Below, piece by piece: positions 1 to 30,363 of a stretch of 30,363 bases of DNA. The stretch is from positions 1 to 30,363 of IMG/VR virus record IMGVR_UViG_3300007770_000065; one strand, written 5' to 3'. This stretch comes from a virus. Below the pieces are notes generated by a model that was not told the origin of the DNA, did no database searches, and saw only the letters and a program-made list of their open reading frames with translations. How positions within the stretch are numbered: position 1 is the first letter of the stretch; every line of letters starts with the position of its first letter. The translations under genes were made by a program, and so were the position numbers.

Positions 1-998
1 GAACCATAAAGAAACTCATTCTGACATGCCTCATCGATTTGATCAAGAATGTCTTTGGTAAAGTATTGTTCAGGATCTTTGAGAATAACCTTGGCATACT
101 TCTTCTTACCATCGGGAAGCTCAATAAGTTTAGAATCATTTTTGAAGATTTCGTATTTAGTCGCAAGTTCAATCAGACCATAGTAGCGATCAAGACCCGT
201 ATCATAACGAAGGATCACATCGACCATCTTATTTTCCTTCGTCAAACGAGACTTGTAATTGCGGCAATGAATAACATTACCAATCACGTCCGTCCCCACC
301 TTTTCCTTTCGCTTTGAAAGAAACACAATTGAATCGGCAGAATACTTCAAACCACTACCACCAGCAAGCTCCTTGGTCGGATACATACTACCAATACTGT
401 CGTATGTATGGTTCGTGACAATCAACGGAATGCCCAACTTACCTAAGGCAATTGTCAACACACGAAAGGCACCCTTGATTATAGGAGCGCGCGTCATGTC
501 TCTCTTATCTGATCCCGAGGTCACATCTGAAACTTCCTTACTGGTAGACAATTGCCCAAGGCTATCGAGACAGAAAAGAAAAGGACTTCGACTTCCTTCT
601 GGAGTCTCTTCGATATGCTTGAGAATAATCATTGCCTGAGTACGAAACTCTTCTACCGTAGCCACCGGAAGCAACGTCACACGTTTGCTATCAATTCCCC
701 GCTCATCAAACATTGAGCTGGTAATGGCTTGCTCGCTCTCAAAAAAAACAACACCCCCTGTTGGGTTGTCAATAAGAAATTGACGAATGATTCCCATCAA
801 AAAATATGTCTTTCCGGTTGCAGACTCACCTGCAAGTGCGGTCACCTTGTTACCCGGCAACCCTTTGTAAATAGAACCGGAAATCAGTGCGTTCAATATG
901 TAAGATCCGGTGTCTGTATATGAATTAACATCTGCATATTGATCTACAAACGGATTAATCTTGCTTAAATCACCAAGAAAGTCAAACGGTCCACTCAT
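1..998 (-). CDS. uvsX: UvsX, RecA-like recombinase (3' end cut by window)
   Basis: RecA/UvsX-family strand-exchange ATPase that drives phage recombination and recombination-dependent replication. Reading from the ATG at 998 gives 332 residues without a stop. The Walker A loop GESATGKT lies near residue 60, a Walker B-like strand (FLFCLDSLGQL) near 140, and the N-terminal MSGPFDFL segment is typical of T4-like UvsX. T4 UvsX is about 390 residues, so some tens of C-terminal residues lie beyond position 1. The start codon overlaps the glutaredoxin stop by four bases (ATGA), which implies translational coupling in the gp43-clpP-grx-uvsX string. The place downstream of gp43 agrees with the T4 replication cluster. 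Family call is firm. Confidence 0.93.
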   Translation of the reverse strand, partial: MSGPFDFLGDLSKINPFVDQYADVNSYTDTGSYILNALISGSIYKGLPGNKVTALAGESATGKTYFLMGIIRQFLIDNPTGGVVFFESEQAITSSMFDERGIDSKRVTLLPVATVEEFRTQAMIILKHIEETPEGSRSPFLFCLDSLGQLSTSKEVSDVTSGSDKRDMTRAPIIKGAFRVLTIALGKLGIPLIVTNHTYDSIGSMYPTKELAGGSGLKYSADSIVFLSKRKEKVGTDVIGNVIHCRNYKSRLTKENKMVDVILRYDTGLDRYYGLIELATKYEIFKNDSKLIELPDGKKKYAKVILKDPEQYFTKDILDQIDEACQNEFLYG

Positions 999-1303
999 AA
1001 TGTTTCATCCTCTTCAATTTCATCGTCATGTTTACTGTTTAAATACTTCAAAAGATCATCATATCCACCGATCAACTTTTCCCCAACAAAAACCTTTGGA
1101 ACCGTCGGCTGTGTTGCGTACCGCTCTGTTAATGAAATAAACTCATCCTTGGGCATATCATGAGGAACAACCACCTCGGTAAATTTCATATTTAAATTGT
1201 TCAATACCCTCTTTGCCATCACGCACCACACACAATTACCACTCGTAATGACCGTAAATGTTGGAAATGCTAATATTGATCCAGTAGACTCGCTTTCTTT
1301 CAT
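995..1303 (-). CDS. grx: Glutaredoxin
   Basis: Small thiol-disulfide oxidoreductase of 102 residues, the usual length for glutaredoxin. The redox motif CVWC is at residues 24-27, followed by the cis-proline motif TVPKVFV and the GGYDDL segment that helps bind glutathione. In T4-like phages glutaredoxins supply electrons to ribonucleotide reductase or keep cytosolic thiols reduced; no reductase gene is visible in this window. The start has a Shine-Dalgarno sequence (AAGGAG) about 11 bases upstream, inside the end of the protease gene, whose stop is one base before this ATG. The stop overlaps the uvsX start. The last ten residues are acidic and outside the fold. Confidence 0.93.
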   Translation of the reverse strand: MKESESTGSILAFPTFTVITSGNCVWCVMAKRVLNNLNMKFTEVVVPHDMPKDEFISLTERYATQPTVPKVFVGEKLIGGYDDLLKYLNSKHDDEIEEDETL

Positions 1304-1304
1304 A

Positions 1305-1940
1305 TTACTTCAACTCCTTAATTTGATCACATACCCCATACTTCTTTGCCTCTGAGGCACTTAACCAAACATCATGCGCCGGGAGTAAAACCTCCCGAAC
1401 CTTCTTTTCCGACAAACCAGTACACTTGATGTAATGATCCACAATCATCTTCGATGTCAACTCAAACCCCTTACCCGCGGTAAGCAATTCATGCTCCTTG
1501 CCATACTTACCCCAAGAGTATTGATGGGAAAGGATTTGTGTATTCGGCGTCAAAACACGGTGCTTCTTCTCACCTGCCATAAAGATCATCAAAGCTGAAC
1601 TGGAAACCTCACCCAGCCCAATTGTATGGATCGGGATACCAGATCCTCTCATGGTATCAATAAGAGCAAAGGCACTCGACACGCACCCACCGCTCGAATT
1701 TATAATCAAAGTTAAATATTCTGGCTGAGATGGTGATAAATTATTTTTAAAGATCCACTCAATAATCGGCTTCACGGATTCATTTTTAATATCATCCATG
1801 ACCATCATAACACCGAGCTTGTCTAAAGAATCATCACCCCCTCCAAAAATTGAACCCAACACATCATCGGCAACTGATGCCTGTAAATTACTGCCACCTT
1901 CTACCAACTTCAAATCTCGATCATTATTGTTTTGACTCAT
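1305..1940 (-). CDS. clpP: ClpP-like serine protease
   Basis: ClpP-family self-compartmentalising peptidase subunit, 211 residues. The catalytic triad is visible: Ser114 in GEVSSSALMIFMAG, His139 in ILSHQYSWG and Asp190 in HDVWLSASEA, each aligning with E. coli ClpP motifs. The oxyanion strand INSSGG is at residues 81-85. I chose the ATG at 1940, not an in-frame upstream start at 1991, because 1940 overlaps the polymerase stop by four bases (ATGA) and the extra 17 residues lie inside gp43. The first ~40 residues replace the usual propeptide and lack homology I recognise. No ClpX/ClpA partner is seen, so it probably uses host ATPases or acts alone. ClpP-like genes occur in some T4-like marine phages. 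Confidence 0.9.
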   Translation of the reverse strand: MSQNNNDRDLKLVEGGSNLQASVADDVLGSIFGGGDDSLDKLGVMMVMDDIKNESVKPIIEWIFKNNLSPSQPEYLTLIINSSGGCVSSAFALIDTMRGSGIPIHTIGLGEVSSSALMIFMAGEKKHRVLTPNTQILSHQYSWGKYGKEHELLTAGKGFELTSKMIVDHYIKCTGLSEKKVREVLLPAHDVWLSASEAKKYGVCDQIKELK

Positions 1941-4537
1941 CCAAAAAACCTTTCTAGTGAACTGGTTGGTTTGGCTTTCCAACCAACACAAGCCAGCAGC
2001 ACTCCAATCGGGTCGAGAAACGACTTAATAAAATGTTTTTCATAATCAACAAAACCATCCAAACCAAACTCTTTGGGCAGATCGTTTTTAATAGAAATTA
2101 CAGATTCATGAATTAGATTTGGTGCCTTGAGATACAAAAACCTAATCTTATCATCATCAACAATCCTCTGATATTGTCTATCCAGATTATTCTTACCAAC
2201 CAACTTATTATAGATAATTGAACCCTTTACGTGAATCGGCGTACTCTTTATATAGGTGTCACCCTCTGTATACTTTTTGATGCCCCGAACGCCGCGCGGG
2301 AACGCAACATCTTCGGCAGGAAGAGAATAAAACTCTTGCCTGAACTCCTCAACAAAGGACTGCACATCACTCTCAGAACCATTCATAATAATCTTCAAGA
2401 CACTCTTAAACTTCTCCCGGCACACCTCGGGAGTAGAAGACTTGACTGCCTCGAGGCCCATAATTTTCAGCTTGGGTTCAATGTAACTAACTCCTTCACT
2501 ATTATAAACGTTAAGAACATATCGCTTCTTTGCTGTCCACAAACCCTTTGAAGCAATAATCTCCCTCTTCATCACCATCTTTTGAGCACACGCATTCATA
2601 TAATCCGCAAGCTCATCATAGCACTTGTCAATATAGGGCTCTATCTTTTCCGAACAAACCTTGTCAAGAAAATCCACCACTTTTTTTGTTTCATCTGACG
2701 CCACAGATCTTCCAAATGAACGAGTAACAAGTTTATCAAGACATAGATATATACTGTCAGTATCAGAAGCAACAACAAAATCCTCATCCGTTGTCTCCAA
2801 GAGTTTATTTAAATATTTATTAATTTTACTCTCGATCCAACGAATAGAAAGCTGACCCGCTCCAGTAATAGCTCGCGCAATACGAAGATCATAGAACCTG
2901 AAATATGGATTCCCACAACTGCCAAATAATGAATTGAGCAAAATTTTCATGGACATTTGAGAGTTATTGTACTTTGATATGTCGTTTTTCACTTGGTTCC
3001 GCATGGCTTGATGATCATAACCATCAGATTCGTTGTCAATCTTCTCCAAAAGCTTCTGACTTTCGATCATTTTCTTTTTAGCCACAATCCTATCCTTATA
3101 TTTCTGCTCCAAGATCTCAGGAAGAAACCCCTGTGAATCACGCTTGAAGAACGCGATGTTTGGAGTAACCGTGAGGTTATCTCGCTTCAACAGCGATGTG
3201 TCAAACTCCTTATTAACGAGTTTATCATAGTTGGAAATGGTATCCCAAGGACCGCGCTTCAAAGAATCAACAAGATCCTTGTTCACATTTTCCTCTGGAA
3301 CCAACTTTTCTGGCGAGATATTATACTGCATCATCAAATGAGGATACAGTGAGTTCAAATCAAAAGAAACAACCCAATTATGAATGCCCACCTGAGGTTC
3401 CTTGACATAGGCACCCTCAAACTGAACATTCTTGTCGGCATTCTTTCGCGGAGGAATCGCGATGTTCTTCTTGCGAAGATGGTGATAACAAATGCTATCC
3501 CACATACGCACCTGCGAAAACACATCACCCAAGTTAACCTTGGCTGAATACGCAAGAGCAACTGCCACCTCAATAAGCTTCATCTTGTCTTCAAGAAGCC
3601 CAACAAGTTCCACATCCCTTACATTATACTCAATAAACCGATGATAATCCCTCTTGTACAGCGTATGTAAACTTCCAAACTCAGAATACGACATCTTTCT
3701 CTCACCGAGTTCTACGTTCGCGATATAGTCAAGACGATAGCTTTCCCGATTGGTATAAGTAAACTTCTTATAAAGATCATAATAATCCAGAACAGCAATT
3801 CCGCTCAGCTCAACACTCACTTGCTCTTGACCAAAGTTAGAATGAAACTTGCGGACAGAAGCATACTTCCACGGAGAAAGTCTACGAGCAGTCTTTTGGT
3901 TATATAGACGACAAAGCCGATTGTAAAGATACGGAATATCGAATCCGTTTACATTCCAACCCGTGACAATATCGGGAAGGTACTGATTCCAAGTATCAAG
4001 GAAGCACTCAAGAAGTTCACGCTCATCCTCGCACGAAACATAAAGAATGCCACGCGATTTAAGAGTGTCTTCAATCTTACATCCCTCCGGTTCTCCGAAA
4101 CCAAAAACGTAAAAAGAATCGTTGAACTTTACTGCGATTGAAATGATCGGAGAAGCAGCACTTTCGACATGGGGGAATCCATCATCCGACGCAACCTCGA
4201 TATCAATATTGGCAATCACCAACTTGCTGATATCATATTCAATTTCATCGGGATACTCATCCCCAATGAACGCGAACGCAAAGTTATCATTCCCATAAAT
4301 TTTATAATTAGAAACGTCTTTGTGGTTTTCTATAAACTCCCGCGCCTCGACCAAACCATCAAACTGAATGGGCTTGACATTAATCCCGTCCAAGGTCTTG
4401 TACTTAGATTCCTTTTCGACCGGAACAAACAACGTAGGCGAATAATTTACCTTCTTCTGAAAGCGTTCGCCAATCTTCCCAACGCCGCGAAGAAAAACTT
4501 GGTTCCCCACAGCTCTCACATTAGTATAAAAACTCAT
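1937..4537 (-). CDS. 43: Family B DNA polymerase gp43
   Basis: Replicative DNA polymerase with proofreading exonuclease, 866 residues, similar in length to T4 gp43 (~900). Exo I is at 110-115 (Asp112, Glu114 in NIDIEVA), Exo II around Asp200 (WNVNGFDIPY), Exo III at YNVRDVE (304-310). Polymerase motif A is SFDLNSLYPH (Asp393), motif B is KILLNSLFGS (Lys530, Asn534), and motif C is ASDTDSIYL (Asp591, Asp593). All catalytic residues are present. The extreme C-terminus SSLERFFG looks like the clamp-binding peptide that docks T4-type polymerases on gp45. The start has GAGTAGG about 8 bases upstream. It follows the amidase and is coupled to the ClpP gene by a 4-base overlap; in T4 regA directly precedes gene 43, whereas here hsp20 and the amidase intervene. 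Confidence 0.97.
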   Translation of the reverse strand: MSFYTNVRAVGNQVFLRGVGKIGERFQKKVNYSPTLFVPVEKESKYKTLDGINVKPIQFDGLVEAREFIENHKDVSNYKIYGNDNFAFAFIGDEYPDEIEYDISKLVIANIDIEVASDDGFPHVESAASPIISIAVKFNDSFYVFGFGEPEGCKIEDTLKSRGILYVSCEDERELLECFLDTWNQYLPDIVTGWNVNGFDIPYLYNRLCRLYNQKTARRLSPWKYASVRKFHSNFGQEQVSVELSGIAVLDYYDLYKKFTYTNRESYRLDYIANVELGERKMSYSEFGSLHTLYKRDYHRFIEYNVRDVELVGLLEDKMKLIEVAVALAYSAKVNLGDVFSQVRMWDSICYHHLRKKNIAIPPRKNADKNVQFEGAYVKEPQVGIHNWVVSFDLNSLYPHLMMQYNISPEKLVPEENVNKDLVDSLKRGPWDTISNYDKLVNKEFDTSLLKRDNLTVTPNIAFFKRDSQGFLPEILEQKYKDRIVAKKKMIESQKLLEKIDNESDGYDHQAMRNQVKNDISKYNNSQMSMKILLNSLFGSCGNPYFRFYDLRIARAITGAGQLSIRWIESKINKYLNKLLETTDEDFVVASDTDSIYLCLDKLVTRSFGRSVASDETKKVVDFLDKVCSEKIEPYIDKCYDELADYMNACAQKMVMKREIIASKGLWTAKKRYVLNVYNSEGVSYIEPKLKIMGLEAVKSSTPEVCREKFKSVLKIIMNGSESDVQSFVEEFRQEFYSLPAEDVAFPRGVRGIKKYTEGDTYIKSTPIHVKGSIIYNKLVGKNNLDRQYQRIVDDDKIRFLYLKAPNLIHESVISIKNDLPKEFGLDGFVDYEKHFIKSFLDPIGVLLACVGWKAKPTSSLERFFG

Positions 4538-4566
4538 AATATAAACCTACTCTTGTCTCTGGATTT

Positions 4567-5124
4567 CTATTCAAACTTACTGAAATGAAGAGCTTGTCTT
4601 TCTATTACATCAACCCTTCGTTCCAAAGCAGAAATGCGATCTGTTAATTCATCGCTGCCCGATTCCTTTTCAATGGCACCAAATACACCAAGCTCATCTA
4701 AACCAAGAACCTTGCGATAATCAAAAACCGGGCACGCCTTGTCTGAGACTTCATTATGCCCATGAAATGTCAGATTTGGAATTTGTTCATTCATGTCACG
4801 ACACAATTTTATAAGGGTTTCAAATTGGGTGTCATTAAAGTCTTCGGAATTAAGACCCGAAAGACAAATGGCAATTGTACCAATGTTATGACCTACCTGC
4901 GCAGCAGGCGTCCACGAAAGCCTTCGCCCAATCTGTAACTCGCCAGTAGATTTAATAAAATAATGATAACCAACATCTTTCCAACCACGACCCATGTGCC
5001 AACTGCGAATCACTTGAACATCATCATGACTGGCAACATTGGACGCAGAGCAATGAAGAAACACCCGGTCCACTTCTCTTCCATTAAGCAATCCACGATT
5101 AAATACATAACTTGTTGATGCCAT
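4567..5124 (-). CDS. N-acetylmuramoyl-L-alanine amidase (T7 lysozyme type)
   Basis: Amidase_2-type zinc hydrolase cutting the amide bond between N-acetylmuramic acid and L-Ala in peptidoglycan; a probable endolysin. Zinc ligands match T7 lysozyme: His24 in FLHCSAS, His123 in GHNEVSDKACP and Cys131. Tyr55 (GYHYF) and Lys129 occupy the positions of the catalytic helpers. Residues 1-140 form the catalytic domain; residues 150-185 form a heptad-like coiled coil (LTDRISALERRVDVIERQ) absent from T7 lysozyme, perhaps for oligomerisation or membrane/virion docking. There is no signal peptide, so a holin would be needed. Shine-Dalgarno AAAGGG precedes the ATG. It sits between gp43 and hsp20, separated from hsp20 by a terminator-like hairpin. 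Confidence 0.93.
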   Translation of the reverse strand: MASTSYVFNRGLLNGREVDRVFLHCSASNVASHDDVQVIRSWHMGRGWKDVGYHYFIKSTGELQIGRRLSWTPAAQVGHNIGTIAICLSGLNSEDFNDTQFETLIKLCRDMNEQIPNLTFHGHNEVSDKACPVFDYRKVLGLDELGVFGAIEKESGSDELTDRISALERRVDVIERQALHFSKFE

Positions 5125-5167
5125 TTATTCACCCTTTGTTAAAATATACGAACATGATATAAAGAGA

Positions 5168-5191
5168 GGGGGGGAGCAATCGCTCCCCCCC
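5168..5191 (-). terminator. Intrinsic terminator after hsp20
   Basis: Perfect 10-bp stem (GGGGGGGAGC against GCTCCCCCCC) with a four-base loop. On the minus strand it is followed by TCTCTTTATAT, a weak U-rich tract; there is no T-run on the plus side. It lies 20 bases beyond the hsp20 stop and before the amidase, so it would end or attenuate the hsp20 transcript. Confidence 0.75.
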
Positions 5192-5210
5192 TGTAGTGAA
5201 TGGATATTCT

Positions 5211-5675
5211 TTATCCATCCAAGAACTGCGGACCTTCCGCAGTTCCTCCATTAATATCAATCTTTCTCGGCTTCACCTTCTCAGGAATCTCATTGAGAAG
5301 ATTGATCGAAAGAAGACCATTCTCAAATGTTGCGTCAGTAACAACAATCGTGGGGCTCAATGTCCACGTTCGCTTAAAATTACGCTCGGCAATTCCCTGG
5401 TGGATGTGTGTTTCCTTTCCACTATGATCCTTATTAGACTCAACCGTGAGCCTATCGTCCTGCACCGTTACAGAAACCTCATCTTCATTAAACCCAGCAA
5501 TCGCAAGGTCAATCCGAAACTCGTTTTCGGTAACCCTCACAATATTATATGGAGGATAGGTTGCAGCCTGACCCGTTCCAACACTCGTTGAAAGCAGTCG
5601 ATCGAAGATTTGATCAAATCCCACAAGGAAAGGATCGCTCCGAAGCTCATTAAAAATACTCGGTATTCTGGTCAT
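5211..5675 (-). CDS. hsp20: Hsp20 / IbpA-like small heat-shock protein
   Basis: Alpha-crystallin-domain holdase chaperone of 154 residues that would bind unfolding proteins during infection. Class A (IbpA-like) marks are seen: YPPYNI at the domain start, GIAERNFKRTW, the A-x(n)-NGLLSINL strand and IPEKVKPRKIDI near the C-terminus. I chose the ATG at 5675 (MTRIPS), 36 bases inside the longest frame, because AGGAG lies 7-8 bases upstream. The gene has its own strong sigma70-like promoter (5744-5772) and a 5' leader with a long hairpin (5707-5739), and ends at a terminator, so it is an independent unit wedged between regA and gp43. Hsp20 genes are common in T4-like cyanophages. Confidence 0.95.
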   Translation of the reverse strand: MTRIPSIFNELRSDPFLVGFDQIFDRLLSTSVGTGQAATYPPYNIVRVTENEFRIDLAIAGFNEDEVSVTVQDDRLTVESNKDHSGKETHIHQGIAERNFKRTWTLSPTIVVTDATFENGLLSINLLNEIPEKVKPRKIDINGGTAEGPQFLDG

Positions 5676-5706
5676 ATTGTTTCTCCTTATTATAAGCAAG
5701 TTATAT

Positions 5707-5739
5707 TTCAAACAAACCCAAATTTGGCATTTGTTTGAA
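5707..5739 (-). promoter_or_regulatory. Leader hairpin of hsp20 (possible RNA thermometer or operator)
   Basis: A 33-base inverted repeat with arms TTCAAACAAA / TTTGTTTGAA (10 bp, perfect) around a second palindrome CCAAATTTGG. Given the promoter upstream, transcription should start at or just before it, placing the hairpin at the 5' end of the hsp20 mRNA, about 32 bases from the start codon. A/U-rich leader hairpins often control small heat-shock genes thermally, but this one does not clearly cover the Shine-Dalgarno sequence, so it may instead stabilise the mRNA or bind a repressor. Confidence 0.55.
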
Positions 5740-5743
5740 CCTA

Positions 5744-5772
5744 AAGATAAGCAAATAAATCTTATCTGTCAA
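5744..5772 (-). promoter_or_regulatory. Sigma70-like promoter for hsp20
   Basis: On the minus strand a perfect -35 TTGACA (5772-5767) is followed after 17 bases by -10 TATCTT (5749-5744). It lies in the 153-base gap between regA and hsp20, which has no other use. The strength of the -35 suggests expression by unmodified host RNA polymerase, hence early in infection. Confidence 0.75.
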
Positions 5773-5828
5773 CCCTAAACTTCAATTTTTTTTTATCTCT
5801 TTGTGTTTTTTCTCGTAAAGAAACTCTA

Positions 5829-6263
5829 TTACTTCGATTTGTTTCCTATGTTATACTTAGCAACCAAATTCCAATTGACCCTATCTTTATGAGCAATTAT
5901 TTTAATTTGCCCAAGAGGAACTATTGGATCTGAGCTGGCTTTTACGTTAACCAAACTCAATAGACCCCATTCTGCCAACAGGTTCGCAATGGTGTTTCTG
6001 CGAGCAAGATCATTTTCATTAAAATTAGACGCCTTTCCATCCAAAGCAAAAAGCTCTTTAAAATGAACAATGTAATATTTACCGCGCTTGTGTAAGATAT
6101 GGCATGATTGGAATAAAGTCTTATCCTTACGACTGGCAATACCAATACGAGTAAGGGTTTCTCTGATCTTTAAAAAATCTTCATCCTCTGTCAACTCAAC
6201 TTCCACGAGTGAATTTAAATCAACTGGAACTACTCCTGCTTCGTCTTCTTGTTTGCTTTCCAT
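5829..6263 (-). CDS. regA: RegA translational repressor
   Basis: RNA-binding protein that represses translation of early phage mRNAs, including those of replication genes, by covering start sites. Residues ~22-144 match the T4 RegA pattern closely: DFLKIRETLTRIGIA, then LFQSCHILHKRGKYYIVHFKE, LLAEWGLL, and the C-terminal WNLVAKYNIGN. An acidic N-terminal extension of ~20 residues is extra relative to T4 RegA (122 residues). The start ATG at 6263 lies 44 bases inside gp62; no better start is visible. Placement after gp62 is the T4 order. Very likely correct from motif order and synteny. Confidence 0.95.
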   Translation of the reverse strand: MESKQEDEAGVVPVDLNSLVEVELTEDEDFLKIRETLTRIGIASRKDKTLFQSCHILHKRGKYYIVHFKELFALDGKASNFNENDLARRNTIANLLAEWGLLSLVNVKASSDPIVPLGQIKIIAHKDRVNWNLVAKYNIGNKSK

Positions 6264-6645
6264 TTTGAATACCGCCTCTTTTCAATCGTTTATGAATAAG
6301 AGAAAGTTGTTCACCCGTCAGCAATTTAAAAATCTCATAAGCCTTTCTATGACTACAAGAATAATACTCCTTAATTGCGTCAATATCTTCATCCTTCCTG
6401 GGCTTTAACCATCTCGAAAACCGCTTTTTCCTTCTAATACTATTTAGCAAAAAATCATACTGTAAACGGCTATCAAGATGTTCCCGCTGGTTAACTTCAT
6501 TTGCATAAAGCACCGTGTCCTGAAAATAAGACAAGGTACGATTAATTATAAAGGGTCTGTATTCATTTTCGGCAAGAAGATCATCTTCCATCAAATTGTT
6601 TTTACTGAAATTAATTGCCGTCAAGAAATCACCCAAAGTTGCCAT
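6220..6645 (-). CDS. 62: Clamp-loader small subunit gp62
   Basis: Probable non-ATPase subunit of the T4-type clamp loader (one gp62 with four gp44), loading the gp45 ring on DNA. 141 residues; starts MATLGDFLTAINFSK and contains a basic core (SIRRKKRFSRWLKPRK), as I recall for gp62 of T4-like cyanophages. The call rests largely on position between gp44 and regA, since gp62 diverges strongly. The ATG at 6645 has AGGAGG seven bases upstream; a TTG at 6648 is the less likely start. The ATG shares one base with the stop of the upstream 38-residue peptide (TGATG), suggesting coupling. The C-terminal RRRSRSSSS tail is encoded in the overlap with regA. Confidence 0.8.
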   Translation of the reverse strand: MATLGDFLTAINFSKNNLMEDDLLAENEYRPFIINRTLSYFQDTVLYANEVNQREHLDSRLQYDFLLNSIRRKKRFSRWLKPRKDEDIDAIKEYYSCSHRKAYEIFKLLTGEQLSLIHKRLKRGGIQNGKQTRRRSRSSSS

Positions 6646-6761
6646 CAATAATCCTCCTTATAATCCCGACCCTGGCCCACTCTAATAAAATTGCCCACAA
6701 ACCAAGAAACCAAAAACGAGGCAATCAGCCAACCAACAACACAAATCATTACCTTCAACAT
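6645..6761 (-). CDS. 38-residue single-pass membrane peptide
   Basis: Short frame beginning MLKVMICVVGWLIASFLVSW: one hydrophobic helix from about residue 3 to 24, then a polar tail. GGAG lies about 9 bases before the ATG, and the stop overlaps the gp62 start by one base (TGATG), the junction type seen throughout this operon. I do not recognise the family. Such micro-proteins in phage early regions can modify host membrane proteins or sensors, but no function is visible. Confidence 0.6.
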   Translation of the reverse strand: MLKVMICVVGWLIASFLVSWFVGNFIRVGQGRDYKEDY

Positions 6762-6767
6762 TCTCAA

Positions 6768-6854
6768 TTACTCCATAAAAAACAAGCACAAAAATAAATG
6801 GAAAAGCGCACATCCAACAATAACACCCATAAAAAATTGTATCTCTATGACCAC
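6768..6854 (-). CDS. 28-residue hydrophobic peptide, GTG start
   Basis: Frame starting GTG with GGAGG seven bases upstream and ending six bases before the next peptide's ATG. Almost all of it is hydrophobic (FFMGVIVGCALFHLFLCLFF), a single membrane helix. It fills the gap between the deoxyribosyltransferase-like gene and the 38-residue peptide with gene-like spacing. An alternative start is the ATG at 6830 (20 residues). Function unknown. Confidence 0.5.
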   Translation of the reverse strand: MVIEIQFFMGVIVGCALFHLFLCLFFME

Positions 6855-6878
6855 ACTAAAACCTCCCAACCAATAACC

Positions 6879-7253
6879 TCACGGAACCTCATACAAAATG
6901 GGAATATTATTACTCACCGCAAACTCATGTTCAATCTTTGTGCCGTGACCCTTTTCCCAACCCGGAGCAAAGAAAATATAATCACATTTTGCAATCACCG
7001 AAAGATCGGACGCAATCACATCTTCATAATCGATTAGCCCCAATTCATATGCCCACTGATCGTTTTCAATAGGCGAAATGACGGCATAGTCATTCTTCAT
7101 AAAGATCAAACTATAGTATCGTAGAATATTGCGATTGTTATCTTGATCCTCTTTGGATAGAGTGTCTCCATTGCTAAAGACCCCAGCAACATACACAACG
7201 GGTTTCCTGGGATTTAAAGCACGACTTTGCTGTGCCAAACGCTTACTACTCAT
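6879..7253 (-). CDS. Nucleoside 2-deoxyribosyltransferase-like / DUF4406-like protein
   Basis: 124 residues. The first strand VVYVAGVFS, the later D-x-S-V-I-A-K-C-D motif and PGWEKGHGTKIEHEFA, followed by a final hydrophobic strand, match nucleoside deoxyribosyltransferase-like proteins of the DUF4406 type, in which the Glu of the EHEFA-like segment is the expected nucleophile. The family transfers deoxyribose between bases or hydrolyses (deoxy)nucleosides; a role in nucleotide pools is inferred. I place the start at ATG 7253 with AAGGGA upstream, overlapping the preceding stop, not at the in-frame start at 7292. Confidence 0.72.
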   Translation of the reverse strand: MSSKRLAQQSRALNPRKPVVYVAGVFSNGDTLSKEDQDNNRNILRYYSLIFMKNDYAVISPIENDQWAYELGLIDYEDVIASDLSVIAKCDYIFFAPGWEKGHGTKIEHEFAVSNNIPILYEVP

Positions 7254-7650
7254 TAAACCATCCCTTATCGCCAGGGTGACGGGCAGCGCCACCCGACGCA
7301 GTATTATTCTTCATATGGTGATCATACACATCACCATTCTGCTCACACTTCTTATCCTCATACGGAGCAACCTGCCTCCGATAGAGTTCTTGCTTGACAC
7401 ACTCAAGCACACCAATCACGGAATTATACCTTTCGTAATTGGCTTCACCCGAATTATCCCTGCACCAAAAATCACACAAACGAGTGATGATATAGTTCAG
7501 TGTTCCTGGGTGATACCCAACACTTTGTGGACCAGGGAAGTGACTACGAAGTCGTTCCATCTTCTCAATAAACTTAGCCAACCCATACACACCAGTAAAC
7601 TCAGAACTATACTCAATTGTATTGCGATCATTTTCACTAATATACGGCAT
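7246..7650 (-). CDS. Conserved phage protein, DUF6899-like
   Basis: 134 residues starting MPYISENDRNTIE. The pattern of a histidine/glycine segment before LNYIITRLCDFW, then YNSVIGVLECVKQELYRRQ and VAPYEDKKCEQNGDVYD, is one I recognise from conserved proteins of T4-like cyanophages and other phages (DUF6899-like). Function unknown. The start overlaps the upstream stop by one base (TAATG) and the end overlaps the next start, so it belongs to the gp44-gp62 operon. The C-terminal ~25 residues are polar and probably disordered. Confidence 0.75.
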   Translation of the reverse strand: MPYISENDRNTIEYSSEFTGVYGLAKFIEKMERLRSHFPGPQSVGYHPGTLNYIITRLCDFWCRDNSGEANYERYNSVIGVLECVKQELYRRQVAPYEDKKCEQNGDVYDHHMKNNTASGGAARHPGDKGWFNE

Positions 7651-7865
7651 TACTCAGACTCCTCGTTCATAAACAAAATACCAGTTTCGGCACTATATCC
7701 CGATGAGAGATACTTGTCCCAAAAACCAACGGCAGCTTCATTTGACACAAACGGGCCAAACACCTTTGCTATTGCTTCCATATCAAGCTCCACCTTATAG
7801 AAGTCAATGATATAGAAGCCCGTCTCTCGCTGAACAATATGGCAATAATCTTCATCATTCATCAT
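7650..7865 (-). CDS. Hypothetical protein, 71 residues
   Basis: Small soluble acidic protein starting MMNDEDYCHIV. I chose the ATG at 7865, with GAGG six bases upstream, over an in-frame TTG at 7898. There is no recognisable domain and no membrane segment. It is linked to its neighbours by a TAATG junction downstream and a nine-base gap upstream. Confidence 0.72.
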   Translation of the reverse strand: MMNDEDYCHIVQRETGFYIIDFYKVELDMEAIAKVFGPFVSNEAAVGFWDKYLSSGYSAETGILFMNEESE

Positions 7866-7873
7866 TTCAATCC

Positions 7874-7999
7874 TCACCCCTGAATATGCTGTAGACAATA
7901 AAATACCGACAAATCATTGTCTCTACACTCATTCCACTGACATGTAGTCCACGCAATAGAAAGCCCAAAAATTACAATAAACATAATCCACATTTTCAT
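7874..7999 (-). CDS. 41-residue exported or membrane micro-protein
   Basis: Frame beginning MKMWIMFIVIFGLSIAWTTC, an N-terminal hydrophobic helix or signal peptide, then WNECRDNDLSVFYCLQHIQG with two cysteines. A cysteine right after the hydrophobic stretch loosely recalls a lipobox, but the residues before it (WTT) do not fit the consensus. It starts two bases after the gp44 stop and ends nine bases before the next ATG, tight operonic spacing that supports it as real. Function unknown. Confidence 0.6.
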   Translation of the reverse strand: MKMWIMFIVIFGLSIAWTTCQWNECRDNDLSVFYCLQHIQG

Positions 8000-8000
8000 T

Positions 8001-8951
8001 TTAATTATACTCCAATTCTTTCATCAGTTCAGTTAAACAAGCAACCATGTTCAATTCCAAGTCGGCTACAAAGGCAGACTTGTATTGATAATCCGCAAGC
8101 AGAATAACTGCCTGTGGGATGCTCTGTGGCTTGACATGACCATACAACCCGTCATAAATCAAACGAAAGATTCGAGACGGATCATCATCAAGATTATCCA
8201 CCACCCACTTGCGCATGTTCTTGAAGTTCTTTTCCTTCAAGTGCTGCACAAGATCCTTAATGGTCTGTTCCGTGATAGTCGTCAGAATTCCTGCGTCAAT
8301 CTCACCAGACACAGAGTATCGCTGCAACTCATTAATCACCCGACGGAAATCGGGAAAGTATTTGGTAATCAGTTCAACAAGAACCTTTTCATTATACTTA
8401 ATCGATTCCTTATCGAGAATCTCAATGACTCTCTTGAGCAAACCTGCCGCAAGCTGTGGGCGATCCTTCTTCGCAAACCGGAAATCAATAACACTACATC
8501 GACTATGGATCGGTTCGATGATACGATTCTTAAAATTACAAGTAAGGATGAATCCGCAGTTCTTAGAGAACTCTTCAATAAACCCGCGAAGTGCGGGTTG
8601 GGTAGATTGTGGATTAAGATAGTCAGCCTCATCGAGAATGACAATCTTCCGCTTGCCCGTGGAAGTAATAGAAACACCAGACGCAAAACTTCTCACGTCG
8701 TTGCGAAGCGTGTCAATGTTTCCGCTTTCACTTCCATTAATGATAATATACTCCACACCCAACTCCTCACAGAGAGCGCGGGCAACAGTAGTCTTACCCG
8801 TACCTGCGGTCCCTGAGAGAAGAAGGTTTGGAATATCACCATTCGCAACAAACTCAAGGAAAGTATCTTTCAGTCCTCTCGGAAGAATACAATCCTCAAT
8901 GGTTCTGGGACGATATAGTTGCGACCAAATAAAATCATCACGAAGTTTCAT
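8001..8951 (-). CDS. 44: Clamp-loader ATPase gp44
   Basis: AAA+ ATPase subunit of the T4-type clamp loader, which opens and loads the gp45 ring with gp62. 316 residues, close to T4 gp44 (319). Walker A is GTAGTGKT (47-54), Walker B VILDEAD (104-110), and the SRC motif with the trans-acting arginine is at 150-152. The N-terminus (WSQLYRPRTIEDC) is the usual clamp-loader start. It lies 18 bases after the ammonium transporter stop; in T4, gp45 would be its neighbour, but here a three-gene membrane cassette lies between them. Confidence 0.96.
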   Translation of the reverse strand: MKLRDDFIWSQLYRPRTIEDCILPRGLKDTFLEFVANGDIPNLLLSGTAGTGKTTVARALCEELGVEYIIINGSESGNIDTLRNDVRSFASGVSITSTGKRKIVILDEADYLNPQSTQPALRGFIEEFSKNCGFILTCNFKNRIIEPIHSRCSVIDFRFAKKDRPQLAAGLLKRVIEILDKESIKYNEKVLVELITKYFPDFRRVINELQRYSVSGEIDAGILTTITEQTIKDLVQHLKEKNFKNMRKWVVDNLDDDPSRIFRLIYDGLYGHVKPQSIPQAVILLADYQYKSAFVADLELNMVACLTELMKELEYN

Positions 8952-8969
8952 AATATAATTATTCCTCTT

Positions 8970-10184
8970 TTATATGTTAAACGCAGTAGCGGTTCCCGTA
9001 GAACCGTTGTATGCAGAACATCCATGTTCCACAAGGTCAAGCCCAATCTCTTCTTCAACTTCTTCTACACGAATACCAATCGTACTCTTTAGTATATAGA
9101 ATAAACCATAAGAAATCAAGCCAGAAAATACCAGATATAAAGATGTTCCCAATAGCTGAATAAAGAACGAATGTTCAGCAGAGAATAATCCGACTGCCAA
9201 TGTTCCCCATACACCACAGGTGAGATGAACAGAAACAGCGCCAACCGGATCGTCAATCTTCAATACCTGATCCAATAACATAATTGACACTACAACAAGA
9301 GATCCTCCAAGCATTCCAATTATAATAGAATCTAACACTCCAACAACATCTGCACCAGCAGTGATACTGACCAAGCCAGCAAGTATTCCATTTAATGCCA
9401 TACTCAAATCAGCTTTATTCGTAATGAACAAGGACGTTACAATACTCGCAAGGCTTCCTGCCGCAGCAGCCAGACACGTTGTAACTAGAACATAAGAAGT
9501 TAGCGCAGGGTCAGCGGAAAGAACAGAACCGCCATTAAACCCAAACCAACCCAACCAAAGCAAAAACGTACCTACTGTTGCCATCGGCAGATTACTCGCA
9601 AAGATTCCTCTCTCTTTTCCGATGCGGCTACCTAGAAGGTATGCGCCAACCAACGCTGCCATGCCACCGAACGCATGAACAATTGTAGAACCGGCAAAAT
9701 CATAGAAACCAAGAGTATCTAAGAATCCACCGCCCCACTTCCAGCTACCCGCAATTGGATAGGCAAAAGCAACGAAGGGTATACAAAATAGTATAAATGA
9801 CTTTAGTTTAATTCTCTCTGCAACGGCACCGGACACGATAGTCAAACACGTTGCCGCAAACAATGCCTGAAATAAAAAGTCTGTCCAATAAGTATATGAA
9901 CCATCGGCATACGAAATCTCAGAACCACTAGGACCGGGATTTAAACCGAAGCCAGCAAATCCCATAATTCCATTAAAATCGCCAGGATACATTAGCGAGA
10001 ATCCACAAGCCGCATAGGTAAGTATACCTGCACAGATAATGAATACATTTTTGAATAGAATGTTTACCGTATTCTTACTCTGAGTCATACCAGACTCAAG
10101 GGCAGCAAAGCCCAAATGCATTACAAATACTAATGCTGCTGCGAGCATCATCCACACGTTATTGACTGCAAATAATTCTTCCAT
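8970..10184 (-). CDS. amt: Ammonium transporter Amt (phage-borne)
   Basis: Inner-membrane Amt/MEP/Rh-family channel for ammonium uptake, 404 residues with about eleven hydrophobic helices. Functional residues of E. coli AmtB are kept: the pore gate around Phe109 and the WFGFN motif (213-217), Asp162 in DFAGSTIVH, and the twin histidines His170 and His320. It is full length, so probably active. The ATG at 10184 has a strong GGAGG seven bases upstream; an in-frame start at 10226 is less likely. No GlnK/P-II regulator gene is beside it, so the phage copy may escape or borrow host control. A TATAAATA late promoter and a large hairpin precede it. A host-derived auxiliary metabolic gene is the natural reading; the transport role is inferred from family. 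Confidence 0.95.
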   Translation of the reverse strand: MEELFAVNNVWMMLAAALVFVMHLGFAALESGMTQSKNTVNILFKNVFIICAGILTYAACGFSLMYPGDFNGIMGFAGFGLNPGPSGSEISYADGSYTYWTDFLFQALFAATCLTIVSGAVAERIKLKSFILFCIPFVAFAYPIAGSWKWGGGFLDTLGFYDFAGSTIVHAFGGMAALVGAYLLGSRIGKERGIFASNLPMATVGTFLLWLGWFGFNGGSVLSADPALTSYVLVTTCLAAAAGSLASIVTSLFITNKADLSMALNGILAGLVSITAGADVVGVLDSIIIGMLGGSLVVVSIMLLDQVLKIDDPVGAVSVHLTCGVWGTLAVGLFSAEHSFFIQLLGTSLYLVFSGLISYGLFYILKSTIGIRVEEVEEEIGLDLVEHGCSAYNGSTGTATAFNI

Positions 10185-10288
10185 TTTAAGCACCTCCTGC
10201 TTATTCTTTGTACATACGACACGCAATTACGCCGTATAGCTACGTTTAAATTAACAGGATAATGTATAAGCAAGTCGTATGCCAACCT

Positions 10289-10344
10289 GAACCAGAACGC
10301 CCCCCTAGAGAAAGATATCTCTAGAAGGGCGTTTGGGGGGGTTC
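10289..10344 (-). promoter_or_regulatory. Large GC-rich hairpin in the amt leader
   Basis: Arms AACGCCC/GGGCGTT enclose an inner stem TAGAGA/TCTCTA, and a C-run and a G-run offer competing pairings (GAACCCCCC against GGGGGGCGTTC). No T-run follows on either strand, so it is not a canonical terminator. It begins about 25 bases after the TATAAATA box, hence near the 5' end of the late amt transcript. It could stabilise the mRNA, attenuate it, or end the upstream transcript. Confidence 0.6.
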
Positions 10345-10368
10345 AGCGTCTAACATACTTACAATAAC

Positions 10369-10376
10369 TATTTATA
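10369..10376 (-). promoter_or_regulatory. T4-type late promoter upstream of amt
   Basis: Exact TATAAATA on the minus strand, the T4 late promoter -10 element read by RNA polymerase with gp55 and the gp45 clamp. It sits in the 237-base gap between the coiled-coil gene and amt. A TTGTCA lies 16 bases upstream, so a sigma70 reading (TTGTCA-N16-TATAAA) is also possible. Confidence 0.7.
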
Positions 10377-10421
10377 CCGCACTTTCTCTTTTTGACAAAA
10401 CTTTTTAAACTATTTTGATGT

Positions 10422-10751
10422 TTATTGTGCGGATTGCTGTTTCTCGTCGTACTCCTCCACTATACTCGAAATCTTCTTTCTATAACTCTCACCCCAAAGC
10501 TCTTGTCTAAGCTTTTCCTCATTTTGTAATTGAAGCTGCCCCTCTGCCAACTTCTCTAAAATTCTTTCATGATCATGTATCTCTTCTTTCTGACTATGTA
10601 GCTCTGGAGGAGAAGGCATCTCTGAAACTATTAGGTGAGTGGCATGAGCAGTAAAAAACCACCACCCCACAAACCCAACCGCAGTAACAACAGAAACACC
10701 GGCTGCCACTTTATTTAAGTCGAAATCAAATTCTACTCTATGCTTTTTCAT
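10422..10751 (-). CDS. Membrane-anchored coiled-coil protein
   Basis: 109 residues. A short charged N-terminus is followed by one membrane helix (about residues 15-35, KVAAGVSVVTAVGFVGWWFF) and a long, highly charged region (50-109) rich in E, K, Q and L with heptad character. The topology predicts a cytoplasmic N-terminus and a periplasmic coiled coil. I do not recognise the family; a link between inner and outer membranes or a spanin-like role would fit the shape. It is transcribed after the porin gene, 32 bases from it with AAGGAG before the ATG, and before amt, which suggests joint function with these membrane proteins, but this is inference. Confidence 0.75.
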   Translation of the reverse strand: MKKHRVEFDFDLNKVAAGVSVVTAVGFVGWWFFTAHATHLIVSEMPSPPELHSQKEEIHDHERILEKLAEGQLQLQNEEKLRQELWGESYRKKISSIVEEYDEKQQSAQ

Positions 10752-10783
10752 AGAATTAAACTCCTTATTTTCGACACCTTTCC

Positions 10784-11800
10784 TTAAAAAGCGAACTGGA
10801 ATCCAATAAATCCACCATCGACATCTCCACCTGTAACTGACTTAGTGTGAAAATAATTAGCCGACAGCTTTGTCTGAGCAAGATCCGACACTACAATATT
10901 TGCTCCAGCGTCAAACCGCTCTTCTGTTCCTGTTACCCCACCATCATATTCAAACCTCTGATACCGAAAAAACGGCTGGGGCTGAAGTGCAAAGGGAACC
11001 GCGGGAATCGTTCCGTCAAGAAGATATGACGCTCCAGCAGTAAAACCGTTGCCTGCGTTCAGACCAACACCAGGGATATAAACCCGATTATCCAGATCAT
11101 AATGATTAAATACAGCATCTACATCAAGTAGACCATAGGGAATCGCGCGGCTATATGTCGTATCAACACTCACCCCAAGGTAACCATCCTGAGCCTGAAC
11201 GGCACTACCAATAGATAGACCCTTGACGGCAGCAATTCCGAAATCAACACGACCGGCAAATAGAACCTCATCATCGTTTCCGTTGAATAGACCAAGGTTA
11301 TAATCAACAGAAACCAGACCCGCTACATCAACATCACCAGAAACAGATGCTCCATCACGACGGCCATATCCATCAAGGGAAGACCACTTGGCAACAAGAC
11401 TGGCACCTTGCCACTCTGTCCATCCATAAGTGTCCAGCATCGCGTTTCGCCCGGCAGGGATCAAGAGCCGACCCACCCTGAAGTTCGCATAATCCTTGTG
11501 TAAAGGCGCATCAAAATACGCATCTAAAATATCCAGACTATTGCCATCTGTCTGAACAGAAACGCGCGCATCAAAAACCGACTTACTAAAGGTTGCTCCA
11601 AGGCGAGCATTATCTAAATTAAACTCACTCACGTCACCAGTCGCGAAGAGTGCTGCCGCTCGTGCCTTTGCGTCAAATTCCACGCCAACCCCATTGTCAG
11701 TAGTAGTGCCTTCTTCATGACCGTCTGCGAAAGAAGGATTCACGCCGATGAACATAAAACAAACAAGTGCCAAAACAAAAAACCTAATAAATCCATTCAT
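10784..11800 (-). CDS. Outer-membrane porin (porin O/P-like beta-barrel)
   Basis: 338 residues. A signal peptide (about residues 1-25, ending NPSFA before DGHEEG) is followed by alternating amphipathic strands and a C-terminal strand ending FIGFQFAF, the terminal phenylalanine used by BamA for barrel insertion. GRLLIPAGR and NLGLFNGN resemble segments of phosphate-selective porins (porin O/P family), but selectivity cannot be judged by eye. The start at ATG 11800 has AAGGAG eight bases upstream. A TATAAATA late promoter one base after the gp45 stop drives it. A phage gene for an outer-membrane channel is unusual; uptake of nutrients, altered phage adsorption or superinfection exclusion are all possible. 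Confidence 0.88.
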   Translation of the reverse strand: MNGFIRFFVLALVCFMFIGVNPSFADGHEEGTTTDNGVGVEFDAKARAAALFATGDVSEFNLDNARLGATFSKSVFDARVSVQTDGNSLDILDAYFDAPLHKDYANFRVGRLLIPAGRNAMLDTYGWTEWQGASLVAKWSSLDGYGRRDGASVSGDVDVAGLVSVDYNLGLFNGNDDEVLFAGRVDFGIAAVKGLSIGSAVQAQDGYLGVSVDTTYSRAIPYGLLDVDAVFNHYDLDNRVYIPGVGLNAGNGFTAGASYLLDGTIPAVPFALQPQPFFRYQRFEYDGGVTGTEERFDAGANIVVSDLAQTKLSANYFHTKSVTGGDVDGGFIGFQFAF

Positions 11801-11817
11801 AATTATTCTCCTTATAT

Positions 11818-11846
11818 CCAAAAACAAACTCCAGAACATCTGGAGT
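11818..11846 (-). terminator. Terminator-like hairpin in the porin leader
   Basis: Perfect 9-bp stem AACTCCAGA/TCTGGAGTT with a three-base loop, then TTGTTTTTGG on the minus strand. This would end transcripts coming from gp45. Yet it lies downstream of the late promoter at 11872-11879, so late transcripts must cross it, or it acts as a 5' leader hairpin. Confidence 0.7.
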
Positions 11847-11871
11847 TATAATCAGAGGACAAAGTTTCATT

Positions 11872-11879
11872 TATTTATA
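11872..11879 (-). promoter_or_regulatory. T4-type late promoter for porin
   Basis: Exact TATAAATA on the minus strand, starting one base after the gp45 stop and 72 bases before the porin ATG. Together with the copy before amt it puts the membrane cassette under late control. Confidence 0.75.
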
Positions 11880-12551
11880 CTACTTTGTAATTGTAGAATG
11901 TGACGATTCGCTACAGATCCAATACTCCAAGTCAATTTCCTTATGAGCAAAATGACCAATTCCGTGTCCAGAAATCTTTACATCATAGTCCCCAGGGAAT
12001 AGCTTGAGATTATCCACAATAAACGTGGCACAGAAATCGCTGATTACGTCATCTTCTACCTTCAAATCAATATCAAAACTGTTTGAAGAAACCTTCGTCT
12101 TATCTGAAACTGTGGCAACTAGCGGGCTTGTCTGAAAACTCACATGAGGAAGACTCAAAACACCCGCAGCCTTTCGGATTGCCTTGAGATTATCATGTGT
12201 AAACTCAAACACAAGATCCGCACTCGGCAAAACAATGTGATTCTGTGGGGGTGTCTTGATCAGCGTAGGATCAGTATATCCATACCGAATCTTCTGCTTG
12301 CCAGAACTCACGTCCACATATTCATCTTCAAACTCAAACACAGGATCTTCCAGAAGACTGATGGCACCCAAAAACTGATTTAGTTCATATATACCAACAT
12401 CCTTCGGGAAAACTTCGTCAACCGTTGCCTTGGCAAGAATACTGTTACCAGCAGAGATCGTAAGAATATCCGAACCCGGATTAATTACAATCGACCCCTG
12501 AATTGTCGAAAAGTTGTTAAGAATAGAAATTGTATCTTCACTGATCTTCAT
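11880..12551 (-). CDS. 45: Sliding clamp gp45
   Basis: Trimeric DNA clamp that tethers gp43 and, in T4, activates late transcription. 223 residues, near T4 gp45 (228). Starts MKISEDTISILNNFSTIQGS and keeps the clamp pattern (ILTISAGNSILAKATV, ELNQFLGAISLL, IDLEYWI). Identification rests on this pattern plus its place upstream of gp44 and gp62. I use the ATG at 12551 with AAGGTG upstream, not the in-frame start at 12584; it overlaps the preceding gene by 14 bases. The presence of a clamp fits the late promoters seen here, since T4-type late transcription needs it. Confidence 0.93.
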   Translation of the reverse strand: MKISEDTISILNNFSTIQGSIVINPGSDILTISAGNSILAKATVDEVFPKDVGIYELNQFLGAISLLEDPVFEFEDEYVDVSSGKQKIRYGYTDPTLIKTPPQNHIVLPSADLVFEFTHDNLKAIRKAAGVLSLPHVSFQTSPLVATVSDKTKVSSNSFDIDLKVEDDVISDFCATFIVDNLKLFPGDYDVKISGHGIGHFAHKEIDLEYWICSESSHSTITK

Positions 12552-12837
12552 TATTATCACCTTCTTCATTATTATTAAGTTCACTGAAATGCATCAACAA
12601 TAGAATATAATGCATTGCTTTCAATAGATCAAGTTTATTCTTACCTTTTTTTCTCCCATAACGAGCGATGTACTTCATCGCATTTCCTTGACAAAAATGC
12701 TCCGCAACACCGATTGAATTTAACAAATCTTGTATTTGAGTACCATTATCATCAACACCAACATAATGTTGACTGTATGTTTTTTCAATGTACTCTTCTA
12801 CTTCCTTCAGATTATTTATTTCATCATATTTCCACAT
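12538..12837 (-). CDS. DUF3310-like protein
   Basis: 99 residues. The central pattern QHYVGVD, then FCQGNAMKYIARYGRKKGKN and LDLLKAMHYILLL matches DUF3310 proteins of phages, sometimes annotated as nucleotide kinase-like, with the conserved GNA-KY-R-RK core. The exact role is unknown. The C-terminus is an acidic, Asn-rich tail, part of which overlaps gp45. It starts two bases after the glycosyltransferase stop with only a weak ribosome site, so coupled translation is likely. Confidence 0.82.
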   Translation of the reverse strand: MWKYDEINNLKEVEEYIEKTYSQHYVGVDDNGTQIQDLLNSIGVAEHFCQGNAMKYIARYGRKKGKNKLDLLKAMHYILLLMHFSELNNNEEGDNNEDQ

Positions 12838-12839
12838 AA

Positions 12840-13880
12840 TTATTTCTTTGTTGCCTTCTTCTTTTCCTTTCGCTTCTTCCGCCGCTCTTCCGCTTCGGCA
12901 CGTCTACGCTCTGCCCTTGTTGCCAACTGTTCCTGATTCATCTTTGGAAACGGAATTGGTTCTTGGGGAGGATTGATCTTAGGTGGCTGGATCGACAACG
13001 GCTCTCTCGGGGCAGCACCAGAACCAGCCATCTTGGCAACGGGCTTATCTACAACGCCGCCATGAGAAGCATTGGGTAGCTGCGCAATTGCAGGGAGGTT
13101 ACCTGAGAACACATAAGAACCAATATGCTGAAGCTGCATCCACGGGCACATCCAAACCTTAAAGCCAATCTTTCGTGACCACTGACAGAACATATAGTCT
13201 TCTGAGAGATATCGTCTGGACTGCGAATCAATGATGGTATCAAAGAACGCAGTAATCTCGCGAGAACCGTCAAAATGCTCTGACCTATTATGGTCTGGAA
13301 GATAGCTGGCAATATCCTTATACTCTTCGGCATACTTTTCAAACACCTTGCGCTGAACGCACATGAAGCCGGTGCCACCCTCAAGAACCTCTACGGGTTC
13401 TCCGATTGCCATCTTCTGGGCACCGCCAACAGGATTGAAAACAAAGTCTCCAACATACTGCTCAAGAGAGGCTGGGTTTCCATCCGGCGGAATACCAAAT
13501 TCTACAGCAGAAGCAATACGCTCCCAGGCAATACACTTCTTGGGATACGGACCACAAACAATATCCTTGTCCGAATCTTCAGCAGCAAGTGCTACCATCG
13601 CAAGAACATCATGGGGGTTGAATCCAATATCGCTGTCGAGAAAAACCAAATGACTAAAACCGGAACGCAGAAACTCATCACAAATATAATTTCTGGCTCG
13701 GGTGATCAAGCTCTCATTGAACAAGTAAAAGAAACGAAGTTCAATTCCCATACTGGCACACATTGCGGCAAGATCATTTGTTGCCTTGGTATACATACCA
13801 TGGCATTGACCACCATACATCGGGGTGCCGATAAAAATCTTCTTCTTCCTCATATCCTCCATAGACACTTCTAATTTCAC
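12840..13880 (-). CDS. Glycosyltransferase-like protein with basic tail
   Basis: 346 residues. Residues 14-250 look like a GT-A-fold glycosyltransferase: IFIGTPMYGG strand, ARNYICDEFL, and the DxD metal motif in VFLDSDIGF (Asp82, Asp84), later SEDYMFCQW. Residues 270-346 are Pro-rich then very Lys/Arg/Glu-rich (ERRRAEAEERRKKRKEKKK), so a nucleic-acid or membrane-surface contact is possible. The start is GTG with GGAGG eight bases upstream; the ATG one base earlier is closed at once by TGA. Similar proteins occur beside gp45 in T4-like cyanophages. The substrate (DNA base, lipopolysaccharide or virion protein) cannot be told. Confidence 0.8.
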   Translation of the reverse strand: MKLEVSMEDMRKKKIFIGTPMYGGQCHGMYTKATNDLAAMCASMGIELRFFYLFNESLITRARNYICDEFLRSGFSHLVFLDSDIGFNPHDVLAMVALAAEDSDKDIVCGPYPKKCIAWERIASAVEFGIPPDGNPASLEQYVGDFVFNPVGGAQKMAIGEPVEVLEGGTGFMCVQRKVFEKYAEEYKDIASYLPDHNRSEHFDGSREITAFFDTIIDSQSRRYLSEDYMFCQWSRKIGFKVWMCPWMQLQHIGSYVFSGNLPAIAQLPNASHGGVVDKPVAKMAGSGAAPREPLSIQPPKINPPQEPIPFPKMNQEQLATRAERRRAEAEERRKKRKEKKKATKK

Positions 13881-13909
13881 ATCAAATCCTCCAAAAAATA
13901 GCTATAATT

Positions 13910-14428
13910 TTATTGTCCGGTTGAACCAAAACCCCCAACACGATCAGAAGAAGATATTGGTCTTTCTGTTGTCTCTCCAATCCTATACCACTGATGAGCA
14001 ACAAGCTCGCCCTGTGCGATTCTCTGATTATGTATAATCCTTTTTGGGCTGTCTGAAAGATTAATTAAAGAAATAAAAATCTCTTCAACATAATCAGAGT
14101 CGATAACACCCACCTGATTAGCTAATGCCAAGCCCTCCTTAAACGACAAACCCGACCTCGAATAAATCCTAATAGAATGCCCTTCAGGAATATCAGAAAC
14201 CAATCCGGTTGGAACCAACATGCGGGCACCGGAACCAAGAATTACAGAACCCCCACCCTCCTCTCTGACAATATTGGATTGAAATAAACTATTGTCCGCA
14301 ATCTTGAGTTCCGTTCCGGGCTTCAAATACGCATGAAAATCGAAACACGCAGACTCTCCTGTTGCCTTGATCGGTAAAGTAACATCATCATGTAGCCTGT
14401 AAAAAAATAAATTACCAAGTCCGCGCAT
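13910..14428 (-). CDS. dut: dUTPase
   Basis: Trimeric dUTP diphosphatase: dUTP to dUMP plus pyrophosphate, limiting uracil in phage DNA and feeding thymidylate synthesis. 172 residues, with all five motifs: ATGESACFDFHA (22-33), RSGLSFKEG (91-99), NQVGVIDSDYVEEI (104-117), RIAQGELV (136-143) and RVGGFGSTG (163-171). The catalytic Asp lies in motif 3. An insertion around residues 40-65 lengthens it over the ~150-residue norm. The ATG shares one base with the preceding stop (TAATG). Confidence 0.96.
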   Translation of the reverse strand: MRGLGNLFFYRLHDDVTLPIKATGESACFDFHAYLKPGTELKIADNSLFQSNIVREEGGGSVILGSGARMLVPTGLVSDIPEGHSIRIYSRSGLSFKEGLALANQVGVIDSDYVEEIFISLINLSDSPKRIIHNQRIAQGELVAHQWYRIGETTERPISSSDRVGGFGSTGQ

Positions 14429-14730
14429 TAATTACCCTCCTCTTTTTGTAGCGTCTCCCAAGCCGATGTCCAAAGCTCTTCTCTTTGCTTTCGCATCTCC
14501 TCAGGAAGACACCGCTTATCAAACGCTTGACGATCGTCAATCGTTTCTTCAAAATCCTCATGCACAATATATTGTGCGCGAGAAGGACTACAAAGAATAT
14601 GCCTCCGTTGATGACCAAAAACCAAGGGTGCCGTTCCATAGGCAATGGCTTCCAGCATCGTCGCATCTTCATACGAATCAACATTCTCACCACACTTATC
14701 GCAAGGGCTGGGATAGGTCAAGTTTTCCAT
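14428..14730 (-). CDS. Hypothetical protein with one CxxC
   Basis: 100 residues. A CDKCG knuckle at residues 10-14 could bind metal together with other ligands, but the only later cysteines (ILCS and KRCL) are single. The C-terminal half is helical and charged (EEMRKQREELWTSAWETLQKEE). No family recognised. It lies between the small membrane protein and dUTPase with one-base junctions on both sides, so it is part of this operon. Confidence 0.75.
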   Translation of the reverse strand: MENLTYPSPCDKCGENVDSYEDATMLEAIAYGTAPLVFGHQRRHILCSPSRAQYIVHEDFEETIDDRQAFDKRCLPEEMRKQREELWTSAWETLQKEEGN

Positions 14731-14731
14731 T

Positions 14732-14917
14732 CTAATTAAACCTCTTCATAAAGTCAACAAAAAAACCAGCATTGGCGAGCGCATAGGCACCAAAAATAAT
14801 AGCCAGACTCGGCTCACCTTGTCTCAGGTAGGCTATTGCCTGCCCGACATAAAGAACACCCGTAATAACCAGAGGCGCAGGGGAATCCGTCAGCGCCCGA
14901 ACAACAAAATCAACCAT
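14732..14917 (-). CDS. 61-residue small membrane protein
   Basis: Two hydrophobic stretches (about residues 13-31 and 37-54) separated by LRQGEPS predict a two-helix hairpin in the inner membrane, ending in a basic KRFN. Similar architecture occurs in small holins, yet nothing specific supports lysis. It lies one base upstream of the next gene start and is cotranscribed with dut. Confidence 0.7.
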   Translation of the reverse strand: MVDFVVRALTDSPAPLVITGVLYVGQAIAYLRQGEPSLAIIFGAYALANAGFFVDFMKRFN

Positions 14918-14918
14918 C

Positions 14919-15293
14919 TCAATTACCCATCTTAGCCAGACGGCGAGAACGCGCTCGCAACCACAAAAACTTCTGAATTTCTTTTGAAACAGGATCGTTG
15001 TGCCTGTTAAACACAGAAGGAGCTGCGGTAATCCCTAGCTTGGCAGCCTCTTCCAACTTAAAGAAATCGGGAACCTCATCAAACGAAAACGTGATAGTCG
15101 ATCCATCGCCACGCACAATCCCAAACACCGGATTGCGGTTTTCATCAGTCCGCCACCCTGCCTTACACGTACCATGCTCAAAGGCACTCGGGCACATATC
15201 TTCAATTTGAAGAGAGCGTTTCAATGCTACCATTCCATCATTAGACTTTTTACGAAGCTCAAAGAGCTTTTTCAATTCTTCATCATATTTCAT
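14919..15293 (-). CDS. Hypothetical protein, 124 residues
   Basis: Soluble protein beginning MKYDEELKKLFELRKKSND, with a helical N-terminus, two cysteines (MCPSAFEHGTCKAGW) in a possible metal or disulfide loop, and a basic C-terminus (WLRARSRRLAKMGN). I recognise no family. The start is the first ATG of the frame. It precedes the 61-residue membrane protein by one base. Confidence 0.75.
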   Translation of the reverse strand: MKYDEELKKLFELRKKSNDGMVALKRSLQIEDMCPSAFEHGTCKAGWRTDENRNPVFGIVRGDGSTITFSFDEVPDFFKLEEAAKLGITAAPSVFNRHNDPVSKEIQKFLWLRARSRRLAKMGN

Positions 15294-15314
15294 AACAAAA
15301 TTCCTATCAGCTAA

Positions 15315-15902
15315 TTATACATCAATGCCAGGAATACTTCTTCCAGAAAGAACCAACGCCCTGGAAGCATTAATTGTACTCGCCTTTAATTCAAACACAA
15401 ACGATTTGCCCTTAACCTTAGAATAGAACTGAGCAATCTTTTGTGGTTTAAATTTACCAAGGTCAGTTTGCTTTCCGCCCTTTTCGACCAAAGACACCTT
15501 CCCATTTGTTTCGGGTCCAGAATATACAATAGCAAATTGATCATATTCATCCATCAACTTGATTGCCAAATTATAACCAATGTCCGGTACAAAAAGAGAA
15601 GGCTCTTTCACAGATTGAACTTCACCAGTTTCATCCTCTTCTTGTCCATGTCCAACCAATTTAAAAAACCCAAGATTAGCAGAACGAATCTGTTGCTGAA
15701 GTCTCCTAAAATCAGATTTATTTTTTGACGGATTATTTTCATCGCGATACGAAGTAAGAATTGCCCACGAATCAACCTTTTCCCTTTTCACATGCTGATA
15801 CACTCTTCCAAGGGAAACCTCATTCAATTCATCGCGAGTCTTGGCATTAATTATATCATTCCAAGATATAACCTGCTCATGAAATTCTTTAAACGTTTCC
15901 AT
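15315..15902 (-). CDS. DUF3293-like hypothetical protein
   Basis: 195 residues. The pattern WAILTSYRDENNPS, DFRRLQQQIRSANLGFFKLVGHG, EPSLFVPDIGYNLAIKLMDEY and FAIVYSGPE resembles the DUF3293 fold, whose function is unknown. The N-terminal 30 residues (FHEQVISWNDIINAKTRDEL) and the C-terminal 50 lie outside that match. It lies between phoH and the 124-residue gene with gaps of about 20 bases. The family call is tentative. Confidence 0.7.
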   Translation of the reverse strand: METFKEFHEQVISWNDIINAKTRDELNEVSLGRVYQHVKREKVDSWAILTSYRDENNPSKNKSDFRRLQQQIRSANLGFFKLVGHGQEEDETGEVQSVKEPSLFVPDIGYNLAIKLMDEYDQFAIVYSGPETNGKVSLVEKGGKQTDLGKFKPQKIAQFYSKVKGKSFVFELKASTINASRALVLSGRSIPGIDV

Positions 15903-15917
15903 TTTACATAAATCCTC

Positions 15918-16661
15918 TTAAACCATTGCATAGAGACTCAACACTTCTGTAACAACAGGATGCCGTTCAACCTCAAAATCTGAAAACTCAACGACACCAA
16001 TCATATCGCTATTCTTTTTCGCAAGTCTATCAGTGAACTTCTTGAGCCCGTTTTCCTGATAACCGCGATCATGCTGATCTAAATCTCCTGTTACTATAAG
16101 TTTACTACAATCTCCGATGCGTGTCAACAACATTTTCATCTGATTATCTGTTGCGTTCTGCATCTCGTCGGCAATGATTATGGAATGTTTAAATGTACGC
16201 CCGCGCATATACGCCAGCGGAGCAATTTCAATTATATTCTCTTTAATCATATGCCCAATTTCACTTGAGTTATAATACTCCTCAAGTATATCAAACATTG
16301 GTCTTGTCCACGGGCTCATCTTTTCAACCAATGTTCCCGGCAAAAATCCGTGCTGTTCATCAACACTCACTGCCGGTCGGGTTATAATAATTTTTTGTGC
16401 GCTTCCTTCCTTTAAACTACGAATGGCAAAGAGCGTACTGAGTAAGGTCTTTCCTGTACCAGCAGGCCCAGTTACAAACGCAATATGTTTATTTGGATTT
16501 TCTAACAGATTCACTAAGTGTTGCTGTTTCGCATTTCGTGGTTTAATAATTACATCCTTTTCTTTCCTCGGAGTAACCACGCTACTCTCGTCTACCAAAT
16601 GTAGATGATTTCGTTCCGCTTTTTGCCTTGCCCTGTTAAGCCTTCTGTTTTTCTTTCCCAA
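15918..16661 (-). CDS. phoH: PhoH-like ATPase
   Basis: P-loop ATPase of the PhoH family, very common in marine phages; exact role unsettled (RNA metabolism or phosphate stress are proposed). 247 residues. Walker A is TGPAGTGKT (64-72), followed by the PhoH marks TRPAVSVDE, YMRGRTF and Walker B IIIADEMQN (161-169), then VTGDLDQHD. The N-terminal 30 residues are basic. No ATG is available: the start is TTG at 16661 with a perfect GGAGG six bases upstream, a rare start that may limit expression. The MRGRTF motif, typical of PhoH, makes the call firm. Confidence 0.95.
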   Translation of the reverse strand: MGKKNRRLNRARQKAERNHLHLVDESSVVTPRKEKDVIIKPRNAKQQHLVNLLENPNKHIAFVTGPAGTGKTLLSTLFAIRSLKEGSAQKIIITRPAVSVDEQHGFLPGTLVEKMSPWTRPMFDILEEYYNSSEIGHMIKENIIEIAPLAYMRGRTFKHSIIIADEMQNATDNQMKMLLTRIGDCSKLIVTGDLDQHDRGYQENGLKKFTDRLAKKNSDMIGVVEFSDFEVERHPVVTEVLSLYAMV

Positions 16662-16702
16662 ATAAATCCTCCTCTACCCCCCAATAAAACTATTTAGTAA
16701 TA

Positions 16703-17152
16703 TTAACTACCCGATCGTCGGGCTCTCTTCTTCTTACGATTGTTGAACAAAAGAAGCAAAGCAACCAGTCCACCAAACAAACCCCCAAAGGGTTCTGGCA
16801 AATACGTGACCGTGATCGGAACCTCAGGACCAGTCAACCCATTCCAGCCATGCCACTGCGCAAGGTATGGAGTACAAGAAGAATCTACCCCGGTAAAATC
16901 AGCACAGTGATGTACTGTTTTTGCGTCGGGGGCAAGAGCATAAAAACGACTAGAAGTTACTCCATTGATTGGATTATAATAACATGGATAATCTGGAATC
17001 GGATTTGGGCACTCAAACCAAACCGAAAGTTCCCACCAAGGGTTGGTCGGGTCTATGGAAGGCGCAATCCAGGGACCAAACGGTTCTCCCGATTCATCAA
17101 CTGCGCGATAAGGAGAATAATTCGATTGAATTGGTTTCCAACAAACAATCAC
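16703..17152 (-). CDS. Protein with PEP-CTERM-like sorting tail, GTG start
   Basis: 149 residues. The C-terminus has the tripartite exosortase signal: LPEP (118-121), a hydrophobic helix (about 122-136) and a basic run RKKKRARR (139-146). The body is rich in Trp, Pro, Tyr and Cys (five Cys), like an extracytoplasmic domain, with SSRFYALAPDAK loosely recalling a fibronectin III strand. No N-terminal signal peptide is visible. The start GTG overlaps the stop of the upstream 77-residue gene (GTGA), so translation is coupled. PEP-CTERM proteins are known from Gram-negative biofilm bacteria and cyanobacteria. No exosortase gene is seen, so any processing would rely on the host. Alternative: a simple tail-anchored envelope protein. 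Confidence 0.75.
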   Translation of the reverse strand: MIVCWKPIQSNYSPYRAVDESGEPFGPWIAPSIDPTNPWWELSVWFECPNPIPDYPCYYNPINGVTSSRFYALAPDAKTVHHCADFTGVDSSCTPYLAQWHGWNGLTGPEVPITVTYLPEPFGGLFGGLVALLLLFNNRKKKRARRSGS

Positions 17153-17382
17153 TCAATGCCCCTTCTTCTCTTTTTCAGTAAAACCAACATCACAACCAAC
17201 CCGGTATATAAGCCCACAGAGCTTGAAAACTCTGGAGCATGTTTGGGGACGGTGCTGAATGTCAGGTCAGAGGGTGGCAATAGAGTAGGGGGTTCAATCT
17301 GTTGTGCCATGGAAACGTCCGCTGCCAGTGCCACAAACAAAAATACCCACACGATCAGATTTTTATTAAACTTCATACTCAT
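17149..17382 (-). CDS. Small secreted protein with PEP-CTERM-like tail
   Basis: 77 residues. N-terminal signal peptide (about 1-26, hydrophobic VWVFLFVALA then VSMAQ), a Pro-rich 25-residue linker, and a C-terminal APEF (49-52), hydrophobic helix and KKRRR. This copies in miniature the exosortase-sorted layout and resembles the tail of the next gene, with which it is coupled. A two-helix holin with both ends in the cytoplasm would have the same shape, so lysis is an alternative. The start is one of two ATGs (17382 or 17376); GAGG lies 14 bases upstream of the first. Confidence 0.7.
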   Translation of the reverse strand: MSMKFNKNLIVWVFLFVALAADVSMAQQIEPPTLLPPSDLTFSTVPKHAPEFSSSVGLYTGLVVMLVLLKKRRRGIE

Positions 17383-17383
17383 T

Positions 17384-17803
17384 TTATACTTCGTTTCCTC
17401 CCATCAGGTCCGACCACAGTTGAGCATAAACAATTCCAAAATCAGGACCGTGATCTCCGTACTTCAAAAACTTGGCATTCTCTACCTTTTCATTATTGCC
17501 CCATACAATCGCATGGGCAAGCTCATGTACAAAAGTCATAAGACACAAATCTCTGCCGTCTTTAGTTTTCATACGACCTTCATCCAAAGATATCTCAATA
17601 TATTTATTCTTTCCCATTCCCTTTATTTCCGTGGAGCCCCAATCTCCATTCATATATGACTTGCCCCTAAACTTAACCTTGATGGGGAAAGAACAAACAT
17701 GACCTTCTTCCTCGGCCATACGAACCAGATCCCTGATTTCACGTCGCCGTGATATATTTTCTTTTGAAAGAACACTATTCTTCTTATTTAAATGCTTCTT
17801 CAT
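17384..17803 (-). CDS. SprT-like zinc metalloprotein
   Basis: 139 residues. HELAHAIVWGN holds an HExxH zinc site (near residues 93-97) with Glu as base, and DHGPDFGIVY downstream supplies the third histidine, the arrangement of SprT/Wss1-like minimal metallopeptidases that degrade DNA-protein crosslinks in other systems. The first 25 residues are basic. No zinc ribbon follows, so it is a minimal form. Starts right after the preceding stop (TGA then ATG), and ends one base before the next ATG. Confidence 0.83.
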   Translation of the reverse strand: MKKHLNKKNSVLSKENISRRREIRDLVRMAEEEGHVCSFPIKVKFRGKSYMNGDWGSTEIKGMGKNKYIEISLDEGRMKTKDGRDLCLMTFVHELAHAIVWGNNEKVENAKFLKYGDHGPDFGIVYAQLWSDLMGGNEV

Positions 17804-18214
17804 TCACGAGATCCTCTTTATAATATCCAGATCCATAATATCCAGAAAACATTCATCACAAAAAGTCCTGAACCACGCAAAGCCAACATCACCATCACGC
17901 GACTTGGGATGAATATTTCGCCTCTCTCCTGGCGTGCCGCAAATCTCACACGTTTTGGCTGCCAATGCTTCTGCCTTATCTATATAAAAAGTCATCGCTT
18001 CTGTATAACTATTCATATAAAAACGAAGACCACCAAACTTTTCCTTTACCTGAACCGCATGATAACAATCGGCAGCATCGCGAACCAAGGGCTCAAGGTT
18101 TAAGCTAAGATCCCAAATCAGACCAAACCAACCATCGTCACACTCAAGCGCCGCGATTTCTTTATAAAGAAAAGGAAACGTTTCGATCAACTTATCTTCA
18201 AGTTCTCTTCTCAT
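17804..18214 (-). CDS. Conserved phage protein with zinc ribbon
   Basis: 136 residues. The middle VKEKFGGLRFYM and the C-terminal CEICG...CDEC (two cysteine pairs about 30 residues apart around a WFRTFC segment) match an unnamed family frequent in phage genomes, which I know only as hypothetical. A structural zinc site is likely. The N-terminus (LIETFPFLYKEI, CDDGWFGLIWDL) is also typical. It heads the phoH-side operon directly downstream of tRNA-Pro. Confidence 0.8.
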   Translation of the reverse strand: MRRELEDKLIETFPFLYKEIAALECDDGWFGLIWDLSLNLEPLVRDAADCYHAVQVKEKFGGLRFYMNSYTEAMTFYIDKAEALAAKTCEICGTPGERRNIHPKSRDGDVGFAWFRTFCDECFLDIMDLDIIKRIS

Positions 18215-18267
18215 AACTTACACTCTCATACGAACCAACAAGGTTTGGGTTTCCTCGTATATAAAAA

Positions 18268-18344
18268 TGGTCTGCCCGGCAGGAGTTAAACCTGCGACCC
18301 TCCGCTCCCAAAGCGGACGCTCTATCAGACTGAGCTACGGGCAG
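18268..18344 (-). tRNA. tRNA-Pro (UGG), CCA encoded
   Basis: Full cloverleaf of 77 bases: acceptor CTGCCCG/CGGGCAG, D-stem GCTC/GAGC, anticodon stem TCCGC/GCGGA with loop TTTGGGA (anticodon UGG), T-stem GCAGG/CCTGC, discriminator A and encoded CCA. Odd points: the T-loop is TTTAACT, not TTCRANN, and the D-loop lacks the usual GG pair, so both partners of the elbow contact are changed. Reads CCA-type proline codons. Confidence 0.95.
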
Positions 18345-18358
18345 ATTTATTGTACAGA

Positions 18359-18604
18359 CTAACCCTTATAGTTTGCTGCCTTTTTGAGAAGCAACAGGTA
18401 ACGGTCAATCTCGTCTTCCCACTCTTCAAACGTATATTTGACGCCAAACCGATCTTTTTCCAAACAGTCGATATATTCGCGAACCAACTTACGAAGCTCT
18501 GCGAGGTCGGCGCGACACTTCTTCTCAGCCTTCTCAAGATGCGTGCGCGCATCCCGTTCAGTGTCAAGGTAAGTGCCATTACGATTAGTATAATAAGTTG
18601 CCAT
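18359..18604 (-). CDS. Hypothetical coiled-coil protein, 81 residues
   Basis: Small charged helical protein starting MATYYTNRNGTYLDTERDAR, then long heptad-like helices (LEKAEKKCRADLAELRKLVREY). The ATG at 18604 has AGGAG seven bases upstream; the longer frame reaching into tRNA-Leu is rejected. It lies between tRNA-Pro and tRNA-Leu. Function unknown. Confidence 0.75.
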   Translation of the reverse strand: MATYYTNRNGTYLDTERDARTHLEKAEKKCRADLAELRKLVREYIDCLEKDRFGVKYTFEEWEDEIDRYLLLLKKAANYKG

Positions 18605-18628
18605 GATACAACTCCTTTTGTTAAAAAA

Positions 18629-18969
18629 TGGTGCCGGGTGCGGGGCTCGAACCCGCATGACCTTTCGGTCGGGAGATTTTCTTACCAACTACAACTTTCG
18701 TTGCTGAAAATATCACATCTTATATACGATATAATCATTTGTGGTCTGGACTTTCTCTTTCCCATATGTCGAGAACACTTAGGGACTGGCTGTCAAGTCT
18801 CTACACTTTTTAGTATGAGTCATAAAGGCTCCTACTAACTTAGCTCGGGATTGCCATCAGCATTACCTGTTAAGGTTTCCCCGAATTTAACCAGATTCAT
18901 TTAGAAGTTTCCTGTCTAAATGCTCAAATAATATAAGTCTCCTGCGTATACCAATTCCGCCAACCCGGC
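18629..18969 (-). tRNA. tRNA-Leu (UAA) split by a group I intron
   Basis: Exon 1 (18969-18935) holds the acceptor GCCGGGT, the D-arm and the anticodon stem GGAGA with C-U-U. Exon 2 (18680-18629) continues A-A-A-A, stem TCTCC, the long variable arm (CGACC-GAAA-GGTC), T-arm GCGGG/CCCGC, the acceptor complement and encoded CCA. Spliced, the loop is CTTAAAA with anticodon UAA. The exons join exactly between U34 and A35. Function depends on intron removal. Family-typical leucine features (long variable arm, discriminator A) are present. Very likely correct. Confidence 0.95.
18681..18934 (-). other. Group I intron (254 nt) in tRNA-Leu(UAA)
   Basis: Lies between U34 and A35, the insertion site of the cyanobacterial/plastid tRNA-Leu(UAA) intron. 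The last exon base is U and the last intron base is G, as self-splicing requires. The internal guide GAG (after ATATTATTT) can pair with the exon C-U-U, giving the U-G wobble of P1. P2 is CATTTAGA/TCTAAATG. Core motifs are present: AATTCGGGGAAACC (18874-18888), GGCAATCCCGAGCTAA (near 18839-18855) and GTGTAGAGACTTGACAG (18790-18806). There is no endonuclease gene inside. Confidence 0.93.
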
Positions 18970-19066
18970 AAAAAAAGAAACCCACCCGGTGTATCTCCGG
19001 CACTATTAGGTTGCGAGTTTTATCCTAATAGACTTGGGTCATCCGTGAAAAGGATAACCGTGGGTT
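18970..19066 (-). ncRNA. Cloverleaf-like candidate ncRNA ending in a U-run
   Basis: On the minus strand AACCCAC (19066-19060) pairs with GTGGGTT (18985-18979), closing three arms: GGTTATCC/GGATGACC (7-base loop), CTATTAGG/CCTAATAG (13-base loop) and CCGG/CCGG (7-base loop). The closing stem is followed by TC and seven T's, as in an intrinsic terminator, right before tRNA-Leu. One arm has a T-G wobble on this strand that would be a C-A mismatch on the other, which supports minus-strand transcription. It is not a tRNA: the first arm is too long and no T-loop consensus is present. Function unknown. Confidence 0.6.
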
Positions 19067-19105
19067 GAATTTAAAATTGTCGCGGAACTACTCCTATTGC
19101 CATGT

Positions 19106-19264
19106 TCATTTTCCCTCCTTGAACAACTTGGCAACCTTTCGGGCAAAGTTGTAATTAAAGCAGATTGCGATCAGACGCCAAGGTTCAAATGGCTCAAGAC
19201 ACTCCACCCGATATTCTCGCTGTCCGTATTCGCCAGTGTTTCTGATTCGGGTTTTGATTTTCAT
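19106..19264 (-). CDS. Hypothetical protein, 52 residues
   Basis: Frame starting MKIKTRIRNTGEYGQREYRV and ending VAKLFKEGK; basic, soluble, beta-strand then helix. The longer frame upstream runs into tRNA-Asp and is rejected. The ribosome site (AAAAGAAAAG) is weak, so confidence is moderate. It lies between the candidate ncRNA and tRNA-Asp. Confidence 0.55.
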   Translation of the reverse strand: MKIKTRIRNTGEYGQREYRVECLEPFEPWRLIAICFNYNFARKVAKLFKEGK

Positions 19265-19288
19265 TTTTTCTTTTCTTTTATTTAAAAA

Positions 19289-19365
19289 TGGCGGGACGGG
19301 TGGGGATCGAACCCGCAACCTCTGGCGTGACAAGCCAGCGTTCTAACCAATTGAACTACCGCCCC
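19289..19365 (-). tRNA. tRNA-Asp (GUC), CCA encoded
   Basis: 77 bases, canonical: acceptor GGGGCGG/CCGTCCC (one G-U), D-arm with GG, anticodon stem CTGGC/GCCAG with loop TTGTCAC (anticodon GUC), T-arm GCGGG-TTCGATC-CCCAC region, discriminator G and CCA. It is the only tRNA here whose anticodon does not favour A-ending codons. Confidence 0.96.
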
Positions 19366-19372
19366 TAAAAAA

Positions 19373-19448
19373 TGGAGAGCAGACCGGGACTCGAACCCGG
19401 AACTTTGTGGTTAAAAGCCACACGTTCTGCCAATTGAACTATCTGCCC
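19373..19448 (-). tRNA. tRNA-Lys (UUU), CCA encoded
   Basis: 76 bases: acceptor GGGCAGA/TCTGCTC, anticodon stem TGTGG/CCACA with loop CTTTTAA (anticodon UUU), T-arm CCGGG/CCCGG with TTCGAGT, encoded CCA. Seven bases from tRNA-Asp, so the two are probably cotranscribed and processed together. Confidence 0.96.
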
Positions 19449-19455
19449 AAACCAT

Positions 19456-19779
19456 CTAAAAGACCCTATCTCCACACATAATCATATTATGTAGTAGCTT
19501 TAGTTCTTCCGTGCGCTGATTGACAGAAAGACCACGAAACCATTCGAGTTCCTGTCGGGGCCGGAATCCATGAACATCCTTATATGCGTCGGAGTATTGC
19601 TCCACCTGATCATGGAGTTCAATCTCGTCCGCGATTAGAACCAACGCCTCTTCCTCGAAGCCTCTCTCCGTTGCCTCATTGATAACAGCATCACGAAGGG
19701 TAATATTAAAACGACCATCATACATGCGCAGAAGAGAAGCGCAATAAATGTCGTGCATCACATCTTCATTAAAAATCAT
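19456..19779 (-). CDS. Conserved phage protein with YKDVHGFRPR motif
   Basis: 107 residues, acidic and helical. The segment YSDAYKDVHGFRPR is a motif I know from many small phage proteins of unknown function. The ATG at 19779 has AAAGGG eight bases upstream; a second ATG at 19785 is too close to that site. It is placed between tRNA-Lys and the tRNA-like gene. Function unknown. Confidence 0.78.
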   Translation of the reverse strand: MIFNEDVMHDIYCASLLRMYDGRFNITLRDAVINEATERGFEEEALVLIADEIELHDQVEQYSDAYKDVHGFRPRQELEWFRGLSVNQRTEELKLLHNMIMCGDRVF

Positions 19780-19807
19780 AATCATTTCCCTTTAAGGGTA
19801 TTATAAA

Positions 19808-19887
19808 TGGCAGGGACGGCAGGAATCGAACCCGCATGTATCCATTTACTCTTTCAAGTGGGTAGAAACCACAGGAGATACGTCCCC
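19808..19887 (-). tRNA. tRNA-like gene, aberrant D-arm (possibly Arg UCU)
   Basis: 80 bases with good ends: acceptor GGGGACG/CGTCCCT, T-arm GCGGG-TTCGATT-CCTGC, discriminator G and encoded CCA. The middle does not fold normally. The best anticodon stem (GTGG/CCAC, loop TTTCTAC) gives anticodon UCU, arginine AGA, a tRNA phages often carry. It leaves only seven bases where a D-arm should be and about 21 in the variable region, while GTATC and GATAC can pair across. It could be a decayed tRNA, a tRNA mimic, or an unusual but working tRNA. Confidence 0.55.
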
Positions 19888-19918
19888 ATAAAACATCAAA
19901 TACAATTAAATATTAATT

Positions 19919-20137
19919 TCAATCCTCAATCGGTTCAACTTCAAAATCGGGATCATCGAAAACTTCACCATAGAAACGAGCGTCATCAGGTTCAAAGGCA
20001 TCAGCAAAGAATCTATCCAAATCCCTTCGCACCATTTCAATTGCCATTCTCAGGTAATCAGCTTCCTTCGGATCAACCAATTCTTCCGAAACAAGAACGA
20101 TCGGCTCCAAGATTTCATTGATAATTGTATTCTTCAT
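19919..20137 (-). CDS. Acidic hypothetical protein, 72 residues
   Basis: Starts MKNTIINEILEPIVLV, helical and strongly acidic at the C-terminus (EPDDARFYGEVFDDPDFEVE). AAAGGA lies about ten bases before the ATG. No family recognised. Small acidic early phage proteins sometimes bind host enzymes or mimic DNA; nothing here shows that directly. Confidence 0.7.
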   Translation of the reverse strand: MKNTIINEILEPIVLVSEELVDPKEADYLRMAIEMVRRDLDRFFADAFEPDDARFYGEVFDDPDFEVEPIED

Positions 20138-20166
20138 TTTGTTTATATCCTTTTGTTTTTATGTCC

Positions 20167-20247
20167 TTATCGTGTAAAATACACGACAATAATTATAATA
20201 ACCAGAGTCAAATTAAAACCCAACAACCCCAATTCGAGCTTACCCAT
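20167..20247 (-). CDS. 26-residue membrane peptide
   Basis: MGKLELGLLGFNLTLVIIIIVVYFTR: an amphipathic start, then one strongly hydrophobic helix and a basic end. GGAGGAG lies about eight bases before the ATG, inside the preceding gene, and the ATG overlaps that gene's end by eight bases. The strong ribosome site supports translation. Function unknown. Confidence 0.55.
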   Translation of the reverse strand: MGKLELGLLGFNLTLVIIIIVVYFTR

Positions 20248-20419
20248 CGAACAGCTCCTCCTCCAAACGAGCAAACACCGATGCCACAACCAGCTCGACA
20301 AAGGGCTTGTCCATGGCAGGCGACGGGTCAATGTCGCCATAAGACGAAATGTCAAGTTGGGCTTCGTTCCAGACCTGTTCTGCCGCAACACCAAATTGCT
20401 CAAAAGTAATGGATTCCAT
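20240..20419 (-). CDS. Hypothetical protein, 59 residues
   Basis: Frame MESITFEQFGVAAEQVWNEA through to FARLEEELFDG: acidic, helical, with gene-like codon use, while the longer overlapping frame in this place gives a Trp/Arg-rich sequence that looks like a shadow. It directly precedes the 26-residue peptide and follows the pentapeptide gene. No family recognised. Confidence 0.65.
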   Translation of the reverse strand: MESITFEQFGVAAEQVWNEAQLDISSYGDIDPSPAMDKPFVELVVASVFARLEEELFDG

Positions 20420-20477
20420 TTATTCATTCTCCTCAATGATTGTCGTTGTTATTGTTACTTCTTCGATGTTATTAACT

Positions 20478-21050
20478 TTAATATTCACTCCCGAGATTTG
20501 CGTTGCGCAAATCCGCGCCGCTCAGGTTCGCGAAGTCCAGGTTCGCGTTGGACAGATCCGCGTTGCTCAGGTTCGCGTTGGTCAGGTCCGCGCCGCTCAG
20601 GTCCGCGTCGGACAGGTCCGCGTTGGTCAGGTTTGCGTTGATCAGCCCCGCGTTGGACAGGTTCGCTCTATACAACACCACGTTGACCAGCCCCGCGCTT
20701 AACAGGAATACGTTGGACAGGTTCGCTTGGTGCATGTGTGCCCAGGTCAGGTCCGCGGCGATCATGTACGCGTTGGTCAGATCCGCGTTGCTCAGGTTCG
20801 CGTAGGTCAGGTCCGCGTAGGACAGGTCCGCGATGTGCAGCCACGCGCCGCTCAGGTCCGCGTTGGTCAGGTTCGCGTTGGTCAGGTTCGCGTTGGATAG
20901 GTCCGCGTCGGACAGGTCCGCGTCAGTCAGGTCTGATCCACTCAGGTAGGCTCCTCTAAGATTCGCTTGCACTCCGCCCCCTTCGCCGCGCAGCCACTTC
21001 TGGTGAGGCTCGTACCAATCATATGTCTTACACAGTTCTTTCTCAGTCAT
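20478..21050 (-). CDS. Pentapeptide-repeat protein
   Basis: 190 residues. After a 30-residue head (MTEKELCKTYDWYEPHQKWL) come about 30 tandem A(D/N)LxN-type pentapeptides, predicting a right-handed beta-helix. Some members mimic DNA and protect gyrase; others have no known role. The repeats are nearly identical at DNA level (units like GCGGACCTG) and much richer in G+C than the AT-rich flanks, suggesting recent expansion or transfer. AGGAG lies upstream of the ATG, although spaced about 11 bases. A phage role in modulating host topoisomerase is speculation. Confidence 0.93.
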   Translation of the reverse strand: MTEKELCKTYDWYEPHQKWLRGEGGGVQANLRGAYLSGSDLTDADLSDADLSNANLTNANLTNADLSGAWLHIADLSYADLTYANLSNADLTNAYMIAADLTWAHMHQANLSNVFLLSAGLVNVVLYRANLSNAGLINANLTNADLSDADLSGADLTNANLSNADLSNANLDFANLSGADLRNANLGSEY

Positions 21051-21332
21051 CGAGCTTCTTGCTCCTGTTAATAATAAAATTTAAACGTCTGTAATAACTA
21101 TAATAAACAACAAATATAATAATAAAACAATAAAAAATATATTTAAGCAGGGGGGCTAGTGCCGGTGGTCTTCGCGCACTTGGCACATTACACAGGGCTT
21201 ATAACAAGCCCCCCCTATCGGACCCAGTAGCCGCCACTCACAATAAAAGTGAATATGGATTGAAAGGGTTGGGGTTGAATTATATTATAAACTATACTTA
21301 ATAAGGTGGGATATAATTAATCACTTTTTTAA
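21051..21332. other. AT-rich intergenic gap with structured G/C block
   Basis: 282 bases without a gene. The 21060-21150 part is A/T-rich and featureless. At 21150-21220 a G/C block folds on the minus strand: AGGGGGGGCT pairs with AGCCCCCCT around inner hairpins (GTGC/GCAC), then T-rich sequence, resembling a terminator for the upstream gene. It also contains one arm of the 39-bp inverted repeat. A TTAATCACT tandem (21317 and 21329) ends the gap. Confidence 0.6.
21180..21218 (+). repeat. 39-bp perfect inverted repeat, arm A
   Basis: Exact reverse complement of 21393-21431; the match stops sharply at both ends. On the plus strand it would encode HYTGLITSPPY, the same peptide that the partner arm encodes on the minus strand inside the next gene, and a plus-strand stop follows three codons later. 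This looks like an inverted copy of that gene's 3' part. Confidence 0.95.
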
Positions 21333-21797
21333 TCACTCTTTCTTCCCCATCGCTTTGAGGACCAACACAGACTTAATGTGGTTCTGATTAGAATAGGGGG
21401 GGCTTGTTATAAGCCCTGTGTAATGTGCCAAACCCCTAACGTCGTGATTATATTCATCCTTGGCATGACGCTTGATCGTTGCCTTGACTATATAGCAAAC
21501 ACCACGCTCTAGAGCCAAATCTGTGTCCTTTGCGCACAGACCATTGGTAAAAGCAACAAAGGAGTTTCCAACCTCATCCTCAAAGAGATAAACATCATAC
21601 CCCCTAGAGGTTCCTCTAATCTCAATCAACTTCAAAAAGAAGTTCGCTCTGACACCCACCGAACCAATCCAATCCTTACGCTTCTCAATCGGAAGGCTAA
21701 TGTTCGGTCGGCTGACCCAACGATTCTTGCCGTTAATCTTAATAGCCGTATTAAAATAATGACCGGCAAGAACAGAACTCGGATGATGCGCAGACAT
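21333..21797 (-). CDS. Hypothetical protein, possible OB-fold C-terminus
   Basis: 154 residues from ATG 21797; the longer frame upstream is the shadow of tRNA-Ile. The middle YDVYLFEDEVGNSFVAFTNG and VCYIVKATIKRHAKDEYNHD recall small OB-fold segments in phage proteins where a strand VKATVKRH precedes a loop, but I cannot name the family. The C-terminal HYTGLITSPPYSN segment is encoded in a 39-bp sequence repeated inverted 174 bases downstream. GGGG about six bases before the ATG is a modest ribosome site. Confidence 0.7.
   Translation of the reverse strand: MSAHHPSSVLAGHYFNTAIKINGKNRWVSRPNISLPIEKRKDWIGSVGVRANFFLKLIEIRGTSRGYDVYLFEDEVGNSFVAFTNGLCAKDTDLALERGVCYIVKATIKRHAKDEYNHDVRGLAHYTGLITSPPYSNQNHIKSVLVLKAMGKKE
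21393..21431 (-). repeat. 39-bp perfect inverted repeat, arm B (inside CDS)
   Basis: Exact reverse complement of 21180-21218, separated by 174 bases. It lies inside the 3' part of the 154-residue gene, so the mRNA could fold into a 39-bp duplex joining the coding end with its 3' flank. Confidence 0.95.
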
Positions 21798-21870
21798 GAT
21801 GAACCCCAAACAATACGTGACACACGCGAACGTGATAGTGAAACGAAAAAACACAAACGAAAAGAGTGAG

Positions 21871-21947
21871 TGGTAGGCTCGGTTGGACTTGAACCAACGA
21901 CCTCCCGCGTATAAGACGGATGCTCTAACCAACTGAGCTACGAGCCC
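21871..21947 (-). tRNA. tRNA-Ile (UAU), CCA encoded
   Basis: 77 bases: acceptor GGGCTCG/CGAGCCT, D-arm GCTC-AGTTGGTTA-GAGC, anticodon stem TCCGT/GCGGG (two G-U pairs) with loop CTTATAC, T-arm GTTGG/CCAAC, discriminator A and CCA. The anticodon UAU reads AUA directly. Most bacteria read AUA with a CAU tRNA modified to lysidine, so this phage tRNA avoids dependence on TilS. Confidence 0.93.
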
Positions 21948-21959
21948 GACCCACCTTTT

Positions 21960-22475
21960 TTACCTTTCCTTGTTGTTTACGAAGAGAGGAGGATTCTCCA
22001 GCTCCCAAGCCTTGTCGCCAACCTCAAAGGAATTGAAGTAGCGCCAAAGAATGTTGCCGACTCGCCCATTGCCATCCTCAAACGGATGAATCGTCTCAAA
22101 CTCCTGATAAAACTCATCGGGAGTAATGCGCCGATCAATGGCAGCGTCAAGCAAACCTTCCAAAGCTCTCGGAATCAGCTTATGATTCACTGCCCCATCG
22201 GGGTGGGGCTCCCAGCTTCCAGTTTCCTCATCCCAAATTGTGATTGCGCCAACCCGAAAGCCTTCTTGGTTGCGCGGCTCAACAAGAGTCGCCAGACCTC
22301 GAATCCACTTTACAGGCTCGGAGCGCAGACACGCTGCGGCCGGAGAAGCCGAATCCTTCGACGCACTCTTGACCTCTGCGTAAGCCATCATCATCCCGAC
22401 CAGCTCGGACGGATGCGTTGCGTTCTGATACTCGCACTCGCGAACGATGTTGGCAATGTCAATTTGATTCAGCAT
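21960..22475 (-). CDS. fic: Fic-domain protein
   Basis: Fic/Doc-family enzyme, 171 residues; members usually move AMP or another phosphate-containing group onto a hydroxyl of a target protein. The motif IHPFEDGNGRVGN (129-141) is complete, with catalytic His130 and the metal-binding Asp/Glu position, and EGFRVGAITI forms the usual flap. No (S/T)xxxE(G/N) inhibitory helix is evident in the protein or as a separate antitoxin beside it, so it may be unrestrained. The ATG at 22475 has AAAGGA about 12 bases upstream; an in-frame start at 22517 overlaps the previous gene. Target unknown: host modification during infection is likely. Confidence 0.9.
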   Translation of the reverse strand: MLNQIDIANIVRECEYQNATHPSELVGMMMAYAEVKSASKDSASPAAACLRSEPVKWIRGLATLVEPRNQEGFRVGAITIWDEETGSWEPHPDGAVNHKLIPRALEGLLDAAIDRRITPDEFYQEFETIHPFEDGNGRVGNILWRYFNSFEVGDKAWELENPPLFVNNKER

Positions 22476-22495
22476 TATAATTATAATTCCTTTTA

Positions 22496-22684
22496 TTAAA
22501 AAGAAATAGCCATCCAAAAACCCTTTTCGGGAGGTGGAACCTCAACTCCATTTTCCCAAAAAGTCACTGTCGGATCTACGTTGATGATCGCAACATAATA
22601 AGTGTGCCAGTAAAACGGATCACGGACACGGCGATCACACCAAAAATACCAACCCTCTTCTGTGGGTATGTCTTTGTTCCACAT
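22496..22684 (-). CDS. Hypothetical protein, 62 residues
   Basis: Aromatic-rich small protein (MWNKDIPTEEGWYFWCDRRV, later TFWENGVEVPPPEKGFWM). The pattern of P-x-x-x-GWYFW then a strand with W-x-x-G recalls small phage proteins of the DUF551 kind, in which P-x-x-G-x-Y-W leads; this is only a likeness. It ends 20 bases before fic and begins 20 bases after cobS, with weak ribosome signals. Confidence 0.65.
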   Translation of the reverse strand: MWNKDIPTEEGWYFWCDRRVRDPFYWHTYYVAIINVDPTVTFWENGVEVPPPEKGFWMAISF

Positions 22685-22704
22685 ATTATTATATTTTCCT
22701 TTTA

Positions 22705-23985
22705 TTAAAAGGGTGCCAGTTCAGCATCGGTGGAAGCAGCAGCAGAATCCTCGCTGGCAATCTCCTGCGCATCGGTTTCCTCAGTGACCGGAGCATTGGC
22801 TTCGGCATCGATCTTCTTATAAAGATCAATAAACGCAATCTTCGTTTCCTCATCAAAGCGAGCAACACAAAGCTCGACTGCCTTGAGTCGGTTGTTGAAG
22901 ATAGAGAATGCCTTGGCAATGTGAATCAGCCGACGAGTCGCAATGATCTCGTCACACCCACCATCGAAGAACGTCTTGCGAATGGTGTCTGCCCATGCCA
23001 CAAGCAGGGCAGCGAAGTCGTTGTCCTCGACACCGAGGATCTTCAGCTCCTTCGCAACGATCTTCTTCTCAATTGCCTGCGAGGGATAGGGCTGCTCAAA
23101 CGTGATCGGGAAACGCTCAAGGAACGCCTCGTTCAGCACGTTGGTTCCGATGAAGCGACCAGCCTCATCACCCTTGCCCTTGGTGTTGGCAGTGGCAACG
23201 ATGTTGAAACCCGGAGCAGGCTCAACAACCTCACCGATCTTCTTGAGGAAGAGCGGCTTGCCTTCCAGCACCGGCTGGAGACACATGATCTTGTTGGAAG
23301 CAAGATCGATCTCATCGAGAAGCAGAACGGCACCCCGCTCCATGGCTTCCGTCACCGGACCCTTCTGATAGACAGTCTCTCCGTCGATCAGTCGGAACCC
23401 ACCAATCAGATCATCCTCATCAGTCTCGATCGTGAGATTGACACGGATACACTCGCGACCAGCCTTGGCACAAGCCTGCTCAACACCGAACGTCTTGCCG
23501 TTGCCGGAAAGACCAGTGATGAACACCGGATAAAACATATCCGAAGCAATGATCTTGTGAACGTCCTTGAACGAACCGAAGGGAACGAAATTCTTCGACT
23601 TCGCCGGAACCAGACTGTCAAGCAGGCTGGACCGAACCGATGCCGAAGAAGCAGCCGAAGAAGCAGAGTCATCATCATCATCGACAACGACAACCGGAGC
23701 AACTGCCTTGGGGGCAGCAGCCTTCTTCGGGGCAGCCTTGCTCTTCGCTACCTTCTTCTTGGCAGCGGGAGCAACCGAACCACCCTCGAACGGGGCAGGG
23801 ACGGCATAAAGACCACGACCAGCGGAATGCTTTCCACCCATCAACCAAGTCGGAATGGGAAGATCGTTGTCCTCACAGATCGACATGACCTGCGCTCTCG
23901 TGATAGTGGGACCAAACTCACGCATCGCAATGGCAATAAACTCGTTCTTGTCAGCGATGGTAGCACGGCTTTGACGATTAGACAT
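22705..23985 (-). CDS. cobS: CobS-like MoxR-family AAA+ ATPase
   Basis: 426 residues. Residues 1-60 resemble the CobS N-terminal segment (ITRAQVMSICEDNDLPIPTWL); 72-130 is an Ala/Lys- then Asp/Ser-rich linker; the ATPase domain has Walker A GLSGNGKT (158-165), Walker B LLLDEID (221-227) and ATANT sensor (264-268). In bacteria CobS is part of cobaltochelatase; T4-like marine phages carry it widely without a cobalt pathway. Here it is directly followed in the operon by a VWA protein, so a MoxR-VWA machine for remodelling or insertion is likelier than cobalamin synthesis. The tail is Ala/Asp/Glu-rich. Both terminal regions look disordered. Confidence 0.92.
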   Translation of the reverse strand: MSNRQSRATIADKNEFIAIAMREFGPTITRAQVMSICEDNDLPIPTWLMGGKHSAGRGLYAVPAPFEGGSVAPAAKKKVAKSKAAPKKAAAPKAVAPVVVVDDDDDSASSAASSASVRSSLLDSLVPAKSKNFVPFGSFKDVHKIIASDMFYPVFITGLSGNGKTFGVEQACAKAGRECIRVNLTIETDEDDLIGGFRLIDGETVYQKGPVTEAMERGAVLLLDEIDLASNKIMCLQPVLEGKPLFLKKIGEVVEPAPGFNIVATANTKGKGDEAGRFIGTNVLNEAFLERFPITFEQPYPSQAIEKKIVAKELKILGVEDNDFAALLVAWADTIRKTFFDGGCDEIIATRRLIHIAKAFSIFNNRLKAVELCVARFDEETKIAFIDLYKKIDAEANAPVTEETDAQEIASEDSAAASTDAELAPF

Positions 23986-24053
23986 TTTAAATAGTACCTT
24001 TTTTATTTAATGATTAAAACGAACAGTGAAACGATTGAAGCGATTGAAGTTTG

Positions 24054-26489
24054 TTAAGCGATAGTCTCAACAAACTTCTTGAGCAGAACACGAGACTTGA
24101 TCTTACCCTTGGAACCCTTCTTGAATGCCGCACGAATCTGCGAAACCTTCGCACCCTCGGCAACCCCATCGAGCGGATTGCTGTCATCGACAGTCAAAGA
24201 AGAGCCACCCCGAATCGCGAACCGAATATCATAACCAGCACAACCAGTGACGACTGCGCCATTCTTCTTCAGTTCAGCATAATTCAAATCAGCGTGGTTC
24301 CACCCCATAAGGTACGCAAGCTCATTCTTGCTCCTCCGACCACCGGGGAGAACAAAGAACCCGACGATACGAACGTCGGTGCGTGCCCTCAAGCTATCGA
24401 GAAGGAACGCAGTCTGTTCGGCTCTATCGCACCTCCGACCAACGGCATTGGACGAGCGGCGAGTCATCTCATCATAAAGATAAGAATCTACCTTATTTAC
24501 ATCATAACCACAGAAATTGCTCTTGACGATCGACCCATGCATATGATTCGCATAGTGTGCCAGACTATTAGAATCGCCATCACTCAGAATAACAAAATTA
24601 CAAATCTGAACACCAGTCTTATCACGAAAATCCTTGAGAAGACCAGAAGACAGAATCAACGCATCGTTCATCGGAGTAGACGACAGCATGTCGGCTTCAA
24701 GAATATACATTCGATACTTATGAAGCCAGCTATCAGTATCGTACTTAGATCCTCCCCAATACTCCTTCATAAAGAAGATATACTCAAGAGCCTTCTTGAA
24801 CATACCAGCCTTCAGGTCAGACGAAATAAACTTCCGAAGATAAACATCTTCGTCCACCATCGCATCATCCTGAATATAACCAGTCTCAACCACCTTCCGC
24901 CGAAGCCTGTCATTGAAACCGTAAACCTCAAACGGAATCTGAACACGCTTACAGAACAGAATCAGATTGATCAACTGTTCCAGAGTACCTTCCATGTTGG
25001 GAGTCATGGAGCCCGAAAGATCCAGCAGCATGACCATGCCATGATTCTCGGCATCGGGAACAATCGACTTGCGAAGAAAAAGATCCTCCTCATACTTATA
25101 GGCATGGAGCTTGCCAACGTTGATAACGCCAGTTCGAGCAGAAGAAGAACGCCGATGCTGATCGGCAGCCTTCTTCATGTCAAACTCCTTCGCCATCAAA
25201 GAGACGACCGGCTTGACCGAATTGACATACTTCTTACACTCAACGGCAAGCTCATTCTGAAACTCGGCAACGCCATGAATCCCACCGTGACCCAAAGCAT
25301 ACTGTTGCCGATCGGCAAACTCTTCAAGAATCCGCTTCGTGTCGTGAACATATCGAGTATAATCAACTCGATCGAACGGAATCGCACACCGACGAGTAGC
25401 AGAACCATTGAGATCGGCAAGAGACTCGGCATTGGCCCGACTTGCGGCATCCGTCTTTGACGACGGGTCGAAGTTGGGGTTGACAGAGTTACCCTTGCCA
25501 GCGTCAGTATCACCTATGTCGCCAGTGGCAGGCTCCGAACCATCGGAATCACCATCATCATCGGCAGAAGAACCCGAACCGGAATCATCGTCAGAATCGT
25601 TCTCGCCATCATCGCTGTTGGCAGTAGAAGAAGCGCCTTCACCACCCTCAGAGGAATCATCGTCGGCATCGTCACCAGCACCATCCGGCGAGTCGGTCGC
25701 ATCGGAATCGGAGGAATCATCCCCATCACCACCCATGGGCATACTGTTGCCATCGGCAGCTTCCGAATCACCTTCATCACCTTCATCACCCGGCTGACCC
25801 TGACCATCAGAACCGGCGTCGTCATTGGCAGCGTCGTCCTCGTTCTCCAACATATATTCATAAATATCGTTGGCAAGAATGACTGCCTCATCAAACGACT
25901 CAAGATTATAGCCTCGATCGAGGAAGCTACGCTCTTCGTCGTTGTGAAACGGAATTTCACCAGCAAGATCCAAACCCAGCTTGAACCGGACGTTCAACCT
26001 GTCTACAATATTACCCTCCGTGGCAATGGTTTCAATCGAATCGCCGAAGAAACCAGCCTTGAACAACCGATCGTAACCTCCAACGAAATCCGATCGAAGG
26101 CCAGGATACTTGCGCTTGACTCGCTTCTCGATCCGAACATCCTCGGTAACGTTGAGTACCGACTTGTAACCGGGAAGCGACTTGCGACTCGAAGGGATCA
26201 GCGGATTGTCAAATGCGTCAACCGGAGTCCAGAGCGCATGACCAATCTCGTGCCCCGTGAAGAGAAGATAACAAACCTTCGGCATGTCCTTCCATGCCGG
26301 AAGAACCAACATCCTCGTCTTAGTGTTAAACATCGCGGTGGTAGCAGAAGGATCGTGAACAACGTTCAGATCTTCAGTAGCAAACAACTTGGCCAGCTGA
26401 TTCAACGAAGCCAAGTTTACCACGCTTTCTCCGAAAGGAATAGCCGCACGCTCATCAGCAGTCAGAAGTGAATCAGGAGAGAAGTTCAT
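24054..26489 (-). CDS. CobT-like HExxH + VWA protein
   Basis: 811 residues. The N-terminal part has a zinc-peptidase-like site HEIGHALW (80-87) and VTEDVRIEKR (114-123), perhaps the third ligand. Residues 217-345 are an extreme Asp/Ser/Gly linker. The C-terminal part from 480 is a von Willebrand A domain with the MIDAS sequence DLSGSM (490-495) and a later DGDSNS. CobT of cobaltochelatase shares the acidic linker and VWA. The HExxH domain adds a possible protease activity. Start ATG 26489 lies seven codons inside the longest frame. Partner of the MoxR ATPase 68 bases downstream: MoxR-VWA pairs work as chaperones. Transcribed behind the 157-residue basic protein. Confidence 0.88.
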   Translation of the reverse strand: MNFSPDSLLTADERAAIPFGESVVNLASLNQLAKLFATEDLNVVHDPSATTAMFNTKTRMLVLPAWKDMPKVCYLLFTGHEIGHALWTPVDAFDNPLIPSSRKSLPGYKSVLNVTEDVRIEKRVKRKYPGLRSDFVGGYDRLFKAGFFGDSIETIATEGNIVDRLNVRFKLGLDLAGEIPFHNDEERSFLDRGYNLESFDEAVILANDIYEYMLENEDDAANDDAGSDGQGQPGDEGDEGDSEAADGNSMPMGGDGDDSSDSDATDSPDGAGDDADDDSSEGGEGASSTANSDDGENDSDDDSGSGSSADDDGDSDGSEPATGDIGDTDAGKGNSVNPNFDPSSKTDAASRANAESLADLNGSATRRCAIPFDRVDYTRYVHDTKRILEEFADRQQYALGHGGIHGVAEFQNELAVECKKYVNSVKPVVSLMAKEFDMKKAADQHRRSSSARTGVINVGKLHAYKYEEDLFLRKSIVPDAENHGMVMLLDLSGSMTPNMEGTLEQLINLILFCKRVQIPFEVYGFNDRLRRKVVETGYIQDDAMVDEDVYLRKFISSDLKAGMFKKALEYIFFMKEYWGGSKYDTDSWLHKYRMYILEADMLSSTPMNDALILSSGLLKDFRDKTGVQICNFVILSDGDSNSLAHYANHMHGSIVKSNFCGYDVNKVDSYLYDEMTRRSSNAVGRRCDRAEQTAFLLDSLRARTDVRIVGFFVLPGGRRSKNELAYLMGWNHADLNYAELKKNGAVVTGCAGYDIRFAIRGGSSLTVDDSNPLDGVAEGAKVSQIRAAFKKGSKGKIKSRVLLKKFVETIA

Positions 26490-26546
26490 AATTAAAAAAC
26501 CTATAATCAATTAAAGTGGAAAGAGAAAAGAAGCCCGAAGAAAAAC

Positions 26547-27020
26547 CTACCGATGCGCCCGAGCTTCGCGAAGCACCTTGCTGTGTGTGCGGCTTGCTTT
26601 CTCGGCAGAGGACAAACCAGAACCACCAGAAACCTTGACTCTGCGACTCTGCGAGAATCCCTTGGCATTGCGCGTCGGAAGCACAGTAATGTCACCACCG
26701 TTCGCAAGAAATGCCTTCATTGCCTTGGAGTCAGAAGACCCAGAAGAAAGCCGAAGCCTATGATCAGTGGCAGCATGGCTCACGCGCTTGGCAGGCTTCG
26801 GGAACACGAAAGACTCCGAACGAATTTCGCTCGGAGTCTCGGAGGCTTCTCTTTTCGCAGCGCGTCGCGCCTTGATTGCCTTCACGCGCTTGATCGCTGC
26901 CGCACGTCGGTGAATAGGAAGTTTCAAGATCTTGTTGGCAAGCACGAAAGAGTTCTCGCCAGCGGCGAGCATGATACCCGCAACGGTTTCGAGAGCATCA
27001 AGAGAAAGGGTGGTACGCAT
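26547..27020 (-). CDS. Basic hypothetical protein, 157 residues
   Basis: Starts MRTTLSLDALETVAGIMLAAG, then is rich in Arg, Lys, Ala and Ser (RAAAIKRVKAIKARRAAKRE; SRRVKVSGGSG). It has no recognised domain; the charge suggests nucleic-acid binding or a scaffold role. The ATG at 27020 has TTAGGAG upstream; the longer frame to 27074 would run past the promoter and is rejected. It is the first gene of the cobT-cobS unit, 38-68 bases after a TTGACA promoter. Confidence 0.8.
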   Translation of the reverse strand: MRTTLSLDALETVAGIMLAAGENSFVLANKILKLPIHRRAAAIKRVKAIKARRAAKREASETPSEIRSESFVFPKPAKRVSHAATDHRLRLSSGSSDSKAMKAFLANGGDITVLPTRNAKGFSQSRRVKVSGGSGLSSAEKASRTHSKVLREARAHR

Positions 27021-27057
27021 GAAAAAACTCCTAACACAAGGGAACCGAACGATATCT

Positions 27058-27085
27058 AGTTTAGCATATCGCAACCGGGTGTCAA
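27058..27085 (-). promoter_or_regulatory. Sigma70-like promoter for the cobT/cobS unit
   Basis: Perfect -35 TTGACA (27085-27080) and -10 TAAACT (27063-27058) with 16 bases between, 38 bases before the first ATG of the unit. Suggests early expression by host polymerase. Confidence 0.7.
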
Positions 27086-27099
27086 TTCTACAGAGCCCC

Positions 27100-27133
27100 G
27101 TAAGTGCCTGATTTTAAAGAGAAAATAAACTTT
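27100..27133 (+). repeat. Repeat unit 1, direct copy of unit 3
   Basis: 34 bases beginning GTAAGTGCCTG and ending AAACTTT; 27 of 34 match unit 3 (27172-27205). Paired in reverse with unit 2 (27150-27163). Confidence 0.8.
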
Positions 27134-27149
27134 CGTAATAACCCAACAA

Positions 27150-27163
27150 AAACAGGTACTTAC
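27150..27163 (-). repeat. Repeat unit 2, inverted partial copy
   Basis: Reverse complement reads GTAAGTACCTGTTTTT, close to unit 1. Units 1 and 2 can form a 16-bp stem with one mismatch and one wobble. Confidence 0.7.
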
Positions 27164-27171
27164 GCGATCGT

Positions 27172-27205
27172 GTAAGTGCTTGTTATTGAAGGGGAAATAG
27201 ACTTT
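27172..27205 (+). repeat. Repeat unit 3
   Basis: Begins GTAAGTGCTTG and ends AGACTTT; direct copy of unit 1, and inverted partner of unit 4 (27285-27306). Confidence 0.8.
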
Positions 27206-27284
27206 TTTTTCTAGGGCAGTTTATTTAGGCCTCAGCGCCGATTTCTAGTGCCCCTAGATTGAGTTTCAGAATCCCCGGAAAAAA

Positions 27285-27306
27285 CCCTTTAATTTCAAGC
27301 ACTTAT
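27285..27306 (-). repeat. Repeat unit 4, inverted copy
   Basis: Reverse complement reads TATAAGTGCTTG then AAATTAAAGGG, matching unit 3 at about 19 of 22 positions. Confidence 0.75.
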
Positions 27307-27679
27307 AGACCCCTCGATGTCAGGGGTTTCAGGCTCCTTGGAGGGTGCCGCGAGACAGGGCCCCAGGCTACCCTTATGAGGCCTAATCCTAAGCACCCTC
27401 AAAAAAAAACAAGGGGCCCCCCAAAAAAAACTTAACGATTTCCAATATTGACGTATATATATCTTAGAGTGTTCAAAGGAACTCAAGTATCTTTGGACCC
27501 AATACAATCTCATTAAATAAAATCTTTCGATTTAAATATTTAACTTTAATTATAATTTTACATTTAAACTTCAATTCCTATAAAATTAAAATTATAGGGT
27601 CATTGAAATAATGGTCTTTTATGTTTCCTTCTTTTTCATCTCAAATTGAGATTAGAAGAAGACCCCATGTTATTTATTT

Positions 27680-27799
27680 TTAAGTACCCAATGAAACCCC
27701 ACTTGTTAATAAACCAATTCTAATTCCACCTCTAGATCTCTTACCCAAAAACCGAGTGCGTCTCGCGTTTCTACGATAACGCCTCTTCATCCTCTGTGT
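27680..27799 (-). CDS. Possible 40-residue arginine-rich protein
   Basis: Frame MTQRMKRRYRRNARRTRFLG followed by KRSRGGIRIGLLTSG: 13 Arg in 40 residues. GGTAGG lies about ten bases before the ATG. It stands alone in about 1 kb of noncoding DNA with no operon context, so it may be chance; if real it would bind RNA or DNA. The region 27800-28035 to its right holds nothing else that I see. Confidence 0.35.
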   Translation of the reverse strand, partial: TQRMKRRYRRNARRTRFLGKRSRGGIRIGLLTSGVSLGT

Positions 27800-28035
27800 C
27801 ATTTTTTGTAAACCTACCTTTTCCCCCTGTGTGTTGTTAATACTAGCCGTCGGCACTATCACGCTTTGGGATCAGCATGAAGCCCTGGTTGGATCAGACG
27901 ACACCAGAATCCTTTTCCGCATGTCATCTCATTAATATTTAGATCAAATTACGATCTTTGTGTGTGAACATTTGGTTGCGTTTTCGTTATGTGATCATGT
28001 AGTAAAAGGAACCATGAACTAGGAAATAATAGATT

Positions 28036-28434
28036 TCACTTTATCCTTTTATTGATGATACCAACGAACTCTGGATAGACAGAAAGATGCTCTGTCAAGC
28101 TCTTGATGTCTCGTGATATATTAGACAAGACTCTTTCATCCAGACGATCATCTCGGATCGAGTTCAGAAGTGCCGTGAGAACCTTGGCATTCTCTACTAT
28201 GTTGGAATGGGTTTCTTTGATATTCTTTGGTTTGGGTCGAGTCCCTCCACGATTTTCAATGAGTGTCCCTGTCACACAATCCATGAAGTCTTTGGTGATC
28301 TTTCCACCACCTCCTCCAATCCCATTGAACTTGGATCTCGTTTCATGAAAGTTCTTGTCTTCGGCAGTCAATCGATTTGTGTTGACTGGAGATTCGCCTT
28401 TCATCATTCTAAATGTGTCTTCGAGTGATGCCAT
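28036..28434 (-). CDS. Hypothetical protein, 132 residues
   Basis: Starts MASLEDTFRMMKGESPVNTN with a polar, probably flexible N-terminal half (a Gly run GIGGGGGK) and a helical C-terminal half (IVENAKVLTALLNSIRDDRL). AGGAAGG before the ATG. It sits downstream of the LamG-like gene and a probable late promoter, so a virion or assembly role is likely but unproven. Confidence 0.72.
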   Translation of the reverse strand: MASLEDTFRMMKGESPVNTNRLTAEDKNFHETRSKFNGIGGGGGKITKDFMDCVTGTLIENRGGTRPKPKNIKETHSNIVENAKVLTALLNSIRDDRLDERVLSNISRDIKSLTEHLSVYPEFVGIINKRIK

Positions 28435-28483
28435 TTGTTTTGAGTTCCTTCCTGTGTTCTTCTACTTCATTTGTTCTTTGGAA

Positions 28484-28491
28484 TATTTATT
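28484..28491 (-). promoter_or_regulatory. Probable late promoter (NATAAATA form)
   Basis: AATAAATA on the minus strand overlapping the stop of the LamG-like gene, 50 bases before the 132-residue gene. The N-ATAAATA form is the late motif reported for T4-like cyanophages. Confidence 0.5.
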
Positions 28492-29356
28492 AAACTTTCC
28501 ATTTTGCTTCAAGACGATCTCTTTCGGCTTCAAACTCTGCGTCGGTTAAAGCATAGTCCCAGAAACGAATTTCTCCGAAACCTACTTTTTCATTCCAATT
28601 TGAAAATATCGGCCCTACGGAATTTTCCGCCACCCAGAACATTTTGCTGGTCCAGCCAACGCCCGGCGTCCACGGGTTGGAACTCCAATCGGCAGTGTAT
28701 TCATCATATCCGCTAATATATAATCTAACTGACGTTCCCGGCCCTGGACCATCATCACCAGAAACTCTTGCAACAACCGCGACCCGATCTCCTGCCTCAA
28801 TTCCGTTGCCAGAAATGCTGTCTTGTAACTCATTCCCAGCGGGAGGTGGATCTCTTCGGAAGAAATTTTCAAATCGTTTATTGCTTTCGTCATATGCCAG
28901 TTGCCAACGAAAATACTCTGATCCACCAAACAGCGTCGATTTAACGCCAGTGGGTGGGACATTAGGGAAAGTAACAAAAGCACTAAAGGTAAAAGTAGAA
29001 TTGTTATCCCCATCAGCTAATAAATCATACTCAACGCCGTCCGCGGGTGTATAACCATAACCAACACGCATCCTCGGGTCCTGGCCAGCTGTGGTCCCCT
29101 GTACCAGATCGAAGCCTGTAAGACTATCAGATATTTGTTCTAAATTATTGTCGGGCATACCTAAATTATAAGGATTTGTAGTCGCATCGCCCAAACCACT
29201 ATTGGTAATATGATCTGCGGAATAGTCACCCCCGGAAGATGTAAAATTCTCTGGTAAATACTCCAGTACAGGCGTAGGTATTGGGACGGTGGTGGATAAA
29301 AAACCCGCTCCCTGAGAACCCATCCCCACTCCCATTGATTTAATTCCAATACCCAT
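28490..29356 (-). CDS. LamG/concanavalin-A-like virion protein
   Basis: 288 residues. A Gly/Met-rich start (MGIGIKSMGVGMGSQGAG) and a Pro-rich segment lead into a beta-sandwich region from about residue 65 to 270 (STFTFSAFVTFPN, WQLAYDESNKRF, RVAVVARVSG, VRLYISG), ending in the LamG signature EIRFWDYALTDAEF. These domains bind sugars on tail fibres, tailspikes or capsid decorations. A charged helix closes the protein. Gene position among coiled-coil structural genes fits a virion surface role; which part of the particle is unknown. It follows a short hairpin in the preceding gap. Confidence 0.82.
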   Translation of the reverse strand: MGIGIKSMGVGMGSQGAGFLSTTVPIPTPVLEYLPENFTSSGGDYSADHITNSGLGDATTNPYNLGMPDNNLEQISDSLTGFDLVQGTTAGQDPRMRVGYGYTPADGVEYDLLADGDNNSTFTFSAFVTFPNVPPTGVKSTLFGGSEYFRWQLAYDESNKRFENFFRRDPPPAGNELQDSISGNGIEAGDRVAVVARVSGDDGPGPGTSVRLYISGYDEYTADWSSNPWTPGVGWTSKMFWVAENSVGPIFSNWNEKVGFGEIRFWDYALTDAEFEAERDRLEAKWKV

Positions 29357-29375
29357 ATTAAGAACTTTCTTCTAT

Positions 29376-29399
29376 CTCTTCTTGTTATATTAAGAAGAG
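29376..29399 (-). promoter_or_regulatory. Hairpin before the LamG-like gene
   Basis: Perfect 8-bp stem CTCTTCTT/AAGAAGAG with an eight-base loop, overlapping the end of the upstream gene, about 20 bases before the LamG ATG. No T-run follows, so mRNA processing or translational control is more likely than termination. Confidence 0.5.
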
Positions 29400-29623
29400 G
29401 TAATAAAATCTTTTTCTGTCCCCAGGCAACATCCCTGAGGTGCGTGTGTCTTGTTCTTAAGGGGTTGCCTGCCCGCGCGACGCTCGGCATTCGCGATCAG
29501 ATCATCGACTATAACATCGTCGGCATTTTCTTCTCCCGCAGAAGAAGACCCTTCAGTAGCTGTTGTCGAGTCGTCATCCTCTTCACCATAGATCTCTTGA
29601 AGAATTTTCTTTTTGGCAATCAT
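29390..29623 (-). CDS. Hypothetical protein, 77 residues
   Basis: Starts MIAKKKILQEIYGEEDDDST with an acidic, Ser/Thr-rich middle and a helical segment (VIVDDLIANAERRAG). GAGGGG seven bases before the ATG supports the start at 29623. Its two Cys (GCC) lie near the C-terminus. No family recognised; operonic with the coiled-coil protein (one base apart). Confidence 0.7.
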   Translation of the reverse strand: MIAKKKILQEIYGEEDDDSTTATEGSSSAGEENADDVIVDDLIANAERRAGRQPLKNKTHAPQGCCLGTEKDFITSS

Positions 29624-29624
29624 A

Positions 29625-30119
29625 TTATTCCCCTCTCGTAATAGACAAAATTCGATGAATCTGTCGTTCAATAATTTCTTTTCGGTTGGGCCAATAGATG
29701 TATTCTTGCTCCAATGACTCTGGCTTGATGAAGTTGACGAGCAAAGGAAGGATCAACTTTTCCAGCTCCTTCATTTTACTCGTGGTTGTTTCTTCGACCC
29801 GCCTCTGAATCTCACTCTCTGTTGCGCCTGTATCATTGACCCTCTCCAGCAACGTGTCCAACTTTCCTTCTATGTTCAATTCATCAAAATCCAAAAGTGC
29901 CTTGATGCCCGAAAGTGTACTTTGAAGATCATCCACTTTCCCTTCCAACGCACCAATACCCTCAACCTGTGTCGAAATGCTTTCTACTGCCTGGGCTGTC
30001 GCAGACACCGTGCTTTCTGTATCCGTATCAGTTGTCGGCTTGGCATCAACAAAGGACATGCCAAGATCCATGTCATAATCATCTAACTGAAACCCCTTTA
30101 GAAAATCTGGATCAGCCAT
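29625..30119 (-). CDS. Coiled-coil protein of T4-like marine phages
   Basis: 164 residues. The head MADPDFLKGFQLDDYDMDLG is followed by a long heptad region (about 40-110: VESISTQVEGIGALEGKVDD) and a C-terminal MKELEKLILPLLVNF plus YIYWPNRKEIIERQI. I recall the last pattern (Y-x-WPNR) from conserved structural-region proteins of T4-like cyanophages, without a named function. The start has GAGGGGA upstream and overlaps the HNH gene by eight bases. Confidence 0.75.
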   Translation of the reverse strand: MADPDFLKGFQLDDYDMDLGMSFVDAKPTTDTDTESTVSATAQAVESISTQVEGIGALEGKVDDLQSTLSGIKALLDFDELNIEGKLDTLLERVNDTGATESEIQRRVEETTTSKMKELEKLILPLLVNFIKPESLEQEYIYWPNRKEIIERQIHRILSITRGE

Positions 30120-30363
30120 CTTCCGTCCCCTCTTCTTCTTTATCTCTCATCCGAGGTTCCCGCCTGTTATAGTGTTGAGTGACCACCGAGAGATTTTTCT
30201 TGTCGTTGTTTAATGGGTTGTTGTCCTTATGATGAACATCCTTACCTTCAAGATCTTCATCTGTCGATTTCTTTCTCATGATACGTCGAGCAGAATTTCG
30301 AGCAGAGCGACGAGCAATTTGTTCTGGTCGAGAATGATAATTTTCATACTCGCGAGCATAATC
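30112..30363 (-). CDS. HNH-like protein (5' end cut by window)
   Basis: The open frame has 83 visible residues to the stop at 30112; the start lies beyond 30363. It reads DYAREYENYHSRPEQIARRS, then DVHHKDNNPLNNDKKNLSVV, an HNH-like zinc-nuclease core (HHKD-x(n)-N). The Arg-rich head and this core occur in proteins of T4-like phages annotated as HNH endonuclease. A structural-gene neighbourhood is odd for a homing nuclease, so it may be a maturation or packaging nuclease. It overlaps the next start by eight bases. Confidence 0.75.
   Translation of the reverse strand, partial: DYAREYENYHSRPEQIARRSARNSARRIMRKKSTDEDLEGKDVHHKDNNPLNNDKKNLSVVTQHYNRREPRMRDKEEEGTEDG

Follow-up and report, generated by a model that had tools for sequence, protein, structure and literature searches.

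A urea-operon-type porin and a separately acquired ammonium channel may feed nitrogen to cells infected by a T4-like phage

What are an ammonium channel, a coiled-coil protein and an outer-membrane porin doing between two replication genes of a T4-like phage? The locus lies in the 30,363-base viral record IMGVR_UViG_3300007770_000065, which we analysed over its whole length (positions 1 to 30,363; hereafter the window) and whose minus strand carries a T4-type replication block: gp45, gp44, gp62, regA, gp43 and most or all of a uvsX-like gene. Between gp45 and gp44 stand, in order of transcription, genes for a porin, a 109-aa protein (hereafter the coil) and an ammonium channel (Amt), all on the minus strand (Table 1). 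A sequence-only reading of the locus had described the three genes as a cassette that carries nitrogen across both host membranes, and as a set new to phages. The layout that it gave is sound, with all three open reading frames present on the minus strand between flanks assigned to PHROG 223 and PHROG 168. Its start codons, TTG 10226 for Amt and 11839 for the porin, probably give way to downstream ATGs with strong ribosome-binding sites: the most likely start of Amt is the ATG at 10184 (404 aa), because a strong AGGAGG lies upstream, and the most likely start of the porin is the ATG at 11800 (338 aa), because AAGGAG lies upstream. Elsewhere in the window we noted by eye frames for a ClpP-like protease (1305–1991, minus strand) and a pentapeptide-repeat protein (20478–21050, minus strand), together with two small adjacent frames (16703–17152 and 17149–17382, minus strand) whose products end in a hydrophobic stretch and a basic tail that resemble cell-surface sorting signals.

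Table 1 Features of the gp45–gp44 interval and its boundaries, in order of transcription.
Feature	Position	Strand	Basis
gp45 sliding clamp, left insert boundary	11880..12566	(-)	PHROG 223, E 2.5e-64
TATAAATA promoter-like site right after gp45	11872..11879	(-)	exact match
Short GC hairpin and T-rich stretch, terminator-like, in the gp45–porin gap	11829..11845	(-)	CTCCAGATGTTCTGGAG TTTGTTTTTGG
Predicted outer-membrane porin, 338 aa	10784..11800	(-)	AF2 model, PDB porin matches, profile and neighbourhood tests
Coil: single-pass protein of 109 aa, coiled coil at its C terminus	10422..10751	(-)	sequence
TATAAATA from the ancestral porin–gp44 spacer, now in the coil–Amt gap	10369..10376	(-)	spacers of relatives
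Conserved hairpin after the second TATAAATA	10287..10350	(-)	covariation
Amt ammonium channel, 404 aa	8970..10184	(-)	PF00909, key residues, tree
gp44 clamp loader, right insert boundary	8001..8951	(-)	PHROG 168, E 3.7e-123

The Amt is full length, matching PF00909 over profile positions 1–399 of 399 (353.8 bits) and exceeding the TIGR00836 cut-off (382.5 versus 343.3 bits). In an alignment with 1xqe, AmtB residues F107, W148, D160, H168, F215, S219 and H318 are all conserved, a set that covers its Phe gate, its recruitment site (Trp/Asp) and its twin-His pair; the earlier statement that the functional residues are intact is thus borne out at seven of seven key positions. No PII gene stands beside the window Amt, and Rfam gave no glutamine-riboswitch leader before it, the best match being a chance-level one to rli38. 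Amt was found together with this type of porin in a single phage genome only. A chimeric assembly of this sole contig is possible, although the GC content and codon use of Amt resemble those of the phage.

Searches with the single porin sequence returned no relatives from the viral, cellular, phage or PDB collections, so an alignment of sister-phage porins, which are 35–80% identical to one another, was needed. The protein has a signal peptide, 16 predicted strands and a C-terminal Phe. From the single sequence AF2 was useless (pLDDT 31.5); with six phage sequences it gave a 16-strand porin barrel at moderate confidence (pLDDT 61.5, pTM 0.59), and a Foldseek search of the PDB matched this model to DcaP, OmpT/OmpU, OprO and others (E ~1e-7, TM ~0.5–0.6). 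Signal peptide, barrel model and terminal Phe together uphold the earlier description of a signal-peptide beta-barrel ending in Phe. Family models gave no match to the window porin, and a Pfam match to Porin_O_P (PF07396) is absent from it and from its close relatives. Two assignments were accordingly rejected: a phosphate porin of the Porin_O_P type, the background loci of that family (below) also lacking urt linkage, and kinship with BBP2/OmpL or TorF, for which Pfam likewise gave no match (PF07642 included).

The coil has a single transmembrane segment, at its N terminus, and a coiled coil of charged character, which confirms its earlier description as a single-pass coiled-coil protein. Searches found no relatives of it, returning only a nine-residue match and a weak coiled-coil match. 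We considered a spanin-like role for it; a basic search of the window for lipoboxes, which divergent forms may escape, found no gene for a partner outer-membrane lipoprotein. The gene is missing from sister phages, and the coil would be a separate accessory gene.

Did the three genes arrive together? Close relatives were found through gp44 and gp45 searches in IMG/VR, and their gp44 identity to the window is 93% (L162, L244), 88% (L260), 84% (L163–L165) or 81% (L166). In eight related viral contigs, four of which are near-copies, the porin stands directly before gp44 without Amt or coil; gp45 is visible too in seven of the eight, and one contig begins inside the porin. In more distant T4-like phages gp45 adjoins gp44, and the gap is mostly empty or holds unrelated genes. 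Every relative with a readable spacer has TATAAATA and then a hairpin before gp44, the same pair of elements that in the window lies between coil and Amt. Because the ancestral pair directly precedes gp44 in relatives, the window is most simply read as the product of two separate insertions, the coil upstream of the TATAAATA-hairpin and Amt between the hairpin and gp44. The three genes do not travel together between gp45 and gp44, the relatives having scattered single genes. The notion of a three-gene cassette therefore fails on the eight relatives whose porin has neither of the other two genes beside it and on an insertion anatomy that points to separate arrivals; the different contexts and neighbours of other viral amt loci also speak against it. 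Amt was absent from all nine porin-bearing viral records, the longest of which reach 107 kb.

Other genomic sites hold the porin as well. In L248 it lies beside an endonuclease-like gene, and TATAAATA and a hairpin of similar kind come after it; in L372 and L374 it lies near recombination genes (gp46/gp47 by eye). These three copies, all without Amt, indicate that the gene has changed its position in phage genomes.

The two TATAAATA sites had been read as late promoters. Both matches are exact, but their number does not exceed chance (two in the window against 1.16 expected, with at least two in 31 of 100 shuffles), and we discarded the count as late-promoter evidence. Conserved position is better evidence than count and argues for a function of some kind: the gp45-proximal site has the same position in L162, L244 and L166 and is missing in L163 and L165. 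The sites resemble T4 late promoters, and one of them was ancestrally gp44's own. The terminator-like hairpin between gp45 and the porin has a comparable counterpart in L162, L244, L163 and L166.

The hairpin after the second TATAAATA is a real conserved structure. Across seven sequences it has 18 pairs, with 96% of cells paired; six pairs have changed on both sides, and its covariation score was reached by none of 500 shuffles. Rfam held no match for it, and a leader, a processing site or a small RNA are candidate roles. Matches to the TATAAATA-CTGAACCCCC pattern outside the clade mostly fail to fold into the hairpin and were set aside as chance. A different RNA element, a ROSE_3 RNA thermometer recognized by Rfam (5670–5736, minus strand; 47.3 bits, cut-off 43), stands directly upstream of a phage hsp20 gene, with sub-threshold matches in the corresponding position of L162 and L244 (34 bits, E ~0.001).

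Where did the porin come from? We used a phage-only porin profile (A2) and a larger one that includes urt-linked sequences (A4); because A4 contains such sequences, the linkage test was scored with A2, and the Myxococcota porin loci, found with A4, were then only rescored with A2. Across 395 genomes from the phylum of a Pseudomonadota MAG, A2 made two strong matches, both adjoining urtA (the UrtA beside the porin matches TIGR03407 at 464 bits in a copy cut at the locus end). Across 198 genomes from the phylum of a Nitrospiraceae genome, four of four strong matches adjoin urtA. The strongest cellular A2 matches in the two phyla have E values of 1e-19 to 1e-27. UrtA lies at most ~1.5 kb away in nine of the ten fetched cellular loci that score at least 55 bits with A2 (the exception is L311) and near none of 30 Porin_O_P background loci from the second phylum; three of the nine (L272, L273 and L280) belong to one bacterial family, and related genomes are not independent.

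The urt-linked cellular relatives match Porin_O_P at 23.4–23.7 bits, and in the alignment the phage porin is only 24–25% identical to urt-linked porins. In the tree, the phage porins form a clade (100/100) that is sister to a urt-linked clade of 17 urt-linked sequences and five others, at a modest join of 80/77, with other porin relatives outside both. This supports a reading in which the phage porin would be descended from, or close kin of, bacterial urt-operon porins, and it supports nitrogen uptake, of urea as well as ammonium, as its putative role; urea as a substrate is a prediction from gene neighbourhood only. A characterised urea/amide porin is FmdC of Methylophilus methylotrophus (1997, as cited in PMC5877670 and PMC7078480). 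The porins of urt operons (urtABCDE), adjoining urtA, are the closest cellular kin of the phage porin, whereas the phage copy stands without urt genes: the nine porin-bearing viral records, which are fragments, contain no UrtA-type protein (PF13433; urea ABC-transporter binding protein). In the literature searched, we found no urea-operon-type porin in T4-like phages.

The Amt has a history of its own. A scan of viral contigs gave 98 Amt relatives, of which 80 were kept. The closest, 55–60% identical to the window Amt, come from contigs with the PII-amt-BBP2 porin arrangement of Gazitua et al. 2020 (PMC8115048), and two more viral Amt clusters occur in further viral contigs, among which T4-like ones are numerous. 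The window Amt falls outside these three viral clusters and joins a gene from a Polyangiaceae MAG (Myxococcota; support 99/93). Given this placement, it is a further, independent capture; the cellular Amts in the tree were taken from a pattern-limited scan, so the donor is not fixed. Many Amt-bearing viral contigs (for example L029–L035, L041, L045–L046 and L048–L052) encode, shortly upstream of amt, homologs (~29–42% identity) of a 164-aa protein that the window carries at 29625–30119 on its minus strand.

Pairs of Amt and porin in phages are not new, having been published by Gazitua et al. in 2020 (PMC8115048), and the earlier suggestion of novelty is not supported. A porin or barrel adjoins amt at 34 viral loci out of 80 (25 BBP2, 9 Gcw_chp); for the 80 cellular loci the corresponding numbers are 37 and 9. 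With such neighbours at viral and cellular loci alike, Amt–porin pairing is a recurrent theme of bacteria and viruses. The published glnK-amtB-ompL cluster, from presumed Bacteroidetes phages (PMC8115048), likewise has Amt beside a porin, with ammonium uptake inferred. It differs in having PII first and a BBP2/OmpL-like porin and in being inherited as a set from Flavobacteriales, whereas the window has no adjacent PII, a porin of another family and an Amt that was acquired separately. In contigs L051, L054, L056, L058–L062 and L064 a Gcw_chp (TorF-like) barrel directly follows Amt; here the Amt is of another cluster (42–44% identity), the barrel has ~200 aa and the genome position is different. 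An Ostreococcus tauri virus also has a host-derived ammonium transporter, whose transport was shown experimentally (Monier et al. 2017, as cited in PMC9083009), but this is a eukaryotic algal virus, and the window Amt is known from sequence.

We consider it rather probable that the phage supplies the infected cell with nitrogen through two genes of host type that it acquired separately. The Amt residues and the porin's kinship make nitrogen entry through both membranes a sensible interpretation; as the work of a cassette, it is not supported. The porin would be the older gene, resident between gp45 and gp44 in a T4-like clade and located elsewhere in further viral contigs. Amt would have been added later in the window lineage, a short way downstream and following the TATAAATA-hairpin leader already there, and for that reason is likely transcribed with gp44. 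Made in infection, the porin would let more of the small nitrogen solutes (urea, ammonium) cross the outer membrane, ammonium would then enter through Amt in the inner membrane, and the nitrogen gained would be used for phage DNA and protein synthesis; the expression, substrate and cooperation of the two are what we infer. A need for nitrogen uptake is plausible because infected cells raise such genes themselves, host amt in pelagiphage infection (PMC12753301) and amt1 with several porins in dark cyanophage infection (PMC5082946). More tentatively, with doubt slightly outweighing confidence, we propose that T4-like phages took a urea-operon porin as a mobile stand-alone gene and that one lineage added an unrelated Amt, giving a two-membrane pair for reduced nitrogen that would converge on the Amt–porin operons of bacteria and phages.

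The porin might instead be a general or other-solute channel (for phosphate or amino acids, for example) and Amt a chance neighbour, each acting alone. This is unlikely, though it keeps a real minority share of our belief: the porin is older than Amt and persists where Amt is missing, its superfamily (Porin_O_P, ExtI) has porins for other solutes (PMC5877670) and the gp45–gp44 spacer takes unrelated genes in other T4-like phages, but nine of the ten nearest cellular relatives are in urea operons, against none of 30 in the background, and two other porin families likewise pair repeatedly with Amt in bacterial and phage genomes. Quite improbable is a role at the cell surface, with uptake irrelevant, in which the porin serves as a decoy or in superinfection exclusion by mimicking or blocking a receptor porin of the host. 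Such a role would suit the fast divergence of the porin among sister phages (35–80% identity) and the use of outer-membrane proteins as receptors by T4-like phages, for example OmpW (PMC10132071); yet the invariant positions, even in comparison with cellular urt-linked porins, include residues of the predicted constriction region (110–150 of the window porin: GR, P, W, K, R, G), and the porin's kin are urea-operon porins, not known receptor porins. We give very little credence to Amt as a recent passenger, neither made nor used, with only the promoter-hairpin-gp44 unit mattering here: Amt does occur in a single phage genome, absent from close relatives, behind a promoter-like element that was ancestrally gp44's, but its frame is open, its ribosome-binding site is strong and its functional residues are all kept along a long branch (0.59), which argues for selection for function.

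The locus suggests that in infection viruses may ease a bottleneck at entry through the outer membrane, and not only at the inner-membrane transporter. It also suggests that phages acquire nitrogen-uptake genes repeatedly, in at least four separate viral Amt clusters with three adjoining porin families.

Follow-up and report, generated by a model that had tools for sequence, protein, structure and literature searches.

The window analysed here, a virus contig of 30,363 nucleotides, encodes a tRNA-Leu(UAA) whose anticodon is interrupted by a group I intron. We consider it probable, at roughly 80%, that a mobile group I intron of the type inserted in bacterial tRNA anticodons, drawn from a pool found in phages and gammaproteobacteria, invaded a tRNA-Leu(UAA) gene already resident in the phage. 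The closest relatives of the intron occur in both of these groups and sister phages carry the tRNA gene without it; the intron therefore resembles a mobile element moving between the tRNA genes of phages and bacteria.

The split tRNA gene and the fold of its intron

A standard ARAGORN scan without introns reports four tRNAs in the 30,363-base contig and misses the split gene, and tRNA scans lacking an intron option will overlook phage tRNAs of this kind. With introns allowed, ARAGORN predicts a tRNA-Leu(taa) at complement 18629-18969 whose anticodon is split between bases 34 and 35 by an intron of 254 nt. The 5' exon (35 nt; 18935-18969) ends in GACUU, whose last two bases are U33 and U34, the intron occupies 18681-18934, and the 3' exon (52 nt; 18629-18680) runs from A35 through an encoded CCA. 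The remainder of the tRNA is complete: joined, the exons give an 87-nt tRNA-Leu that folds in full, with a 7-bp acceptor and a long variable arm. Both ARAGORN and the group I model thus agree with the original prediction of a phage tRNA-Leu(UAA) containing a group I intron, and its placement exactly between U34 and A35 is confirmed by ARAGORN and by alignment to intronless relatives; the predicted interval of 18629-18969 holds for the whole tRNA gene, on the minus strand, but the intron alone spans 18681-18934. The neighboring tRNA-Pro(UGG) (18268-18344, minus strand) also follows the intronless tRNA-Leu of related phages, and tRNA-Asp(GUC) and tRNA-Lys(UUU) (19289-19448, minus strand) belong to the same tRNA array and have no intron.

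The group I intron model RF00028 matches 18725-18944 on the minus strand over its full length, with 49.6 bits, just below the curated gathering cut-off of 50, and E-values of 1.5e-13 (searched for this record) and 1.2e-11 (against all families). Other members of this intron group obtain similar scores. A match to rydB (18.9 bits; gathering cut-off, 50) was set aside as chance. To describe the fold, a 31-pair model of P3, P4, P5, P6a, P7, P8, and P9 was drawn from the window sequence and applied to an alignment of 42 same-site introns, comprising the window and 41 others from phages, gamma- and alphaproteobacteria, and cyanobacteria. Across these introns, 97.3% of the 1,296 cells pair, compared to 27 to 45% in slid controls. 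Two-sided changes are observed at 22 of the 31 pairs, and 254 cells are changed on both sides, compared to a shuffled mean of 77, with none of 500 shuffles reaching as high a count. Chance is thereby excluded as the source of the structural signal. P3 and P7 form the pseudoknot required of a group I core.

All elements lie on the minus strand. The internal guide G10-A11-G12 (18923-18925) pairs with exon bases C32-U33-U34 to form P1, with a U34-G10 wobble at the splice site, and intron columns T9, G10, A11, and G12 show no variation across the 42 introns; the last base of the intron is G254. The guide is followed by a P2 hairpin (CAUUUAGA/UCUAAAUG; 18898-18922). The P3 strands are found at 18889-18894 and 18786-18794 and covary at 4 of 4 main pairs, P4 (UCGGG/CCCGA), J4/5 (GAAA), and the P5 domain cover 18845-18884 and are paired in 100% of cells, and the P6a stem covers 18810-18838. 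In P7, the guanosine-binding helix, GACUU (18795-18799) pairs with AAGUC (18749-18753) in 100% of cells, and its fifth pair covaries as U-A, A-U, or C-G. The P8 hairpin (18760-18785) is paired in 97.6% of cells, and the P9 hairpin GCAAC-GAAA-GUUGU (18691-18704), with a GNRA-type loop, in 100%, with 4 of 5 pairs covarying. The P1 U-G splice pair, terminal G, P2 hairpin, and core motifs that had been read from the sequence are thus all present.

Because pairing from P3 to P9, including the pseudoknot, holds in 97% of cells and is accompanied by extensive covariation, the intron is likely an active ribozyme. Together with the guide and the terminal G, these covarying helices point to a fold that selection maintains across the family and that the window copy has kept whole. 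A putative assignment to subgroup IC3 would agree with its homology to tRNA introns of proteobacteria and cyanobacteria. Once a mobile intron had entered the resident tRNA-Leu(UAA) gene, it would adopt the P1-P9 ribozyme fold in the transcript, where an external guanosine held in P7 would cut after U34 and the freed exon end would then attack after G254. Splicing of this kind would ligate the exons into a normal tRNA-Leu(UAA) with its encoded CCA.

Intronless sister phages and the kinship of the intron

Relatives of the phage were gathered via PhoH (81% protein identity) and CobS (77 to 79%). Five of them (L274, L285, L286, L287, and L319) carry tRNA-Leu(UAA) beside tRNA-Pro(UGG) without an intron, and their exons join precisely at the insertion site of the window. 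At least 40 nt around this site are identical between the window exons and the five intronless relatives, and L286 is identical to the entire 5' exon (35/35). Given identical sequence around the site in a syntenic intronless tRNA-Leu, the intron must have entered, or left, a resident phage tRNA. Of the two, gain would be the simpler reading in view of the kinship of the intron.

Counting shared columns, the window intron reaches 78% identity with the viral intron L393, and at most 72% with gammaproteobacterial, 67% with alphaproteobacterial, and 62% with cyanobacterial introns. L393 is its sister in the tree (100/99 support), within a mixed gammaproteobacterial and phage region, while 17 cyanobacterial introns group apart in a clade with 100/100 support and a long stem, with the window intron outside. 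The deep branches of this tree are poorly supported, and in an AU test over 208 columns, holding the window together with cyanobacterial introns is not rejected (p 0.37 and 0.31). BLAST searches with the intron yield matches in 41 of 369 evenly drawn gammaproteobacterial genomes (best E 3.5e-20), 12 of 385 alphaproteobacterial genomes (best E 1.4e-13), and 8 of 386 cyanobacterial genomes (best E 5.6e-5, over short stretches of 22 to 39 nt). At 13 positions diagnostic of cyanobacterial versus phage/gammaproteobacterial introns, the window shows the phage/proteobacterial state at 12, sharing only one base with the cyanobacterial tRNA-Leu introns. One scan of bacterial genomes recovered approximately 100 introns at this site; apart from cyanobacteria, most came from alpha- and gammaproteobacteria. 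Interrupted tRNA-Leu-TAA and tRNA-Arg-TCT genes have been reported from Thiomargarita and Beggiatoa (PMC4853749).

The original prediction had described a cyanobacterial-type intron, acquired from a cyanobacterium and indicating a link to such a host. The shared site and the general group I type stand, but the cyanobacterial label is not supported, and acquisition from a cyanobacterium is disfavored both by the closest relatives of the intron and by the sister phages that hold the tRNA gene without it. Identity, genome-wide BLAST, diagnostic bases, and the tree, proposed as a check, all disfavor a cyanobacterial origin, with the AU test alone not rejecting a sister placement. Being closest to phage and gammaproteobacterial introns, the intron also gives no evidence for a cyanobacterial host. 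In a broad sense, the window and cyanobacterial introns likely share a common ancestor.

The phage itself encodes T4-type replication genes (gp43, gp44, gp45, and gp62) and RegA, as well as PhoH, CobS, a dUTPase, and an amidase. Its PolB is 49% identical to that of Synechococcus phage S-RIM4, and for CobS the best alignment over its length is to Pelagibacter phage HTVC008M; as a basis for host prediction, the phage proteins offer only distant T4-like relatives. A complete ammonium transporter gene (PF00909, 354 bits) lies beside a porin-like ORF with an apparent signal peptide (8970-10226 and 10784-11839, both on the minus strand), and the two are possible auxiliary genes for nutrient uptake. 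The best matches to this region in the phage collection are just 42% identical, and comparison of the transporter gave no host indication. A ROSE-type RNA thermometer (RF02523, 47.3 bits, above gathering; 5670-5736, minus strand) overlaps the start of a phage Hsp20 gene (5211-5711), and this predicted Hsp20 is likely a heat-controlled phage chaperone. We also observe a frame of pentapeptide-like repeats (A[DN]LS/T) at 20478-21050 on the minus strand.

It is very improbable that the phage acquired its tRNA-Leu gene, intron included, from a cyanobacterial host. Gene and site are those of the classic cyanobacterial intron, the nearest PolB and CobS sequences among isolates are those of cyanophages and Pelagibacter phage HTVC008M, and the AU test (p 0.31 to 0.37) leaves a sister relation standing. 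However, the exons are near-identical to the intronless tRNA-Leu of the sister phages, and the tRNA gene itself was therefore not imported with the intron; moreover, of the three main cellular groups, the cyanobacterial introns resemble the window intron least, keep to their own fully supported clade, and differ at 12 of 13 diagnostic positions, which include the P9.0 strand (AUUCUC versus ACCAC). That an old phage intron was instead passed down vertically within this phage group, with precise loss in the relatives that lack it, is unlikely: all five relatives found with a tRNA-Leu are intronless, and the sister intron L393 is located in a tRNA-Leu with quite different exons, even though this closest intron comes from another phage contig and precise loss of group I introns, via a spliced-RNA or recombination intermediate, is a known process.

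The Rfam score slightly below the curated cut-off could also reflect a decayed, non-splicing remnant in a dead tRNA gene. We regard this as quite improbable, as family members score similarly, the core pairs tested in the window (including P3, P4, P7, P8, and P9) are all standard, and the gene retains the full tRNA fold of its exons along with the terminal G and the U-G pair at the splice site. An assembly chimera or cellular contamination is conceivable in a record that is a metagenomic virus fragment, but is extremely improbable here, given phage-like exons, T4-type gp43, gp44, gp45, gp62, and RegA within the window, and a tRNA-Leu/tRNA-Pro order as found in relatives from other samples.

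Same-site introns and endonuclease genes in other phages

Searches of IMG/VR with an interrupted tRNA-Leu(UAA) pattern and with a core pattern returned 46 and 41 stretches, respectively, and viral contigs were then filtered on exons and ARAGORN results. This leaves at least 42 viral contigs, not counting the window, with an intron at U34|A35 (28 plus 14, with a few near-copies). RF00028 is matched at E <= 0.001 in 33 of 41 scanned viral same-site records, and most of the non-matching ones hold an insert. In phages, introns of this kind interrupt tRNA-Leu, Arg(UCU), Met(CAU), Thr(UGU), Ala(UGC), and Lys(UUU), inserted after U34 or U36 as read from the anticodon loop. One phage (L150) contains three intron-split tRNAs (Leu, Met, and Arg) in an array at 5401-7261 and another (L143) contains two, while the group of L390, L400, and L404 shows three RF00028 matches within approximately 1.5 kb (L390, 3526-5058). 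Such three-intron arrays (L150 and L390), involving different tRNA genes, suggest spread between the tRNAs of one genome.

That intron-split tRNAs are rare in phages, as had been stated for this locus, accords with the literature but not with the same-site introns counted here. According to Hausner et al. 2014 (PMC3984707), the phage introns known by then were all in protein-coding genes, despite the many phage tRNA genes, and a search of later open-access papers (PMC11878797, PMC6409571, PMC13015707, PMC10264068, and PMC11555353) met no report of phage tRNA introns. The core matches examined in isolated phages lie in or beside genes for ribonucleotide reductase (RNR), RNA polymerase, terminase, and DNA polymerase, with one lacking an assigned gene. 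The exception is a group of Klebsiella jumbo phages, in which a tRNA with anticodon CAU is involved. In Klebsiella phage Muenster (L002, MT708547.1), an unannotated CAU tRNA at approximately 1425-1733 contains a group I intron after U36 (RF00028, 104 bits), with an HNH gene slightly downstream, and similar cores are present in four more Klebsiella phage records. Roseobacter phage CRP-7 (L003) has a group I intron (79 bits) at approximately 1471-1681, which adjoins a ribonucleotide reductase gene annotated as two CDS.

Several introns of this family carry genes of their own. In L393 and roughly nine further introns, which come from phages, gammaproteobacteria, and Acidobacteriota, a frame of approximately 150 residues runs antisense to the tRNA; in L393 it is located in the P6 loop, at the position equivalent to the loop of the window's P6a stem. 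The proteins encoded in L393 and L165 share 59% identity and match HNH families at E values of about 1e-4 to 1e-3, slightly below Pfam cut-offs. Further phage introns contain sense-strand frames resembling HNH proteins, and a viral tRNA-Leu intron (L129, 2788-3733) encodes a LAGLIDADG endonuclease (PF03161, E 2e-26) in place of HNH. Six-frame translation of the 254-nt window intron reveals no endonuclease gene and no noteworthy open reading frame. This set is consistent with introns that cycle between endonuclease-driven homing and loss within a pool common to phages and bacteria. A mobile intron invading the resident phage gene would stem from such a pool, where part of the copies have a gene for an HNH homing endonuclease in their P6 loop. 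Because the window copy lacks an endonuclease, it most likely arrived by homing or recombination and then lost the gene, or came as a gene-less passenger.

The tRNA-Leu(UAA) intron is a textbook example of an ancient intron whose inheritance is mostly vertical. Here, the same-site intron is found in dozens of phage contigs, and a pair with and without the intron exists inside one phage group. This pair and the endonuclease genes common with gammaproteobacteria make horizontal spread of tRNA introns directly testable, and the broader interest lies in tRNA introns as mobile elements of phages. A more speculative idea, to which we assign a small but appreciable chance, is that phages serve as a main reservoir and vehicle for the group I introns of tRNA anticodons, carrying them from one tRNA gene to another and between phages and proteobacteria, and that an anticodon-loop intron benefits the phage. 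If true, the phage might, for example, be protected from homing endonucleases that cleave intronless sites, or its tRNAs might be exposed later to host anticodon nucleases.

Comparison with known group I introns

The classical phage group I introns, located in RNR, DNA polymerase, terminase, and RNA polymerase genes, are also ribozymes, some with HNH genes, but they differ in their protein-coding hosts and in a core that is at most 54% identical in the few compared. The cyanobacterial/plastid tRNA-Leu(UAA) intron (IC3 type) resembles the window intron in gene, site (U34|A35), core fold, and P9 hairpin, and is similar in length; it differs in overall sequence (at most 62% identity), at 12 of 13 diagnostic sites, and in having a P9.0 and a fifth P7 pair of another type. 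An intron on a Tritonibacter mobilis plasmid (L126) is 71% identical over 154 nt and is likewise inserted in an anticodon loop, yet after U36 rather than U34; its split tRNA (2398-2725 of NZ_CP015231.1) reads Thr(UGU), under the ARAGORN label Ile(tat).

Gammaproteobacterial tRNA-Leu(UAA) introns share the insertion site, up to 72% identity, the U-A fifth pair of P7, and the P9.0 strand with the window intron, and the two tRNAs interrupted in Thiomargarita and Beggiatoa, tRNA-Leu-TAA and tRNA-Arg-TCT, are both also interrupted in phages. The gammaproteobacterial introns differ in being cellular and in that several contain an antisense HNH gene in P6, which the window copy does not. The tRNA-Leu(UAA) introns of uncultivated viral contigs such as L393, L406, and L150 have the same tRNA, site, and core as the window, with L393 reaching 78% identity; they are set apart by exons unrelated in detail, by the HNH gene of L393, and by the three intron-split tRNAs of L150.
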